Of a DNA stretch of 64,000 nucleotides, positions 1 to 64,000 are shown piece after piece. The notes under the pieces were generated by a model, which made no database searches, had not been told where the DNA came from, and saw only the letters and a list, made by a program, of their open reading frames with translations. Both the position numbers and the translations under genes were made by a program. Origin of the DNA: Bacteroides xylanisolvens XB1A (lineage in GTDB: Bacteria > Bacteroidota > Bacteroidia > Bacteroidales > Bacteroidaceae); the NCBI RefSeq assembly GCF_000210075.1, contig NC_021017.1, positions 1,633,557 through 1,697,556 on the forward strand, written 5' to 3'. Within the stretch, counting starts at the first letter, position 1; the number at the start of each line of letters is the position of its first letter.

Positions 1-99
1 GATGTACGCCGTGCCTATCTTGCTTATAGCAAACTGCGTAAACGCAGGAAATCACAGACTCGTATGATTACACGAAGGTTACTTCAGTTATTGGAAAAT
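1..99 (+). mobile_element. transposase-like C-terminal fragment (partial, window edge)
   Basis: Frame 1 is open from the first base. It reads a very basic stretch containing AYLAYSKLRKRRKSQTR followed by MITRRLLQLLE, after which the frame drifts to a stop at about 142. The basic helix followed by RRLLQLL resembles the C-terminal third of IS4/IS5-group transposases, but this is recognition from memory. The element would extend left of the window. It meets the 3' end of the restriction-modification gene on the other strand within about 70-100, so an insertion or rearrangement junction probably lies here. No terminal inverted repeat can be confirmed with so little sequence. Confidence 0.35.
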
Positions 100-3000
100 T
101 CAATACTGCCAACAGATAATCCAAATGATCGCCTGTCATAATATAACAGGCATTGTTCATTACATAATTGTTGGCATCATATGCAAAAGCCATTTGGTTT
201 CCGATTATTTTCCATACAATTTTTGGCTTAGAAAAATCCTCCCAATAACTGATGCTATCTTGTGTTTCAAACCACTCGTTACTAGTTTTCTTTCGGGCTT
301 TTATTTTTTTGCCATTAACAATATGAGTTTCTCCTGTTTGTTCTAAACGCTCTATGCCAATTGACAGAAGATAATTTTTCACCGCAGGATAACTTTCTAT
401 ATCATAATGCCGCGAAGGAAATGTGGCTATAATCCACAAGTCCGCCCATTCATATTCATATCTCTTGATATCCCTGCCACGAAGAATCGGTCGTATAAGT
501 TCAGCCGTCCGAACACGTTCATCTTCTGTTTGACAATTCGCTAGTATCTCATCACGCTTTTCGGTAGAAATGATAAAAGCATCATTGAAACCAGTTTTTA
601 TCCCATAGTTGATTTGGATGTTCCAATCCTTCAAGGGTATTCCCACAGACTCAATCTTCTGCTTGATGCTCTGTTCAATGGGAGACAATATCACCCATGG
701 GATAGAATCTGCAAAGTTACACTTCACGCCTTGTTGCTGCACGAAATCGCTCAAATTATTCAAGCCATTCGAATCTTGTACCAAACAAGCTTGTGTGTTA
801 AAAATATTTGCTGCTTTTTGAGATAAAAGAATATTTGCTTCTACCGTTATTGCATCGAATATTTTTATACCTGCAAAATCTACCAACATAATAGGATTGG
901 TCTTGCTTGCGAAATAACCTCGCAAGGCTTCACCATACCCTGCACGCATCCATTTATTAGACGTGATATAGCAAAGAAAACCATTGGGAGTAAGCAGGTT
1001 CATACCCAACTCATAGAAGAGGCAGTAAATATCACCAGTGCGTGCATAAGTTATGTAACCCATGCATTCTAATACATCGGCACTCTTACCCATAGATTGT
1101 AACTGAATGTAAGGTGGATTGCCAATGATACAGTCAAATCCCAAGAAGTTGCCTTCGGCATCGAGTACTTCTGGAAACTCTATACGCCATTCGAATGCAC
1201 CAAGATAAATTTTGTTGGAGTGTATTTCCTCAAATATATTTTCTAAAGTCGCAATTTCTTTCTTTAAATCGGCAATGCGCTTGTCCGACGCTTTCTTTTC
1301 CTTTTTTGTCGGTTCAAACAGTTGAGGCGCTTGTAAGTTTGCCAACTCAGAGCGGCGTTTGTTCAATCTAACCAATCGTGCATCCCGGCGGTTGATCTCT
1401 GTTTTCAGTTTCGACTTGATTTCTGTTATAAACGTTTCCAAATCCTGCTTTTCGCTTTTACTTTGGGCATTTTTATATTTAGCTACAGCCTCCTTATATT
1501 GGCTGATGCTGATACTAGACTCTCGCAGTACGGTCTGAATACTGTCTGTCAAAGCGAATCGGTGAAGCAAAGAATTTCCACATTTGATGTTAATGTCGAT
1601 ATTTGGTAAGGTTTCTAAATAAGTGTAATTACTTTCAGCCGTATAGTAAGCATTCTTCAACAATTCAATCCACAGTCGTAGGCGGCAAATCTTCACAGAG
1701 TTGGGGTTAATATCAACGCCAAATAAACAGTTCTCAATGATTTGACGCTTCTCCTTGAAAAGAGTTTCCTGCATGCGGCGACTTTCCGCATTGAGTGGGT
1801 TGTAAGCAAATAAATTACCTTCGGTATCGGTAACAATCAGCTCGTCATTTTCAATGGCAAGTTGATAGTCCGCTTTGCGGATACGCTTACCGGTAGCATC
1901 TACCAAAATACCTAATTCGTATTTCAAGAGTATCAGTTCATTGAGAGCAGACACAAGAAAGTGACCCGAACCAACAGCTGGATCACACAGTCGCAAACTG
2001 TTAATTAGTTCATTAGCTTCGACTATATTGTCAATATGGTTGTATAGTTCTATACGGGTGGTACAATTCCAGCCATAATAACCATTAAACTTTTGCAACA
2101 CGGTCTTGGTGATTGCTTCACGGCACATGAACATAGTGATAAAGCCTGGAGTGAATACTGAACCATCCTTGTGACCATTTATTTTCTCGAATATAAGCCC
2201 TAAAACAGAAGCATTGATGAGTGTTTTAGCCTCTTCTTGCACTTCTTCACTGCCTTCGCTCGCAAAGTTATAAGCGTCGAGAAAAGCAAACAAATATTGC
2301 AGGGTGGGTAATGCGTTGACTTGTAGATTGCGTTTTTTATTTCGTAATACGCTACTCGCCAAGACAGGAAGTACCGTACGTTGTGAAAGGCTGTTTATCT
2401 TAATTGTTTTACTTTCCAAATCTGTCACCTCGAAAAGAGAACTGTTAAGATAGGGAACGTAAGCAAAATCACGCATAATGGAGTGTGTGCGGCTGCCCAT
2501 GTCACGTGCAAGCACTTGGAAAAAGAGTGTGTTGAGATCATCATAGTCATGAATCTTAGTTATTGAAAGAAATTTATAGATTGCATCTCCATTGTGGTAT
2601 TTCAACATCTGAGCCTCCAACAGTTTCAAGAAAAGGATACGATTCATCCAAGTAATACACAATTCCATTGCAACATTGAATAACCGTTCCTCATAATCAT
2701 TCCCATACAAACGACCATTTATGTGACGCAAACAATCTTCTGCATCCAGTTGGTTAATAGTATTCTCTAGTAATGAAGCCTCGTCACGCCGTTCCACAGC
2801 TTTGCGTACAATCACGGTTTTATTATTCTCTTTGCGTTCCTCAATACCAATAATGTGTAGCAGCTCAGTGTAGAATCCACGGTTGAGCGAATTGCTGTCA
2901 TTTTGGAACGATAGCTTCAAAAGATGTGTATCGCTGAATATCTTATAAAGTTCGATAAGTTTGCGTGAAGCGCTACTGTCTGTTCTATCAAGCAGGTGTT

Positions 3001-3616
3001 GATAGTCTTGTAAGTTGAAGTAAGTGTATTCAAGGCTATCTTTCACCTCCTCAATATAGGTTGTTGCAATTTCAGTATAGAAGAAATCGGTTTTGTTACT
3101 GGTTTTGCGTCCATCCACAAAGTCTTGAAACTCACGACGTAATTGTTTGTTCTGATAGAATTTGCGTTCAAACTCATGGGCATCAAAAATAAAGAATTCA
3201 TGAATATTAGTAGCGATGAGATATTTAATATCATTGTTCTTCTTATTGACACGTTCTTTAAGATAGTATAGCAATAATTCCTGCAAAGCCTTACGATTAA
3301 GATTGTCATTAGAAATCATCTCACCTTTGTTGGTGGTACTCTTTACTTCAATCAATAACCCTATATTGGACTTGATAGTTTTATCCAATCGGATAGCCAA
3401 ATCAATATCTTCTTCGGGAGCCATGTAGTATGGCTTGTAGAACGTTTCACTCAGAAAATTACGTAAATGTTCTTTTTGCGTGTGTTCTCTTTGCCCATCC
3501 ACAATATTGTCTCTCAATGTGCGAAGGGCATTTTTGAATAAGTCAAAATCTGTTGTTTCAATCGCAACCTGTCTATATGCTTTGTTCAAAACTTGATTCG
3601 GTTTGAGTAGTCCCAT
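68..3616 (-). CDS. type IIG restriction-modification enzyme (nuclease plus N6-adenine methyltransferase)
   Basis: This 1182-aa protein combines restriction and modification in one chain. The N-terminus has a PD-(D/E)XK-like nuclease pattern (EEDIDLAIRLD then LLIEVKS, residues about 67-93). The methyltransferase has motif I, DPAVGSGHF, near residue 550 and catalytic motif IV, NPPY, near residue 830, as in gamma-class N6-adenine enzymes. A lysine/glutamate-rich helical linker lies between them. The C-terminal part should hold the target-recognition domain. It stops soon after YLLAVLN with the tail FPITEVTFV, whereas relatives usually continue for tens of residues, so the 3' end is probably truncated where it meets a transposase-like sequence. 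A -7-like element lies about 30 bp upstream of the start. No separate specificity or restriction subunit is visible nearby. Activity is uncertain if the recognition domain is incomplete. Confidence 0.85.
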   Translation of the reverse strand: MGLLKPNQVLNKAYRQVAIETTDFDLFKNALRTLRDNIVDGQREHTQKEHLRNFLSETFYKPYYMAPEEDIDLAIRLDKTIKSNIGLLIEVKSTTNKGEMISNDNLNRKALQELLLYYLKERVNKKNNDIKYLIATNIHEFFIFDAHEFERKFYQNKQLRREFQDFVDGRKTSNKTDFFYTEIATTYIEEVKDSLEYTYFNLQDYQHLLDRTDSSASRKLIELYKIFSDTHLLKLSFQNDSNSLNRGFYTELLHIIGIEERKENNKTVIVRKAVERRDEASLLENTINQLDAEDCLRHINGRLYGNDYEERLFNVAMELCITWMNRILFLKLLEAQMLKYHNGDAIYKFLSITKIHDYDDLNTLFFQVLARDMGSRTHSIMRDFAYVPYLNSSLFEVTDLESKTIKINSLSQRTVLPVLASSVLRNKKRNLQVNALPTLQYLFAFLDAYNFASEGSEEVQEEAKTLINASVLGLIFEKINGHKDGSVFTPGFITMFMCREAITKTVLQKFNGYYGWNCTTRIELYNHIDNIVEANELINSLRLCDPAVGSGHFLVSALNELILLKYELGILVDATGKRIRKADYQLAIENDELIVTDTEGNLFAYNPLNAESRRMQETLFKEKRQIIENCLFGVDINPNSVKICRLRLWIELLKNAYYTAESNYTYLETLPNIDINIKCGNSLLHRFALTDSIQTVLRESSISISQYKEAVAKYKNAQSKSEKQDLETFITEIKSKLKTEINRRDARLVRLNKRRSELANLQAPQLFEPTKKEKKASDKRIADLKKEIATLENIFEEIHSNKIYLGAFEWRIEFPEVLDAEGNFLGFDCIIGNPPYIQLQSMGKSADVLECMGYITYARTGDIYCLFYELGMNLLTPNGFLCYITSNKWMRAGYGEALRGYFASKTNPIMLVDFAGIKIFDAITVEANILLSQKAANIFNTQACLVQDSNGLNNLSDFVQQQGVKCNFADSIPWVILSPIEQSIKQKIESVGIPLKDWNIQINYGIKTGFNDAFIISTEKRDEILANCQTEDERVRTAELIRPILRGRDIKRYEYEWADLWIIATFPSRHYDIESYPAVKNYLLSIGIERLEQTGETHIVNGKKIKARKKTSNEWFETQDSISYWEDFSKPKIVWKIIGNQMAFAYDANNYVMNNACYIMTGDHLDYLLAVLNFPITEVTFV

Positions 3617-3644
3617 AATGTTTGGTAAATGAGTTAATAAAATA

Positions 3645-3652
3645 CAAAGGTA
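3645..3652 (-). promoter_or_regulatory. candidate promoter of the RM gene
   Basis: TACCTTTG on the minus strand matches the Bacteroides -7 consensus TAnnTTTG. It would start transcription near 3640, about 25 nt before the ATG at 3616. A clear -33 TTTG is not seen. Confidence 0.5.
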
Positions 3653-4157
3653 GTCTAAAAACTTGATAATAAAGAATGAACGTATTGGTTTAACGAAAGT
3701 TTGTTCTACTGCCAGCCATTATCAACAAACAATAGCAGCAGTAGATTTGACATGATTCTACTTATTATATTGTAATAGCCAGCCAAAGTAATCTTTTCAC
3801 ATCCGGATCTATCACAGGTTGGATAAGTTGTTAACCTGAAGGTAACCGACCTGATGGTATAGGAACAGGAAGAAGTCTGTAATCATGGCATTTACCCGGA
3901 TAGAGAAGCCACATTTTTTATTGCCGGACTTCCGGCATTGCCTCATCCATGTGTGAAAAGGAGTTTTTTCTTTCACCACAACGTTCCTTTCACATACCCA
4001 AAGGGGGTAGTGGATCCAGACCTGCTTCGGCTTTCTTTTTCCTTCCCATATGACAAAAACCGACTATCCATGACTATTCCTGCCAGTGTGCCGGTCGTGC
4101 TTGCCTCTCATGGTTTCTTCCCTTATATTCGCACTGATATTTAAACGAGTTGAAAAT
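3653..4157. other. gene-free stretch at the left edge of the GC-rich island
   Basis: No convincing coding sequence was found here. The base composition changes from AT-rich to GC-rich towards 4140. At 3830-3846 there is a 17-bp site GTTAA-CCTGAAG-GTAAC, one base away from the GTTAC-N7-GTAAC pattern found in the inverted repeats at 7.8 and 8.1 kb. A short perfect dyad GCCGGA/TCCGGC lies near 3923. This could be a recombination end of the island, but that is inference. Confidence 0.4.
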
Positions 4158-4481
4158 ATGGAAATATGCTACATCGAGGCCGGTGTCCTTGAGAGGATGC
4201 TGGCGCGCGCCGAGAACCTGTCCGCACGTGTGGACAGATTGTATGAGAGAAACCGCTGTAAGGAACCCGGAGAGTGACTGGACGGCCAGGATGTCTGCCT
4301 GCGCCTTGACATCTCGCCGCGTACCCTGCAGACTCTCCGCGATACCGGACGGCTGGCGTTCACCCGCCTCCAGCGCAAGTTCTATTACAAGCCCGGGGAT
4401 GTGGAGAAGTTGATGGTCTACGTCGGCATCAGACGCAAGGAGAAGGAGGTGAGAGAAAGAAGGAAGAACGGAAACCTTTAA
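4158..4481 (+). pseudogene. MerR-like HTH (excisionase-type) gene with in-frame TGA
   Basis: Translation from ATG 4158 gives a 39-residue helical N-terminus (MEICYIEAGVLERMLARAEN) that stops at TGA 4275-4277. The same frame then continues without interruption to TAA at 4481 and encodes a clear helix-turn-helix module (DGQDVCLRLDISPRTLQTLR, then FYYKPGDVEKLM). The stop sits where relatives of this Bacteroides family usually have Trp, so a TGG to TGA change is the simplest reading. The intact product would be about 107 aa, matching the size of the neighbouring HTH gene. Proteins of this type accompany integrases on Bacteroides mobile elements and are often called excisionase-like. Restart downstream of the stop cannot be excluded. 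Confidence 0.75.
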
Positions 4482-4493
4482 AGAGCGGAAGAG

Positions 4494-4787
4494 ATGGAAG
4501 GCATTATCGACAAGGAGAACGAACGTGTCCGCAGGTTCTTTGCCCTGCTGGACGACATGGAGAAAAAAGTGGAACGTCTTGCCCGTGACAACCGTCCTCC
4601 CTTCAACGGGGAACGGTTCCTGACCGACAGGGAGCTTTCCGGGATGTTGAAGATCAGCCGCAGGTGCCTGCAGGATTACAGGGACCAAGGACGGATTCCC
4701 TATATCCAGCTTGGCGGGAAGATCCTGTACAGGCAGTCGGACATCGAGAGGCTGCTGGAGGAGAACTATCACCCTGCATTGGTATAA
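4494..4787 (+). CDS. small MerR-like helix-turn-helix protein (excisionase-type)
   Basis: This 97-aa protein has a charged helical N-terminus (ENERVRRFFALLDDMEKKVERL) and then an HTH_17-type domain (FLTDRELSGMLKISRRCLQDYR, followed by IPYIQLGGKILYRQSDIERLL). The YIQLGGKILY wing is typical of DNA-binding domains of the excisionase/MerR superfamily. It starts 12 bp after the broken paralogue and has the same GC-rich codon use as the neighbouring recombinases, so it belongs to the island. It probably works as a directionality factor or regulator of the convergent integrase genes, by analogy with other Bacteroides integrative elements. The target is unknown. Confidence 0.8.
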   Translation: MEGIIDKENERVRRFFALLDDMEKKVERLARDNRPPFNGERFLTDRELSGMLKISRRCLQDYRDQGRIPYIQLGGKILYRQSDIERLLEENYHPALV

Positions 4788-4812
4788 TATCGTATTTAAG
4801 TTTAAGGATTGT

Positions 4813-4850
4813 CGCCGGAATTGCATTTACGATTCCGGCGGCAGTTTTTA
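4813..4850. terminator. intrinsic terminator between HTH gene and integrase
   Basis: A 9-bp stem (CGCCGGAAT / ATTCCGGCG, 4813-4821 and 4832-4840) with a 10-nt loop is followed by a T-run on the plus strand. It sits in the convergent gap, so it may serve both directions. Confidence 0.75.
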
Positions 4851-4851
4851 T

Positions 4852-6063
4852 TTAGCCTGCGGCTTCCTTGCCGGCCGCGGGCTTTCTTCTTTCCATCAGC
4901 CGGTTCATGTCCGAGGATATCTTCCGGTCGGTGACCTGGGCGTAGACCTGCGTGCTGTCGATGTTCGTGTGGCCCATCATCCTGGCGATGCTCTCTATCG
5001 GAATACCTGCGGTCAGTGTCAGGGTCCCGAACGAATGCCGGGCCATGTGGTAGGACAGGTTCTCTTTCATGCCTAATGCCACGCCCATTCCATGTACCTC
5101 ATACCAGAGGACGTCGCGGACCGGCAGCGGGAATACCGGCCTGTCGTCATCCGTGGTGTTGTAAAGCTCCAGTATCTGTCCGGCTATGGGATGCAGCGGG
5201 ATGAACGCCTCCACATCCGTTTTGGCGCGGCGGATGCGGATATACCTTCTTCCTTCCGAAGTCGTTCCGATGTGACGGGGATGGAGAGCCCTCGTATCCG
5301 CGTAGGCCAGACCGGTCAGCGAGGAGAAGATGAACGTCCTGCGTGCCAGCTCCATCATCGGGTCGGGCAGCGGGGTTTCCATCATCCGCTTCAGTTCACT
5401 GCGGCTGATATGCCTTAGTTTAGGTGTTTCTTTCCTCTCGTATGCCACGTCCTCTATCGGATTGGCTCTTAGTATTTCCCGGTCCACGGCGATGTAGATG
5501 AGCCGGTTGAGCCAGCACAGGCAGTGGTTCACGTGTCCGTTCCTGTGTCCCAGCTCCTTCTTGAGAAAGACCTTGAACGATTCGGCGAACTCCTCGGTGA
5601 TGTCCGAAAAGGCGATGTCCTTCATCCCGCGGGATTCGATGAACTGCCTGAGGTTGAGCTGGGTGGTCTTCGACTGGCGGTAGGTGGAAGTGGAGTTGAT
5701 CTCCTTGGAGCGGACCCTGAGCCGTTCGCGTTCCACCTCTCCGGCCTGCAGGAGGTATTCCGGTACGGAATTGGCGCCTGACACGGTGGTCTTGAGCAGT
5801 TCGGCCGTGACCACTCCCTGGTTCCTCAGCAGGTTCCCGTACGCCTCTTCCAACCGGCTGCGGAGGGCGGCAAGGCGGTTGTTCTCCCTGGCTGTTTTGA
5901 TTTCACACTTCTTGCTGTCCCAGTCCCCGGGTTTGCAATAGACGCCTGTCGTGACTGCCGATTTCTTTCCGTCGATGCTGATCCGGCAGAGGACGGCGGT
6001 CGTGCCGTCCGATTTCACCTTGTTACGGTTGATGTAGAATAAGAGCTTGAATGTACTGCGCAT
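4852..6063 (-). CDS. tyrosine recombinase (Bacteroides integrative-element integrase)
   Basis: This 403-aa protein begins with an arm-binding-like domain (RSTFKLLFYINRNKVKSDGT), continues with a SAM-like core-binding domain and ends with the catalytic domain. Visible catalytic elements are the H-x-x-R box in YHMARHSFGTL (near residue 340) and the nucleophile Tyr in STQVYAQV (near residue 372). The segment that normally carries the first Arg reads TGLAYADTRAL, without Arg at the usual place; related Bacteroides conjugative-transposon integrases also vary there. It lies 19 bp downstream of a second, frameshifted recombinase on the same strand and converges on the HTH genes. It would mediate integration or excision of the island. 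Substrate sites are not proven. Confidence 0.9.
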   Translation of the reverse strand: MRSTFKLLFYINRNKVKSDGTTAVLCRISIDGKKSAVTTGVYCKPGDWDSKKCEIKTARENNRLAALRSRLEEAYGNLLRNQGVVTAELLKTTVSGANSVPEYLLQAGEVERERLRVRSKEINSTSTYRQSKTTQLNLRQFIESRGMKDIAFSDITEEFAESFKVFLKKELGHRNGHVNHCLCWLNRLIYIAVDREILRANPIEDVAYERKETPKLRHISRSELKRMMETPLPDPMMELARRTFIFSSLTGLAYADTRALHPRHIGTTSEGRRYIRIRRAKTDVEAFIPLHPIAGQILELYNTTDDDRPVFPLPVRDVLWYEVHGMGVALGMKENLSYHMARHSFGTLTLTAGIPIESIARMMGHTNIDSTQVYAQVTDRKISSDMNRLMERRKPAAGKEAAG

Positions 6064-6082
6064 GATAATGATTGTTTAGGGA

Positions 6083-7313
6083 TTAAAGGATAAGTTTCAA
6101 ATCGCGGGTTGCCTCGACGAACCTGTCCATGTCCTCGAACAGCTTCTTCGGGGTTACGCGCGCGTATATCTGGGTGGTCTTTATGTTGGAGTGTCCCAGC
6201 ATTTTGCAGATGGTCTCTATCGGCACTCCCTCCTCGAGCGTGACCAGCGAGGCGAAAGAATGCCGTCCCATGTGGTAGACAAGGTCCTGGCTCAGCCCTG
6301 CCATCAGGCGCAGGGATTTCATATTGGCCCTGAGCGTGTGGTAGTCCTGCGGCGGGAAAAGAGTCTCGCGGGTATCGTCCCGGTATTTCTCAATCAACGC
6401 GACGGCTTCCGGAAGCAGCTTGACACGTCCGAGGTAGTCGGTTTTCTTTCGCTGGTATTTCAGCCAGAGGCTGCCCTCGTCATCCCGGAAGAGGTTCTTC
6501 CGGGTGATGCTTACCGCATCGGCATAGGCGGTGCCGGTGTAACAGGCGAAGAGGAAGAGGTCCCGGGTGATGACATGTGACCTGCGTTTTTCCGGTATCT
6601 CCAGATCACGCAGCTTCTCGAAATTCTCACGGCTGAGTGCTTTCGGTGTTGTCTCCTTCTGCTTGGGCAGCTTGAAGTGGCAGAAATGGTATTTCTCCGA
6701 GTGGCCCTCCTTGTAGGCGATGCGGCAGATCTTTTTCAAGATGGCCAGGTAGCCGCGAAGCGTGTCCACGGCATATCCCTTTTTCCAGAAGGATGAAATC
6801 CTGATAGTCGCGGATGAACTGCTCGTTGAGCTGCCCGAAGACAAGGTCCGGAACCTTGAATTTCGCCTTGATGAATTCGGAAAGCGTGCGGTAGGTGAAG
6901 AGGTAGGTCGAGAGTGTGGTGGGCGCACGGTCCACACCGACACGGGCCTTCATTTCCCCGTTATGCCGGTCGAGAAGTTTGAGCAGGGTCATCTGCATGC
7001 CCGCATTGCCCTGGAACATGTCCCTGACCGCGGCGGCATCGAAATCCCTTTTTCTTTCCATGAGGGAATTGAAGGCCGAGTGTACGGCAAGCAGCAGTCT
7101 TTCTATTTTTTCATTGGTCTCCACCGCTTCCCGGCTCTTGCCGTTCAGCCGGCTCTCACGCGCGTTCCACAGCCCGGGGGTGCAGGAGAGCTTGCAGCTG
7201 AACTGCGCCATCGTGCGGTTGAGGGTGATCCGTCCCATGATCGGGGCTTTGCCGGTCTTGTCCGGCTCGCTCTTTTTCAGGTAGAGCAGCACCTTGAATT
7301 TTTCCACTTTCAT
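6083..7313 (-). pseudogene. tyrosine recombinase gene with single-base frameshift
   Basis: The N-terminal part is read from ATG 7313 (MKVEKFKVLLYLKKSEPD) to about 6780. The C-terminal part is read in another frame from about 6780 to 6083, with the integrase catalytic domain: ACYTGTAYADAV, the H-x-x-R box YHMGRHSFASL and Tyr in TTQIYARVT. The two frames meet inside a homopolymer tract (CCCTTTTT on the plus strand, 6777-6784), where removing one base restores EKGYAVDTLRGYL. The total span of 1231 nt is 3 x 410 + 1, consistent with one extra base. The intact protein would be about 409 aa, like its neighbour. A sequencing error or programmed slippage cannot be excluded, but the needed +1 shift does not fit the usual -1 slippery heptamer. 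Confidence 0.85.
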
Positions 7314-7597
7314 AACGCTCTTTTTTAGGTTGTAAAAATACTCCTTTGAAAAGCGTCCTTTGGCATGCAAAACATTGAGAAACAGTGAATACAAATCCGC
7401 TTTGTTCTTATCGGTAAAAATTCGGTTACCTGCCGTCGTTTCCGAAACAGGCGGCTAACAGTCTGGTAACTGAAACGTCGCAATATTTTGTTTTCTTTTG
7501 CAGGTCTGTCTGTTCTGCAATTCTCGCAAAATGCTTAATTATAAACGTTTTACGTTTAATTATCGTCATTCTGTTTTTTATTGCATTTCTAAATATT

Positions 7598-7795
7598 ACT
7601 TATACGGCTCGGCATACTTGGGCTACAATGGCATATTATTGCGAGATACATCCAGGCATTATTTCAGAGGCGATGGGACATTCATCCATTATCGTCACAG
7701 AGACTTATCTAAAACCTTTTAAGAATAAGAAAATAGATGAAGCGAATGTGACGATTCTATCTTCGCTGAAGAGGAGCTATGTTTGTGGCAAGTAG
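7598..7795 (+). pseudogene. C-terminal remnant of a Tsr-type tyrosine recombinase
   Basis: A frame starting near 7598 reads YTARHTWATMAYYCEIH, then SEAMGHSSIIVTETYLKPF and a short basic tail ending at TAG 7793-7795. It contains the H-x-x-R box (ARHTW), the GHSS turn and the nucleophile Tyr (TETY) of a Bacteroides tyrosine recombinase of the kind that sits beside invertible DNA. Upstream of 7598 the frame turns into non-homologous hydrophobic sequence, and no N-terminal or core-binding domain is present. The GC-rich island ends just to the left, so the gene was probably cut by that insertion. It lies 15 bp from the left arm of an inverted repeat pair. Confidence 0.8.
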
Positions 7796-7810
7796 TTGAT
7801 TGATAGTGCT

Positions 7811-7832
7811 GTTACTTTGTAGGTAACGGGAA
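7811..7832 (+). repeat. left inverted repeat of candidate invertible segment
   Basis: This 22-bp arm contains GTTAC-TTTGTAG-GTAAC and ends in GGGAA. Its perfect reverse complement is at 8089-8110. The internal GTTAC-N7-GTAAC dyad is the shape expected of a tyrosine-recombinase core site with a 7-bp spacer. Confidence 0.85.
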
Positions 7833-8088
7833 GAAAAGACGCTGCAAATATGAGCATATTTCTTAAAACATCCAAACAAAATCGTACATTTTTTCTAATA
7901 AACTACTCAAAATAGGAATAAACACAGAAGAACACGTGGATTCTTTGTCTTAGAGCTTTGTTAACGTCTAAATTTTGCAATAGATTTCCCGCCCCTCTAC
8001 TTTTTCTCATAAGCAGGGGTAAGAAGATTCGTCATATATCGTATTATTTTCTAGTATAGACTACTCTAAAAGAGCAGGCACAAGGGTT

Positions 8089-8110
8089 TTCCCGTTACCT
8101 ACAAAGTAAC
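8089..8110 (-). repeat. right inverted repeat of candidate invertible segment
   Basis: Exact reverse complement of 7811-7832. This copy extends to a longer self-dyad (CCCGTTAC-CTACAAA-GTAACGGG, 8091-8113). Confidence 0.85.
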
Positions 8111-8198
8111 GGGAAGAGGGGGAGTGAAGCGAAATAAATCATGAATTAGTACAAACAAATTTTTTATTTATTAATTGTATAACATTTAATTTACTTTT

Positions 8199-10802
8199 AT
8201 GAGAAAATGGACGTATTTAGTCGCAACCTTGCTCATGGCAGGTACGACGGCGACATTCACGGGATGTATTGATACCGATGAACCGGAAGGCATTGCAGAA
8301 CTTAGGGGAGCAAAGTCTGATTTTATCAAAGCTCAAGCTGCAGTTGAGCTTGTAGAGGCTGAATTGAGAAAAGCACAGGTTGCAGAGCAAGAGTTAGTTA
8401 ATGCAGGTTTGGCACTTCAGAATAAATCTGCAGAAATTGATTTGCAGTTGCATGAACTGGATATTCAGTTGAAGCAACTCCTGATTGAAAAGGAAGAAGC
8501 TGCTACTGCACAAGCAAAAGCAGAAGCGGAAGCTGCCATTGCAAAAGCGGAAGCTGACAAAACTAAGTGGGAAAATGAAAAGGCATTGATTGTTGAGCAG
8601 TATAAGGAAAAAATGCTTCTTGCCGAAACTGCTACTGCTAAAGCACAGGAAGCTTACAAGCAAGCTATGGAACAGATTGAAGCTTCCAAGGTTTTGTTGA
8701 CAGATGAAGAACAATTACGTTTAAATGTTGTAGAGGCAAAAGTTGCTTATGCTAAGATAGCTATGGATAAGGCTATGTATGGATATTCAACGACAGAAGT
8801 TGAGACTGAACAAAGACTTGTATCTAAATCAACAAGTTCACAGACAAGTGTTGGCGAAGGAGCTGGAACAACAACTACTACTGGTACTGATGAAAAGTAT
8901 ATTACATATTATGTAATTACACAAAATCCGGATAATGCAAATAACGGATATACAGAAGGCAGCTTGAAGAAACTTCAGGAACAGTTGGCGGACTATCCTA
9001 ATTGGGTAGCTGATGGAAACATCGAGGCTAAATTGAAGAATGCTGTGGAAATCGCTGAATCCAATTTGAATATAGCACAAAAAACAGCTGATGGATATAA
9101 GGCTATTTTGGATAATGAATATACTACATTAGCTGATTGGGAAACAGAGGTTAAAAAGCTGAAGGATGAAATGGCAACATTGGATGTTCAGAAACGACAA
9201 TATGAACTTAAAAAAGAAGAATTAAAAGTTGCTAATCCTAACTTAGAAAAGAACAAAACTACTGCAGAGAAAAAATTAGCCGATGCTAAGGATGCTCTTG
9301 CTAAAGTTAATACTACTACTAATGTAGCTTCTGCTTATTCTAAGAAAGCAGATCAGAGCATTCTTAAAGGCCTGAATGATGCTTTTGATGGTATTTCTGG
9401 TGGAGTAGCTGGCTATAATAAATCAACAGGTGAATTCAGCTATGCAAGAACTGTACTAGTTACTAAGGCGCAAGAACAGATTGATGGCTGGAATAAGCTT
9501 ATTGATGCAGCTACTCAAGGGATTGATTTAGAAGATCTTGCATGGTCTAAACTTGAAGTCGTGAAAGCAGATGCTGAAGCAACAAAAGCGAATGAAACTT
9601 ACGATGCTGACTATAAGGCATGGGAGAAAGCTCGCGATAAATATATTGAAGTTGAAGCTATTGATATAAATGCTTCAAAAAAAGCTGCCGAAACTGCAAT
9701 AGCTGCTTATAATAAACTGGGCGATGCTGCTAGAACACAGGATGCTAATATCAGTAAATTAGCTACTGCCTTGGCTGAATACTATCAGGATGCTTTGGAT
9801 AAAGAGCTTAAAAGTACAAAAGCAGAAGCAACAGAGGCTTCTACCAATACTAAAAAAGCAATTTCTGCTTGGATAATAGCTAATCCTTTGGCAAACTTCA
9901 AGTCAATTGTAGGGCTAGAATTAAATTTAATAGAATGGACAGCCGGTGCTGTGACAAAAGCTAATAAAATAGAACAAGCTAATGCAAACAAGCTTCTTGA
10001 ACTTGGAGCATCTGCTGGTGATGTTCCATATGACTCATGGAAAAAAGCTTCAACAAAAGTGTTTGGTGATAACTTTAATCGTGATAATGAACCTAGAAGG
10101 GTTGCTGTGTCAGCTGATATGGTTCTTAAGGAAGTTGATGGCAATAGACTGGCAACAGAATTGCAAAATGGTGACTATGGAACTCTTGGTATCTCTATTT
10201 ATGCTACGGCAGAAGCTGCACGTCTGACAGCTGTGATAAATCAGGCTGATACCTATAAAGCTTTGAAAGCAGAGTTTACTGCTCAAAAAGCTAAAGAACA
10301 AACTACGCTGGATAAGAAAAAAACAGAATTGGCTGCAAATGTAACGAAAGCAGAGACTGCTTTGGCTGATGCTAAAACTGCTTATGATAAAGTATTTAAG
10401 GAAGTAGAGGCAAATATAAAGAAAGTTAGTGAGGATTATGACTATAAAGATGCTATAAAAGATAAGATTGAGTCTACAATTTCTGAATATATTGCTAGCC
10501 TTGATGAGTTGGGCGATAATTATAAAGATATGACTTTGGCGGAAATCAAAGAAGCTATTAATGCTGAATATTTAAAAGCTGTTACTGGCCTTCTTGATAA
10601 AAAAGCAGCTTTGGCTACTGCTGAAAGAAATTTAGAAAAGTTGGCCGAAGGTACTTATACTGATAATGATTATATCAAGGATACATTTGCAAATATTCAG
10701 GAAAAGATCAAAGTAAAACAGGCTGAATATGATGCTGCCAAGGCAGACTATGATGCTGCAAGCGCTCAATTGAAAGCACTTCTTGCTATCTTCTTGAAAT
10801 AA
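8199..10802 (+). CDS. large coiled-coil surface lipoprotein (S-layer-type, phase-variable candidate)
   Basis: This 867-aa protein starts with a lipoprotein signal peptide (MRKWTYLVATLLMAG, lipobox ending at Cys in FTGCIDTDEPEG). The rest is almost entirely Ala/Lys/Glu-rich helix with long heptad-like stretches (residues about 30-170 and 270-350 and most of the second half), interrupted by a Ser/Thr-rich segment near 205-225. No enzyme domain is visible. An outer-membrane barrel gene follows after 26 bp, so the two form an operon. The layout of recombinase, inverted-repeat segment, large lipoprotein and OMP resembles the BT1927-family phase-variable S-layer lipoproteins of B. thetaiotaomicron. 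That role is inferred from position and composition. Low-complexity helix makes distant homology calls unreliable. Confidence 0.75.
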   Translation: MRKWTYLVATLLMAGTTATFTGCIDTDEPEGIAELRGAKSDFIKAQAAVELVEAELRKAQVAEQELVNAGLALQNKSAEIDLQLHELDIQLKQLLIEKEEAATAQAKAEAEAAIAKAEADKTKWENEKALIVEQYKEKMLLAETATAKAQEAYKQAMEQIEASKVLLTDEEQLRLNVVEAKVAYAKIAMDKAMYGYSTTEVETEQRLVSKSTSSQTSVGEGAGTTTTTGTDEKYITYYVITQNPDNANNGYTEGSLKKLQEQLADYPNWVADGNIEAKLKNAVEIAESNLNIAQKTADGYKAILDNEYTTLADWETEVKKLKDEMATLDVQKRQYELKKEELKVANPNLEKNKTTAEKKLADAKDALAKVNTTTNVASAYSKKADQSILKGLNDAFDGISGGVAGYNKSTGEFSYARTVLVTKAQEQIDGWNKLIDAATQGIDLEDLAWSKLEVVKADAEATKANETYDADYKAWEKARDKYIEVEAIDINASKKAAETAIAAYNKLGDAARTQDANISKLATALAEYYQDALDKELKSTKAEATEASTNTKKAISAWIIANPLANFKSIVGLELNLIEWTAGAVTKANKIEQANANKLLELGASAGDVPYDSWKKASTKVFGDNFNRDNEPRRVAVSADMVLKEVDGNRLATELQNGDYGTLGISIYATAEAARLTAVINQADTYKALKAEFTAQKAKEQTTLDKKKTELAANVTKAETALADAKTAYDKVFKEVEANIKKVSEDYDYKDAIKDKIESTISEYIASLDELGDNYKDMTLAEIKEAINAEYLKAVTGLLDKKAALATAERNLEKLAEGTYTDNDYIKDTFANIQEKIKVKQAEYDAAKADYDAASAQLKALLAIFLK

Positions 10803-10828
10803 TTCCCTAACTACGTAAAAGTAACAAG

Positions 10829-11695
10829 ATGATAAAAAAACTATGCACATTACTTTTGCTGACCTGTATGACAGCTGCGCCTTCAATGGCGCAGCATTAC
10901 AGCAGCAGTGATGATGCGTCGTTTGCCCCGAAGAAAGGACAGTGGCAGGTTTCAGTCCTGCTTGGTAGCGGAAAGTTCTTTAACGAGAACACTTCTTATC
11001 TGCTTCCCAAGTTCTCCAATGACGGAGGAGTAGTCGGACTTCCCAATGGAGGGAAGGATAACTCCGGCGATCTGAACCGCTATCTGAACATCGGGAGTCT
11101 GAATAATAATAGTCTGGTCAATATAGCCGGAATTGAAGGTAAGTATTTTGTGTCTGACAATTGGGATGTAAATTTCCAGTTCAGCATGAACGTTAGCCTC
11201 ACTCCTAAGAAAGACTATGTAGAAGGAGACAACAGTGTACCTGACATGATTATCCCTGCGCAAAGTTATATCAATGCGCAGATGACTAACAACTGGTATG
11301 TATCTGTCGGTTCCAACTACTATTTCAAGACTCGCAACGAACGTATTCATCCATATCTCGGAGGCGCACTCGGCTTCCAGATGGCACGCATTGAAACGAC
11401 CGAACCATACACCGGAGACACCTACAAGGATAGTGACGACTCGGAAGAACTTCCGTCACAGGTCTATGTTTCCGGAAGTAAAGCCGGTCAGATGTACGGT
11501 TTCAAAGTAGCTGCCGTAGCAGGTATTGAGTATAGCATTGCCAAAGGTTTTGTTTTCGGTTTCGAAATGCACCCTCTGGCTTACCGCTATGACTTGATAC
11601 AGATTTGCCCGAAAGGATTTGATAAATATAACGCCAGTCACCACAATATCAAAATATTTGAAATGCCTGTGGTGAAACTGGGATTCAGATTCTAA
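10829..11695 (+). CDS. outer-membrane beta-barrel protein, partner of the lipoprotein
   Basis: This 288-aa protein has a classical signal peptide (MIKKLCTLLLLTCMTA, cleavage near PSMAQ) and alternating amphipathic strands typical of an OmpW/OprF-like barrel. Examples are WQVSVLLGSGKFF, WDVNFQFSMNVSLT, WYVSVGSNYYF, and GVRPYL-like turns such as HPYLGGALGFQ. It ends in Phe (KLGFRF), the usual C-terminal signal for BAM-dependent insertion. It begins 26 bp after the lipoprotein stop and ends before a strong terminator, so it is co-transcribed. It may anchor or export the lipoprotein layer. That is inference from operon structure. Confidence 0.8.
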   Translation: MIKKLCTLLLLTCMTAAPSMAQHYSSSDDASFAPKKGQWQVSVLLGSGKFFNENTSYLLPKFSNDGGVVGLPNGGKDNSGDLNRYLNIGSLNNNSLVNIAGIEGKYFVSDNWDVNFQFSMNVSLTPKKDYVEGDNSVPDMIIPAQSYINAQMTNNWYVSVGSNYYFKTRNERIHPYLGGALGFQMARIETTEPYTGDTYKDSDDSEELPSQVYVSGSKAGQMYGFKVAAVAGIEYSIAKGFVFGFEMHPLAYRYDLIQICPKGFDKYNASHHNIKIFEMPVVKLGFRF

Positions 11696-11731
11696 GGATG
11701 AATGATTATACAAATGTATGAATGAAAAGAG

Positions 11732-11771
11732 AAAGCCGTTCAGCTGATAGTGCGGACGGCTTTTCTTTTTT
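11732..11771 (+). terminator. intrinsic terminator after the lipoprotein/OMP operon
   Basis: The stem AAAGCCGT / ACGGCTTT (arms at 11732-11739 and 11756-11763) has an internal loop and is followed by a T-rich run (TTTTCTTTTTT). Confidence 0.75.
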
Positions 11772-11779
11772 AAAGAAGA

Positions 11780-12322
11780 ATGAAGAGCTTAATGAACAGA
11801 TATGTGAAACTTTTATCTTTTCTTCCGGGAATATGTCTGATAGTGGCTTGCACCGGGCATCAGATAAAAGGTTACGAGATTAACGGCAGTGCACCTTTGC
11901 CCGAATTCGAAGGAAAAATGGTTTATATGAAAGATGTTTCGAACGGGCAGCCGGTAGATAGTGCAGAAATAATCCACGGAAAGTTTGATTTTTCCGATAC
12001 GGTGACTATTGTGTCGCCCGTAGTAAAAGTGCTTTCTATTCGTGCCAGCAAATCGGGACTGGAATACCGCCTCCCTGTTGTGATAGAAAATGGTAGTATC
12101 CAAGCCTATATTTCCGATGTGGTTTGCACAGGAGGAACAATGCTGAATGAACGAATGCAGGATTTTCTCATGGCTGTTGATGAATATTCTACAGCCTGCG
12201 AGAACAAGCAAACGGAACAGATAAAATCCGGATTTGCGGATTTATTGAAAAAATACATAGAAATCAATGATGACAATGCAGTAGGAGAATATATTCGGAC
12301 TGCCTATCGTTCATCACTTTGA
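11780..12322 (+). CDS. small lipoprotein with DUF4369-like domain
   Basis: This 180-aa protein has an N-terminal lipoprotein signal (LPGICLIVACTGHQ). One domain of about 110 residues begins YEINGSAPLPEFEGKMVYM and continues with GQPVDSAEIIHGKFDFSDTV, the pattern of the DUF4369 beta-sandwich. In Bacteroides this domain usually forms the N-terminus of TlpA-like thiol-disulfide proteins. Here no thioredoxin CXXC domain follows, so the gene is either a stand-alone DUF4369 protein or a shortened relative. It begins right after the terminator at 11.77 kb. Its own promoter is not evident. Function unknown. Confidence 0.65.
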   Translation: MKSLMNRYVKLLSFLPGICLIVACTGHQIKGYEINGSAPLPEFEGKMVYMKDVSNGQPVDSAEIIHGKFDFSDTVTIVSPVVKVLSIRASKSGLEYRLPVVIENGSIQAYISDVVCTGGTMLNERMQDFLMAVDEYSTACENKQTEQIKSGFADLLKKYIEINDDNAVGEYIRTAYRSSL

Positions 12323-12428
12323 TGCAATCAGATTGCTTTTAAGACTATAAACTAAATTTCCCACATAATAATATCCTCTCCAGATATTTCCTCCATATTT
12401 TTATAGAAGGGAATGTTGCATAAGAGAG

Positions 12429-12464
12429 ACAGAAATGCGCCCTTGTGAAAGTCCATATTTCTGT
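12429..12464. repeat. hairpin (8-bp stem) in intergenic region
   Basis: ACAGAAAT (12429-12436) pairs with ATTTCTGT (12457-12464). It lies just upstream of a stronger hairpin at 12479. Role unknown; it may be part of a 3' UTR fold. Confidence 0.5.
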
Positions 12465-12478
12465 ATTGTTATGTTTTG

Positions 12479-12528
12479 AGGACGTTCCCGTATTTCCCAT
12501 TCCCTTTTTCCCCCGGGAACGTCCTTTT
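12479..12528 (+). terminator. long-stem intrinsic terminator
   Basis: A 12-bp perfect stem AGGACGTTCCCG / CGGGAACGTCCT (12479-12490 and 12514-12525) with a 23-nt pyrimidine-rich loop is followed by TTTT. It probably ends transcripts from 11780. The gap 12323-12662 holds no other gene. Confidence 0.7.
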
Positions 12529-12640
12529 CAATGACCTTCTGTTGTATATTTCATATAACTTACACTGTATGGAAGAATCTAGTGGATCTGTACTATTGGT
12601 AACTTTTCATACAAAGATAGTGTTTTTTACAAATACTTTA

Positions 12641-12648
12641 TATCTTTG
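12641..12648 (+). promoter_or_regulatory. -7 promoter element upstream of lipoprotein gene
   Basis: TATCTTTG matches TAnnTTTG. Transcription would begin near 12652, which favours the ATG at 12693 over the upstream in-frame ATG at 12663. Confidence 0.65.
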
Positions 12649-12692
12649 CAAAACAATGGCATATGCCGGGATTTAACCATACCACTGAAAAT

Positions 12693-13583
12693 ATGAAAAC
12701 AAAAACTTTATTAGGCTTCTTTCTTCTTTCTGTTATGGCTTTTTGTGTATCAGCCTGTCAAGATGATGCAGAGATTATCTTATTTAGTGGTTCCGAACTG
12801 GTTGACGAAACAGGAACTTGTACAAACACTGTTTCTTCTACAGTTTTGTATCTTAACGGATGGGAAGCGGAGAATATCGGGATAGCCAATGGAAAAGGTG
12901 GCTACTCTGCACAAAGCTCCGATGAAACAATTGTGACAGCAACAGTCATCGACAACCGATTATGGCTTAGTTCGCATGGTAAAAAAGGGAAAGTAACGGT
13001 TACCGTTACTGATAAGGATGGTAATTATGTCACCCTGCCTGTGACTGTTTCTTATGGCGTATTGACATTTATGTGCGTCGACCAACCTGAATTTCAGGTT
13101 TCCAGACCCAGTGAAGATATGTTGTCATTGGATTCGGAAAGCGAGTTGCAGGAAAAAGTAAATGTGGCAATGGCTCCTTATTCTTTTATAAATAAAGGAG
13201 ATATCTGTATTTTGCGGCCGGATGATGTATATCATTTATCTGAAGAAGGAACAGGAGGGAAATTCATTTATAAGACAGAGGATGAGCAAATTCTTGTTGA
13301 AGGAACATACCAGATAGAGTGGGCTTCATTGGGTGGAAAACAGAAAAAGGCTTTTGTCTTTACATATATAGATAAAAATAATGTAGAGCAACAACACACG
13401 TTTTTTAATTTTAGTCCGTATTTAGGAACTCAAAGTTCTACAAGAGAAAGAGGACCGATTACTACGGCATGGTTGGAGGAGGTATCCGATTCACCTTATC
13501 TGGAAGGAGTTTTGCCGGCGGATAGAACAGTTGTATATTGGGTGGATACAGTGATTTCCAGTTTGTCTGCCGAGGATTTATAA
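12693..13583 (+). CDS. hypothetical lipoprotein with Ig-like N-terminal part
   Basis: From ATG 12693 the product is about 296 aa, with a lipoprotein signal (MKTKTLLGFFLLSVMAF, Cys in CVSACQDD). Residues about 25-125 look like a bacterial Ig-like strand pattern (SSTVLYLNGWEAENIGIANG, GKVTVTVTDKDGNYVTLPVTVSYG). The C-terminal half has no recognisable motif. This start puts the signal peptide at the very N-terminus and fits the promoter at 12641. The gene is flanked by terminators on both sides and appears monocistronic. Function unknown; probably periplasmic or surface-exposed. Confidence 0.7.
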   Translation: MKTKTLLGFFLLSVMAFCVSACQDDAEIILFSGSELVDETGTCTNTVSSTVLYLNGWEAENIGIANGKGGYSAQSSDETIVTATVIDNRLWLSSHGKKGKVTVTVTDKDGNYVTLPVTVSYGVLTFMCVDQPEFQVSRPSEDMLSLDSESELQEKVNVAMAPYSFINKGDICILRPDDVYHLSEEGTGGKFIYKTEDEQILVEGTYQIEWASLGGKQKKAFVFTYIDKNNVEQQHTFFNFSPYLGTQSSTRERGPITTAWLEEVSDSPYLEGVLPADRTVVYWVDTVISSLSAEDL

Positions 13584-13660
13584 TCATCTGGAAGGATTTA
13601 TCGGTTCACATTTGAAATGATTCTCTTCGAAATTAATTTTCTTTTTGTGGCAAATAAAAA

Positions 13661-13690
13661 GGCACGGGAATGAAAGATTTCCCGTGCCTT
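13661..13690. terminator. bidirectional terminator between convergent genes
   Basis: GGCACGGGAA / TTCCCGTGCC stem with a short loop, an A-run on the left and a T-rich run on the right. It serves the lipoprotein gene (+) and metY (-). Confidence 0.8.
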
Positions 13691-13724
13691 CTCTTACTTA
13701 GTATTTGATACCTTTACGGTATTG

Positions 13725-15005
13725 TTATGCGTTCAAAGCCTGTTCGATATCAGCAATGATATCATCCGCATTTTCGATACCTACCGATAGGCGGATCAGG
13801 TCCGGACGTACACCGGCTTCCATCAGTTGCTCATCCGTTAACTGGCGGTGAGTATGGCTTGCCGGATGGAGCACGCAACTGCGTGCATCGGCTACGTGAG
13901 TAACGATAGCGATGAATTCCAGTGAGTCCATAAACTTGATAGACACATCACGTCCGCCTTTCAGACCAAAGGAGATGACTCCGCAAGAACCGTTCGGCAT
14001 ATATTTCTGTGCCAGGCTGTAATATTTGTTGTCCGGCAGACCACAGTAGTTTACCCAAGCTACTTTCTCATTTTTAGAAAGATATTCGGCCACTTTCTGT
14101 GCGTTACGGCAGTGTTGAGGCATACGTAAGTGCAGTGTCTCAAGTCCCAGATTCAATAAGAAAGAGTTTTGTGGGCTTTGGATGCTGCCGAGGTCACGCA
14201 TCAGTTGCGCAGTTGCTTTGGTGATGTAGGCACCTTTGCCAAATGCTTTCGTGTAAGTCAGCCCGTGGTAAGACTCGTCCGGAGTACAAAGTCCCGGGAA
14301 TTTTTCTGCGTGAGCATCCCAGTCAAAATTACCGCTATCTACGATACAGCCACCTACGCTTGTAGCGTGTCCGTCCATATATTTGGTAGTAGAATGAACT
14401 ACGATGTCAGCTCCCCATTCAAACGGGCGACAGTTGATAGGAGTAGGGAAGGTGTTGTCAACAATCAAGGGGACCCCGTGACTGTGTGCGATACGTGCGA
14501 ACTTTTCAATATCCAACACTTCCAGAGAAGGATTGGAAATTGTTTCGCCAAACAAAGCCTTTGTATTCGGTTTGAAAGCTGCAGAAATTTCTTCTTCGCT
14601 GGCATCCGGATTTACAAAAGTCACATCGATGCCTAGTTTCTTCATCGTCACTCCGAACAGGTTGAACGTACCTCCATAAATAGCGGAAGAACAAACGAAG
14701 TGATCTCCTGCCTGGCAGATATTAAAAATGGCATAGAAGTTGGCTGCCTGACCGCTGGAAGTCAGCATAGCGGCTACACCACCTTCAAGAGCGGCGATTT
14801 TGGCGGCAACGGCGTCATTCGTTGGATTTTGCAGACGGGTATAAAAGTAACCACTGTCTTCCAAATCGAACAGGCGGGCCATCTGCTCGCTGGTATCGTA
14901 TTTGAAAGTTGTACTTTGATAGATGGGCAATACGCGTGGTTCGCCTTTTTTAGGCGTCCATCCAGCCTGTACACACAGGGTTTCCGGTTTGAATTGTTTT
15001 GCCAT
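13725..15005 (-). CDS. metY: O-acetylhomoserine sulfhydrylase (PLP-dependent)
   Basis: This 426-aa cytosolic enzyme of the Cys/Met-metabolism PLP family makes homocysteine from O-acetylhomoserine and sulfide. The N-terminus ETLCVQAGWTPKKGEPRVLPIYQSTTF and the YFYTRLQNPTN segment are characteristic. The PLP-binding Lys lies in VVHSTTKYMDGH, and the substrate-loop motif SCVLHPASHTHRQL is near the C-terminus. Length is normal for the MetY (OAH) branch, which is longer than cystathionine gamma-synthases. A divergent -7 element lies at 15054-15061. A SAM or T-box leader was not recognised. The gene is monocistronic and converges on the terminator at 13.66 kb. Confidence 0.92.
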   Translation of the reverse strand: MAKQFKPETLCVQAGWTPKKGEPRVLPIYQSTTFKYDTSEQMARLFDLEDSGYFYTRLQNPTNDAVAAKIAALEGGVAAMLTSSGQAANFYAIFNICQAGDHFVCSSAIYGGTFNLFGVTMKKLGIDVTFVNPDASEEEISAAFKPNTKALFGETISNPSLEVLDIEKFARIAHSHGVPLIVDNTFPTPINCRPFEWGADIVVHSTTKYMDGHATSVGGCIVDSGNFDWDAHAEKFPGLCTPDESYHGLTYTKAFGKGAYITKATAQLMRDLGSIQSPQNSFLLNLGLETLHLRMPQHCRNAQKVAEYLSKNEKVAWVNYCGLPDNKYYSLAQKYMPNGSCGVISFGLKGGRDVSIKFMDSLEFIAIVTHVADARSCVLHPASHTHRQLTDEQLMEAGVRPDLIRLSVGIENADDIIADIEQALNA

Positions 15006-15053
15006 AATGTTATCGGGTTTTAATGTTTTATTTCAAAAAATGTTTTAATGCTG

Positions 15054-15082
15054 CAAAAGTAGGGAAAATAATTGTATTTTTG
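15054..15082. promoter_or_regulatory. divergent promoter pair (metY and amidase)
   Basis: TACTTTTG on the minus strand (15061 to 15054) points to metY. TATTTTTG on the plus strand (15075-15082) points to the amidase gene. Both match TAnnTTTG and are separated by 13 bp. The plus-strand site shows that the in-frame ATG at 15091 would be at the transcript start, supporting ATG 15136. Confidence 0.6.
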
Positions 15083-15135
15083 CCCTGTTTATGAGTGAAA
15101 TGATAACTCTTGCGAAGGAGATAGTTAATGTAGTT

Positions 15136-16230
15136 ATGAAAAATAAACTCTATATTCTTTTATTCTTAGCTTTTCTTTTTTCGGGCACAACTCTTTGGGC
15201 GCAGCAGAAGGCAACTCCGAAGGCGGGTGAGGGCATCTCTTCTTTTCTGTTGAGGCACAACCGTTCTCCGAAGAAGTATTACGACGATTTTATAGAGTTG
15301 AATAAGCAGAAGCTGGGAAAGAATAATGTGCTTAAAGTAGGCGTGACTTATGTTATTCCTCCGGTAAAGAAATCGACAACTACTTCTGCCAAGACTACTC
15401 CTGTCAAAAATACGGGTGCCAAGAACACAACTTCCGAAGGCGCCGGGACAAAGCAACCATCTTCAAAAGCTAAATCGACAAAAATAGGAACCACCATCAA
15501 TGAGCCTCTGTTTGGAAAGCAACTGGCTAATGTGAAAGTCACTTCCAACCGTCTTGCCGGTGCTTGTTTCTATGTGGTCAGCGGACACGGAGGTCCCGAT
15601 CCGGGAGCTATTGGAAAAGTGGGTAGATACGAACTGCATGAAGATGAATACGCTTATGATATTGCACTCCGTCTGGCACGTAACCTGATGCAGGAAGGAG
15701 CCGAAGTGCATATCATCATTCAAGATGCCAAAGATGGTATTCGGGATGATTCGTATTTGTCGAACAGTAAACGTGAGACTTGTATGGGGGATGCAATTCC
15801 TTTAAATCAAGTGCAACGCCTTCAGCAACGTTGTGATAAAATAAATGCCCTTTACCGGAAAGACCGTAAGAATCACTCTTATTGCAGGGCGATTTTTATT
15901 CATATCGATAGCCGTAGTAAGGGAAAACAAACGGATGTCTTTTTCTATTATTCGAATAAAAAAGGAGACAGCAAACGATTGGCGAATAATATGAAAGATA
16001 CGTTTGAGTCAAAATATGATAAGCATCAGCCTAATCGGGGTTTTTCCGGCACAGTGAGCGGGCGCAACTTATATGTGCTTTCCCATACCACTCCCGCTTC
16101 CGTTTTTGTGGAGTTGGGCAATATCCAGAATACGTTCGATCAGCGTCGGTTGGTGATAAACTCCAATCGTCAGGCACTCGCAAAATGGCTGATGGAAGGC
16201 TTCCTGAAAGATTACAAGGAGAAGAAATAA
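15136..16230 (+). CDS. N-acetylmuramoyl-L-alanine amidase (Amidase_3) with LysM-like region
   Basis: From ATG 15136 the product is about 364 aa with a signal peptide (MKNKLYILLFLAFLFSG, cleavage near LWAQQ). A LysM-like motif follows (GEGISSFLLRHNRSPKKYYD ending in YVIPP), then a Ser/Thr/Lys-rich linker. The zinc amidase domain starts at about residue 150. Zinc ligands and catalytic residues visible are His in VVSGHGGPDPGAIG, Glu in HEDEYAYDIA, His in IFIHIDS and Glu in VFVELGNIQN. It would cleave the stem peptide from MurNAc in the periplasm. The longer start at 15091 lies too close to the promoter and places charged residues before the signal, so it is less likely. Confidence 0.88.
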   Translation: MKNKLYILLFLAFLFSGTTLWAQQKATPKAGEGISSFLLRHNRSPKKYYDDFIELNKQKLGKNNVLKVGVTYVIPPVKKSTTTSAKTTPVKNTGAKNTTSEGAGTKQPSSKAKSTKIGTTINEPLFGKQLANVKVTSNRLAGACFYVVSGHGGPDPGAIGKVGRYELHEDEYAYDIALRLARNLMQEGAEVHIIIQDAKDGIRDDSYLSNSKRETCMGDAIPLNQVQRLQQRCDKINALYRKDRKNHSYCRAIFIHIDSRSKGKQTDVFFYYSNKKGDSKRLANNMKDTFESKYDKHQPNRGFSGTVSGRNLYVLSHTTPASVFVELGNIQNTFDQRRLVINSNRQALAKWLMEGFLKDYKEKK

Positions 16231-16381
16231 CATTTTTGTTTCTCCTTTCGTGAACAAAATAAAAATCTGAATGTTTTATATATGCAAATCGCCTGATGGC
16301 TACTTGTAGGTATGCGAATATATATAGGCTAGTGAATATGCCTCCCCGGCATAACAGGAAGATTGCATAGTAGTTTTGTCG

Positions 16382-16442
16382 TGTTTTATTTTGTGTTTGT
16401 GTTGTGACGGTGCTGCGATGTGAATCGGGGTGCCGTTTTTTT
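16382..16442 (+). ncRNA. candidate small RNA, copy 1 of tandem pair
   Basis: TAGTTTTG at 16371-16378 fits the -7 element, and the predicted transcript of about 60 nt starts CGTGTTTTATTTTGTG. It ends in a hairpin, CGGTGC / GTGCCG with an inner CGAT-GTGA-ATCG stem (16408-16435), followed by seven T. A short dyad ATGCC-TCCCC-GGCAT (16338-16352) sits where a -33 element would be. No coding frame of note. Confidence 0.55.
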
Positions 16443-16654
16443 CGTTTCTCTTGAATTCGTTAAGAGCACGTTATTTTATTTTCTTATCATATTATTGAAT
16501 AAAATCTTATCAATCCTGTGAACAAAATCCGGAAGTGTATGTTATTTATTGTGCAAATCACCTGATAAAGCTTCTTGTGTGTATGCGAATATAGATAAGT
16601 CAAGCAAGGTATGCCTCCCCGGCATGACAGGAAGATTGCATAGTAGTTTTGTCG

Positions 16655-16715
16655 TGTTTTATTTTGTGTTTGTGTTGTGACGGTGCTGCGATGTGAATCG
16701 AGGTGCCGTTTTTTT
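16655..16715 (+). ncRNA. candidate small RNA, copy 2 of tandem pair
   Basis: Same architecture as copy 1: TAGTTTTG at 16644-16651, the dyad ATGCC-TCCCC-GGCAT at 16611-16625 and the terminator hairpin 16681-16708 with a T-run to 16715. The only clear change in the hairpin is one G to A in the internal loop. Confidence 0.55.
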
Positions 16716-16746
16716 GTGTATATAAAAAGACTTACTCATAAAAAGA

Positions 16747-16792
16747 GGGCTTACAAAGATTCTAAAGTATATCGTAGAATCTATGTAAGCCC
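16747..16792 (-). terminator. terminator of the carboxylase operon
   Basis: Long stem GGGCTTACA-AGATTCTA / TAGAATCT-TGTAAGCCC (16747-16792) followed on the minus strand by TCTTTTTATG. It lies about 40 bp past the stop of the last operon gene. Confidence 0.75.
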
Positions 16793-16833
16793 GTCTTGAT
16801 GGGAGGGTGCTTTATGCACACCTTATCTAGTTG

Positions 16834-18369
16834 TTATAAAGGCATATTACCGTGCTTCTTGGGCGGATTTGTCTGCATCTTGTTTTCCGTCATTTCTAGT
16901 GCCTGAATCAGACGTTTGCGAGTCTGTCTCGGATAAATGATTTCGTCAATATATCCCAGTTCGGCAGCCTGATACGGAGTAGCAAACTTTTCTTTGTAGG
17001 CTTCCAATTCCTTAGCCTTTGTTGCTTCGTCAGCTTTGCGGAACAGGATATTGATGGCGCCGTCTGCACCCATCACTGCAATTTCTGCGCTGGGATATGC
17101 GAAGTTCACATCAGCTCCTGTCTGCTTGGAGTTCATTACGATATAAGCGCCGCCGTAAGCTTTGCGGGTAATAACAGTCAGTTTGGGAACAGTAGCTTCT
17201 GCGAACGCATAAACTATTTTTGCGCCGTGACGGATGATACCGTTGTTTTCCTGCGTATATCCCGGAAGGAATCCCGGAACATCTTCGAATGTAATCAACG
17301 GAATATTGAAACAGTCGCAAAAACGGATAAAACGACTTGCTTTGTCGCTGGCGTCGATGTCAAGAACGCCGGCAAGATAAGCCGGCTGATTGGCTACGAT
17401 ACCTACCGAACGACCTGCCATGCGGGCAAAGCCGATGATGATATTCTTTGCAAAGTTCGGCATGACTTCGAAGAAATAACCGTTGTCTATCACGCGTTCG
17501 ATAATGTCTTTCATATCATACGGTACGTTCGGATCTGCCGGAACGATTGTATCCAGAGAAGCGTCTTCGCGGTTGGTTTCGTCGGCGCAAGGTTGTTTCC
17601 TGGCTTCATCCATATTATTCTGCGGTAAGAAAGACAACAGTTCGCGGATACTCATCAACAGTTCTTCTTCGGAGTTGCACATAAAATGCGTCACACCGCT
17701 CTTGCTGCTATGTGTCATTGCGCCACCCAGCTCTTCTTTGCTTACTTCTTCATGAATCACGGTTTTTACTACATCGGGACCAGTCACGAACATGTGACTT
17801 TTTTCTTTCACCATAAAGATGAAATCGGTAAGGGCAGGAGAGTAGCAAGCGCCTCCGGCACAAGGACCCAGGATGGCCGAAATCTGTGGAATCACACCGC
17901 TGGCCATTGTGTTCTGATAGAAAATATCCGCATAACCGGAAAGGCTTTCGATACCTTCCTGAATACGTGCGCCGCCCGAATCATTCAGAGCGATAATCGG
18001 GGCACCGTTCTTCAACGCAAGTTGTTGTACTTTCACAATCTTTTTGGCATTGGAAGCAGACAGTGAGCCGCCATATACGGTAAAGTCATAAGCGTAAACA
18101 AATACCTGGCGACCGTCTACCTTTCCGTAACCTGAAACGATGCCGTCTCCCGGAATTTTGTTTTTATCCATGCCATAGTTCGTACAACGGTGAACCATCA
18201 ATTTATCCAGTTCAACGAAAGTACCTTTGTCGAGCAACATCTCAATACGTTCGCGAGCAGTCATTTTTCCGCTTTCGTGTTGCTTCTCTATTTTATCAAC
18301 GCCTCCACCAAGAGAAGCGATGCGGTCACGTTCCTCGAACGTGGCGTATGCTTTATTCATTTCTTCCAT
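16834..18369 (-). CDS. acyl-CoA carboxylase carboxyltransferase subunit (propionyl-/methylmalonyl-CoA)
   Basis: This 511-aa biotin-dependent carboxyltransferase moves CO2 between carboxybiotin and propionyl-CoA (or the reverse, from methylmalonyl-CoA). It has the acyl-CoA carboxylase signatures KMTARERIEMLLDKGTFVE and FVYAYDFTVYGGSLSASNAKK in the N-terminal half, and oxyanion/biotin-site glycines such as GGARIQEGIESL. In the C-terminal half it has the RKAYGGAYIVMNSKQTGAD and FAYPSAEIAVMGADGAI motifs. ATG 18369 is preferred to the more upstream 18396, which overlaps the preceding gene and adds a non-conserved extension. It is the third gene of an operon with the biotin carrier and biotin carboxylase, behind a cobalamin riboswitch. 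Family members MmdA and PccB cannot be told apart from sequence alone. Confidence 0.9.
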   Translation of the reverse strand: MEEMNKAYATFEERDRIASLGGGVDKIEKQHESGKMTARERIEMLLDKGTFVELDKLMVHRCTNYGMDKNKIPGDGIVSGYGKVDGRQVFVYAYDFTVYGGSLSASNAKKIVKVQQLALKNGAPIIALNDSGGARIQEGIESLSGYADIFYQNTMASGVIPQISAILGPCAGGACYSPALTDFIFMVKEKSHMFVTGPDVVKTVIHEEVSKEELGGAMTHSSKSGVTHFMCNSEEELLMSIRELLSFLPQNNMDEARKQPCADETNREDASLDTIVPADPNVPYDMKDIIERVIDNGYFFEVMPNFAKNIIIGFARMAGRSVGIVANQPAYLAGVLDIDASDKASRFIRFCDCFNIPLITFEDVPGFLPGYTQENNGIIRHGAKIVYAFAEATVPKLTVITRKAYGGAYIVMNSKQTGADVNFAYPSAEIAVMGADGAINILFRKADEATKAKELEAYKEKFATPYQAAELGYIDEIIYPRQTRKRLIQALEMTENKMQTNPPKKHGNMPL

Positions 18370-18388
18370 AATGCAATCCGTTCTTATA

Positions 18389-18898
18389 TTATGCAATCGG
18401 TTCTAATGTTATTAATGTCTGGTCGCCGGTTATGTTATCACCTTCCTGAACCAGAATTTCTTTAATGCGGCAGTCTGAAGTCACTTTGTAGTTACTCTGC
18501 ATCTTCATGGCTTCAATAACGATAGCGGTGTCTCCCGCCTTCATTTCCTGGCCGACTGCAACAGGTATTTTCACTACTTTGCCCGGCATCGGAGAAATGA
18601 TACAGTCATTCTGTTCTTCTTCCCCTTTCTTGCGCATACGCAGATATTTTGCTTGGCTGTCCACTATTTCTACATTGAAACTGCTATAATGCGTATTCAC
18701 TTTATAGCTTTTTCCGTTATCACGGCGAATCAGCTGTGCGTTCGAACTGCGTCCGTCCATCAAGATGTTGCAAGTACCGTTTTCTGCCATCACTACGTCT
18801 GCTTCAAACGTTTTTCCATCAATGGTGAGCACTACCTTGTTATCTTCCTTGCTGACCAGTTCTACTTCGGCCACACGGTTTCCTATATGAATTTCCAT
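18389..18898 (-). CDS. biotin carboxyl carrier protein subunit
   Basis: This 169-aa protein has an N-terminal beta-rich part of about 95 residues (IGNRVAEVELVSKEDNKVVLTID) and a C-terminal biotinyl domain. Its biotinylation site is the Lys in the canonical AMKM motif (VIEAMKMQSNY), about 35 residues from the end. PMPGKVVKIPVAVGQEMKAGD marks the start of the lipoyl/biotinyl fold. It lies between the biotin carboxylase (23-bp gap) and the carboxyltransferase (19-bp gap), so it is the swinging arm of that complex. The additional N-terminal part is typical of Bacteroides operons of this type. Confidence 0.92.
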   Translation of the reverse strand: MEIHIGNRVAEVELVSKEDNKVVLTIDGKTFEADVVMAENGTCNILMDGRSSNAQLIRRDNGKSYKVNTHYSSFNVEIVDSQAKYLRMRKKGEEEQNDCIISPMPGKVVKIPVAVGQEMKAGDTAIVIEAMKMQSNYKVTSDCRIKEILVQEGDNITGDQTLITLEPIA

Positions 18899-18921
18899 AA
18901 TTGAATTCTCTTTGTTAAAAT

Positions 18922-20436
18922 TTAGATTCTCAACACACCCTTATGCAATCCGAACTCTTTCCACTTGCTGATAGGGCGGTTGTCGGCAGCCATACCGCTG
19001 TTGTTCTCTTCGAGATTCATCAAATAGTCTATATAAGCAGCGATCAGGGCAATATTTTCGGAATATTCGCTGGTGCGCGTAATCCGTTGTTGCAGAAACT
19101 CGCTGTTCTTGGCGATGAATCCTGTGTCATAATGACCTTCTACAAAATCAGGAGTGTCCATGATGGCACGCAGATAACTGATGTTGTTTTTCACTCCGGT
19201 CAATTTATATTCGTGGAGAACACGACGCATCCGCTCAATCGCATATTCGCGATTAGTAGCCCACACAATCAGTTTACCGATCATCGGGTCATAGTAGATC
19301 GGAATTTCATATCCTTCGTATACATAACTGTCAATACGCACACCGATACTGTTCGGCTCTGTAATCTGTTTGATGATACCCGGACTTGGCATGAAATTCA
19401 TTTCAGTGTCTTCGGCACAGATACGACATTCGATAGCGTGCCCGCGTTGCTGGATATTCTCTTGTTTCAGTTGAAGCACTTGTCCGTCGGCAACTTTAAT
19501 TTGCTCTTTCACCAAATCTACTCCGATCACTTCTTCCGTAATTGGATGTTCCACCTGCAAGCGGGTGTTCATCTCAAGGAAATAATAGTTGCGGTGTTTA
19601 TCAACAAGGAATTCGATAGTACCCGCACCGATGTAGTTCACAGCTTTAGCCGCCGCTACCGCTTTTTCACCCATGTCTTTTCGCAGTTCGGGAGTGACGA
19701 AAACCGAAGGAGTCTCTTCCACGATTTTCTGGTTACGGCGTTGCACGGAACATTCGCGTTCGCACAGATGAATGACGTTTCCATGCTTGTCACCAAGAAT
19801 CTGGAACTCGATGTGATGAGGCTCTTCAACGAACTTCTCCAGGTAAACCGTGTCATCGCCAAAGGAAGACAATGATTCGCTCTTGGCAGTGGTATATGCT
19901 TCTTCCACTTCTTCGGCACTGTGGATGAGGCGCATACCTTTTCCACCACCGCCCATAGAAGCCTTCAGCATCACCGGATAGCCGATTTTATTGCAAAGCT
20001 CTATGGCTTCTTCTACGCTTTTCAGGTTGTCTTGTGTGCCGGGAACTACGGGTACTCCCGCCTCAATCATTTTGATACGGGCAGCAATTTTATCTCCCAT
20101 AGCTTCCATTGTTTCTGGATTGGGTCCGATAAAGATGATTCCTTCTTCCTGACATCGACGGGCGAAGGTAGCATTCTCGGACAAGAAGCCGTAACCCGGA
20201 TGGATGGCGTCTGCATGAGCTGCTTTTGCCACTTCGATGATTTTTTCTATATTCAGATAACTCTCTTTGGATGCTGCCGGCCCTACGCAATAAGCTTCGT
20301 CTGCATAAAGCACGTGCTTCGCGGTCCGGTCTGCTTCGGAGAAGATAGCGATACTCGTTATCTCCATTTCCCGGCAGGAACGCATCACCCTTACGGCAAT
20401 TTCACCGCGATTGGCTACTAAGATTTTTTTTATCAT
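18922..20436 (-). CDS. accC: biotin carboxylase subunit of acyl-CoA carboxylase
   Basis: This 504-aa ATP-grasp enzyme carboxylates biotin on the carrier protein. It starts MIKKILVANRGEIAVRVMRS, the classic biotin-carboxylase N-terminus. The ATP-binding glycine loop is KASMGGGGKGMRLIHS. Catalytic-region motifs FLEMNTRLQVEHPITEE and HAIECRICAEDTE are intact. A C-terminal extension (about residues 450-504) goes beyond the bacterial AccC core. An in-frame upstream ATG at 20535 exists, but homology begins at 20436. The first gene of the operon, it follows a 150-nt leader behind a cobalamin riboswitch. With a carboxyltransferase of propionyl-CoA type downstream, it probably serves propionyl-CoA carboxylation rather than fatty-acid synthesis. 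Confidence 0.92.
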   Translation of the reverse strand: MIKKILVANRGEIAVRVMRSCREMEITSIAIFSEADRTAKHVLYADEAYCVGPAASKESYLNIEKIIEVAKAAHADAIHPGYGFLSENATFARRCQEEGIIFIGPNPETMEAMGDKIAARIKMIEAGVPVVPGTQDNLKSVEEAIELCNKIGYPVMLKASMGGGGKGMRLIHSAEEVEEAYTTAKSESLSSFGDDTVYLEKFVEEPHHIEFQILGDKHGNVIHLCERECSVQRRNQKIVEETPSVFVTPELRKDMGEKAVAAAKAVNYIGAGTIEFLVDKHRNYYFLEMNTRLQVEHPITEEVIGVDLVKEQIKVADGQVLQLKQENIQQRGHAIECRICAEDTEMNFMPSPGIIKQITEPNSIGVRIDSYVYEGYEIPIYYDPMIGKLIVWATNREYAIERMRRVLHEYKLTGVKNNISYLRAIMDTPDFVEGHYDTGFIAKNSEFLQQRITRTSEYSENIALIAAYIDYLMNLEENNSGMAADNRPISKWKEFGLHKGVLRI

Positions 20437-20579
20437 ACTTTTTTCAATTAAGTACATACTTATTAATGTCTTCCCGTCTAATGGACATACTCCACCCGAC
20501 GAAAAACAGTATTTTTTTGATTTGGGGCTTAACAAGTGATACTCTTTCTCCTAATCCACGAGGAGAGGGGCGTCTTACA

Positions 20580-20760
20580 CAAAATGGCAGGTCTTCTGAC
20601 TGACTCTTGTCTTATTTGCCTTCCCGAATAACATCAGTGGCGTTAAATTAGTTCAATTATAAGACATTGAACAGAGTTTCACAGCAGCGGGACTGTCCGG
20701 GATTTACACCCGGTTCCCTATTAATCATCGTCCGTTGGATACGGATTCTGAACCATTTCG
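20580..20760 (-). promoter_or_regulatory. cobalamin riboswitch (B12 element)
   Basis: On the minus strand the sequence contains GGGAA-CCGGGTGTAAATCCCGG followed by ACAGTCCCGCTGCTGTGA, the conserved core of the cobalamin aptamer. It ends in the B12 box AGTCAGAAGACCTGCC (20586-20605 on the plus strand as GGCAGGTCTTCTGACT). It begins just after a -7 promoter and is followed by a 150-nt leader to the biotin carboxylase ATG. The leader has a hairpin CTCTCCT/AGGAGA and a small ATGTC/GACAT stem near the start. No clear U-tract terminator is visible, so translational control is possible. Confidence 0.88.
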
Positions 20761-20765
20761 GGGGG

Positions 20766-20773
20766 CAAAGATA
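20766..20773 (-). promoter_or_regulatory. promoter of the riboswitch-carboxylase transcript
   Basis: TATCTTTG on the minus strand, with transcription expected to start near 20760, immediately before the aptamer. No TTTG at the -33 position. Confidence 0.65.
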
Positions 20774-21048
20774 AATAAATATTGAATAGGATGTTCCTTT
20801 TTTGCACGAAAGTTTCAATTTTGTGCAATGCTTGTCCTTAGTCCGGAAGATAAAGTGATAGGAGCAAAGTATGATGCGGAGAAGTCTTTTCATCGTACGG
20901 AGATGATTTGCTTGGATATTAATAGCTGGTCGGGTAAATGCAAACGGGTTTGATTCTTTAATTTGTGTGTAACCTTGCTTCTTTTCTAAACCATCTTTCT
21001 CCTGATATTGTTAGGTTGATAGTTATTAATTAAAAGGAGATATTCATT

Positions 21049-21372
21049 ATGAAAGAAAAGAAAATAGCTCGTGAAGAAAGAAACCAGGAGAAGCTAGCTA
21101 ACGGTGATTGGGTAATGGCAGAGTTTTACGCAACGTGGTGTCCTCACTGCCAGCGCATGAAACCGGTTGTTGAAGAGTTCAAGAAACTGATGGTAGGAAC
21201 ATTGGAAGTGGTGGAAGTGGACATCGACCAGGAGCCTGCCCTTACTGATTTTTATACGGTGGAGTCGACTCCTACCTTTATTCTTTTTAGAAAAGGGCAA
21301 CAGCTTTGGCGGCAATCCGGCGAATTATCTTTGGAAAGATTGGAAAAAGCAGTGAAAGGGTTCAAATTCTGA
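21049..21372 (+). CDS. thioredoxin-family protein
   Basis: This 107-aa single-domain thioredoxin has the active site WCPHC (residues about 31-35, a P-H dipeptide rather than the usual G-P) in MAEFYATWCPHCQRM, and the cis-proline loop VESTPTFILFRKGQ. There is no signal peptide, so it is cytosolic. The CPHC dipeptide resembles DsbA-like centres, which would make it more oxidising than classical thioredoxin if the fold context is the same; this is inference. It is followed by a terminator and appears monocistronic. The gap from 20774 to 21048 shows no other gene and no exact TAnnTTTG. Confidence 0.85.
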   Translation: MKEKKIAREERNQEKLANGDWVMAEFYATWCPHCQRMKPVVEEFKKLMVGTLEVVEVDIDQEPALTDFYTVESTPTFILFRKGQQLWRQSGELSLERLEKAVKGFKF

Positions 21373-21450
21373 AAATGATGTATCGTTTATTACAATGATA
21401 TAAATAGCTGGTTTTATGCAGGTGTATTTCGGTATGGCATATATGGAGGA

Positions 21451-21490
21451 AAAGCAGAAAGTATTTTCTATCGAGGTACTTCTGCTTTTC
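21451..21490. terminator. terminator between convergent thioredoxin and pncB
   Basis: AAAGCAGAAAGTA (21451-21463) pairs with TACTTCTGCTTT (21477-21488) with a one-base bulge; T-rich sequence follows on the plus strand. Confidence 0.7.
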
Positions 21491-21516
21491 TTTTTATAGC
21501 CTTTCCGTTGTCTTGA

Positions 21517-22692
21517 TTATTGGTTTCTGTTCAACCTCAACTCATGCAGGCATGCCTGCACTTCTTCAAGACTGCCGGTATGTTTTCCTTCATCATCCGA
21601 CAGTTTGATACATTCCCTCCACTCCTGATTGACATTCATCTTGCATTGCGTCAGTTTCATCACGATGTTCGAAGGTTCGAACCCGGTATCGTTGGTGAGA
21701 TTGGTGCCGATTCCGAAAGAGCAGCGGATTTTGTTTTTGCAGTATTCTTGAATGTCTAATGCTTTTGTAAAGTCGAGGGCATTGCTGAATACGATGGTTT
21801 TGGTTGTCGCGTCGATTCCCAACTCTTTGTAGCGGGCAACCAGTCGGTCGATAAACTCAAATTCATTACCGGAATCGCAGCGCACACCGTCGAAAAGTTT
21901 AGCTTGTTTACGGCTAAGGTTACTAAGGAAGATGCCGGAAGTATAGGTATCGGAAAGTGCGATACCCAAATCACCGTCATAAACATTCACCCAGTTTTCG
22001 AGTGCCATATAATTGGCATGTTTATATCCGAACTGTGCTCCATGAAACATAAACCATTCGTGAGGGTGAGTCCCCATCATTTTCATTCCATATTTCATTG
22101 CGAAGTTGCAGTTGGAAGTCCCGGTGCAATATTGCGCTGTCTCGTTCAGTCTTTTGATAACAGTTTCCTGCACATCAATAGAGAATCTTCTCCGTGTACC
22201 AAATTCTGAAAAGCGGAGCTGATGTTGGTTCGATAACTCTATTTTCTCCGACAGTTTGCAAAGAATCCCGTTCATGTCTGCTACATGGCCGAAGAACCGG
22301 TTTTTGATTTCAGAAACAATAGCGAGCAAAGGCACTTCATATAAAGTCACTTTATAAAGCAAGTCAGTCACTTCGATGTGGAGATGACAGGCTTCATCCA
22401 GATGAATATCAATCTTATTCGGGTCGAAACGAAAAGAAGACAACCACTCCCAGTAGACTCTCGGGAGAAATCTGCAATTCTTCGTCATGTATTCCAACTC
22501 CTCTTCCGTGAATCTCAACTGACTAAGATTCTTGATCTCTGCCTTGAGTGTTTCCAGAAAAGCTTCGGTATACTTTGTTTCGTTCCGGTCATTGAAACTA
22601 AAAGTACCCATTGCATAGGGGAACAGTTTGATATAAGCGTACGAGGTGGTAAACTTATAGAGGTCTGTATCTAGTAGTGTTTTAACAATCAT
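21517..22692 (-). CDS. pncB: nicotinate phosphoribosyltransferase
   Basis: This 391-aa cytosolic enzyme of NAD salvage joins nicotinate and PRPP with ATP-stimulated turnover. The N-terminus LLDTDLYKFTTSYAYIKLFP is the family signature. FSEFGTRRRFS carries substrate-binding basic residues. MGTHPHEWFMFHGAQFG contains the His expected to be phosphorylated. FSNALDFTKAL and SFGIGTNLTNDTGFEP form the phosphoribosyl-binding region. Length matches bacterial PncB. The gene converges on the thioredoxin gene and stands alone. The upstream gap of 166 bp has no exact TAnnTTTG. Confidence 0.93.
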   Translation of the reverse strand: MIVKTLLDTDLYKFTTSYAYIKLFPYAMGTFSFNDRNETKYTEAFLETLKAEIKNLSQLRFTEEELEYMTKNCRFLPRVYWEWLSSFRFDPNKIDIHLDEACHLHIEVTDLLYKVTLYEVPLLAIVSEIKNRFFGHVADMNGILCKLSEKIELSNQHQLRFSEFGTRRRFSIDVQETVIKRLNETAQYCTGTSNCNFAMKYGMKMMGTHPHEWFMFHGAQFGYKHANYMALENWVNVYDGDLGIALSDTYTSGIFLSNLSRKQAKLFDGVRCDSGNEFEFIDRLVARYKELGIDATTKTIVFSNALDFTKALDIQEYCKNKIRCSFGIGTNLTNDTGFEPSNIVMKLTQCKMNVNQEWRECIKLSDDEGKHTGSLEEVQACLHELRLNRNQ

Positions 22693-22858
22693 GACGTTCG
22701 TTCTTTTCTATTAATAACGTTGTAAAGTTAGTATTTGTTGAACGAAATAATAGCCTGCTGACAGATAATTATTCCATTTTTGGGATCGATTTATACCTGA
22801 TTATCTGATATTATCATTAATTTTGCCGTAATTATGTATTAAATAAAAGATATTTGGT

Positions 22859-24748
22859 ATGAAAAACGCTTTGGTATATAGCTGCGTATTACTGTTGTTA
22901 TCATGTGGCGGAAAAACCGGAGGAACTTCGCAATCTTCTTCCACGAATCAGGAAACACAGGAAAACGCTTTAAGCGAAAAAACTACTGCTATTTCCGAAG
23001 CTTTCTCTATGGATTTTTATAAAGGAAGTGATTGGATTATTCCTGATACGCTTTCCGAATCATTGCTAAAAGAACCGGAAGCATCTTCTTTGAAGGTCTA
23101 TGACTCCGACAGTATTTGCCGGAAACAAGTAGATGGCGTGGAACGTTGTTTTTACAAGGACTCATTGATGAACGGTGCTTATAAGCACTTTTATTTTCGC
23201 TCGACTGATTCTTTTGTGTCGGAACCCTATTATTCGGTAGTTGTTTATAAAGACGGAATAAAGAACGATACGGTGCGTCATTACAGTATCTCTTCCCATT
23301 GTATGACAAGTCGTATAATCACTCTTGACAGTATTTGTGAACTTTATCAATCTTATTATTCCAACGGATATCCCCATATCTTTTACCAGGCTACACGAGG
23401 TAAACTTAATGGAGTACGTCAGAGATGGTATTATGATGGAAAGCCGGACTGGTTTGAACACTATAAAGATGGGAAGCTAAACGGAGAGGAAATGAGATGG
23501 CATGCCAACGGACATCTATGGCAGGTTAATCATTATATTGACGATCAGGAAGTGTTACCGACCGAATGTTGGTATTATAGCCATTCGGAATACGCTTATA
23601 ATGACCCTGACGGGGTAGCGGAGGCTCCCGACTGGTATGAGTATAAATATCAGGCATCAGAAGGGACTCCCTTTTATTACATTCAAGAAATTTATGCATT
23701 GGAGAACGGCAAAAAGTATCTTCTGAAACGAAAATATTTTGAAAAGGATTCCGATGAGCCGATATACTTCATGGATGATAAGTGTGATTCTGTAAAACGA
23801 AGCATTGTGACGGTCGGAACTCAAAAGCGGCTGGATATAAGGAATTATTCTGGCGGGCGGCTACGTCGTTTCGAGAGTTATCCGTACTCGGAGAAAGGCG
23901 TGCCGGGTGTCATGACTGAAATTTATTCTGAAGAAGGCAACCGGATTGAAAAGAGTATGTATGACTATCATAGTGGAAGAATGATCTCCTTGCGTATGTA
24001 TAGCAATACAGGGGCAGACGTGAAAAAACTTGAATTTGCTGAATATACGAATATGAAGGCGGATAGTTGTAATAAACAGCTTGATTCTGGTAAAGGGCGT
24101 TATACAGACAATCAGAATAAACTGTCCGTGCGCTGGAAAAAGGGGGAACTCGCACTGCTGAATTCTCCGGCGAAAGAAGATGAAGATGGATTTATAAAAT
24201 GGTACTATGATGGGTATCAGTCTGATTACGGTCTGCATTTTTTTCACTATTCAGGGTTTGAGAGCTGGGGTTATTTTGTGATGAGTGATGTTACAGGAGA
24301 AGTTTACGAATATCGTAGTATAGATACTCCTTTATTCTGTGGAAAATCCGGTCTTTTCCTTGTTGTAGATGAAAATCCGTATAAGGAAGAATGTTATGTC
24401 CGCGTTTACAAGATGCTTCCCGAAGGACGTTTGGCGGAAGTTGCCGCACTCAATCGGGGAGGAGGGGATTATTTTGAGGTTGATTTGGACGATTTTGTCT
24501 GGGTGGGTGAAAGTTCATTCATTGCCAATAAAAAAACGTCGGAAGATGAACTTCAATGTGACTTTTACGGAGGATGCTCTGACAGTTGCCTGGAAGAGTA
24601 CAGGAAGTGTGGCTATCTGCAAATCGACGAAGACGGCTGGGGGTATGTGCGCGTCGATCTTCGTCCTGATGCTTTGCAGACTAAGCAGGAGCTTCCGTCT
24701 TCACTAGAAGCTATTAACGAAATGAATGCATGGGTAAAGTCATTGTGA
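22859..24748 (+). CDS. lipoprotein with YwqK/MORN-like repeats
   Basis: This 629-aa protein has a lipoprotein signal (MKNALVYSCVLLLLSCGGKTG). Residues about 160-225 carry several beta-hairpin repeats of the MORN_2/YwqK type (YYSNGYPHIFY, GKLNGVRQRWYYDGKPDWFEHYKDGKLNGEEMRWHANGHLW). The rest is Tyr/Trp- and acidic-rich without further motif. Such repeats form a beta-meander seen in many Bacteroidetes secreted proteins and in so-called toxin-antitoxin YwqK antitoxins, but no toxin partner is visible here. It is probably anchored in the periplasm or on the surface. Function unknown. A second, shorter MORN-type protein is at 49.3 kb. Confidence 0.7.
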   Translation: MKNALVYSCVLLLLSCGGKTGGTSQSSSTNQETQENALSEKTTAISEAFSMDFYKGSDWIIPDTLSESLLKEPEASSLKVYDSDSICRKQVDGVERCFYKDSLMNGAYKHFYFRSTDSFVSEPYYSVVVYKDGIKNDTVRHYSISSHCMTSRIITLDSICELYQSYYSNGYPHIFYQATRGKLNGVRQRWYYDGKPDWFEHYKDGKLNGEEMRWHANGHLWQVNHYIDDQEVLPTECWYYSHSEYAYNDPDGVAEAPDWYEYKYQASEGTPFYYIQEIYALENGKKYLLKRKYFEKDSDEPIYFMDDKCDSVKRSIVTVGTQKRLDIRNYSGGRLRRFESYPYSEKGVPGVMTEIYSEEGNRIEKSMYDYHSGRMISLRMYSNTGADVKKLEFAEYTNMKADSCNKQLDSGKGRYTDNQNKLSVRWKKGELALLNSPAKEDEDGFIKWYYDGYQSDYGLHFFHYSGFESWGYFVMSDVTGEVYEYRSIDTPLFCGKSGLFLVVDENPYKEECYVRVYKMLPEGRLAEVAALNRGGGDYFEVDLDDFVWVGESSFIANKKTSEDELQCDFYGGCSDSCLEEYRKCGYLQIDEDGWGYVRVDLRPDALQTKQELPSSLEAINEMNAWVKSL

Positions 24749-24918
24749 AACCCAGAAACAATGGAAAATCATGCATCCACTCTTCCCCCTTTTCGATAGA
24801 TATTTTAAGATCATTACTGTCTATTCTACTAATTCCCGGTTGCATCCGCTATTGATAAATAGCGAAAGAAGCCATATTCCCATTATTGTCATTTTATTCA
24901 TTGTATTAAAGTTATGTT

Positions 24919-25698
24919 CTATGATAACGCTACTGTCGGGTTATGAGCAGTCAGGCCACCATCTACGACGATTGTTTGTCCCGTGATGTACCTTGCATCG
25001 TTCGAAGCCAGAAAAGCGATGGCAGCTGCGACGTCTTCCGGTTCTCCTAAATAAGGAGTGGCACATTGGCCGAGGAAGATGTTGCGTACATCTTCATTCA
25101 GGTTATCCAATGCCGCGGGGGTAAGTACCAATCCCGGGGCTACGGCATTGCAGCGGATATTTTTCTTTCCCATTTGGGTAGCGATGTATTTCGTCAGGTT
25201 GATGACGCCCGCTTTGCTGGCACCATATAATGTACCGTTAGCATCAGCAGTAAGTCCGCTTATGGAAGCTACGTTGACAATGTTTCCGCCGCCATTGGTA
25301 GTCATGATAGGGATGACCTGTTGAGAAAGGTACATAGTGCAGCAGAGATTCAGGTGGAATGCCTCGTCAAAGTAATTGATATCCAGCTTCTCGATGTTAA
25401 GGTCACGTTTGGGATCGGTTCCTCCTACATTATTAATCAGTACATCTATTCGTTGATATTCATTCATAGAAAAATCAATCAGCTCTTTGCAACTCTGGAG
25501 TTCGGTGGCGGAGAAATAGACATGGCGCACGTCGGCCCCTGCATGAGTAAGTTCGTTGGCAAGCTGTTCCGCCTTTTTTTCAGAATGGTCAGCGATGACT
25601 ACTTTGCCCCCTTCGGAGACAATGCGGCGTGTGGTTGCTTCGCCGATACCACCGGCAGCACCGGTGATGACAACTACTTTATTTTCGAATCTGTTCAT
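24919..25698 (-). CDS. hdhA: 7-alpha-hydroxysteroid dehydrogenase (SDR family)
   Basis: This 259-aa cytosolic short-chain dehydrogenase has the Rossmann motif TGAAGGIG near the N-terminus, NNVGG, the catalytic Ser in NVASISG and the Y-x-x-x-K pair in YGASKAG. It also has the C-terminal ITGQTIVVDGG. From memory its whole length closely resembles the characterised B. fragilis NAD-dependent 7-alpha-HSDH, including KYIATQMGKKNIRCNAVAPG and FLGQCATPYLGEP. It would oxidise the 7-alpha-hydroxyl of primary bile acids such as cholate and chenodeoxycholate. It stands alone, with the opposite-strand YwqK-like gene about 170 bp away. Close SDR relatives with other substrates are the main alternative. Confidence 0.85.
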   Translation of the reverse strand: MNRFENKVVVITGAAGGIGEATTRRIVSEGGKVVIADHSEKKAEQLANELTHAGADVRHVYFSATELQSCKELIDFSMNEYQRIDVLINNVGGTDPKRDLNIEKLDINYFDEAFHLNLCCTMYLSQQVIPIMTTNGGGNIVNVASISGLTADANGTLYGASKAGVINLTKYIATQMGKKNIRCNAVAPGLVLTPAALDNLNEDVRNIFLGQCATPYLGEPEDVAAAIAFLASNDARYITGQTIVVDGGLTAHNPTVALS

Positions 25699-25936
25699 AT
25701 ATTGTGAATTTGATGGTTACCTTCTATTAGAAACAGCTGGCAGAGGAATTTGTTAGACCTCATAAACGCTCTTTAATAAGATAAGGTGTCCGATTGGAAA
25801 ACATTTGCATCTCCTCCAGTTTTATGCCCTGATTATTTAAGAAAACTGTTAAATGTTAATGCTTAACCGCTTATTTGTTAATACGGTTCAGATTCTATTA
25901 AACCATGTTATAAGATACGCTGCATTGGGCCGAAAA

Positions 25937-25967
25937 TTTGGAGATAACCGAAAAGTCCGTATCTTTG
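25937..25967 (+). promoter_or_regulatory. promoter of small RNA copy A
   Basis: TTTG (25937-25940), 19 bp, TATCTTTG (25960-25967): an exact Bacteroides -33/-7 promoter. Confidence 0.85.
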
Positions 25968-25970
25968 TAC

Positions 25971-26039
25971 TGTGTTTTTCATAGTATTAGATTTAAGGTT
26001 AACAAAAGATTGGCTGTCTGGGATAGATAGCCTTTTTTT
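25971..26039 (+). ncRNA. small RNA, copy A of a three-copy family
   Basis: The predicted ~70-nt transcript has a block TGTGTTTTTCATAGTATTAG followed by ATTTAAGGTTAACAAAAG. It then has a terminator hairpin GGCTGTCT / AGATAGCC (26012-26019 and 26025-26032) and seven T. The same promoter, block and a sequence-different but structurally equal hairpin occur at 27.2 and 49.2 kb. There is no coding potential. It may belong to the multicopy small-RNA families reported for Bacteroides (for example FopS); this assignment is from memory and unverified. Confidence 0.8.
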
Positions 26040-26070
26040 ATGCCTGTAAGTCAGATACGGATCAGGAAGA

Positions 26071-27009
26071 CTAAAACAACGAATATTGGTTATCCCGCAG
26101 ACTCTTCATCTCCCGTTCCTTTACTATATCATCTTCGGATAAATGACCGATGAGCAACGGCGAGTTTTTATCATGTTTCTTCATATTATATGCTGCTGTA
26201 TTATAATTACCTTTGATGGCATAGCAATAAACACATCCGTTCAGACAACTTTCATAAGTCCCGATATCAATACTTTCGATACAGTTGCAGATATTACGCT
26301 GGTTTTTATCCTTTTGAGCAAGGATAGGATAACCGGTGATCTTTTCAATCAGCCCTTTATCAATGCACAAGCCGCTGGGAATACCCAAATGTCTTAAATC
26401 TACCTTGACGGTACAAGTGTCCAGCTGTATACCGGGATAAATATCTATTGTCTTTTTAAAGGAGACGGCCATTTCTTCTATTTCCTCTTTGGTCAGCGGA
26501 TTGATGTTGAATGGTTGTATCGAGTTTCGGATATGGGGGTAATGATCTATAAATCCCAACATACATTTCGAGGTATGGTCTTTGAGTTCATGGGCAATCC
26601 GGGCGAATGCTTCCTGGTGGAAAGAAACGTTGTATTCCTCATTCGTCAGTATCGGATCATATCTCCAAATCATTTTTTCTCTGCCTATTTTGTCTGCCAG
26701 CTTTTTAAAGGTATCAATTCGTTTATCGATAGATGGCAAACGATTCTCCAATTTTTCTCCGTAAGGGTTGAGTGTAAATTGGAAGTAATAGTTGTAATCC
26801 TGTAATTTATCCAGCTGGTTAAGCATCGGGGCCGGGTTCTTGGTCCAGAATACGAAACAATCAACCACAGCAGGAGATAAGGAAATCCTGCTAATCATTT
26901 TCGGATGATAAGGATTGGGCACTAATACAAATCTTTCTTTTATCCGGTTGAAAAACCATTGAGAATAGAATGCCGGAATATCTGTCCGGCGGCTGGCACT
27001 GATTATCAT
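26071..27009 (-). CDS. DUF1848 protein with C-terminal cysteine cluster
   Basis: This 312-aa protein starts MIISASRRTDIPAFYSQWF, the signature of the DUF1848 family. It has a predicted TIM-barrel-like pattern (VDCFVFWTKNPAPM, YYFQFTLNPYGE, MIWRYDPIL). Near the C-terminus lies a dense cysteine group (ICNCIESIDIGTYESC followed by LNGCVYCYA) that includes CxxxCxxC, the spacing of a radical-SAM 4Fe-4S ligand set, although at the opposite end from classical enzymes. It probably binds an Fe-S cluster. Reaction unknown. A -7 element (TAACTTTG, 27021 to 27014) ends four bases before the ATG, suggesting a leaderless mRNA. It lies between two copies of the small RNA. Confidence 0.75.
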   Translation of the reverse strand: MIISASRRTDIPAFYSQWFFNRIKERFVLVPNPYHPKMISRISLSPAVVDCFVFWTKNPAPMLNQLDKLQDYNYYFQFTLNPYGEKLENRLPSIDKRIDTFKKLADKIGREKMIWRYDPILTNEEYNVSFHQEAFARIAHELKDHTSKCMLGFIDHYPHIRNSIQPFNINPLTKEEIEEMAVSFKKTIDIYPGIQLDTCTVKVDLRHLGIPSGLCIDKGLIEKITGYPILAQKDKNQRNICNCIESIDIGTYESCLNGCVYCYAIKGNYNTAAYNMKKHDKNSPLLIGHLSEDDIVKEREMKSLRDNQYSLF

Positions 27010-27013
27010 AGTT

Positions 27014-27021
27014 CAAAGTTA
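27014..27021 (-). promoter_or_regulatory. -7 element abutting the DUF1848 start codon
   Basis: TAACTTTG ends four bases before ATG 27009, so transcription would begin at or next to the start codon. No TTTG at -33. Confidence 0.5.
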
Positions 27022-27191
27022 CGAAAAAAAACAATGTCGTTTCCATGATTAGCTTTTTTTCTACTCTTACTTATCCGGGGAGCAACTTATGTGAATGAAT
27101 ATGTTAAATGTTAACGGATGAAGTCTGAAATGTTAATGCGATTCTCGGAGTATTAAACCCTGTTATAATATCGTCTGTTTAGGCGCTGAAA

Positions 27192-27222
27192 TTTGCTATT
27201 TATCTGAAATATGGTATCTTTG
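27192..27222 (+). promoter_or_regulatory. promoter of small RNA copy B
   Basis: TTTG (27192-27195), 19 bp, TATCTTTG (27215-27222). Confidence 0.85.
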
Positions 27223-27225
27223 TAC

Positions 27226-27297
27226 TGTGTTTTTTTCATAAGTATTAGATTTAAGGTTAACAAAAGATTGGTTGCTCGTGATGAGTAGCCATTTTTT
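27226..27297 (+). ncRNA. small RNA, copy B of a three-copy family
   Basis: It shares with copy A the block from TGTGTTTTTT through ATTTAAGGTTAACAAAAG, with a few extra bases (two T and one A) near CATAAG. The terminator hairpin is GGTTGCTC / GAGTAGCC (27270-27277 and 27283-27290) and a T-run. The stem sequence differs from copy A, while the single-stranded part is conserved. That points to selection on the single-stranded region. Confidence 0.8.
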
Positions 27298-27445
27298 GTT
27301 TTTATACACGTTGGTTGCTTATTCCTTAATCATCGTTAGCAGCATCTTAAATTTCTCCACTACACTTCTCGAATATGCATTGTTTGTCTATAACAAAAAA
27401 CGATTTTTATTGTTATAGTACGAAAGACTTAATAAACGAACCATT

Positions 27446-28315
27446 ATGAAGAAGAATATTTTATTTTTCGGAGCACTTGTAGGTGCTCTCTTGTTGGTTT
27501 CTTGTTCGGGAGGAAACAAGAAACAGGCTGCGTCCTCTGTCGCTTCGGAGGAATTGGACAATGCCAGTAAGGTGATAAACTATTATCATACATCGCTTAT
27601 CGTGTTGAGGCATGTAGCCAATGCGAAAGACATAAATGCAGTTTTGGGATATATGGAACAGACAGGAAAAGTTCCTGAAGTATCTCCGATTGCACCACCT
27701 GAAGTATCTGCCAGAGATACAGCGGAATTGATGGATCCGGGGGATTATTTTAATATAGAAGTCCGTCAGAATCTGAAGCAGAGTTATCGAGGACTTTTCA
27801 GTGCAAGGACGCAATTCTATGATAATTTTAATAAATTCCTCTCTTACAAGCAGGCAAAAGAGACTGCAAAGATCGGCAAGCTCCTCGACGAGAACTATCG
27901 GCTTAGTGTAGAAATGTCGGAATATAAACAAGTGATCTTTGATATTCTAAGCCCTCTGACAGAACAAGCTGAAAAAGAACTGCTTGCCGATGAACCGTTG
28001 AAAGATCAAATCATGGCCATGCGTAAGATGTCCGGCACCGTGCAAAGCATCATGAATCTCTATTCACGCAAACATGCGCTGGATGGTATGCGTATTGATA
28101 TGAAGATGGCCGAACTGAAGAAAGAACTCGAAGCTGCAAAGAAACTTCCCGCTGTCACAGGTTATGATGAAGAACAGAAGAATTATTATAGCTTCCTGAC
28201 TTCCGTAGAATCATTTATGAAAGATATGCAGAAAGCCAGAGATAAAGGTAGCTATTCCGACGAGGACTATAATGCGATATCGGAGGCCTACGAATACGGA
28301 CTTTCCGTTATCTAA
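27446..28315 (+). CDS. lipoprotein, helical (DUF3829-like)
   Basis: This 289-aa protein has a lipoprotein signal (MKKNILFFGALVGALLLVSC, then SGGNKK). Almost the entire mature part is amphipathic helix (DNASKVINYYHTSLIVLRH, SAKTQFYDNFNKF-like segments and MKMAELKKELEAAKKLP), a pattern I associate with DUF3829 lipoproteins of Bacteroides. No catalytic motif is visible. It starts about 150 bp after small RNA copy B, beyond that RNA's terminator, and is followed by its own terminator. It is likely monocistronic and periplasmic. Function unknown. Confidence 0.65.
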   Translation: MKKNILFFGALVGALLLVSCSGGNKKQAASSVASEELDNASKVINYYHTSLIVLRHVANAKDINAVLGYMEQTGKVPEVSPIAPPEVSARDTAELMDPGDYFNIEVRQNLKQSYRGLFSARTQFYDNFNKFLSYKQAKETAKIGKLLDENYRLSVEMSEYKQVIFDILSPLTEQAEKELLADEPLKDQIMAMRKMSGTVQSIMNLYSRKHALDGMRIDMKMAELKKELEAAKKLPAVTGYDEEQKNYYSFLTSVESFMKDMQKARDKGSYSDEDYNAISEAYEYGLSVI

Positions 28316-28323
28316 AGAATCTT

Positions 28324-28374
28324 CCTCTGTTTGAATGTGAGCTACAATCATGCTCCTTCAAACAGAGGATGTTT
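28324..28374 (+). terminator. intrinsic terminator
   Basis: 12-bp stem CCTCTGTTTGAA / TTCAAACAGAGG (28324-28335 and 28357-28368) followed shortly by T7. Confidence 0.85.
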
Positions 28375-28546
28375 TTTTATTAAGAAAAGGTTTGCCGTCT
28401 TTTCAATTGTACCTTATTCTCAAATAAGGATCCTGCCTTAAATCCTTATCTGTTTATCATTCCGGCATATCTGTTCTTAATAGGACGACTCCCTAATTTA
28501 TAAAAAGTCCTTTTTTTACTATACCTCTTTAAACAGGAGCTTTACT

Positions 28547-28577
28547 TTTGCATTTGAATTAAGAAATAATATCTTTG
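28547..28577 (+). promoter_or_regulatory. promoter abutting an AraC regulator start codon
   Basis: TTTG (28547-28550), 19 bp, TATCTTTG (28570-28577). The element ends four bases before ATG 28582, predicting a leaderless mRNA. Confidence 0.75.
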
Positions 28578-28581
28578 CTCT

Positions 28582-29385
28582 ATGCAATCATTTCAACTTA
28601 TAAAACCTTGTTTGGCGCTTGCTCCTTATATACGGCATTACTGGATATTGCAAGACGATTCAGTGACTCCGGTTTCCGAACGGACTCTGCCTATTGGCTG
28701 TATGCAACTGGTATTTCATAAAGGGAAACAACTCCTTTTGTCGGGCGAGTCGGAACTACAACCTCAATCCTTCATTTCCGGACAATCGGTCGGCTTCTCG
28801 GATGTACAGTCGACGGGTAGGATTGAAATGATTACTGTTGTTTTCCAGCCTTATGCAGTTAAAGCATTGTTTCATATTCCCAGCCATCTGTTTCACGGAC
28901 AAAATGTAGATACCGATGCGATGGAAGATGTAGAACTGTCGGATTTGGTGAAACAGGTCACTGACACTTCTGATAATGCCGTTTCTATTCGTTTGATAGA
29001 GCAGTTTTTCCTTCGTCGTTTATACACCCTTCCGGAGTATAACCTCAAGCGGATGTCTGCTGTGTTTCATGAAATAAACCTCCAGCCGCAAATCAACATT
29101 GCTCATCTGTCGGAAACGGCCTGTTTGAGCAGTAAGCAGTTTGGACGTATCTTTGCCGATTATGTCGGCACTACCCCCAAAGAATTTATTCGTATTGTCC
29201 GTATGCAGCGGGCATTGTTAATGTTGCAGCAGGATGCCACTATTCCTTTTGTACAAGTAGCTTATGAATGTGGCTTCTCCGATCAGTCTCACATGATAAA
29301 GGAATTCAAACTCTTTTCCGGTTATACCCCTGCCGAGTATCTTTCTGTCTGCGCTCCTTATTCCGATTATTTTTCCGAACTTTAA
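28582..29385 (+). CDS. AraC-family transcription regulator
   Basis: This 267-aa protein has an N-terminal sensor part (KPCLALAPYIRHYWILQDD, then RTLPIGCMQLVFHKG) of the DUF6597 type. Its C-terminal double helix-turn-helix contains NIAHLSETACLSSKQFGRIF and VAYECGFSDQSHMIKEFKLF with GYTPAEY, the AraC signature. The conserved N-terminus begins within ten residues of ATG 28582, so that start is firm even though the promoter is only four bases away. The next gene, a VOC protein, begins 94 bp downstream with its own -7 element. It may be a target, but this is a guess. The effector is unknown. Confidence 0.88.
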   Translation: MQSFQLIKPCLALAPYIRHYWILQDDSVTPVSERTLPIGCMQLVFHKGKQLLLSGESELQPQSFISGQSVGFSDVQSTGRIEMITVVFQPYAVKALFHIPSHLFHGQNVDTDAMEDVELSDLVKQVTDTSDNAVSIRLIEQFFLRRLYTLPEYNLKRMSAVFHEINLQPQINIAHLSETACLSSKQFGRIFADYVGTTPKEFIRIVRMQRALLMLQQDATIPFVQVAYECGFSDQSHMIKEFKLFSGYTPAEYLSVCAPYSDYFSEL

Positions 29386-29425
29386 AGATGTCCCTTTTTT
29401 CCTATCAGGCTTCCTCGTGTTGCCC

Positions 29426-29433
29426 TACTTTTG
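29426..29433 (+). promoter_or_regulatory. -7 element for the VOC gene
   Basis: TACTTTTG, about 45 bp upstream of ATG 29480. No exact -33 TTTG in register. Confidence 0.5.
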
Positions 29434-29479
29434 CAGTGTCTTTGCAAAGGCTTAGTAGTAACGATAAAAAAGAAACGAA

Positions 29480-29851
29480 ATGAAAAAACTAATTGCATTT
29501 TTTGAGATTCCTGCTTCCGATTTCCATCGGGCTGTCGATTTTTACGAAACAGTATTGGGTATGCAACTTCCGACTTTTGAATGTGAAACAGAAAAAATGG
29601 CTTGTTTCACAGAAGAAGGTGAAACCGTCGGGGCTATCTCTTATGCTTCAAATTTCGACTTTCTTCCTTCAACGCATGGAGTGCTTATCCATTTCAACTG
29701 TGAGGATATAGAACAGACCTTGGAAAAAGTACTTCTGAAAGGAGGGAAAGTAGTCATTCCCAGAACAAAGATCGAGGCGGACGGCAAAGGATGGTTTGCC
29801 GTATTCACTGATAGTGAAGGAAACCGGATTGGCATTTATGCTGAAAAATAA
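29480..29851 (+). CDS. VOC-family (glyoxalase-like) protein
   Basis: This 123-aa protein has a single vicinal-oxygen-chelate domain built of two beta-alpha-beta-beta-beta modules (IPASDFHRAVDFYETVLGMQL in the first, VLIHFNCEDIEQTLEKVLLKGG in the second). It ends in FTDSEGNRIGIYAEK, where a metal-binding Glu or His often lies. Related proteins include glyoxalase I, fosfomycin-resistance enzymes and dioxygenases, and the substrate cannot be told. It follows an AraC regulator. Cytosolic. Confidence 0.8.
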   Translation: MKKLIAFFEIPASDFHRAVDFYETVLGMQLPTFECETEKMACFTEEGETVGAISYASNFDFLPSTHGVLIHFNCEDIEQTLEKVLLKGGKVVIPRTKIEADGKGWFAVFTDSEGNRIGIYAEK

Positions 29852-29893
29852 CAGGTAGGAGAGAGGAAGGCAGCCTGTTATAGCATAATATGC

Positions 29894-29971
29894 TTTTAGA
29901 TGCGGATAACGCAAAATGACACGGATAAGAAGATTCTAAATCTGTTAAATCCGTGTCATCCGCGTCTAAAA
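29894..29971. repeat. long hairpin with CGGAT/ATCCG arms (dispersed-repeat type)
   Basis: Nested inverted repeats: TTTTAGA-GCGGAT (29894-29907) against ATCCGC-TCTAAAA (29958-29971), and ATGACACGGAT against ATCCGTGTCAT (29949-29959). A related structure is at 52761-52845. It lies between convergent genes and may act as terminator or REP-like element. Confidence 0.65.
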
Positions 29972-30069
29972 GATAGACTTATCAGGGTTTTGCACTGTCC
30001 CCCCAAAAAAGTCAGACGTTAAATCACATCTTTATTCATTCTCTTTATTCCGCCATTTGTCTGTCCGCA

Positions 30070-30927
30070 TTATTCTACCGGAATATAAATTTCCGTCAAC
30101 AACTCTTCGGGAGCAGTGTCGCATGGATTGTTCAGATAACGTTCCGCGCTGGCTTCATCACGCAGCGTACATTCCATTTCGGGCAGACACTTTCCGTAAA
30201 TCGTATCATACACAGCTTGCAAATTGTCATACGGACCTTTATACAAGAAGATAGCATAACGTCCGGCCGGGATCACCTTAAATCCGACATCACTTTTGGG
30301 GGTTACCTTTACAGGCATTACCATACATACGTCTGTCCGCAGTTTTTCTGCCGGTGTCACTTTCGGATCATCGTGATAGATGCAAAGCGGGCTGAAATCT
30401 CCCATCGGCAACTGTTGTTCTTTGATGAATTGGAATAAACGGCCCCAGGTGCCACCGTAATCATTCAGTTTGTAATCGCCGGTGAGGCGGATATAAATCA
30501 CATTCCGTTCGGAAACGTTTCTGATCTCTCTTTTTAGTTCCAGGTCTGGCCTGATAATCGCTGGTTTCATAATTACAAAGTTTTTATTGTTCCTATACTC
30601 TAAAGGTGAAATGCCATAAAATTGCTTGAACACTTTCGACAACGAAGAAGGAGAAGAGTAACCAATCCGATAGGCTATGTCGGCAATCGGAACATCCGAG
30701 TAGCGGAGTAGACGTGCGGCAGCTTCTGTCCGCGTCCGGACAATAAACGTACCAATCGGTTCACCGAGAAAAGCTTTCATGATCCGGTGAAAGTAAAAAG
30801 GAGAAAAGTTTGAAATTCTGGCCAGAGATTTTAAATCAATGTCTTCTCCCAAATGTTGGTTGATGTATTCCACTACAACATTTACGCACTTTTGATATTC
30901 CTCTTTCGTTGTTTTTTTCTGTTGCAT
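30070..30927 (-). CDS. AraC-family regulator with GyrI-like effector domain
   Basis: In this 285-aa protein the N-terminal DNA-binding domain is of Rob/MarA type (YINQHLGEDIDLKSLARISN, FSPFYFHRIMKAFLGEP, IADIAYRIGYSSPSSLSKVF). A C-terminal domain of about 150 residues is GyrI-like/AraC effector-binding (VIYIRLTGDYKLNDYGGTW, RYAIFLYKGPYDNLQAVYD). This order is typical of regulators that respond to small amphipathic compounds or drugs. A -7 element lies 25 bp upstream of ATG 30927. The gene is monocistronic, and no adjacent efflux gene is visible, so its regulon is unknown. Confidence 0.9.
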   Translation of the reverse strand: MQQKKTTKEEYQKCVNVVVEYINQHLGEDIDLKSLARISNFSPFYFHRIMKAFLGEPIGTFIVRTRTEAAARLLRYSDVPIADIAYRIGYSSPSSLSKVFKQFYGISPLEYRNNKNFVIMKPAIIRPDLELKREIRNVSERNVIYIRLTGDYKLNDYGGTWGRLFQFIKEQQLPMGDFSPLCIYHDDPKVTPAEKLRTDVCMVMPVKVTPKSDVGFKVIPAGRYAIFLYKGPYDNLQAVYDTIYGKCLPEMECTLRDEASAERYLNNPCDTAPEELLTEIYIPVE

Positions 30928-30951
30928 AACTTATTCTGGTATTTCACTCTG

Positions 30952-30959
30952 CAAAGGTA
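30952..30959 (-). promoter_or_regulatory. promoter of the GyrI-like regulator
   Basis: TACCTTTG on the minus strand, about 25 bp before the ATG. The rest of 30960-31238 is AT-rich with no gene seen. Confidence 0.6.
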
Positions 30960-31238
30960 TTGGTAAAAAAGCGAAATGACTTGTCCGATATTGCGGAAAT
31001 GTCAATTTCCTATTTTCTTTCTGTGATTGCCCGATTCCTGTTTTGAGAATTTATTTTGATATATAATGTTCCTTTTAGTGGTGTTATGGTACGAATTATT
31101 ACCAAGTTTTTAATCACTAGACGCGAAATTGATTTCTTTGTTTTAAATAATGTCAAAAACTAAAACAAAAAAGTTGGTTTTGTTATAAACAATTATTAAA
31201 ATGACTATATTGTAACCAAATTATTAATAAAAATAGCC

Positions 31239-31463
31239 ATGGATAAAACAATTGTAGGGAACAATGCCGGAAAAGTTTGGTGTGCCCTGAAAGAAATTGG
31301 TGAAATTTCAATACCTGAATTGGCAAGAAGATTAAACCTAAGCGTAGAAAGTACAGCATTGGCGGCCGGTTGGCTGGCAAGAGAAAACAAAATTTGTATC
31401 CAGCGAAAGAACGGATTAATTGCTTTATCTGATGAAAGCACTTTCCCTTTTAGCTTTGGATAA
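31239..31463 (+). CDS. small winged-helix protein (DUF2582-like)
   Basis: This 74-aa protein is one winged-helix-turn-helix domain. GKVWCALKEIGEISIPELARR forms the first two helices, LNLSVESTALAAGWLAREN the recognition helix and KICIQRKNGLIAL the wing. The size and pattern match the stand-alone DUF2582 winged-helix family of Bacteroidetes. It is probably a cytosolic DNA-binding or protein-binding module. Its target is unknown, and no partner gene is adjacent in operon. A terminator and a candidate small RNA follow. Confidence 0.8.
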   Translation: MDKTIVGNNAGKVWCALKEIGEISIPELARRLNLSVESTALAAGWLARENKICIQRKNGLIALSDESTFPFSFG

Positions 31464-31483
31464 TTACAGATTTTGCGAGTGAG

Positions 31484-31604
31484 TATCTTTGGATTTCCGT
31501 TAACTTGTAAGTAAGAAAATGTCGATATAAGGTATCACATGCAAAGTTTGAACTTAAGAAGTTTAATATTTAAAAGAGTTGCTCCGTAATAGGGCAACTC
31601 TTTT
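31484..31604 (+). ncRNA. candidate small RNA or 3' UTR RNA
   Basis: TATCTTTG (31484-31491) is followed after about 80 nt by a strong terminator, AAAAGAGTTGC / GCAACTCTTTT (31572-31582 and 31594-31604). The element begins 20 bp after the winged-helix stop. It could be an independent RNA of about 105 nt or simply that gene's 3' UTR. The -33 TTTG is poorly spaced. Confidence 0.4.
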
Positions 31605-31725
31605 AACGTATAATAAACGTATAAAAATATCAAATCGTTCTTGTTGATAGGTAAAATATAGATACTTATATTTCGCAATAATAATAGTCGATTTTTCTTT
31701 AAAAGTTCTACTTTGGAGGATTTGT

Positions 31726-32829
31726 TCAGAATCCTACCCGCTTTCTTCCTAAAGAGAAATCCATGCCTTCGTAATTATAGATTTCAGCCAGTGTCATAGG
31801 TTGTGTCTGTTGGGGGATATCCAGTCCTTCTTCCTTTATCAGTTGGTTTACTTTGTCGGTTGTCAGGTCTTTAAATTCGTACCGGGCAGCCAGACGTCCT
31901 TTTCTAAGCAAGGCTTCGTCGATATCTTTTAGTGGAGCGTTGAATGTGCAGATAAATTTGATACATAATTCATCACTCAATAGTCCGTCGCTGATATTTA
32001 GTATGTTGACTAGTCCGGCATTCATGCGGTTTCCTCCGTTGCGGCTTGATAATAGCTCTTCGCAGTCTTCTACGATAAAGATCGAATTCTTTTGTTGACG
32101 GATAAAAGTGATAAAGCTAGGGTCCGAAAGTTTGTCTACCAGGTCGCCGCTCATATAAATCATTCTCTTTTTTCCGAGATTGATAAGATGACGGATATAA
32201 GTTGTTTTCCCCGTACCTTGTTTCCCGTGCAGAATGATTAAACCGCTTTTATTCTCCTCTAATAGGAAATTTTCGATTTCAGCGGCTACGGGAGCAAAAT
32301 CATTGTTATAGTGGCGGTCAATCTGAATGGCCGGCTTATTGATTTGCGATTGTTTCAGGCTGAAGTAGTTATGAGCGTATGTTACTATAAATAGGTTGTT
32401 CAGTTTCTCATTCTCCTTTTTGTGGTTTTCGCAAATCTGATTGATACGATCGATTTCTTCCTTATCAATATTGGAATAGGCTATTTTTATGCAATTATCA
32501 AAATAGCCAATCATTAAATTCTTTTTGCAGATAACGATGCAATCGTATAACTCTTTTGTAGATGTATCTTCTTCTTCCTCCTCTTCCTCTTTTTCATTCT
32601 CAAAATGATTGCAATATATATGCTCGAATATATCGAACGCATCGTCTTGCTGATAAAGTTCTTTGATTTCTTTCAGGAAATCTTGGTTTACTTTATATTT
32701 CACCATTTTCATAGAAGGGAATCGTTTGAATATCTGATAGAATAGACTACAAATGCTACTGTCGCTGAACCAGCCTGTGGAGTAATCGAAAATATCTGTG
32801 AAATCTGCGAGTGTGTATTCTTTACTCAT
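31726..32829 (-). CDS. AAA+ ATPase (BCS1-like)
   Basis: This 367-aa protein has a poorly conserved N-terminal half with an acidic run (ENEKEEEEEEEDTS, near residue 80) and a C-terminal AAA module. Walker A is HGKQGTGKTTYIRHL (near residue 200), Walker B is IFIVEDCEE, and the arginine-finger region is EALLRKGRLAARYEFKDL. The order GRLAARYEF resembles BCS1/FtsH-type AAA proteins. No transmembrane segment or protease domain is present. It is monocistronic with a -7 element at 32856-32863. Possible roles are a remodelling ATPase or part of a stress or defence response; no direct evidence for either. Confidence 0.75.
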   Translation of the reverse strand: MSKEYTLADFTDIFDYSTGWFSDSSICSLFYQIFKRFPSMKMVKYKVNQDFLKEIKELYQQDDAFDIFEHIYCNHFENEKEEEEEEEDTSTKELYDCIVICKKNLMIGYFDNCIKIAYSNIDKEEIDRINQICENHKKENEKLNNLFIVTYAHNYFSLKQSQINKPAIQIDRHYNNDFAPVAAEIENFLLEENKSGLIILHGKQGTGKTTYIRHLINLGKKRMIYMSGDLVDKLSDPSFITFIRQQKNSIFIVEDCEELLSSRNGGNRMNAGLVNILNISDGLLSDELCIKFICTFNAPLKDIDEALLRKGRLAARYEFKDLTTDKVNQLIKEEGLDIPQQTQPMTLAEIYNYEGMDFSLGRKRVGF

Positions 32830-32855
32830 TTTTTCTTTTTATATAAATAGGACGG

Positions 32856-32863
32856 CAAAGGTA
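32856..32863 (-). promoter_or_regulatory. promoter of AAA+ ATPase gene
   Basis: TACCTTTG on the minus strand, about 27 bp before ATG 32829. Confidence 0.6.
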
Positions 32864-32945
32864 CTAAATAAATCTATGATATGGACTTATCCGATTTATC
32901 ATTTTCTTGAAAAACATTGGTATGATCCGTAAGTCATAAAACAAA

Positions 32946-32980
32946 TTCACCTCTGTGTCCTCCGTGTCCTCTGTGGTGAA
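32946..32980. repeat. hairpin with direct GTGTCCTC repeats
   Basis: TTCACC and GGTGAA arms enclose a loop with two copies of GTGTCCTC. It lies between divergent genes. I recall similar CCGTGTCCTCTGTG elements as dispersed intergenic repeats in Bacteroides, unverified. Confidence 0.45.
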
Positions 32981-33081
32981 AACCGTGCAAGAATGAGCTA
33001 AATGATAATTTTCCAGTTAAACAAAATTATAACGCCCGTTCTTTGAGATATTGAAAACGAAATATTACGAAAATAATGATT

Positions 33082-33089
33082 ATCTTTGA
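33082..33089 (+). promoter_or_regulatory. -7 element of the AAA/PDDEXK gene
   Basis: TATCTTTG about 21 bp before ATG 33111; no -33 TTTG in register. Confidence 0.6.
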
Positions 33090-33110
33090 ACCACTAAAAG
33101 GAAAATAACA

Positions 33111-34667
33111 ATGAATGACCTGCTTCGTAAACTCCCTATCGGGATACAGACCTTTGAGAAACTTCGTAAGGGCGATTATCTATATGTAGATAAAACAGAG
33201 CTTGTATGGAAAATAGCTTATACATCTACTCCATACTTCCTGAGTCGTCCACGCCGTTTTGGTAAAAGTCTTCTTCTCTCTACCTTTGAAGCCTACTTTG
33301 AAGGAAAGAAAGAACTCTTCGAAGGGCTTGCCATTGAAAAACTGGAAACGAAATGGGAAAAGCATCCTGTGCTGCATCTGGATTTAAATGCCGAGAAGTA
33401 CGATTCCCCAGAAAGACTTTATGATATCCTCAGCCGTCAACTCACCTTATGGGAAATCCAATATGGCAAAGGAATAGACGAGAACACTCTTTCCGGTCGT
33501 TTCTCCGGCGTCATCCGTCGTGCCTACGAACAAACCGGTAGCAGCGTCGTAGTTCTGGTAGACGAATACGACAAACCTCTATTGCAAGCTTTAGGCAATG
33601 ATGTCTTACTGGATGAATACCGTAAAACTCTGAAAGCCTTTTACGGAGTATTGAAAAGTGCCGACCGCTACCTACGTTTCGTCTTCCTCACAGGAGTAAC
33701 GAAATTCTCACAAGTAAGTGTATTCAGTGACCTCAACCAATTGCAGGACATCACTTTATGGCCCGATTACGGAACCCTTTGCGGCATCACTCTTCAAGAA
33801 TTATTGGATACCTTCCAGCCGGAAATCAAGATACTGGCAGCCAATAATTCCATTTCTTATGATGACGCGGTACAACGAATGACACGTCTCTACGATGGCT
33901 ATCATTTTTGCATTAATTCAGTAGGTATCTTCAACCCGTTCAGTGTACTGAATGTCCTGAAATCAAAAGTGTTCGACAATTACTGGTTCCAGACCGGCAC
34001 ACCGACTTTCCTCGTCGAGATGCTGCAAGAAACCGAATACGACCTGCGTACTTTGCTTGACGGGATCGAAGCACCGTCTTCCATGTTCTCCGAATATCGT
34101 GTAGATTCCAATAATCCGATTCCGTTAATTTACCAAAGTGGCTATCTGACGATAAAAGATTTCGATAGGGAATTTGGTAACTATCTATTGCAATTTCCTA
34201 ATGATGAAGTCCGCTACGGCTTCATTAATTTCCTGGTTCCATTTTACACCGGAGTGAGAAACAGTGACCAAGGATTTTACATCGGCAAGTTTGTACAAGA
34301 ACTTCGTTCGGGAGACTACGATGCCTTTCTTACCCGCCTGCAAGCCTTCTTTGCCGATTTCACCTACGAATTGAACGAGCAGACAGAGCGTCACTACCAA
34401 GTAGTTTTCTATATTGTCTTCAAACTTATGGGACAGTTCACCGATGCCGAAGTACGCAGCGCCCGCGGTCGTGCAGATGCCGTAGTGAAAACACCTAAAT
34501 ATATCTATGTCTTCGAATTCAAGCTGCATGACACAGCAGAAGCGGCATTGAAGCAGATCGACGATAAAGGCTATCTGATACCGTATCAGGCAGACGGACG
34601 TGAAGTGATAAAGATCGGGGTAGAGTTCAGTGCGGAAAAACGCAATATCAGTCGCTGGCTGGTGTGA
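33111..34667 (+). CDS. AAA-ATPase-like / PD-(D/E)XK nuclease-fold protein
   Basis: This 518-aa protein has an N-terminal AAA-ATPase_like domain with the family start LPIGIQTFEKLRKGDYLYVDKT, the P-loop variant SRPRRFGKSLLLSTF and a Walker-B-like VVLVDEYDKPL. The C-terminal part is a PDDEXK_9-type domain (ARGRADAVVKTPKYIYVFEFKLHDTAEAALKQI), with the D...EFK residues of the nuclease fold visible. The family is greatly expanded in Bacteroides, often with many paralogues per genome, and its role is unsettled. A TsaA-like or defence function has been proposed only loosely. It is monocistronic with its own -7 element. The key P-loop Lys-Ser and the EFK triad are intact, so the protein looks functional. 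Confidence 0.85.
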   Translation: MNDLLRKLPIGIQTFEKLRKGDYLYVDKTELVWKIAYTSTPYFLSRPRRFGKSLLLSTFEAYFEGKKELFEGLAIEKLETKWEKHPVLHLDLNAEKYDSPERLYDILSRQLTLWEIQYGKGIDENTLSGRFSGVIRRAYEQTGSSVVVLVDEYDKPLLQALGNDVLLDEYRKTLKAFYGVLKSADRYLRFVFLTGVTKFSQVSVFSDLNQLQDITLWPDYGTLCGITLQELLDTFQPEIKILAANNSISYDDAVQRMTRLYDGYHFCINSVGIFNPFSVLNVLKSKVFDNYWFQTGTPTFLVEMLQETEYDLRTLLDGIEAPSSMFSEYRVDSNNPIPLIYQSGYLTIKDFDREFGNYLLQFPNDEVRYGFINFLVPFYTGVRNSDQGFYIGKFVQELRSGDYDAFLTRLQAFFADFTYELNEQTERHYQVVFYIVFKLMGQFTDAEVRSARGRADAVVKTPKYIYVFEFKLHDTAEAALKQIDDKGYLIPYQADGREVIKIGVEFSAEKRNISRWLV

Positions 34668-34677
34668 ACAGATAAAG

Positions 34678-35880
34678 TTAAATATTATCAGGAGTTACCC
34701 ATATCCATGCGCGATAGCAACTTCTCCTATGAACAGGAACCAAAGGTAAATAACCGGAGTACACTCTACCTTCCCTGATTTCCAACGGATAAGTTGCGGA
34801 CATTCGTTCATGTTCCTGCAAGGCTTCACCTTCCGAAGGATGATAATCAATCACAAAACGCCCTGTTGAACCAGAACGTACATAACGGTCATATAAAAAA
34901 CGCGCAACAACTCCCATATTCATGCGCAGATTAATTTCCACACAGGGATGAATCCGAAAAACCGGCTTTTCATTTTCCGGAAACCGACAAATCATCATAT
35001 CAACCCCAAGATAACCTTTATAAACGGTTCCTACCAACGCAGAAAGTCTATATTTCAAACAGTTCTCCAAATCCGTCAGAACCTTTGAAGGGACATATTG
35101 CGAAAGTTGTTTCCAGATTGCCTCATTAGAAAGCAAACGATTCCCTTCATACATTCCACTCTTTCCGGTATGGAAGAGGGAATATCCCATAAATGTCACT
35201 TCACCTGTACCATCGGAATAAAACTCCATGGCAAAGTCTTCTACCTTATTATATATAGGTTCCGCAATGATTCCACCCTGCGAAGCAGCCACACGCGTAC
35301 ACCAACCGGATATAAAAGGAGTAAATATGCCTTTACACCAGTTCAAGCCTTTACCGCTTCCCGAAAGCGGAGCTTTCAACAGGCAGCATTCCCGCTCTTC
35401 CACAAAGGTTTTCCATTCTTCTTGTGTCTTCAAATAATAAGATTCTCCGCAGAAATATTCATTCAGTTGTAATTCCGGAAGCAATGAGACGGCTTTAGAA
35501 CGATGGGAGTATTCCCGCAGACCGTTTAATTGCTCCATAGAAGGCAACAGGGCTTCATCCACGCCCAGCCCTGAAAGCCGTTTCCGCAAAGCTACATCCC
35601 ACCCCCAAGGACGAATATCCAAATCCGGTCCGACAGCAAGTTCCGGTTCAGTCATCAAATGAATCGAAACTCCCAGCAATTCCTGCATTTGCTTCAAATA
35701 ATCCAGATTATAAGCGGAAGAAGCTAATACAGCACTCCCCTCCTCTGCATACCACATCGGAAGCAAAGCCAACTCGGAAGCCATACGTCTGGCCGAAGCT
35801 GGAGCCATATAATTAGTTTCACCGCTGGCCAACGCCAAGTCATGTTCCGGATTGAATATATAAAGAGCCTTTTTTGTCAT
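34678..35880 (-). CDS. ATP-grasp-like hypothetical protein
   Basis: From ATG 35880 the product is about 400 aa starting MTKKALYIFNPEHDLALASG. The N-terminal domain is of unknown type. The middle contains LLKAPLSGSGKGLNWCKG, resembling the glycine-rich ATP-binding loop of ATP-grasp ligases. Later GVDMMICRF and HPCVEINLRMNMG carry the acidic and Asn residues expected for metal binding in that fold. An upstream in-frame ATG at 35910 lies inside the -7 region and is unlikely. It converges on the AAA/PDDEXK gene with a 10-bp gap. The substrate is unknown. There is no signal peptide. Confidence 0.65.
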   Translation of the reverse strand: MTKKALYIFNPEHDLALASGETNYMAPASARRMASELALLPMWYAEEGSAVLASSAYNLDYLKQMQELLGVSIHLMTEPELAVGPDLDIRPWGWDVALRKRLSGLGVDEALLPSMEQLNGLREYSHRSKAVSLLPELQLNEYFCGESYYLKTQEEWKTFVEERECCLLKAPLSGSGKGLNWCKGIFTPFISGWCTRVAASQGGIIAEPIYNKVEDFAMEFYSDGTGEVTFMGYSLFHTGKSGMYEGNRLLSNEAIWKQLSQYVPSKVLTDLENCLKYRLSALVGTVYKGYLGVDMMICRFPENEKPVFRIHPCVEINLRMNMGVVARFLYDRYVRSGSTGRFVIDYHPSEGEALQEHERMSATYPLEIREGRVYSGYLPLVPVHRRSCYRAWIWVTPDNI

Positions 35881-35907
35881 TTCAAATGAATTCAAAACTT
35901 TATTCTG

Positions 35908-35915
35908 CAAATATA
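35908..35915 (-). promoter_or_regulatory. promoter of ATP-grasp-like gene
   Basis: TATATTTG on the minus strand, supporting the start at 35880. Confidence 0.55.
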
Positions 35916-35987
35916 TACAGGAAATAGTCAGGAATGACTACAATAAACAGAAAGTTGGAATTAAACACACAATTTTGCCATCTCTAC

Positions 35988-36018
35988 TTTGCAAATCCTA
36001 AAAAAAGCAGTATATTTG
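35988..36018 (+). promoter_or_regulatory. promoter of AAA/DUF4143 ATPase gene
   Basis: TTTG (35988-35991), 19 bp, TATATTTG (36011-36018). It overlaps the upstream in-frame ATG at 35989, so ATG 36043 is the real start. Confidence 0.8.
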
Positions 36019-36042
36019 CCACCCGAAAAACAAAGAACTGAA

Positions 36043-37221
36043 ATGGAATCATTCTACCGCACACACGCCTACCTCGTTGAGCACACCAATGCCCCCGTTC
36101 GCCGCGATCTTATGGACGAGATCGACTGGAGCGACCGCCTGATTGGTATCAAAGGGACACGTGGCGTAGGAAAAACCACTTTCCTTCTCCAATACGCCAA
36201 AGAGAAATTCGGGAACGACCGTTCCTGTCTGTTCATCAACATGAACAACTTCTATTTCTCGGGCCACAGCATTGTAGACTTCGCCAACGAATTTCAGAAA
36301 CGTGGCGGAAAAGTATTGTTGATCGACCAGGTGTTCAAACATCCGGAATGGAGCAAAGAGTTACGCATGTGTTACGACCGTTTTCCTAACCTGAAAATTG
36401 TCTTCACCGGCTCGTCCGTGATGCGACTGAAAGAAGAAAATCTTGAATTACGTGATATCGCCAAGAGCTATAACCTGCGTGGATTTTCTTTCCGTGAATT
36501 CCTAAACTTGCAAACAGGCATGAAATTCAGGGCATATAGCCTCGAAGAAATTCTTAGCACTCACGAACAGATTGCCAAAGGAGTACTCTCCAAAGTTCGT
36601 CCGTTGGATTATTTCCAGGATTATCTGCACCACGGCTTCTATCCGTTCTTCCTCGAAAAGCGTAACTTTTCGGAGAATTTACTGAAAACGATGAACATGA
36701 TGGTGGAAGTAGATATACTTCTCATCAAACAAATTGAACTGAAATATCTTTCAAAGATAAAAAAATTACTATATTTGCTCGCTGTCGACGGGCCGAAGGC
36801 TCCAAATGTGAGCCAACTGGCAAGCGACATACAGACATCTCGCGCCACGGTGATGAACTATATCAAGTATCTGGCAGATGCGCGACTCATTAATCTGGTT
36901 TATCCGAAAGGGGAAGAATTCCCTAAAAAACCTTCAAAGATAATGATGCACAACTCCAACCTGATGTATTCCATCTATCCGGTGAAAGTGGAAGAGCAGG
37001 ATGTGCTTGACACATTCTTTGCAAATTCTTTATGGAAAGACCATAAGGTACATAAAGGAGATAAAAACGTCTCTTTTATGGTGGACGAAGTAATGCCGTT
37101 CAAAATTTGCCAGGAAGGCGCAAAGATCAAGAACAATCCGAATGTAACGTACGCGTTGCATAAGGCTGAAATAGGTCGGGGCAACCAGATACCTCTCTGG
37201 ATGTTCGGCTTTTTATATTAA
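36043..37221 (+). CDS. AAA_14/DUF4143 ATPase
   Basis: From ATG 36043 the product is about 392 aa starting MESFYRTHAYLVEHTNAPVR. Walker A is GIKGTRGVGKTTFLLQYA, Walker B is GGKVLLIDQVFKH and sensor-like FTGSSVMRL follows. The C-terminal third carries a winged-helix region (VSQLASDIQTSRATVMNYIKYLADARLINLVYP) as in DUF4143 proteins. In place of the usual DE after the Walker B strand there is IDQ, so the catalytic Glu may be replaced by Gln. Related proteins are common in gut Bacteroides and of unknown role. nifJ begins 32 bp after the stop, which could mean read-through transcription. Confidence 0.85.
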   Translation: MESFYRTHAYLVEHTNAPVRRDLMDEIDWSDRLIGIKGTRGVGKTTFLLQYAKEKFGNDRSCLFINMNNFYFSGHSIVDFANEFQKRGGKVLLIDQVFKHPEWSKELRMCYDRFPNLKIVFTGSSVMRLKEENLELRDIAKSYNLRGFSFREFLNLQTGMKFRAYSLEEILSTHEQIAKGVLSKVRPLDYFQDYLHHGFYPFFLEKRNFSENLLKTMNMMVEVDILLIKQIELKYLSKIKKLLYLLAVDGPKAPNVSQLASDIQTSRATVMNYIKYLADARLINLVYPKGEEFPKKPSKIMMHNSNLMYSIYPVKVEEQDVLDTFFANSLWKDHKVHKGDKNVSFMVDEVMPFKICQEGAKIKNNPNVTYALHKAEIGRGNQIPLWMFGFLY

Positions 37222-37253
37222 AAGATTTATTTACTTAAATATTTAATTTAGTT

Positions 37254-40200
37254 ATGACTAAACAGAAGAAATTCATCACTTGTGATGGTAACCAGGCTGC
37301 AGCGCATATCTCGTATATGTTCTCTGAAGTAGCAGCTATCTACCCCATCACTCCTTCTTCGACTATGGCTGAGTACGTAGACGAATGGGCTGCCGCAGGA
37401 CGTAAGAACATCTTCGGCGAAACAGTATTGGTACAGGAAATGCAATCTGAAGGTGGTGCTGCCGGTGCAGTTCACGGTTCTCTTCAGGCTGGTGCGTTGA
37501 CTACTACTTACACTGCTTCCCAGGGTCTTCTCCTGATGATCCCTAACATGTACAAAATTGCCGGTGAGTTCTTGCCTTGCGTATTCCATGTATCTGCTCG
37601 TACATTGGCTTCTCACGCATTGTGTATCTTCGGTGACCACCAAGACGTAATGTCAGCTCGTCAGACTGGCTTTGCTATGTTGGCTGAAGGCTCTGTACAG
37701 GAAGTTATGGATTTGGCTGGTGTTGCTCACTTGGCTACCATCAAATCTCGCGTTCCGTTCATGAACTTCTTCGATGGTTTCCGTACATCTCACGAAATCC
37801 AAAAGATTGAAATGTTGGAAAATGATGATCTTGCTCCGCTGATCGACCAAGAAGCTTTGGCTGAATTCCGTGCCCGCGCACTGAACCCGATGAAACCGGT
37901 AGCTCGTGGTATGGCTGAAAATCCTGACCATTTCTTCCAACATCGTGAATCATGCAACAACTACTACGAAGCAGTTCCTGCTATCGTAGAAGAATACATG
38001 AATGAAATTTCTAAGATCACAGGTCGTAAATACGGTTTGTTCGATTACTATGGTGCAGAAGATGCAGAACGCGTAATTATCGCTATGGGTTCTGTAACAG
38101 AAGCTGCCCGCGAAGCTATCGACTACCTGGTAGCAAACGGCGAAAAAGTGGGTATGGTTGCCGTACACCTGTATCGTCCGTTCTCTGCTAAACACTTCCT
38201 GGCTGCTGTACCTAAGACTGCTAAAACTATCGCAGTTCTTGACCGTACTAAAGAACCGGGTGCTAACGGCGAACCTCTTTACCTTGACGTTAAAGACTGC
38301 TTCTACGGTGCAGAAAATGCTCCGGTTATCGTTGGCGGTCGCTACGGTTTGGGTTCAAAAGATACTACTCCTGCTCAAATCCTTTCAGTATTCGAAAACT
38401 TGGCTATGCCAATGCCGAAGAACCACTTCACTATCGGTATCGTAGACGACGTTACTTTCACTTCTCTTCCTCAAAAAGAAGAAATCGCTTTAGGCGGCGA
38501 AGGTATGTTCGAAGCTAAATTCTACGGTTTGGGTGCTGACGGTACAGTAGGTGCTAACAAGAACTCTGTAAAGATTATCGGTGACAACACTGACAAACAC
38601 TGCCAGGCTTACTTCTCTTATGACTCTAAGAAGTCGGGCGGTTTCACTTGTTCTCACTTGCGTTTCGGTGACAATCCAATCCGTTCTACTTATCTGGTAA
38701 ATACTCCGAACTTCGTTGCTTGTCACGTTCAGGCTTACCTGCACATGTACGATGTAACTCGTGGTTTGCGTAAGAACGGTTCTTTCTTGCTGAACACAAT
38801 CTGGGAAGGTGAAGAACTGGCTAAGAACCTGCCTAACAAGGTTAAGAAATATTTTGCACAGAACAACATTTCTGTATACTATATCAACGCAACACAAATT
38901 GCACTGGAAATTGGTTTGGGTAACCGTACCAACACAATCCTTCAATCTGCATTCTTCCGTATCACAGGCGTTATTCCTGTAGAACAAGCTGTTGAGCAGA
39001 TGAAGAAATTCATCGTTAAGTCTTACGGCAAGAAGGGTGAAGACGTTGTTAACAAGAACTATGCTGCCGTTGACCGTGGTGGTGAATACAAGACTTTGGC
39101 TGTTGATCCTGCTTGGGCTAACCTTCCGGATGACGCAAAAGCTGAAAACAACGATCCTGCATTCATCAACGAAGTAGTTCGTCCGATCAATGCACAAGAC
39201 GGTGACTTGTTGCCGGTATCTGCATTCAAGGGTATCGAAGACGGTACTTGGTATCAAGGTACTGCTAAATACGAAAAACGTGGTGTAGCTGCATTCGTTC
39301 CTGAATGGAATCCGGAAAACTGTATCCAGTGTAACAAGTGTGCATACGTTTGTCCTCACGCTTCTATCCGTCCGTTCGTACTCGACGCTGAAGAGCAGAA
39401 GGGTGCTAAGTTCGAACAACTGAAAGCTGTAGGTAAAGCATTCGACGGTATGACATTCCGTATCCAGGTGGACGTTCTCGACTGTCTGGGTTGCGGTAAC
39501 TGTGCCGACATCTGTCCGGGTAATCCGAAGAAGGGTGGCAAAGCATTGACAATGAAACACCTCGAAAGCCAATTGGCTCAAGCTGAAAACTGGACTTACT
39601 GTGCTGAAAACGTGAAGACTAAACAACATCTTGTTGATATCAAGGCTAACGTGAAGAACTCACAGTTCGCTACTCCGTTGTTTGAGTTCTCCGGCGCTTG
39701 CTCTGGTTGTGGTGAAACTCCATACGTGAAATTGATTTCTCAATTGTTCGGTGACCGTGAAATGGTTGCTAACGCTACCGGATGTTCTTCTATCTACTCT
39801 GGTTCTGTTCCTTCTACTCCGTATACTACAAACGAAAACGGACACGGTCCTGCTTGGGCTAACTCACTGTTCGAAGACTTCTGTGAATTCGGTTTGGGTA
39901 TGGAACTGGCTAACGAAAAGATGCGTGCTCGTCTCGTGAAAGTGATGAACGAGGCTATTGCTGCTGATTGCACTCCTGCTGAAGTGAAAGAACTGTTCGC
40001 TGAATGGATCAACAATATGCTGGATGCGGACAAGACTAAGGAATTGGCTGCTAAGATCATTCCGGTTGTTGAAGCTAACAAGGATAAATGTAACCACTGC
40101 AAACAAATCGCTGAACTGCAACAATATCTTGTAAAACGCAGCCAGTGGATCATTGGTGGTGACGGTGCTTCTTACGATATCGGTTATGGTGGTCTTGACC

Positions 40201-40802
40201 ATGTAATCGCTTCCGGTAAGGACGTTAACATCCTCGTTCTGGATACTGAAGTTTACTCTAACACAGGTGGTCAGTCTTCTAAAGCTACTCCGGTAGGTGC
40301 TATCGCTAAGTTCGCTGCTGCTGGTAAGCGCGTACGTAAGAAAGACCTCGGTCTGATGGCTACTACTTACGGTTATGTATATGTTGCACAGATCGCTATG
40401 GGTGCTGACCAAGCTCAAACTCTGAAAGCTATCCGTGAAGCTGAAGCATATCCGGGACCATCTTTGATTATCGCTTACGCTCCATGTATCAACCACGGTC
40501 TGAAAGCAGGTATGGGTAAGAGCCAGGAAGAAGAAGAAAAAGCTGTTAAGTGCGGTTACTGGCACTTGTGGCGTTACAACCCGGCTTTGGAAGAAGAAGG
40601 CAAGAACCCATTCCAATTGGATAGCAAAGAACCGAACTGGGAAGATTTCCAAGGTTTCTTGAAGGGTGAAGTTCGTTACGCTTCTGTAATGAAACAATAT
40701 CCTGCTGAAGCTGAAGAACTGTTTAAAGCTGCTGAAGAAAACGCTAAATGGCGTTACAACAGCTACAAACGTTTGGCTAGAGAAAACTGGGGTGCTGAAT
40801 AA
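37254..40802 (+). CDS. nifJ: pyruvate:ferredoxin (flavodoxin) oxidoreductase
   Basis: This 1182-aa homodimeric enzyme oxidises pyruvate to acetyl-CoA and CO2 and reduces ferredoxin or flavodoxin. The N-terminus CDGNQAAAHISYMFSEVAAIYPITPSS is the pyruvate-binding domain. Two 4Fe-4S ferredoxin motifs are present in the middle (CIQCNKCAYVCP and CLGCGNCADICPG). The C-terminal TPP domain has FEFSGACSGCGETPYVKL and GGDGASYDIGYGGLDH, with proximal-cluster Cys residues. All domains are full length. Codon use is strongly biased (GCT, GGT, AAC), unlike its neighbours, as expected for a highly expressed central-metabolism gene. The upstream gap is only 32 bp and no promoter is visible there. Confidence 0.97.
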   Translation: MTKQKKFITCDGNQAAAHISYMFSEVAAIYPITPSSTMAEYVDEWAAAGRKNIFGETVLVQEMQSEGGAAGAVHGSLQAGALTTTYTASQGLLLMIPNMYKIAGEFLPCVFHVSARTLASHALCIFGDHQDVMSARQTGFAMLAEGSVQEVMDLAGVAHLATIKSRVPFMNFFDGFRTSHEIQKIEMLENDDLAPLIDQEALAEFRARALNPMKPVARGMAENPDHFFQHRESCNNYYEAVPAIVEEYMNEISKITGRKYGLFDYYGAEDAERVIIAMGSVTEAAREAIDYLVANGEKVGMVAVHLYRPFSAKHFLAAVPKTAKTIAVLDRTKEPGANGEPLYLDVKDCFYGAENAPVIVGGRYGLGSKDTTPAQILSVFENLAMPMPKNHFTIGIVDDVTFTSLPQKEEIALGGEGMFEAKFYGLGADGTVGANKNSVKIIGDNTDKHCQAYFSYDSKKSGGFTCSHLRFGDNPIRSTYLVNTPNFVACHVQAYLHMYDVTRGLRKNGSFLLNTIWEGEELAKNLPNKVKKYFAQNNISVYYINATQIALEIGLGNRTNTILQSAFFRITGVIPVEQAVEQMKKFIVKSYGKKGEDVVNKNYAAVDRGGEYKTLAVDPAWANLPDDAKAENNDPAFINEVVRPINAQDGDLLPVSAFKGIEDGTWYQGTAKYEKRGVAAFVPEWNPENCIQCNKCAYVCPHASIRPFVLDAEEQKGAKFEQLKAVGKAFDGMTFRIQVDVLDCLGCGNCADICPGNPKKGGKALTMKHLESQLAQAENWTYCAENVKTKQHLVDIKANVKNSQFATPLFEFSGACSGCGETPYVKLISQLFGDREMVANATGCSSIYSGSVPSTPYTTNENGHGPAWANSLFEDFCEFGLGMELANEKMRARLVKVMNEAIAADCTPAEVKELFAEWINNMLDADKTKELAAKIIPVVEANKDKCNHCKQIAELQQYLVKRSQWIIGGDGASYDIGYGGLDHVIASGKDVNILVLDTEVYSNTGGQSSKATPVGAIAKFAAAGKRVRKKDLGLMATTYGYVYVAQIAMGADQAQTLKAIREAEAYPGPSLIIAYAPCINHGLKAGMGKSQEEEEKAVKCGYWHLWRYNPALEEEGKNPFQLDSKEPNWEDFQGFLKGEVRYASVMKQYPAEAEELFKAAEENAKWRYNSYKRLARENWGAE

Positions 40803-40825
40803 TAGTAATACCCTATAAATATAAA

Positions 40826-40858
40826 ACGGTAATCTTGTAGAAGATTACCGTTTTTTTT
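40826..40858 (+). terminator. nifJ terminator
   Basis: 11-bp stem ACGGTAATCTT / AAGATTACCGT with a GTAG loop, followed by T8. Confidence 0.9.
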
Positions 40859-40955
40859 ATTGTATGAACTCTGTCTAACATAAACAATACTCCCTTTTTC
40901 CCACTAGAGTTCATGTCTATTTTATATTTAAAATTAAGAATAACAATGCTCCAAT

Positions 40956-41822
40956 CTATTTATTCTCAGACTTCGGAATCCAACTATCCACCAACTGCCG
41001 ATGTTCATCCCTCCATTTGCGGGCTATTTCTTCTTCATCCATCCGGGCATCCTTCATAGCTGTCATAAAAGAGCTAAGTTCTTCTGTCGTTAGTTTAATG
41101 TTGCCAAAGAATTCGGCAGCAAACGGATCTTTCTCACTGAATCCTTTCCATGCAATAGCATGTATTTCTTCCAAGTCTCCATATACTTTCTTCGGATCAT
41201 CCAAGAATTTCAAGTCAAACTGGTCGAACATCCAATGCGGTGTCCACCCCGTAATGACAATCCATTCTCCTTTGTCCATCGCTTTTTTCAAAGAAGCCAG
41301 CATGGTGGAACTACTTGAAGTCATGAGGGTATACCCATCAAGTCCGTAAGCAGCAATGGCCTTATCGGTCGTCTTCATTATCCCTGCTCCCGCATCAATT
41401 CCTACTATTTCGGAAGAAAAACGGTCTTTGTTAGCTTCCAGCTCACTAATAGACTGGATCGTAACATATTGAGGAACAACCAGTCCTACACGGGCTTCTC
41501 CATATACCTCCCCCAAAAATTCGATGCTGTCTCCATACTGATCCATATAATCTTTCATCGTTATTGGTAACCATGCATCCAGAAAGACATCAGATTTCTT
41601 TCCTGACATAGATACAAAAATAGGGGCAAGATCAGCATTTTGCAATTCAACCTCATATCCATGCTCTTCCAATACCACCTTGGCCAAATGACTCATGGCA
41701 ATACCTTCCAGCCAATTGGCATAGGCTATTTTTACTTTCTTTTTCTCTAAGCCTGAATTAGTACAGGAAGCTAGCAAAAGCATAGCTGACAATACTATTC
41801 CTACTATTTTATATATTCTCAT
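40956..41822 (-). CDS. proX: glycine betaine/proline ABC transporter substrate-binding lipoprotein
   Basis: This 288-aa protein has a lipoprotein signal (MRIYKIVGIVLSAMLLLASC). The mature part is an OpuAC-type binding domain starting VKIAYANWLEGIAMSHLAKVVLEEHGY, with the conserved DAWLPITM, GLVVPQYV and VITGWTPHWMFDQFDLKFLDDP segments. The aromatic residues of that fold (W in DAWLP and TGWTPHW) would form the cage around the quaternary amine. It ends the three-gene operon and starts 20 bp after the permease stop. It would deliver betaine-like osmolytes to the permease. Confidence 0.9.
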   Translation of the reverse strand: MRIYKIVGIVLSAMLLLASCTNSGLEKKKVKIAYANWLEGIAMSHLAKVVLEEHGYEVELQNADLAPIFVSMSGKKSDVFLDAWLPITMKDYMDQYGDSIEFLGEVYGEARVGLVVPQYVTIQSISELEANKDRFSSEIVGIDAGAGIMKTTDKAIAAYGLDGYTLMTSSSSTMLASLKKAMDKGEWIVITGWTPHWMFDQFDLKFLDDPKKVYGDLEEIHAIAWKGFSEKDPFAAEFFGNIKLTTEELSSFMTAMKDARMDEEEIARKWRDEHRQLVDSWIPKSENK

Positions 41823-41842
41823 ACGTATTTTATCCTTTCCGT

Positions 41843-42667
41843 TTAGTTCTTATTTTTTCGTCCTGCCATTCCTTGTGTGATACGGTCTAAGATAATAGCT
41901 AAAATAACAACTGCTATACCACCTTCAAACCCAAGTCCGATTTTCATTTGGGTAATACCTTTCAATACAATTTCTCCCAGACCACCGGCAGCAATCATGG
42001 CAGCAATGACAACCATAGAAAGCGACATCATTATTGTCTGGTTGACACCAGTCAGGATAGTGGGCAACGCCAAAGGAAGCTGCACTTTATACAATAACTG
42101 CCAACGGGTAGCTCCGAACGAACGGGAAGCTTCCACTACATTTTTAGGAACTTGCCGTATTCCCAATCCGGTAAGGCGGACCACAGGAGGCATAGCAAAG
42201 ATAATGGTGGCAAACACTCCTGGCACTGCTCCCAATCCGAAAAATAAAACGGCAGGAATCAGATAAACAAAAGCAGGCATCGTCTGCATCAAGTCGAGAA
42301 CAGGACGAAGTATTTTCTCTGCACGCGGACTGTTTGCCGTCCACACTCCTAAAGGTACACCAACAATCAGGGCCAGACAGGTAGATGAAAAAACAAGAGC
42401 CAGGGTTTGCATAGTAGCCTCCCAAAATCCCATTCCATAAATCAGTAATAATCCCAATGCGGTGAAAATTGCCGTACCACGTCCTGCCTTCATCCATGCG
42501 AGTGCAGCAAGCACTAGAATGGTTATATAAAAAGGTATTCCAAAAAGTACGTGTTGGAATCCTATAATAAAACTACCGATGCCTGCATTCACGGCATCAA
42601 AGAAAGTGGAAAAATGTACCATCATCCAATTGATGGCCATCTCTATATATTGTCCTATATTTATCAT
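41843..42667 (-). CDS. proW: glycine betaine/proline ABC transporter permease
   Basis: This 274-aa integral membrane protein has six to seven hydrophobic segments. The cytoplasmic EAA loop signature is VVEASRSFGATRWQLLYKVQLPLALPTILTGVNQ, which contacts the ATPase. DLMQTMPAFVYLIPAVLFFGLG is the typical transmembrane core of OpuAB/ProW. It overlaps the ATPase gene by 4 bp (ATGA), implying translational coupling. Single permease domain, not fused to the binding protein. Confidence 0.93.
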   Translation of the reverse strand: MINIGQYIEMAINWMMVHFSTFFDAVNAGIGSFIIGFQHVLFGIPFYITILVLAALAWMKAGRGTAIFTALGLLLIYGMGFWEATMQTLALVFSSTCLALIVGVPLGVWTANSPRAEKILRPVLDLMQTMPAFVYLIPAVLFFGLGAVPGVFATIIFAMPPVVRLTGLGIRQVPKNVVEASRSFGATRWQLLYKVQLPLALPTILTGVNQTIMMSLSMVVIAAMIAAGGLGEIVLKGITQMKIGLGFEGGIAVVILAIILDRITQGMAGRKNKN

Positions 42668-43890
42668 AAATCTATTGCGTTTTGAATTATTTCGTTTATT
42701 TCTTCTTTATCTTTCCCCGTCACTTCGATGATTAAGGAGGAAAGCGGGATTGTTCCTAAAAACTCATGCGTCTCATCAATCACCCATACCGGCGAATTGC
42801 TCTTTGTCATTAAAGGAAGTATATCCTCCAACACTGTATCCTCCAATACAGAATGTACTTCTGTACGCACAATCGTTTCAATGGATTTTTCCTGTCTGCT
42901 ACGTAACTTAAGCAGGTCGTTCAGACGTACTTCTCCGACCAGTTTATCATCGGCGTCTATGACAGGTAATACGGTGATATTCTTCGCACGCATCTTACGA
43001 ATCAATACTTCAGGTCCCTCTTTCTTCAGACGGGCCACCAGTGGTTTGTCAATCATTAAAGAAGAAGCGGTGATAATTTTACTCCTGTCCACGTTTTCAA
43101 CAAAACGGGCTACATAATCGTTAGCCGGTTCGGTCAGTATTTCTTCTGAAGTACCTACCTGCACCACCTCTCCGTCTTTCATAATGGCAATACGGTCGCC
43201 CAGTTTAATCGCTTCACTCAAGTCATGGGTAATAAAGACAATTGTTTTTTTCATCTTCGACTGCAAAGCCAGCAGTTCATCCTGCATTTGCACACGAATC
43301 AGAGGATCGAGCGCAGAGAAAGCCTCATCCATTAAAAGCACTTCGGGATTATTAGCCAGAGCACGGGCCAGTCCGACACGCTGTTGCATTCCACCGGAAA
43401 GCTCGCCCACCATCTGATTTTCATATCCTTTCAATCCGACAAGCTTCATACTTTCCATCGCTTTCTTCTCACGTTCCTCTTTCTTCACTCCCTGAAGTTC
43501 GAGACCGAACGCGATATTGCTCAATACGGAACGGTGAGGTAACAGACCGAAATTCTGGAAAACCATCGCCAACTCTTTCCGGCGAACTTGCAATAACTCT
43601 TTTTCGGATATTTTAGATATATCTACTCCGTTTACAAGCACTTGTCCGGCAGTAGGACGTATCAGACGATTGATACAACGCAGTAATGTCGATTTTCCAC
43701 TTCCCGAGAGTCCCATTATCACAAAAAACTCTCCTTCATTAATTGAAAGATTGGCATCTTTCACTCCTACCGTACAACCGGTATCTTTCAGAATTTCCTC
43801 TTTACTCTTATCTTTTTTCAACATCTTGAGTGCTTTCTGCTTCTCGTGACCAAAGATAAGGTACAAATCCTTTATTTCTATTTTACTCAT
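42664..43890 (-). CDS. proV: glycine betaine/proline ABC transporter ATP-binding protein with CBS domains
   Basis: This 408-aa protein has an N-terminal ABC domain with Walker [18 protein letters not shown], signature [16 protein letters not shown] and Walker [15 protein letters not shown]. Residues about 285-400 hold two CBS repeats ([39 protein letters not shown]), which in the OpuA family sense ionic strength. First gene of the operon, with a strong promoter 270 bp upstream and a long 5' leader. Its first residues, [22 protein letters not shown], are the QAT-subfamily start. Confidence 0.94.
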
Positions 43891-43988
43891 ATAATATATT
43901 GGTTTAGATTATAATAGTTGTTTTGTTTTCAACTGCTGCGTTCCTCATTCTCACTTACGATAAACAAGTTGAATGTTCGCATGGTTCA

Positions 43989-44003
43989 GTCATGTCACAT
44001 GAC
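43989..44003. repeat. 15-bp dyad in the proV leader
   Basis: GTCATG-TCA-CATGAC, inside the predicted 260-nt leader. Possible operator or RNA hairpin; no regulator identified. Confidence 0.4.
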
Positions 44004-44155
44004 AACATGATGATCCGACGTTTTTTAAAATGGTTTTAAAAGACAGACTGAGTAGTTTAAAAGGAATAGAATTTGATAAGATTATCCTCTCAATGAACAG
44101 TAGAAAACAGTATTTTCATAAATAAATAACAGTCTGTTCTTGCATATTGTTGGCA

Positions 44156-44187
44156 CAAAGGTAAGGGAAATAGATTAAATATGCAAA
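44156..44187 (-). promoter_or_regulatory. promoter of the proVWX operon
   Basis: Minus strand TTTG (44187-44184), 20 bp, TACCTTTG (44163-44156). Predicted transcription start near 44152 gives a 5' leader of about 260 nt. Confidence 0.75.
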
Positions 44188-44189
44188 TT

Positions 44190-44528
44190 TCATTCAGATA
44201 CGGAGTAATTCCAAAGATGCTTTTTCAAGTCTACGCATCCATTTTGCTTGAAAGAGATCCCTTCTTCCAACAAGAGTTGTTTCTGCTCTGTCCACCCCGG
44301 AACAAGGCGTCCCGATGCATTGACAACCCGGTGACAAGGCGTAGATAAATCATCCGGAACCTGTTTCAAGGCACGCCCCACCATACGGGAACATTGAGGC
44401 ATTCCCAATAATGCGGCAATTCCCCCATAGGTAGAAACTTTACCTACCGGAATTTCCCGAACAACCTGATACACCTCCTGACAAAAGGATGTGGAAAGGC
44501 TTGCCTTATCTACTTTATAATCTTTCAT
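44190..44528 (-). CDS. MGMT-family (O6-alkylguanine) DNA methyltransferase-like protein
   Basis: This 112-aa protein from ATG 44528 is a single DNA-binding/active-site domain without the N-terminal domain of Ada/Ogt. It has the helix-turn-helix IPVGKVSTYGGIAALLGMP and the alkyl-acceptor motif PCHRVV with Cys present. That makes it different from the ATL proteins, which replace this Cys with Trp. The following NASGRLVPG matches the family loop. It would transfer an alkyl group to its Cys or act as a lesion sensor. The longer frame back to 44603 is rejected because a strong promoter lies at 44555-44586, inside it. Confidence 0.85.
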   Translation of the reverse strand: MKDYKVDKASLSTSFCQEVYQVVREIPVGKVSTYGGIAALLGMPQCSRMVGRALKQVPDDLSTPCHRVVNASGRLVPGWTEQKQLLLEEGISFKQNGCVDLKKHLWNYSVSE

Positions 44529-44554
44529 CGCCTGGACTTTATTTATTTCATTCC

Positions 44555-44586
44555 CAAAGCTAGATAAAAAGAAGAGAATTTGCAAA
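44555..44586 (-). promoter_or_regulatory. promoter of the MGMT-family gene
   Basis: Minus strand TTTG (44586-44583), 20 bp, TAGCTTTG (44562-44555); the transcript starts near 44551, about 23 nt before ATG 44528. Confidence 0.75.
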
Positions 44587-44700
44587 TAACAAAAGCATTT
44601 CAAATAAAATATGCAACTTTATTTGCTTTATTTACAAATAATCCCGACCTTTGTACCCATTAAAAGCAACCCTATTATTAACAAAACAAGCACTGCTGTT

Positions 44701-45999
44701 ATGAAAAAGAAGACAATTCTATTCGCTTCTTGTTTATTGGGAGTATTCGCTTTCAGCTCCTGTGAGAAGAACCTTTATGATGAAAGCAAGCAACCTGAAA
44801 AAGAAATTCAAGTAAAAGACCTGGATATACCCGCAGGCTTTCAATGGAAATTAACTCAAGTAGCCGCAGGAACAGTAGCTGCTACTACCCCCACTATGGT
44901 TTCCTTCTTTTTGGATGAAGCATGTAGTAAAGAAGAGAAAATAGCCGACATTCCTGTAGATACAGAAATTTCAAGTCTCCCTTTGAGCATCCCAACCTAC
45001 GTAAATACATTGTATGCCCAGTACAAAACCAGCACCAATGAAACCAAAAAAGTAGCCATACCTGTAAATGCAGATAGAAGTTTCTCACTGAACATTGCTA
45101 ATGATGCCAAATCCAAATCTAACACCACCCGGTCAATCACTCGTGGGCATGATATAGAAGATGACATCCAATTGTCAAAAGGAGTCATTTTTCATCCCAA
45201 AGATGGTTGGGGAACAATCATGTTTGAAGACCAATTTCCATCATTAGGAGATTATGACTTTAATGATTTTGTAGTCAATTATAAGGTGCAGTTCCAAGGT
45301 ATTAGAAAGGTTGACAAAAAATACACTGCGCAGTATATACAAATAGGGTTACGTCTAAAAGCTATCGGAGGAATATTCCCTTATTCCCCTTATTTAAGAC
45401 TGAAAGAAATAGATTCTGACGAAGTGGAAAGTATAGAAGTTTATGAAACTAAAAACGTGATTCCTGCGATCGACGGAGTAGAACTTGTCCCCAATAAACA
45501 TCTTATCATTGATTACAGCCCTTTAATTAAGAATCTGGCTAAACCTGCAGGCAGCCAATATTATAATACAGAAAAGAATGCTTTGGTAGCAACAAGTGAT
45601 TTACCGGAGATCAATATTCTGATCACCCTAAAGAAGAGAAAAGAAGTAAAGGAAATATTAGAAGGCGATGAATTCGACTTGTATTTAAAACGTAATGATA
45701 GCGGAACAGAAATCCATATGAATGGTATTGAACCGATCACTTACCAATATCCATTCAATGATAAAAATCTGCTACCGATATATACAAACGGGGACGAAGA
45801 AGATGATAATTATTATTTTAGTGCAGGACGCCTGATTTGGGGATTAAGAGTACCAGGCAACGCAGCGCATGCTATTGAAAAAGCTAATTTCTTGGAAGCC
45901 TATAAAGGATTTGCAAAATGGGCGCAAAGTAGTGGCAAAAACGAACAAAACTGGTATAATCAAGGAAACGCAGATAAAAGTTTATTGATTCATAACTAA
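44701..45999 (+). CDS. LruC-domain lipoprotein
   Basis: From ATG 44701 the product is 432 aa with a lipoprotein signal (MKKKTILFASCLLGVFAF, Cys in SSCEKN). Residues about 160-420 form a LruC/DUF4842 domain, recognised by GWGTIMFEDQFPSLGDYDFNDFV, an acidic Asp-rich loop suggestive of calcium binding. In-frame codons upstream to 44611 lack a signal peptide. The gene is divergent from the MGMT gene and ends at a shared bidirectional terminator. It is probably on the cell surface. No partner fimbrial genes are visible, so function is unknown. Confidence 0.8.
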   Translation: MKKKTILFASCLLGVFAFSSCEKNLYDESKQPEKEIQVKDLDIPAGFQWKLTQVAAGTVAATTPTMVSFFLDEACSKEEKIADIPVDTEISSLPLSIPTYVNTLYAQYKTSTNETKKVAIPVNADRSFSLNIANDAKSKSNTTRSITRGHDIEDDIQLSKGVIFHPKDGWGTIMFEDQFPSLGDYDFNDFVVNYKVQFQGIRKVDKKYTAQYIQIGLRLKAIGGIFPYSPYLRLKEIDSDEVESIEVYETKNVIPAIDGVELVPNKHLIIDYSPLIKNLAKPAGSQYYNTEKNALVATSDLPEINILITLKKRKEVKEILEGDEFDLYLKRNDSGTEIHMNGIEPITYQYPFNDKNLLPIYTNGDEEDDNYYFSAGRLIWGLRVPGNAAHAIEKANFLEAYKGFAKWAQSSGKNEQNWYNQGNADKSLLIHN

Positions 46000-46010
46000 C
46001 ACATATCAAT

Positions 46011-46051
46011 AAATCCCGGCAAACATTGAAAATTCAAGTTACCGGGATTTA
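46011..46051. terminator. bidirectional terminator
   Basis: AAATCCCGG / CCGGGATTT stem (46011-46019 and 46043-46051) with AT-rich flanks, between the LruC gene and the convergent sensor gene. Confidence 0.7.
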
Positions 46052-46079
46052 TTGTATTCTAACGTGAATAGTTTTGATT

Positions 46080-48914
46080 CTATCCTTTCCTCTTCAGCAA
46101 ATCTGTCGGACTTTCTCCAAACTGCTCTCTATAACATTTGGTAAAATAAGAAGGAGAGCTGAAACCGACTTCATAACCAATCTCTGCCACTGTCATATCC
46201 GACGAAGCAAGCAGGGAAGCAGCTTTCTTTAAACGAGCGATACGAAGCAATTCATTCGGAGAATAATTAGTCAAGGATTTTATTTTGCGATAGAGCTGCA
46301 CACGACTTAATCCCATATCCTTACCCAAATCTTCTACATTCAAATTTGAGTCTCCCATCTTTGCTTCAATCAAAGCCTTGAATTTTTCCACAAAATCTTT
46401 ATCCATATCACAGACATCCTCTTTCGCCAACGTTTGTCCGTCACCAAAGAACTGTTTCAGGCGGCGATGTGAATCTATCAGATTACGAACGCGTGCCAAC
46501 AGCAATTGCGAACTGAAGGGCTTGGAGATATAAGAATCCGCACCTCCGTCATATCCCTGAATCCGTTGTTCATCCAAAGAACAGGCTGTCAATAAGATGA
46601 CAGGGATATGGCAGGTTTGCAGTTCGCTTTTCAGCCGACGACAGCACTCTATTCCATCAATACCAGGCATCATCACATCAGAGATTATCAAGTCCGGAAC
46701 ATATTTCATTGCTTTGCGGATGCCCTCCGAACCGTCTGCTGCTTCAATTACAGTATAATCGGTATGGAGTAATCCGCGTACATACGAACGGATATCTGCA
46801 TTATCATCAATTACCAAAACGGAAGGTTTGGAAGAATCATAGCCTTTTTCCAGTTCCTCTTCTTCGGCAGCTAAAGTTCCATTCAGGTCGGAAGAGGCGG
46901 GAGATCCGGGAGAAGCAGGATTTAAAGGAACTGCAGAGATTGATGACTTTAGAGAATCTTCGGCCAGAATAGTTTCACAAGTCTGTACCGGTAAATCAAC
47001 GGTAAAAACAGTGCCCTGCTTTTCATCACTTTCCACAGAAATTGTACCTTTATGCAATTCAACGAAAGCTTTGACCAATGCAAGCCCGATTCCCGAACCG
47101 GCATGGTGCATGTCTATTTTATAAAAACGATCGAAAATGCTCCGAATATGTTCGGCGGAAATCATTGAACCGGTATTGGCAACAGTAAAACGAATCCAGC
47201 GAGTATCCTCTTTCGTTAAGGAAGATAAACGAACCGTTATCTTTCCATTTTCCGGTGTGAACTTGAACGCGTTGGAAAGCAGATTAAAATAAATACGTTC
47301 CAACTTTTCCATATCCGCCAATGTATGGTAATCCGTATCCGGCATATTATCAAAAGAGAAATGAATGTGTTTCTTCCGGGCCGCTGCAAGGAATGATTCG
47401 TTCCAGCCCTCAAAAGAGGAAAGAACATCTATCTGAACAGGTGTATATTCCATCTTACCGTTCTCGTATTTACGGAAATCCAGAATCTGATTGACAAGAC
47501 GTAAGAGGATATTCACGTTTCGTTGAATCAGCATCAACATTCGATGCTGATCTCCACTTAGTGTATGATCGGCCAATAAATGTTCTACCGGATCGGCAAC
47601 CAATGTAAGCGGAGTACGGAAATCGTGAGATATATTTGTGAAGAACACCAGTTTGGCATGCGTTGCCTCTTCCAGTTGATGAGAAAGCTGGATGAGCTGA
47701 TCCCGTTGCTCTTCCAGTTTGTCCCGCTGTTCTTCTAATTGGTCACGTTGTTCCTCTAACTTGTCCCGTTGCTCTTCCAGCTGTTTCTTCTGCTCGGAAA
47801 GTTCCTTATTCAGACGATTTTTAGCACGGAGAGATTTATAGACTACCAATAATAAGCCTGCCACCAATAGAAGAATAACCAAACCGCCATACATCACCAC
47901 CTGCTGTGTAGCAACCCGAGACAGATATCCGCCGATACGTCCGTTCAATGTTTCAATCTTCTGATCCAGTTCCGAGATGTGAGTTGTCTGAAGTTGCATG
48001 ACATGCGCATTCGTACGGTCGACCACCGCAGTGTTCATGACCGTTTCCCGGGGATAAGGCTTTTTCTCAAGGATATTCATTGCCAGTTGCATCACTTTGT
48101 CGCCATTGGTCGGATAAATAAAAGTAGCATTCAACACACTGTCGAGCACCATTTCCAATCCGTTGCCTTTGCCGGGGAGAGCATCGATACCGACAAAAAT
48201 CATTTCCTTCTCCCGTCCCACTTTCTTTGCAGCCTGATAAGCTCCCGGAGCGATACGGTCATTATGCGCATACACGGCGTCTATCTTCGGATGCCGACGG
48301 AGCATACTATCCATTTCCACTTCCGCCGGTTCACGCTCCCACGCAGCATCCGCTTTATCAATCAGTTTGATATCCGGAAAGTTACTGATAGCAGCCATAA
48401 ATCCTTGATGGCGTTCCATGGCAGGAGTTGAGCCACCCAGTCCAGTAAGTTCCACCACATTCCCTTTTCCTTTCAGGCTTGACGCAATATAATTGCCTAC
48501 CGCACGTCCTATTTCATAATTGTCGGCACCGATATAGGCAGTATATTTATCAGAAAGAATCTTCCGGTCTACCAGGATGACAGGTATTCCCTTTTGATAG
48601 GCTTCCTCTACAATCGGAGTCATGGGGGCCGCTTCGTTGGCAGAAATAATCAATAAGTCAACCCCTTCATCTATAAAATAATGAACGTCCTCCGCCTGTT
48701 TGCGATTATCATCCGCAGCCGACCGGATTTCAACCGATACCCCATCGTAGAACATTGCTTCGCGAAGAATTTCATCATTCATCTTATGCCGCCAGGAGTC
48801 ATCACTACATTGCGCCACCCCGATACGGAAGCGGTGTGTGTCCTGCCGACAAGCCGTCATGCCAAGAAGACAGAGCAAGACTGCTATCCACTTTGTATAT
48901 CCCATCATTCTCAT
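46080..48914 (-). CDS. hybrid two-component sensor of fructan locus (BT1754-like)
   Basis: This 944-aa protein begins with a lipoprotein-like signal (LLCLLGMTACRQD). A periplasmic sugar-binding domain (Peripla_BP_4) covers about 30-290 with DLLIISANEAAPMTPIV, YIGADNYEIGRAVGNYI and AHNDRIAPGAYQAA. A transmembrane segment lies near 335-357. A coiled coil with four LEEQRDK/Q heptads (about 370-400) leads to the HisKA H-box ISHDFRTPL (His near 431). The HATPase domain has NLLSNAFKFTPENG and GSGIGLALVKAF. A receiver has the acceptor Asp in ISDVMMPG (near 745). An AraC-type DNA-binding domain ends the chain. Architecture and neighbours match BT1754, the fructose-responsive sensor of the B. thetaiotaomicron fructan locus. 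Confidence 0.93.
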   Translation of the reverse strand: MRMMGYTKWIAVLLCLLGMTACRQDTHRFRIGVAQCSDDSWRHKMNDEILREAMFYDGVSVEIRSAADDNRKQAEDVHYFIDEGVDLLIISANEAAPMTPIVEEAYQKGIPVILVDRKILSDKYTAYIGADNYEIGRAVGNYIASSLKGKGNVVELTGLGGSTPAMERHQGFMAAISNFPDIKLIDKADAAWEREPAEVEMDSMLRRHPKIDAVYAHNDRIAPGAYQAAKKVGREKEMIFVGIDALPGKGNGLEMVLDSVLNATFIYPTNGDKVMQLAMNILEKKPYPRETVMNTAVVDRTNAHVMQLQTTHISELDQKIETLNGRIGGYLSRVATQQVVMYGGLVILLLVAGLLLVVYKSLRAKNRLNKELSEQKKQLEEQRDKLEEQRDQLEEQRDKLEEQRDQLIQLSHQLEEATHAKLVFFTNISHDFRTPLTLVADPVEHLLADHTLSGDQHRMLMLIQRNVNILLRLVNQILDFRKYENGKMEYTPVQIDVLSSFEGWNESFLAAARKKHIHFSFDNMPDTDYHTLADMEKLERIYFNLLSNAFKFTPENGKITVRLSSLTKEDTRWIRFTVANTGSMISAEHIRSIFDRFYKIDMHHAGSGIGLALVKAFVELHKGTISVESDEKQGTVFTVDLPVQTCETILAEDSLKSSISAVPLNPASPGSPASSDLNGTLAAEEEELEKGYDSSKPSVLVIDDNADIRSYVRGLLHTDYTVIEAADGSEGIRKAMKYVPDLIISDVMMPGIDGIECCRRLKSELQTCHIPVILLTACSLDEQRIQGYDGGADSYISKPFSSQLLLARVRNLIDSHRRLKQFFGDGQTLAKEDVCDMDKDFVEKFKALIEAKMGDSNLNVEDLGKDMGLSRVQLYRKIKSLTNYSPNELLRIARLKKAASLLASSDMTVAEIGYEVGFSSPSYFTKCYREQFGESPTDLLKRKG
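47695..47785. repeat. 21-bp tandem repeats in the sensor coiled coil
   Basis: The DNA coding for the EEQRDKL/EEQRDQL heptads consists of about four near-identical 21-bp units (GTTGCTCTTCCAG-like), differing mainly at synonymous sites. Such repeats can change copy number by slippage. Confidence 0.65.
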
Positions 48915-48957
48915 TTTTTTCGTATTTCTTTCTATGACCCAAATGGACGATTGAGAA

Positions 48958-48965
48958 CAAAAATA
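48958..48965 (-). promoter_or_regulatory. -7 element upstream of the sensor gene
   Basis: TATTTTTG on the minus strand, about 44 bp before ATG 48914. Confidence 0.45.
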
Positions 48966-49133
48966 AGAAATAAAACTGTGAGTATGCTATCTATCACCCA
49001 ATTATTCTCATCATTACCCTCCAAAGAAATGCAAAACAGTTCCCAATATTCAACCGGAAACTATTAACAAAAGTATAAAGCGTAAGACAAACACTCAATA
49101 AATGTTATAAAACATCTCTTTTTATTTGGATTA

Positions 49134-49164
49134 TTTGCAGATTTAACAGAAGTCCGTATCTTTG
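49134..49164 (+). promoter_or_regulatory. promoter of small RNA copy C
   Basis: TTTG (49134-49137), 19 bp, TATCTTTG (49157-49164). Confidence 0.85.
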
Positions 49165-49167
49165 CAA

Positions 49168-49232
49168 TGTGTTTTTCATAGTATTAGATTTAAGGTTAAC
49201 AAAGGTTGGAGCAAGGCGTTGCTCCTTTTTTT
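49168..49232 (+). ncRNA. small RNA, copy C of a three-copy family
   Basis: It contains the shared block TGTGTTTTTCATAGTATTAG followed by ATTTAAGGTTAACAAA. The terminator hairpin GGAGCAA / TTGCTCC (49208-49214 and 49219-49225) has a T7 tail, and its stem is unrelated in sequence to those of copies A and B. It lies in the 383-bp gap between the sensor gene and the MORN-repeat gene and points towards the 3' end of the latter. Confidence 0.8.
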
Positions 49233-49297
49233 ATGTCTGTACGGCTACGCCTTGCACTCTGTATAACACCTACAACCTATATGACAGTTGATAAGAC

Positions 49298-50416
49298 CTA
49301 GTTTTCATCCCATTCCCTTTCCAGTTTGCCATCAATGGTATAAAGTTTCCAACGTCCTACCCGGTGACCGTTCTTATATTCTCCACATTCGCGGAGCTTG
49401 TTATTCTTCACATAACGAGATTCAAAAGGACCGTTTTGCCGTCCGTTGACGTATGTAGAAGTTTCCCAATAATCAAAGCGATTGTCCACCACTAACTGGC
49501 GTGCTTTTCCGTGCAGTCTGCCAAACTGATAGGTTGCCTCGTACTTCAATTCGCCATTTTTCAAGTCATATTCACGATAGATTCCGTCCTTGCGGTCATT
49601 TTTCAGATAATATTCTTTGGTACGCATCCCTGTCTCACCACTGTATGAAACGTGCAGGCCTTCTTCTTTTCCATTCAGATAAGTTTCAATTACAATGGTA
49701 TCGCCACTCTCTGCAATCTCTGTCCAACGACCGTTCTTCTGCCCATTCTTGTAACTACCCAATACATGAGGAGCTCCAAAAGTAAAGATGGACGAATATT
49801 CTCCATCCTTCAACCCTTCGTTATTATAATAAACCGTTTCGTATAGTTCATAAGTACCCTTCATGAAAGTATATTGTTTCCCTACTTGTTTACCATCCTT
49901 ATAATTATGGTCCATCCGCAGAGTTCCGTCATAATCATACGACAAATGTTTTCCATCCTCCTTGCCCATCCGGTAGTTTTTCTCACTTTCTATTTTTCCG
50001 TCAGTAAAGAACGTTTTGCTCGTACCGTTCAACTTTCCTTCCTTATAAGACTTTTCTTCTTTCAGTTTACCGTCAAACTTAGAATAGATTTTAAATAAGC
50101 CATTCTTCCGTCCATCTTTGTAGACGCCTTCATTTATCAGAATGTTATCCAAATGCTCTTCATATTTGCCATCATAAAAACCATCTTTAAAAGAGGCCAG
50201 TATATACGCAGAGTGATAACCGTCAATGATACGATGTTCGCCGTTGAGCGGTTTTTCCGTCATCAAGTCTCGGTACAAGAATCTTCCGTCGCCTACATTA
50301 ACGACAGATACCTGATCGATTTTAAACTCTTTTTGTGCTAATGAGGGAAGGGCTATGCATAGAAGCAAAAATACATTCCAGCATTTCGAGCGGAATAAAA
50401 TAGAAACGTGTTTCAT
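49298..50416 (-). CDS. secreted MORN/YwqK-repeat protein
   Basis: This 372-aa protein has a signal peptide (VFLLLCIALPSLAQ) and about ten tandem beta-hairpin repeats of the form Y-K-x-G-K-x-x-G. Examples are YKEGKLNGTSKTFF, YRMGKEDGKHLSYDYDG, YKDGKQVGKQYTF, YKNGQKNGRWTEI and YKNGHRVGRWKLY. It belongs to the YwqK-type proteins and probably folds as a long periplasmic beta-meander. It sits between the sensor and the fructokinase and has its own -7 element, so membership in the fructan regulon is uncertain. No toxin partner is visible. Function unknown. Confidence 0.8.
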   Translation of the reverse strand: MKHVSILFRSKCWNVFLLLCIALPSLAQKEFKIDQVSVVNVGDGRFLYRDLMTEKPLNGEHRIIDGYHSAYILASFKDGFYDGKYEEHLDNILINEGVYKDGRKNGLFKIYSKFDGKLKEEKSYKEGKLNGTSKTFFTDGKIESEKNYRMGKEDGKHLSYDYDGTLRMDHNYKDGKQVGKQYTFMKGTYELYETVYYNNEGLKDGEYSSIFTFGAPHVLGSYKNGQKNGRWTEIAESGDTIVIETYLNGKEEGLHVSYSGETGMRTKEYYLKNDRKDGIYREYDLKNGELKYEATYQFGRLHGKARQLVVDNRFDYWETSTYVNGRQNGPFESRYVKNNKLRECGEYKNGHRVGRWKLYTIDGKLEREWDEN

Positions 50417-50457
50417 AATGTGACATTCTCTTTTTAGTTATTATCTTGTGAATCGTG

Positions 50458-50465
50458 CAAAGATA
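50458..50465 (-). promoter_or_regulatory. promoter of the MORN-repeat gene
   Basis: TATCTTTG on the minus strand, about 42 bp before ATG 50416. Confidence 0.6.
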
Positions 50466-50535
50466 TACAATTAGCTAAAAATCCAACAATAAAAAGAGAA
50501 GAAAAGAGGTGATATCCGAAAAGATTTGAATTAAA

Positions 50536-50577
50536 AAAATCCTCCTTACTACAACATACCGTAGTAAGAAGGATTTT
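50536..50577 (-). terminator. terminator of the fructan operon (after fructokinase)
   Basis: Stem AAAATCCT-CTTACTAC / GTAGTAAG-AGGATTTT with an 8-nt loop, followed on the minus strand by a T-run. It separates fructokinase from the MORN-repeat gene. Confidence 0.85.
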
Positions 50578-50622
50578 CACTTTTGGATTCTTTTCGTCCC
50601 TACATTTACATCAATAGAGAAA

Positions 50623-51510
50623 TTACATCAGCCTGTCTTTCAAAACCTGCGGAAGTTCGGGCATTGCACCGCTTTGCGTGCAGACATAAGCAGAAACTTC
50701 AACGGCAAGTTTGTGAGCTTCTGGTACCGGTTTTCCATTGAGAATGGAAGCACAGAAAGCAGCCGTAAAGGAATCACCTGCCCCCACCGTATCGGCAACC
50801 GGAACTCTCGGCGTCTCCTGGAAAGAGACAACACCCGGGGTAAACACATAACTGCCATTAATTCCGCAAGTCAGAATCAACATCTTCAGGTTGTATTTTG
50901 CCAACAGAATCCAACATTTATCCTGTAAGTCGATGCCGGGATAGCCAAACATACGGCTGATGGTCACCAGTTCTTCGTCGTTTATCTTCAGAATGTTGCA
51001 ACGGCGGAAAGATTCGCGCAATACCTCTTTGGTGTAGAAGTCCTGGCGGAGATTAATATCAAAGATTTTCAGTTGTCCGTCTATGTCGGGCATCGTATCC
51101 AGAAAACGGTTGATAGTGGCACGGCTCACTTCATTACGTTGAGCCAGGGAACCGAAGCAAACGGCACGCGTACTCAATGCCAAACGTTTCAGTTCATCCG
51201 TGAAAGGTATGTTATCCCATGCCACGCCTTCTTTGATTTCGTAACAAGGCACTCCCTCGTTATCCAGTGTTACCTGTACCGTACCGGTAGGATAATCCAC
51301 TTGTTCAATCTGCGTTTTCAGTTTCTTCTCGTTGAATACGTATAGAATCTCGTCTCCCAACTCATCCTTGCCCACGGCACTCACCACGCGACTATCAAAA
51401 CCAAACTGTGATACATGATAGGCAAAGTTTGCCGGAGCACCACCTATTTTCTTTCCTTCGGGCAACACATCCCAAAGTGCTTCGCCCATTCCTACGATTA
51501 TATTATTCAT
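50623..51510 (-). CDS. fructokinase (PfkB/ribokinase family)
   Basis: This 295-aa cytosolic sugar kinase has an N-terminus typical of PfkB kinases, with the di-glycine sugar-binding loop GGAPANFAYHVSQFG. The ATP/anion-hole signature DTVGAGDSFTAAF holds the catalytic Asp. In this position, after a GH32 and an MFS permease, it should phosphorylate fructose released from fructans. It corresponds to BT1757 in B. thetaiotaomicron by gene order. A -7 element at 51533-51540 suggests it can also be transcribed independently of the permease. Confidence 0.92.
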   Translation of the reverse strand: MNNIIVGMGEALWDVLPEGKKIGGAPANFAYHVSQFGFDSRVVSAVGKDELGDEILYVFNEKKLKTQIEQVDYPTGTVQVTLDNEGVPCYEIKEGVAWDNIPFTDELKRLALSTRAVCFGSLAQRNEVSRATINRFLDTMPDIDGQLKIFDINLRQDFYTKEVLRESFRRCNILKINDEELVTISRMFGYPGIDLQDKCWILLAKYNLKMLILTCGINGSYVFTPGVVSFQETPRVPVADTVGAGDSFTAAFCASILNGKPVPEAHKLAVEVSAYVCTQSGAMPELPQVLKDRLM

Positions 51511-51532
51511 GATCTACGGATTTTATTGTTTC

Positions 51533-51540
51533 CAAAGTTA
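51533..51540 (-). promoter_or_regulatory. internal promoter before fructokinase
   Basis: TAACTTTG on the minus strand, in the 35-bp gap between the permease stop and the fructokinase ATG. Confidence 0.5.
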
Positions 51541-51545
51541 TAAAA

Positions 51546-52712
51546 TTATTTTTTAATACGGAATGTATAGAACAAGAGATAAAGCACGCCCACTGTCATT
51601 ACGGCTACTGCCCCACTCTGTCCCATGGCATCGGATGCTACTCCCATAGCCAACGGAAATACCGTGCCGCCGAACAGTCCCATAATCATCAGACCGGAAA
51701 CTTCATTTTTCTTACCCGGTAGGTAAAGCAATGCCTGAGAGAAGACTACGGAGAACACATTGGAATTGCCGAAACCAATCAGGCCGATGCATACATAAAT
51801 CATTGTCTTGTCATGGAACATAAACAAACCTGCCATCGCTATCAGCATCATCACAACACTAATGCCGAAGAAAGACTTCGGTGACATCTTACGTAAAATG
51901 AAAGAACCGAGGAAGCAGCCTGCCGTACGGAAGATGAAATAAAGGCTTGTTGCAAAAGCCGCATCATCAAGGCCCATGCCGAGACGTTCCATCAAAATCT
52001 TGGGGGCAGTGGTGTTTGTTCCCACATCAATTCCAACGTGACACATGATACCGATAAAAGAAAGCAGGATAAACGGTTTGCCAAGCAAAGCGAGACATTG
52101 TCCGAAAGTAGACGGTTTGCCTTCTTCTTTTTCTTCTTTAATCTGTGTGACATTGAGCAACAGGATAGCAATAACGGCTACAATCATGTAAATCGGGAAC
52201 AGGATGCGCCAGCCTAAATCGAAAGTCGGAATGGCTTGTGTCGCTCCCCACATGGCAATATAAGGAGCAAGGAAAGAGGCAATGGCTTTCACAAACTGGC
52301 CGAAAGTCAGGCTACTTGCCAAACGGTCGCCACGTACGATGTTAGAAAGCAACGGATTCAGGGAAGTCTGCATCAACGCGTTTCCGATGCCCAGAAGGGA
52401 GAAAGAAATCAGCATCAGCATATAGCTGTCTCCGAAAACCGGCAATAACAAAGAAGCAGAAGTCACAAGCAAACTAAGCAATACGGTTTTCTTCTGACCG
52501 ATGCGGCTCATCAACATGCCTGTGGGTACGGAGAAAATCAGAAACCAGAAGAATACCAGTGAAGGGAAGATATTCGCCTGCGAGTCCGACAGACCGAGGT
52601 CTGCCTTTACATAATTGGAGGCAATGCCTACCAGGTCAACAAATCCCATGGCAAAGAAGCAAAGCATCACCGGGATTAGTTTGGAAAGGGAAGAGTTTTT
52701 ACTGTTTTCCAT
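51546..52712 (-). CDS. MFS sugar permease (FucP/GluP type), probable fructose importer
   Basis: This 388-aa inner-membrane transporter has twelve predicted segments. It starts KLIPVMLCFFAMGFVDLVGI and has the MFS loop MLMSRIGQKKTVLL after helix 2. FGNSNVFSVVFSQALLYLPGKKNEVSGLMIMG lies in the C-terminal half, typical of the fucose/glucose:H+ symporter group. Gene order (GH32, permease, fructokinase) and similarity in type to BT1758 support fructose import. Upstream lies a 515-bp gap with two complex inverted-repeat structures, so it may be transcribed separately from GH32. No exact TAnnTTTG was found just before it. Confidence 0.88.
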   Translation of the reverse strand: MENSKNSSLSKLIPVMLCFFAMGFVDLVGIASNYVKADLGLSDSQANIFPSLVFFWFLIFSVPTGMLMSRIGQKKTVLLSLLVTSASLLLPVFGDSYMLMLISFSLLGIGNALMQTSLNPLLSNIVRGDRLASSLTFGQFVKAIASFLAPYIAMWGATQAIPTFDLGWRILFPIYMIVAVIAILLLNVTQIKEEKEEGKPSTFGQCLALLGKPFILLSFIGIMCHVGIDVGTNTTAPKILMERLGMGLDDAAFATSLYFIFRTAGCFLGSFILRKMSPKSFFGISVVMMLIAMAGLFMFHDKTMIYVCIGLIGFGNSNVFSVVFSQALLYLPGKKNEVSGLMIMGLFGGTVFPLAMGVASDAMGQSGAVAVMTVGVLYLLFYTFRIKK

Positions 52713-52760
52713 TGTTTTTTTTATCTAAATATGTTATCATCATTTGTTTATATCATAAAT

Positions 52761-52845
52761 TTAGGCACGGATTAGGCGGATTACACGGCTTCTTGAATGA
52801 TGGCTATCAGATAGCAACCGTCTAATCCGCGTAATCCGTGCCTAA
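52761..52845. repeat. long hairpin with GGATTA/TAATCC arms
   Basis: TTAGGCACGGATTA (52761-52774) pairs with TAATCCGTGCCTAA (52832-52845), and inner CGGATTA also pairs with TAATCCG. It is related in motif to the hairpin at 29894-29971. Located just upstream of the permease start. Confidence 0.7.
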
Positions 52846-53022
52846 TAATATAAAATTATATTTTGCATGAGTACTTATTCTATTTATATCATGCAGTTAT
52901 ATGATTCAATTTACAATCTGATGTTAGTCGTGTGGGTACTTACCGTTAGTTATCTGTTCGTCGCCTATATGAATCACGCTCTCCTTATTGCATCAATACC
53001 TCAAGCCTACGGTATCTTTATC

Positions 53023-53128
53023 TTAAACCTACGGCATAGTAACCTTGAAGCTACGGTATTACTAACTTACCACGGCCGTGGTAGGAATTCGTCACGGCCG
53101 TGACGAATCAGTAATACCGTAGGTTTAA
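53023..53128. repeat. nested palindrome cluster
   Basis: Outer inverted repeats TTAAACCTACGG / CCGTAGGTTTAA (53023-53034 and 53117-53128) and CTACGGTATTACT / AGTAATACCGTAG (53051-53063 and 53110-53122) enclose two perfect palindromes, 16 bp (53068-53083) and 22 bp (53087-53108). Both palindromes are centred on CACGGCCGTG. The outer arms share CCGTAGG and can pair in alternative ways. No gene lies in the 515-bp gap 52713-53227; a small open frame at 52867-53103 has no support. Confidence 0.8.
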
Positions 53129-53227
53129 CACAAGTATATCCCTACTATCCACCTACTATCCCTTAAGGAAAGATGTATTCATCCATAGGGAAACAAATAA
53201 AGAGCGCATAGGGCGAACAAGAGATAT

Positions 53228-55075
53228 TTATGGCTTCAACTTATGAACCACAAACGAATCTACTTTATAAGCTCCTCCTTTACTGTAAAAGTTGATATGA
53301 TTGTAAGGTTCCGAAGGGAATACCTGATTGGTCATCACAAAACGTCCACCATTTCCAAAGGCTTCCACACTGGATTTATCCACAAACAGACGGAGTTTCA
53401 ATGCCTCTTTGCCGCCTTGTTCCTCGTTTCCACCTTGTTCAATTGCTGTCCAGGTCAACATCGGGAAATTCTCATTGAAGCTGACCTCTCCGCTCTTGCG
53501 ACGATCCATTGAGAATTTCTTTTCTTTCATGTCATACTGCATATCCACTTCTTCGCCTTTGTCATTGTAGAGACGGAAGCCGATTACGTCTGCACGTTGA
53601 TTTTCGATTGTCAATTCTATTTCGTATGCACCGTCATTGCCGGGAATCATTTCTTTGATTGTGCGTGTTCCGTTTACTTTGAACGAGCGTTTCTTGGAAG
53701 CATCACGCAAAGCCAGCAGTTCGGGAGAGGGAGCTGATTGGAGGTAAGTCTCACCATCTACGGTAAACAGGCTCAAGTCACGGGGAACGGAATTCGGGCT
53801 ACGGTATTGGGAGGTAGGAACATCGTTTGCGTATTGCCAGTTGCTCATCCATGCGATAGCGATACGGCGGTTGTCGGGAGCATCGCTCCAAGTTACGGTG
53901 GCGTAATGGTCTTTTCCCCAGTCCATCCATTTGGTTTTGGAAGGGAATTCGTTTACAAACTCTTTTCCGTTGAAGGAGCCTACAAAATATTGAGTAGCAC
54001 TTCCTCCGAAAGGACCTCCGGGATTCAAATTACAAAGCAGCACCCATTTCTTATCATTGGTACCTTCTACTGGAAGTTCAAACAAATCGGGACATTCCCA
54101 AACACCACCATGTGCACCTTGCCCTTCACCGAAACGACTTTCAAAGGTCCAATCTTTCAGATTAGGAGAAGAGAATATCTGCATCTCCTGCCCTACTGCT
54201 AATACCATGATCCAGCGTTTGGTGTTTTCATACCAAAATACTTTCGGGTCGCGGAAGTCACGCGCTTCGGACGTCAGTACCGGATTATTCTCATATTTGG
54301 TGAAAGTACGTCCGTTGTCAGTACTGTAAGCAATGCTTTGTACTTGTCGGTCACTGTTTTGTGTATAGATGGCGATAATGGCACCTGCACCAAAACCGGC
54401 TGTATTATCAAAATCGACAACTGCCGAGCCACTGAAAATTGTCCCCAATGCATCGGGAGCAATAGCTACAGGAAGATGTTTCCAGTTTACAAGATCTTGG
54501 CTGATAGCATGTCCCCAACTCATATTTCCCCATTTGGAACCATAAGGATTGTATTGATAGAAAAGGTGGTATTCACCGTCTTTATATACCATTCCATTAG
54601 GATCATTCATCCACCCATAAAGAGGTGAGAAATGATAAGTAGGACGGAACTTTTCACGGTTGCCCGTATCGAACGTGTCGGACAATTTCATTTCCTTGCA
54701 ACAAACAGCAGAAAGTTTCCCCCGTATAGGATCATTCGAGCCTAATTTAAATTTCAACAGTATGTTTTTACCAGCATAAGCCGAAAGATCCAGCGGAACA
54801 AAATAGTCCACTCTGTTCACTGCCAGACGAACATCCGCAACATTCACCTCTTTATTATTAACGATCATGCTGACACGTACATCAGGCATTACCTCCTCTA
54901 CAGGTAAAAGCAAATAACGTTGATTTGTATTTATCTGTACCAGGCAATGTCCTTCACCCAAATCTTTTATTAATAAGGAAGAAGTATCGGCCGAAGCATC
55001 CAAAAATGAGAAAATCATCATAACCAGAATAGTCAAAAAGGTCTGTACTTGTTTAAACGAGAATAATACATTCAT
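53228..55075 (-). CDS. GH32 fructan hydrolase (exo-inulinase/levanase type)
   Basis: This 615-aa protein has an N-terminal signal (about residues 1-30, SFLDASADTSS), a DUF4980-type beta domain (about 30-130) and the GH32 five-bladed propeller. The nucleophile Asp is in YGWMNDPNG. WGNMSWGHAIS is conserved, the transition-state stabiliser is RDP in ARDFRDPKVFW and the acid/base Glu is in WECPDLFELP. A C-terminal beta-sandwich has VDKSSVEAFGNGGRFVMTNQVFP. All three catalytic residues are intact. There is no clear lipobox, so a periplasmic location is likely. It would release fructose from fructan oligosaccharides. A -7 element lies 57 bp upstream. Confidence 0.95.
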   Translation of the reverse strand: MNVLFSFKQVQTFLTILVMMIFSFLDASADTSSLLIKDLGEGHCLVQINTNQRYLLLPVEEVMPDVRVSMIVNNKEVNVADVRLAVNRVDYFVPLDLSAYAGKNILLKFKLGSNDPIRGKLSAVCCKEMKLSDTFDTGNREKFRPTYHFSPLYGWMNDPNGMVYKDGEYHLFYQYNPYGSKWGNMSWGHAISQDLVNWKHLPVAIAPDALGTIFSGSAVVDFDNTAGFGAGAIIAIYTQNSDRQVQSIAYSTDNGRTFTKYENNPVLTSEARDFRDPKVFWYENTKRWIMVLAVGQEMQIFSSPNLKDWTFESRFGEGQGAHGGVWECPDLFELPVEGTNDKKWVLLCNLNPGGPFGGSATQYFVGSFNGKEFVNEFPSKTKWMDWGKDHYATVTWSDAPDNRRIAIAWMSNWQYANDVPTSQYRSPNSVPRDLSLFTVDGETYLQSAPSPELLALRDASKKRSFKVNGTRTIKEMIPGNDGAYEIELTIENQRADVIGFRLYNDKGEEVDMQYDMKEKKFSMDRRKSGEVSFNENFPMLTWTAIEQGGNEEQGGKEALKLRLFVDKSSVEAFGNGGRFVMTNQVFPSEPYNHINFYSKGGAYKVDSFVVHKLKP

Positions 55076-55131
55076 GTCAGATGGTATTAGAGTTAATTAT
55101 TAATATTCAATGTCTTCTATTTGTCACCATG

Positions 55132-55139
55132 CAAAGATA
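55132..55139 (-). promoter_or_regulatory. internal promoter before GH32
   Basis: TATCTTTG on the minus strand, in the 125-bp gap between the DUF4960 lipoprotein gene and GH32. Confidence 0.55.
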
Positions 55140-55200
55140 GGTGCAACGGATAGTTACACCTATCACTTTTGTTTCAAAAGATAAAAAAAATGTTACCGAT

Positions 55201-57165
<1,965 letters not shown>

Positions 57166-57190
57166 TTAATAATGGTGTATGTTGAGGAGG

Positions 57191-58318
57191 TTATTCTACT
57201 ATGCTCACCTTATCAGATGATACACAATTAGAAACTTCAGTTCCTGAGTTCACCAGGAATACCCGATAACTCTCCAAATTATCTATAAAGCAGTTTTTGA
57301 ACACATTTCCTGTTCCTTGAGTAGCATTTACGGCCACAGCATCAGTATAAGCCCATTCACATGACAAACTGTTGGATACAAACATATTGTTGTTACCCTT
57401 TACATTGATTATGCCAAAGTCATCACCATGGTCGAGCATCTGATTTTGAAGAGCTCCGGTAAGCCAAAAAATATTCTTATTTACCCGATTATCATTACCA
57501 CTCAACACGAGAATACCATTGTAGTAGCTTTTAAAATTATTACCTTCAACAATACAGTTATTACAACCATCAAGCACTAAATTTTCACGCCCGTCAGGAT
57601 AGACCTGATTATTAACAAACGAAAGTTTGTTCACTCCCTGCGCCTTACAGGTTATGCCAGTGGGCTGAGCACCCAGTTGGCAATTCTTGATATTAATATT
57701 CTCGCCACCAATCAGCACCATACTATTGGGAAGCTCACATACCCAGCAATTGATTATCTGCATGTTTTTCGCTTGTTCTATCTTGACGCCTGTATGCAAA
57801 TTTATACCAATAATATTAGAAAGCATTCCATCATCACTCGTACCGGCAAAGTGTATGCCGATGTTCTTAGCTTCCGTACCACCGGACACCATCAGGTTCA
57901 TAATCTTTACACCCTTCACGCCTGTCTCTACTTTTATAGCAGCTTCGGCATTACGCGCCACCAATTTACTTCCGCCACCAGGGCCCAACAACTCATTTAT
58001 TCCATTCACATCAATATTGCTACGCATACCGGGATTCAACCCTTTGAATGTCACATTGTGCTTATTAATCACAATGGGAGCGTCGAGCACAAAATCACCT
58101 TCAGGAATAACCACTACTCCCCCTTCGGAAGGCAAGGAAGCAATAGCACTATTAATGGCTTTCGAACAATCCGTCTTTCCATCGCCAACAGCTCCGAATG
58201 TGGTAACATCGCCTTCGATTTCAGTATGAGTGCCATAACACAACAGATTATCATCACTATCGCAAGCCGTGAACAAACACAGACAGAAAGTGCTAAGCAA
58301 ATATCTTTTTATTTTCAT
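57191..58318 (-). CDS. right-handed beta-helix lipoprotein (GH91-like candidate)
   Basis: From ATG 58318 the product is 375 aa with a lipoprotein signal (MKIKRYLLSTFCLCLFTAC). The body is one right-handed parallel beta-helix, starting VTTFGAVGDGKTDCSKAINS and GGVVVIPEGDFVLDAPIVINK. N-rich turns follow (MQIINCWVCELPNSMVLIGG, SFVNNQVYPDGRENLVLDGC, YYNGILVLSGNDNRVNKNIF, DDFGIINVKGNNNMFVSNSL). The order YPDG, YYNG-VLSGN, then DDFGI-VKGNNN resembles, from memory, inulin fructotransferases of GH91 (formerly PL19). This is a tentative family call. It is followed after 37 bp by a longer paralogue. A start upstream of 58318 would overlap susD and lacks a signal. Confidence 0.75.
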   Translation of the reverse strand: MKIKRYLLSTFCLCLFTACDSDDNLLCYGTHTEIEGDVTTFGAVGDGKTDCSKAINSAIASLPSEGGVVVIPEGDFVLDAPIVINKHNVTFKGLNPGMRSNIDVNGINELLGPGGGSKLVARNAEAAIKVETGVKGVKIMNLMVSGGTEAKNIGIHFAGTSDDGMLSNIIGINLHTGVKIEQAKNMQIINCWVCELPNSMVLIGGENINIKNCQLGAQPTGITCKAQGVNKLSFVNNQVYPDGRENLVLDGCNNCIVEGNNFKSYYNGILVLSGNDNRVNKNIFWLTGALQNQMLDHGDDFGIINVKGNNNMFVSNSLSCEWAYTDAVAVNATQGTGNVFKNCFIDNLESYRVFLVNSGTEVSNCVSSDKVSIVE

Positions 58319-58343
58319 CATATTTATATTTAAGGAATTTATA

Positions 58344-60101
58344 CTAGTTAAACTTACCATATCCGGGATTCTGCACATAATTGCCTTCAGAGAAGTTATA
58401 TTGTGCATTGGGAATAGGCAAATATTCATCTCTACCACGAACAAAGCGAGCACCACGATAATAAACGCGCTTATTCTGCTCCACACTAATGTAACTGTTC
58501 ATGGTTTCCGCAGCAATCCCCCAACGTACCAAGTCGAAGAAACGGTCACCTTCCATAGCAAACTCCATACGGCGTTCCCAACGTAATGCCTTGCGGGCAA
58601 AGTCCTGACTCCAGCCCTCAGCAGGATATTCGCCTATCAGATAATTAGCTGCATCCTGTTCGGAATGTTTAAAGTCTTTTACATAAGGACTATTTTTGGC
58701 ACGCAGACGAATACGGTTAATAATTTTGCGAGCCTCTTCCAGTCCGGTAGCTTCGCCAATCTCTATCAAGGCTTCAGCCTTCCATAACAATACATCAGCA
58801 TAGCGGATTATCTGCCAGTTGAGATGAGAAGCTCCCCAAGGCCAACCTTGGAACATATCTTCACTTTCAGGCGAGATGTAGAAGCGCTTTGTACAATTAA
58901 AGCCATATTCACCGCTGTTACGTATCCAGTTTGCTTTACAAGGCTCAACGGTATATGTTTTCCAAGTGATACCAGGACGACCGGTAACGAAATCCAAACG
59001 AGGATCCACAGTTGCATCAATGTTGGTGAGCTCACTTCCTTCGTATATTCCATAGTCATCGGCGTTGAAAGTATCAAACAAAGGCAATCCATAGTTATCT
59101 GTCTTATAGGCATTGATCAAGTTCTGACTGGGTAAGAAAAATCCGTCACCACCATAAGGACCTTTAGGAGCATTCAACAGATTACTCCAGTTTATATTCC
59201 CGGCACCATCGGTTTCATCATCCATCGAATATTGTACGGCAAACACAGACTCTACCCCATTTTCATATTCCAATTGATCAAGTTTCTGAAAATCGTTCAA
59301 AAGAGTATATGCCTTTCCTTGCGCACCTACTTTGTCGCAAAGAGTCACCACTTCAGCTAACAATTGTTTATCAATAGCAACCACTTGGTTATTATCATCT
59401 TGTCGGTAAGCCTGATAAAGTCTAGCTTTGGCAGCATAAGCATAAGCAATGTTCTTAGTGACACGCCCTACTTGAGATTGAGTATCAGGCAAATCGTTAG
59501 CAGCATCAAGAAATTCTTGTGCTATTTTACCCAGAAGTTCTTCACGGGTAAACTGATTGTTGGGGATGTACTTATAGTCATCATTTTCCACATTCTCATC
59601 AAAATAAGGTACTTGCTTGAAAAGGCGAACCAGTTCAAAGAAGAAGTGTGCACGAATCACTTTCATTTCGGCTTTACGACTTTTAATCATCGGCAAAGCA
59701 TTCTCATCAAGCGTATTCATTACCCGCAATGCGCTGTTACAACGTTGCAAGCAACAATAAAGTTGAAACCATTTTTCGTCGGCATTGCTCCATGTAGCAT
59801 CTATTTTAAAGGTTTCAAGCAGCGTACAAAAGTCTCCATCATTTACACCGCCACCACCTTTGTAGGCATTATCCGAACGTACTTCACCATACGTCCAATT
59901 GGTCATCGGCACCCAGTGCATATCACGATTAGGACCTTTCAATCCGGCATAAGCTGAAGTAACCAAAAGCTCTACACCATCGGCCGATGATAACAAATCG
60001 TCATTGAGTGTACCCTGAGGTTTAATATCTAGAAAACGACTCTCATCGCAACTTGCCAATAGTGCCATCACACCTACTGCAAAGATATATTTCAATTTCA
60101 T
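58344..60101 (-). CDS. SusD-like fructan-binding lipoprotein
   Basis: This 585-aa outer-membrane lipoprotein has the signal MKLKYIFAVGVMALLASC and the mature start FLDIKPQGTLNDDLLSSADG. That is the classic SusD/RagB N-terminus. TPR-type helices follow (KSRKAEMKVIRAHFFFELVRLF, AYAYAAKARLYQAY). The C-terminal family segment includes IIRYADVLLWKAEALIEIG and FARKALRWERRMEFAMEGDRFFDLVRWG. It lies 24 bp after the SusC partner. It would form the lid on the SusC barrel and bind fructan oligosaccharides. Specificity (inulin or levan) cannot be read from sequence. Confidence 0.95.
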   Translation of the reverse strand: MKLKYIFAVGVMALLASCDESRFLDIKPQGTLNDDLLSSADGVELLVTSAYAGLKGPNRDMHWVPMTNWTYGEVRSDNAYKGGGGVNDGDFCTLLETFKIDATWSNADEKWFQLYCCLQRCNSALRVMNTLDENALPMIKSRKAEMKVIRAHFFFELVRLFKQVPYFDENVENDDYKYIPNNQFTREELLGKIAQEFLDAANDLPDTQSQVGRVTKNIAYAYAAKARLYQAYRQDDNNQVVAIDKQLLAEVVTLCDKVGAQGKAYTLLNDFQKLDQLEYENGVESVFAVQYSMDDETDGAGNINWSNLLNAPKGPYGGDGFFLPSQNLINAYKTDNYGLPLFDTFNADDYGIYEGSELTNIDATVDPRLDFVTGRPGITWKTYTVEPCKANWIRNSGEYGFNCTKRFYISPESEDMFQGWPWGASHLNWQIIRYADVLLWKAEALIEIGEATGLEEARKIINRIRLRAKNSPYVKDFKHSEQDAANYLIGEYPAEGWSQDFARKALRWERRMEFAMEGDRFFDLVRWGIAAETMNSYISVEQNKRVYYRGARFVRGRDEYLPIPNAQYNFSEGNYVQNPGYGKFN

Positions 60102-60125
60102 AATGTTCTGTATTTAGAATAAAAA

Positions 60126-63100
60126 TTAAAAACCAAGTGATAGACCAAATGTATAGGTACGAGGTTGGGGATATGAATAGCCCAATCCTTCCGGGTCGGC
60201 CCCCGTATAATTAGTCAGCGTAAAAACGTTCTGTGCTTGCAGATACAAACGCAAATTGGAAAGATGCGCTTTCTTAATCCACTTATCCGGGAAAGTATAA
60301 CCCACAGTTAAAGTTTTCAACTTCACATAAGAACCATCTTCAATAAAGAAAGTGGAACTGCGTGTTTCTACATTATTATCAACCACAGTCAATGCAGGGA
60401 TATCACAATTATAAACTCCGGTTTGCTCATAAGCATTCCAAGCATGCATTGCATCCATCAAACGTACAGAGTGATTACCTGTCCAACCTTGAAAAAGGTC
60501 GGTATAAAACTTGGAATTGTTCCATGCATCGCGAATCATACCATTGAAGAATACAGAAAGGTCAAATCCTTTGTAAGATGCACCGATGTTCAAACCACCA
60601 ATAAATCTAGGTTGGTCACTCCCTTGCCAATCCATATCAGCAGTATTGATAATGTTATCACCGTTAAGGTCTTTGTAGCGAATACGTCCTACGCCGGGAG
60701 CACCAATCTGTACATCATATTTACTTAGGTATTCATATACCTCCTGTTTTGTTTTGAATACACCATCAGCTTTATAGGACATCCATGATCCGTAAGGTTG
60801 ACCTACAATAGTTTTGTCCACACCATTACCACCTCCCCAAGTATATTTGATTACATCCGGAAGTTCGGTAATTTCATTTTTATAATAGGAAAGGTTGAAC
60901 GAAATATCATACTTGAAATCCTTTATTTCATCTCGCCAAGTAAAGGTTGCTTCCACACCGCTATTATCCATACTGGCAGCATTGTACCATTTATATCCAC
61001 CTTCACCGATCACTCCTATATAAGGTTTCTGGATTAACATACCAGTAGTCTTTTTTTGAAAATAATCCAGTGTCAGTCCCAAACGGTTGTCAAAGAAAGC
61101 AGCATCAATACCAAAGTTCAGTTGTTTGGTCTCTTCCCATTTCAGGTCGTTGTTACCCGAACGGTCTTTCTGTACTCCGGGCAATACCGTTGTACCATCC
61201 CCATTGAAATTGTATGAGCCATTGGACATGTTAGTGTAATAGAGGTTGTAAGTAGCATTGTTATCAATCTGATCATTACCATTTATCCCCCACGATGCAC
61301 GCAATTTAAGATCTGAAAGCCAGTTTTGCGTACATTCCATAAATTTTTCACGCGATACTCTCCAACCGGCTGATACTGAAGGAAAGATAGCAGAATTATT
61401 CCCTTTACCGAAACGTGAAGAGGCATCACGACGCACTGTTCCTGATATAAGGTATTTATCATCGAACGCATAGTTCACCTTACCAAAGTAAGAGACCATA
61501 GCATAGGTAGACGCATTGTTACTCACACTTTTTCCTTCAGTTACAGTGTCTAAGTAACGATAATCGAGATCTTCTATCACCAATCCGCGACCATATCCCT
61601 GTAAATGTTCACCATTCTCTTTCTTAGCTTCAGTTCCTATCACTGCACTGATATTGTTCTTCCCAAGGTCTATGCTATAATTGGCAGTGTTCGACCATAC
61701 CCATTGCACGCTATTATCTTGTCGTACGGTCAGTTCATTTACATCTACCTTACGATCGGCTTCACTCCATTTGGGGACGAAAGTTGAGTTGAAACCGGTA
61801 GTATAGTTCAAACCAAATTGACTCTTCAACACTAGATTTTTAATGGGTTCCACTTCCAAATAAACATTGCCAAAGATACGCCAACTTTTGTGACGATTAT
61901 TGGCTTCATTGTCTGTCAAGCGAATGGCATTCGGCTTATCCCCCAATATATCCACATAGCCACCGGCATACCCTCCATTTTCATCATACACAGGAATGGC
62001 CGGATGCTGGGCAATAACCAATTCTTCTATACCGGCAGGATTAAGATGCTCCAACCAGTGATTCACCGAAATACTTTCACCCACACGCACTTTACCATCT
62101 ACAAAGCGAAAATTAGAGGCTAAACGCGAATTAAAACGTTCGTAGTCTGTATTACGGCAAAGACCATCCTGATTCATATAATTTAAGGTAAGAGCCACAT
62201 TCCCATCCTTAAACCCTTTAGAAAGAGAAAGATTATAATTTTGCATTAAAGCCGTACCAAATATTTCCTTTGCCCAATCAGTGTTGCCCGACTTTATTTT
62301 CACTCCATTCTGGTCAAAATAATATTCTTGCAGTTGGGCCTTTTCTCCATTTCCATATACTACACTATTGGGATTGGTTCCAAAAGTATTTTTATAAGCC
62401 TGCCAATACACATCACCCCATTGGTAAGCGTCAAGCATATCAATACCACCAGTAAAAGTCTGGGCAGTGAGCGACATATCAAAACTTACTTTTACATCGC
62501 CTTCCTTAGCACGTTTTGTGGTGATAATAATGACACCATTGGCAGCTTGCGCACCATAAATGGCAGCCGAAGCTGCATCTTTCAACACCTGAATGGATTC
62601 AACATCATTGGATGAGATAATAGAAGCCACATTATCATGTGTCTGAACACCGTCTATTACATAAAGAGGAGAAGAATTGTTGATGGTAGTAATACCACGT
62701 AACTTAGTATCTGTGTTACCACCTCCGGGTTTACCATCAGTTGTTACGTTCATACCGGCTACACGTCCCTGCAAACCTGACATCACATTACCAGTAGGTA
62801 TGTCAGCCACCTCTTTCATCTTCACTACAGCTACCGAACCTGTCAGACTGGCTTTCTTTTCAGCCATATAACCTGTCACAACCACTTCGTCAATCATCTT
62901 AGCATCCTCTTCCATCACTATCTTCAATGAAGGTTTAGCGGCAATAATTACTTCTTTATATCCTATATAAGAAATTGCCAATAATGCATTCGTTGGTACA
63001 CTAAGAGTAAAGTTACCATCCAAATCTGTGATAGTTCCAGTTGATTTAGAATCATTTTGCACTACGGAAGCACCAATAATTGGTTGACCATCAGTCTTTG

Positions 63101-63197
63101 AAGTAACGTTTCCTTTCACTGTTATGTTTTGCCCCCAAAGGACTGACATGAAAGTAAACAGGAAACAAACGCTACAAAGAAGTTTTTTGTTCTTCAT
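60126..63197 (-). CDS. SusC-like TonB-dependent transporter
   Basis: From ATG 63197 the product is 1023 aa with a signal peptide (MKNKKLLCSVCFLFTFMSVL, cleavage after WGQ). It has a CarboxypepD_reg-like domain (TVKGNVTSKTDGQPIIGASV through SYIGYKEVIIAAKP). The TonB-box-like segment is MIDEVVVTGYMAEKK, then comes the plug (GLQGRVAGMNV, VLKDAASAAIYGAQAANGVIIITTKRA). A 22-strand barrel follows and ends in TYTFGLSLGF with C-terminal Phe. The upstream ATG at 63209 adds only four residues. First gene of the fructan operon. No exact TAnnTTTG is visible in the 289-bp upstream gap, consistent with dependence on the hybrid sensor. Confidence 0.96.
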   Translation of the reverse strand: MKNKKLLCSVCFLFTFMSVLWGQNITVKGNVTSKTDGQPIIGASVVQNDSKSTGTITDLDGNFTLSVPTNALLAISYIGYKEVIIAAKPSLKIVMEEDAKMIDEVVVTGYMAEKKASLTGSVAVVKMKEVADIPTGNVMSGLQGRVAGMNVTTDGKPGGGNTDTKLRGITTINNSSPLYVIDGVQTHDNVASIISSNDVESIQVLKDAASAAIYGAQAANGVIIITTKRAKEGDVKVSFDMSLTAQTFTGGIDMLDAYQWGDVYWQAYKNTFGTNPNSVVYGNGEKAQLQEYYFDQNGVKIKSGNTDWAKEIFGTALMQNYNLSLSKGFKDGNVALTLNYMNQDGLCRNTDYERFNSRLASNFRFVDGKVRVGESISVNHWLEHLNPAGIEELVIAQHPAIPVYDENGGYAGGYVDILGDKPNAIRLTDNEANNRHKSWRIFGNVYLEVEPIKNLVLKSQFGLNYTTGFNSTFVPKWSEADRKVDVNELTVRQDNSVQWVWSNTANYSIDLGKNNISAVIGTEAKKENGEHLQGYGRGLVIEDLDYRYLDTVTEGKSVSNNASTYAMVSYFGKVNYAFDDKYLISGTVRRDASSRFGKGNNSAIFPSVSAGWRVSREKFMECTQNWLSDLKLRASWGINGNDQIDNNATYNLYYTNMSNGSYNFNGDGTTVLPGVQKDRSGNNDLKWEETKQLNFGIDAAFFDNRLGLTLDYFQKKTTGMLIQKPYIGVIGEGGYKWYNAASMDNSGVEATFTWRDEIKDFKYDISFNLSYYKNEITELPDVIKYTWGGGNGVDKTIVGQPYGSWMSYKADGVFKTKQEVYEYLSKYDVQIGAPGVGRIRYKDLNGDNIINTADMDWQGSDQPRFIGGLNIGASYKGFDLSVFFNGMIRDAWNNSKFYTDLFQGWTGNHSVRLMDAMHAWNAYEQTGVYNCDIPALTVVDNNVETRSSTFFIEDGSYVKLKTLTVGYTFPDKWIKKAHLSNLRLYLQAQNVFTLTNYTGADPEGLGYSYPQPRTYTFGLSLGF

Positions 63198-63413
63198 AAT
63201 ACTAAGCATTAGTTTGATGTTATTAAATTAAAAGTACGAATTTTACTAAATCGATGATGCAAATTACGGTTGATTTATATCAAACGACTGAAAAAAATGT
63301 TTCAAAGGCTATAACATTTGTTGCATAGAACGCTATTTTATAGGGTTTTATACATTATTCTTCGAAATAGAAGAATTATAGAATATCTATTCTCCAGTAA
63401 GTATGGAAAATAT

Positions 63414-63421
63414 TACCTTTG
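63414..63421 (+). promoter_or_regulatory. -7 element of the epimerase-like gene
   Basis: TACCTTTG, about 66 bp before ATG 63487; divergent from the fructan operon. Confidence 0.55.
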
Positions 63422-63486
63422 CAGGTGATAAGAACTTAAAAAATGGAGTTAACTACTGGTTGTAGTCAACTGAAAAAATCAACGAT

Positions 63487-64000
63487 ATGAAAACAATCTC
63501 CAACAAACAACTCACGATTCAAGTATCTCCTCACGGAGCTGAACTCTGCAGCATCGTCGCCAATGGAAAAGAATATCTGTGGCAAGCCGATCCTGCTTTT
63601 TGGAAGCGACACTCTCCTGTCCTATTCCCGATTGTAGGGAGCGTATGGGAAAATGAGTATCGGAATGAAGGGATTCCTTATACGCTTACTCAACATGGTT
63701 TTGCCCGTGACATGGAATTTACTCTTATTTCTGAAAAAGAGGATGAAGTACGTTACCGCCTTGTCAGCAATGAAGAAACTTTGCATAAATACCCTTTTTC
63801 ATTCTGTCTGGAAATAGGCTATCGCATCCAGGGAAAGAAAATTGAGGTTATGTGGGAAGTAAAGAATAGCGGTGAAAAGGATATGTATTTTCAGATTGGG
63901 GCACATCCAGCTTTCTATTGGCCGGAGTTCGATGCAAGCAATTCTGAAAGAGGGTTCTTCGGATTTGACAAGGAAAACGGTTTGAAATATATTCTCATTT
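63487..64000 (+). CDS. aldose 1-epimerase family protein (partial, cut by window end)
   Basis: The first 171 codons read MKTISNKQLTIQVSPHGAEL, the start of galactose-mutarotase-like (LacX-type) proteins. Conserved GKEYLWQADPAFWKRHSPVL, the catalytic-region His in LTQHGFARD and IGAHPAFYW follow. The catalytic Glu would lie beyond the window. The family interconverts anomers of aldoses, or of hexose phosphates in the case of YeaD-like members. It is divergent from susC and has its own -7 element. Whether it belongs to the fructan regulon is unknown. Confidence 0.88.
   Translation, partial: MKTISNKQLTIQVSPHGAELCSIVANGKEYLWQADPAFWKRHSPVLFPIVGSVWENEYRNEGIPYTLTQHGFARDMEFTLISEKEDEVRYRLVSNEETLHKYPFSFCLEIGYRIQGKKIEVMWEVKNSGEKDMYFQIGAHPAFYWPEFDASNSERGFFGFDKENGLKYILI

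Follow-up and report, generated by a model that had tools for sequence, protein, structure and literature searches.

FopS is a small RNA described in Bacteroides thetaiotaomicron, in which 14 paralogues are transcribed from sigma-ABfr promoters under bile-salt induction, and as far as the accessible text of that paper goes it base-pairs with the mRNA of susC BT_3983, at the site where translation begins, and with other PUL mRNAs, an action that RbpB antagonises and relieves (PMC11697453). FopS helps set which glycan importers gut Bacteroides produce, and its inducer was left by its authors, in the same accessible text, as an "unknown transcriptional regulator" (PMC11697453). GibS, as described in the available part of its report, has the R1 seed in common with FopS and differs from it in being longer (145 nt), in its PM2 promoter type and in carrying a second seed, R2 (PMC7366714). 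Cur (BT4338), the master regulator of carbon limitation, has the published binding consensus wwwTATGTTnTAnAACATAwww (PMC3878776, PMC6989115), and it activates the small RNA MasB, so that at least one sRNA is Cur-activated (accessible parts of PMC3878776, PMC6989115, PMC10994844, and PMC10294740). BTnc140, BTnc195, and BTnc364, three sRNAs of carbon limitation encoded near Cur sites, were tested in the study of Roc (PMC10294740, accessible text), and a partial FopS–Cur link may lie in those data. The available text of the four Cur publications does not name FopS as a Cur target, whereas a Cur consensus is present at many of the FopS promoters reported here, as predicted sites, and in 12 of 14 passages of the FopS paper, Cur appears only where colonisation effects are compared (PMC11697453). 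A FopS–Cur link was not found in our literature search, which did not reach preprints or most subscription papers, and the conserved upstream site of many FopS copies, in its match to the Cur consensus, looks new and is the candidate novelty of the predictions below.

The window, by which we mean the whole stretch of 64,000 nucleotides analysed, contains two plus-strand RNA genes of about 70 nt each, with 1255 bp from start to start, and in a whole-window search both exceed the gathering score of 56 of the FopS covariance model, RF04319. A third copy, absent from the initial annotation, also lies on the plus strand. The features are as follows.

25898-25913, plus strand: upstream element of copy 1, TTAA-N4-TGTTATAA, a Cur-type box of which only the left half is kept, 9/14 consensus positions
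25937-25967, plus strand: promoter of copy 1, from the sequence, with TTTG at 25937-25940, 19 nt, and TATCTTTG at 25960-25967
25972-26042, plus strand: copy 1, FopS sRNA, RF04319 82.3 bits (E 1.4e-10), terminator stem at 26012-26032 from the terminator scan
26071-27009, minus strand: DUF1848 gene (PF08902, E 6e-103), a neighbour outside the RNA system
27153-27168, plus strand: upstream element of copy 2, TTAA-N4-TGTTATAA, again with only the left half of the box kept, 7/14 Cur positions
27192-27222, plus strand: promoter of copy 2, from the sequence, with TTTG at 27192-27195, 19 nt, and TATCTTTG at 27215-27222
27227-27300, plus strand: copy 2, FopS sRNA, RF04319 63.5 bits (E 6.2e-7), terminator stem at 27269-27291 from the terminator scan
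49095-49116, plus strand: upstream element of copy 3, with the palindrome ATGTTATAAAACAT at 49102-49115, 12/14 Cur positions
49134-49164, plus strand: promoter of copy 3, from the sequence, with TTTG, 19 nt, and TATCTTTG
49169-49235, plus strand: copy 3, FopS sRNA, RF04319 77.8 bits

The initial annotation had predicted two RNA genes of about 70 nt with their own terminators, and these are borne out by the RF04319 matches and by an intrinsic-terminator scan of 25850-27450, which returned 3 sites versus 1.3 (sd 1.0) in shuffles, with copies 1 and 2 accounting for two of them; as had been claimed, the two stems differ in sequence and are still predicted to pair, and the DUF1848 gene is the only gene found between the copies. 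In the case of the promoters, which had been called identical, the TTTG and TATCTTTG boxes and the 19-nt spacing are indeed identical but the spacer sequences differ, and the block said to be shared extends over 57 nt at 84% identity, with GTATCTTTGTACTGTGTTTTT the same in both, although the bodies are not identical, copy 2 having two additional Ts and one additional A near its 5′ end. Both copies are real as sequence features, but a count of two was too low, there being three in the window and 13 above the cut-off genome-wide, and the third window copy and the conserved upstream element had both been overlooked. Copy 2 lies only 7.5 bits over the gathering score and has its insertions in the 5′ part, so its activity could differ.

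All three window copies have a sigma-ABfr promoter (-33 TTTG, -7 TAnnTTTG), and the conserved body contains the published seed region R1/R1′ (PMC11697453, accessible text). The genome total of 13 RF04319 matches above the gathering score fits the multicopy state of FopS, which is about 12-15 per Bacteroides genome, and the 14-mer GATTTAAGGTTAAC occurs at 13 places in the genome, with 0 in the reversed control. Two further genome matches fall below the threshold at 50.6 and 48.5 bits, and by eye the first looks like a divergent FopS and the second (L028) like GibS. On these grounds, both predicted genes are members of the published FopS small-RNA family, and the RNA itself is already known; a multicopy trans-acting family had been proposed with FopS as the comparison, and the foreseen match to a characterised family, which removes the novelty only, is what occurred. 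The window genes have in common with the published FopS the covariance-model family, the promoter type, the seed, the terminator design, and the multicopy state, and they differ in that the available published description contains neither the upstream element nor a Cur link, and in that they are known from sequence (PMC11697453). For the FopS-family explanation as a whole, including the SusC pairing and a conserved upstream site for which we infer Cur as the reader, we estimate a probability of about 0.92. The FopS copies would probably be additive, as gene dosage.

There are three same-strand tandem FopS pairs in the genome, spaced 2478, 1713, and, in the window, 1258 bp from core to core, and together with the many copies per genome they are what could favour an explanation in which the repeats are not RNA genes at all and represent repetitive or mobile DNA, or a pair of stray terminators. 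This is scarcely credible, because FopS is a published RNA family verified by northern (PMC11697453, accessible text) and because a DUF1848-flanking pair is found again in another Bacteroides genome, 1259 bp core to core (L232), which looks like old synteny. The genes inside the other two pairs of this genome are a GDSL lipase-like start (L234) and a clostripain-type peptidase (L235), and among eight pairs in other genomes (L226-L233) a GDSL-like gene start is enclosed in seven by eye and DUF1848 in L232, while the copies of a ninth pair (L236), separated by 254 bp, enclose no ORF of 120 aa. In the pairs L226-L231, L233, and L234 the enclosed gene runs on the opposite strand; Pfam identifies that of L226 as a GDSL lipase, and the L234 sequence includes a stretch reading N. 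The idea that tandem pairs are mobile cassettes was rejected on account of the same enclosed genes across genomes, which we read as conserved synteny. Copy 3 has as its neighbours, by reading, a hybrid two-component regulator whose sensor is sugar-binding-like (46080-48914, minus strand) and, on its other side, a 372-aa gene followed by a PfkB-like sugar kinase (50623-51510, minus strand). By eye, we take these surroundings (46080-51510) to resemble a fructan utilisation locus.

Each gene would be expressed from its sigma-ABfr type promoter and ended by its own intrinsic terminator, as read from the sequence, and the single-stranded body of the RNA would pair with the translation starts of SusC-type importers and block them until RbpB relieves the block. 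Block and relief are published for B. thetaiotaomicron, and here we infer them from homology and from pairing that is better than chance. In this genome the 5′-terminal 42 nt of copy 1 pair with SusC start regions at a mean of -17.8 kcal/mol (n=27) versus -14.1 kcal/mol for other ORF starts (n=65; p = 1.7e-6), these controls being mechanical ORFs, and among 100 shuffled seeds none matched the SusC-start pairing of copy 1. The SusC sample comes from 30 loci fetched of 101 SusC-type matches, of which three were without a usable start. A near-exact complement of the seed before ATGAAA occurs at 16 places in the genome, 14 of which are reversed FopS genes and two elsewhere, so that target pairing would be partial, and the exact complement was rejected as a target finder for the same 14 of 16 matches. 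The genome encodes three proteins of the RRM_1 class, to which RbpB belongs. Two sub-threshold RF04319 matches in this genome (L031, L033) are by eye opposite-strand SusC-type leaders, and they are likely to be FopS targets and not members, which a loose search would confuse.

At many FopS promoters TTAA-N4-TGTTATAA precedes the -33 box by exactly 23 nt, and it is often extended into ATGTTnTAnAACAT, the Cur consensus as published. When the 13 copies of this genome are read in register, the element or a close variant is present in 11 (exact TGTTATAA in nine, one change in two) and was not found at the remaining two, L017 and L025. The pattern of TGTTATAA plus promoter has nine matches in the genome, all at FopS genes, and none in the reversed genome, and in a family-wide search that counted matches wherever located it occurs in 62 of 301 genomes, including 22/22 drawn from the genus, with reversed controls giving 0 or 1 per genome among the matches listed. 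The palindrome ATGTTNTANAACAT has seven places in this genome, five of them at FopS promoters, versus one when reversed, and the looser ATGTTN4AACAT has 19, six at FopS, versus nine. The palindrome search preceded knowledge of the published Cur consensus.

Across copies, position numbering took the RNA's first G, a predicted start site, as its origin, and the Bacteroides set comprised 95 distinct copies from 14 genomes. Each had to have an exact core and 130 nt or more of upstream sequence, and repeats were excluded; window copy 2, with its one additional A, L027, and L028 fall outside the set. In many copies the element continues as ATGTTATAAAACAT, in agreement with the Cur consensus as given in the accessible sources. 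At least 12 of the 14 Cur positions are matched in 42 of the 95 copies, versus 0.30 on average in dinucleotide-shuffled sequence and 0/95 farther upstream; 55 copies match at least 11/14, with the match starting at -68 in 43 of these, and TGTTATA stands at the expected place in 61 copies, leaving 34 without it. In the order-wide set at least 12/14 is reached in 47/122 copies versus 0.30, and the strict promoter pattern fits only 50/123; a TGTTATA-type box is present in 22 of these 50, and in 19 its distance is 23 nt.

Since the copies are paralogous and some promoters are nearly identical, the upstream likeness could be a functionless leftover of recent duplication of gene plus flank, an explanation we regard as very improbable in view of what is retained once copies at least 70% alike are removed. 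In this reduced set 12 of 33 copies still match at least 12/14 positions, and the TTAA, left arm, and middle of the element keep 0.76-0.87 bits per position, compared with 0.28 in the gap to the promoter and about 0.2 in the farther flanks; in other families, moreover, the palindrome is found at a different constant position, overlapping the -33 region. Conservation shows TTAA-N4-TGTTATAA, at its fixed distance and extended to the Cur palindrome in many members, to be a conserved regulatory site, as predicted from these alignments.

Cur would be the factor that reads this site, least certainly at copies 1 and 2. In its fuller form the proposal, which we rate just short of an even chance, is that FopS is the small-RNA arm of Cur, which would occupy a fixed site centred near -60 at many fopS promoters and, when the preferred sugar is lost, raise the SusC-braking sRNAs together, with the Prevotellaceae rewired to an FNR-type regulator. 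If it is true, no other group of near-consensus Cur sites in this genome would be as large as that of the FopS promoters, and Cur control would connect the master transcriptional switch of sugar limitation with the post-transcriptional braking of SusC transporters. In E. coli, the class I position of CRP lies close to such a centre.

A serious contender, somewhat further below even odds, keeps FopS but assigns the element to a different reader, such as a Crp-family protein distinct from Cur or the bile-responsive regulator suggested by the FopS authors. Another factor could read the element because its most constant part, TTAA-N4-TGTTATAA, falls short of the whole Cur palindrome, the right arm of which is weakly conserved (0.33 bits per position in the reduced set). 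Consistent with such a factor are the scores of copies 1 and 2 (9/14 and 7/14), the presence of four Crp-type proteins over the cut-off in the genome, and the FopS paper itself, which in its accessible part reports bile-salt induction and in whose main text "starvation" is absent (PMC11697453). Against it, the complete palindrome corresponds to the Cur consensus in print, as far as the sources were available, and many copies carry it at the same fixed position. The fusA2 site, with 11/14 Cur positions, lies about 6 nt farther from its -7 region than the site at FopS does when TAATTTG is taken as the -7 (hand count), a point in favour of the other factor; an exact TAnnTTTG was not found behind the fusA2 site, and fusA2 was rejected as a geometry control, its spacing not being confirmed. 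The reading in which Cur is the regulator also has a candidate cur gene in this genome (L209), with a Crp-type domain, a neighbour read as glutamine synthetase, and an 11/14 site just before the first ATG. BT4338 presumably has a glutamine synthetase neighbour as well. By eye this site overlaps a -7-like TACTTTTG, and the overlap could suit repression. Given the fixed-position Cur-type box on many fopS promoters, the question of what switches FopS on is directly testable.

FopS loci titled Dysgonomonas, Muribaculaceae, Prevotella, Barnesiella, and Odoribacter are among the matches listed (80 of 119 loci), with taxon labels assigned from record titles for those 80. TTGAY-N4-RTCAA, which we take to be an FNR-type box, starts at -88 to -85 in 24/121 copies and 0 in shuffles, and among the matches listed the box near -86 occurs in 17/23 Prevotellaceae-titled loci (L053, L075, L077, and L099 among them), 0/15 Bacteroides-titled loci, and 1/44 others. 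A Cur-type palindrome of at least 11/14 over the -33 region shows a different distribution among the matches listed, with 17/44 of the others, 2/15 Bacteroides-titled, and 0/23 Prevotellaceae-titled loci; a box in that position may serve activation or, as at the candidate cur gene, repression. In these comparisons the predicted sRNA body is constant across clades while the control region changes.

The exact FopS core is also present in 34 viral contigs that form 12 sequence clusters, from which at most two members per cluster were inspected (19 contigs). A predicted hairpin follows the core in all 19, and a -7 box was not seen in the inspected members of seven clusters. The core lies between a weakly spanin-like gene, itself preceded by an endolysin gene, and a terminase gene in L185, downstream of a terminase-type gene in L186, beside endolysin and methyltransferase genes in L174 and L200 (one cluster), and, in L181 and L184, downstream of terminase and portal genes and upstream of a ParA-like gene, the inspected members of that last cluster having a -7 box and no Cur box. 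This gene order (L181, L184, L185, L186, L174) suggests that phage-borne FopS-like RNAs exist, and a Caudovirales phage with a FopS sequence is already noted in the accessible text of the RbpB paper (PMC11697453). That phages would use such an RNA for lowering SusC receptors is speculation. Host flanks may also account for the viral contigs whose promoters are of Bacteroides type (L170-L172, L175, L177, L178, L180, L190, and L195-L197). In phage BX-TP2 the FopS and its near flanks match by eye the 5469 kb locus of the present genome, which makes host DNA at the end of the record its probable origin, and it was rejected as proof of a phage-borne FopS. The notion that some viral copies follow a tRNA was likewise rejected, ARAGORN having found no tRNA in L169 or L194.

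Finally, the window contains other RNA elements, namely two copies of the Bacteroides-1 RNA (RF01694) at 16282-16362 and 16551-16635, 269 bp from start to start, and a cobalamin riboswitch (RF00174, 96.1 bits) at 20569-20772 on the minus strand.
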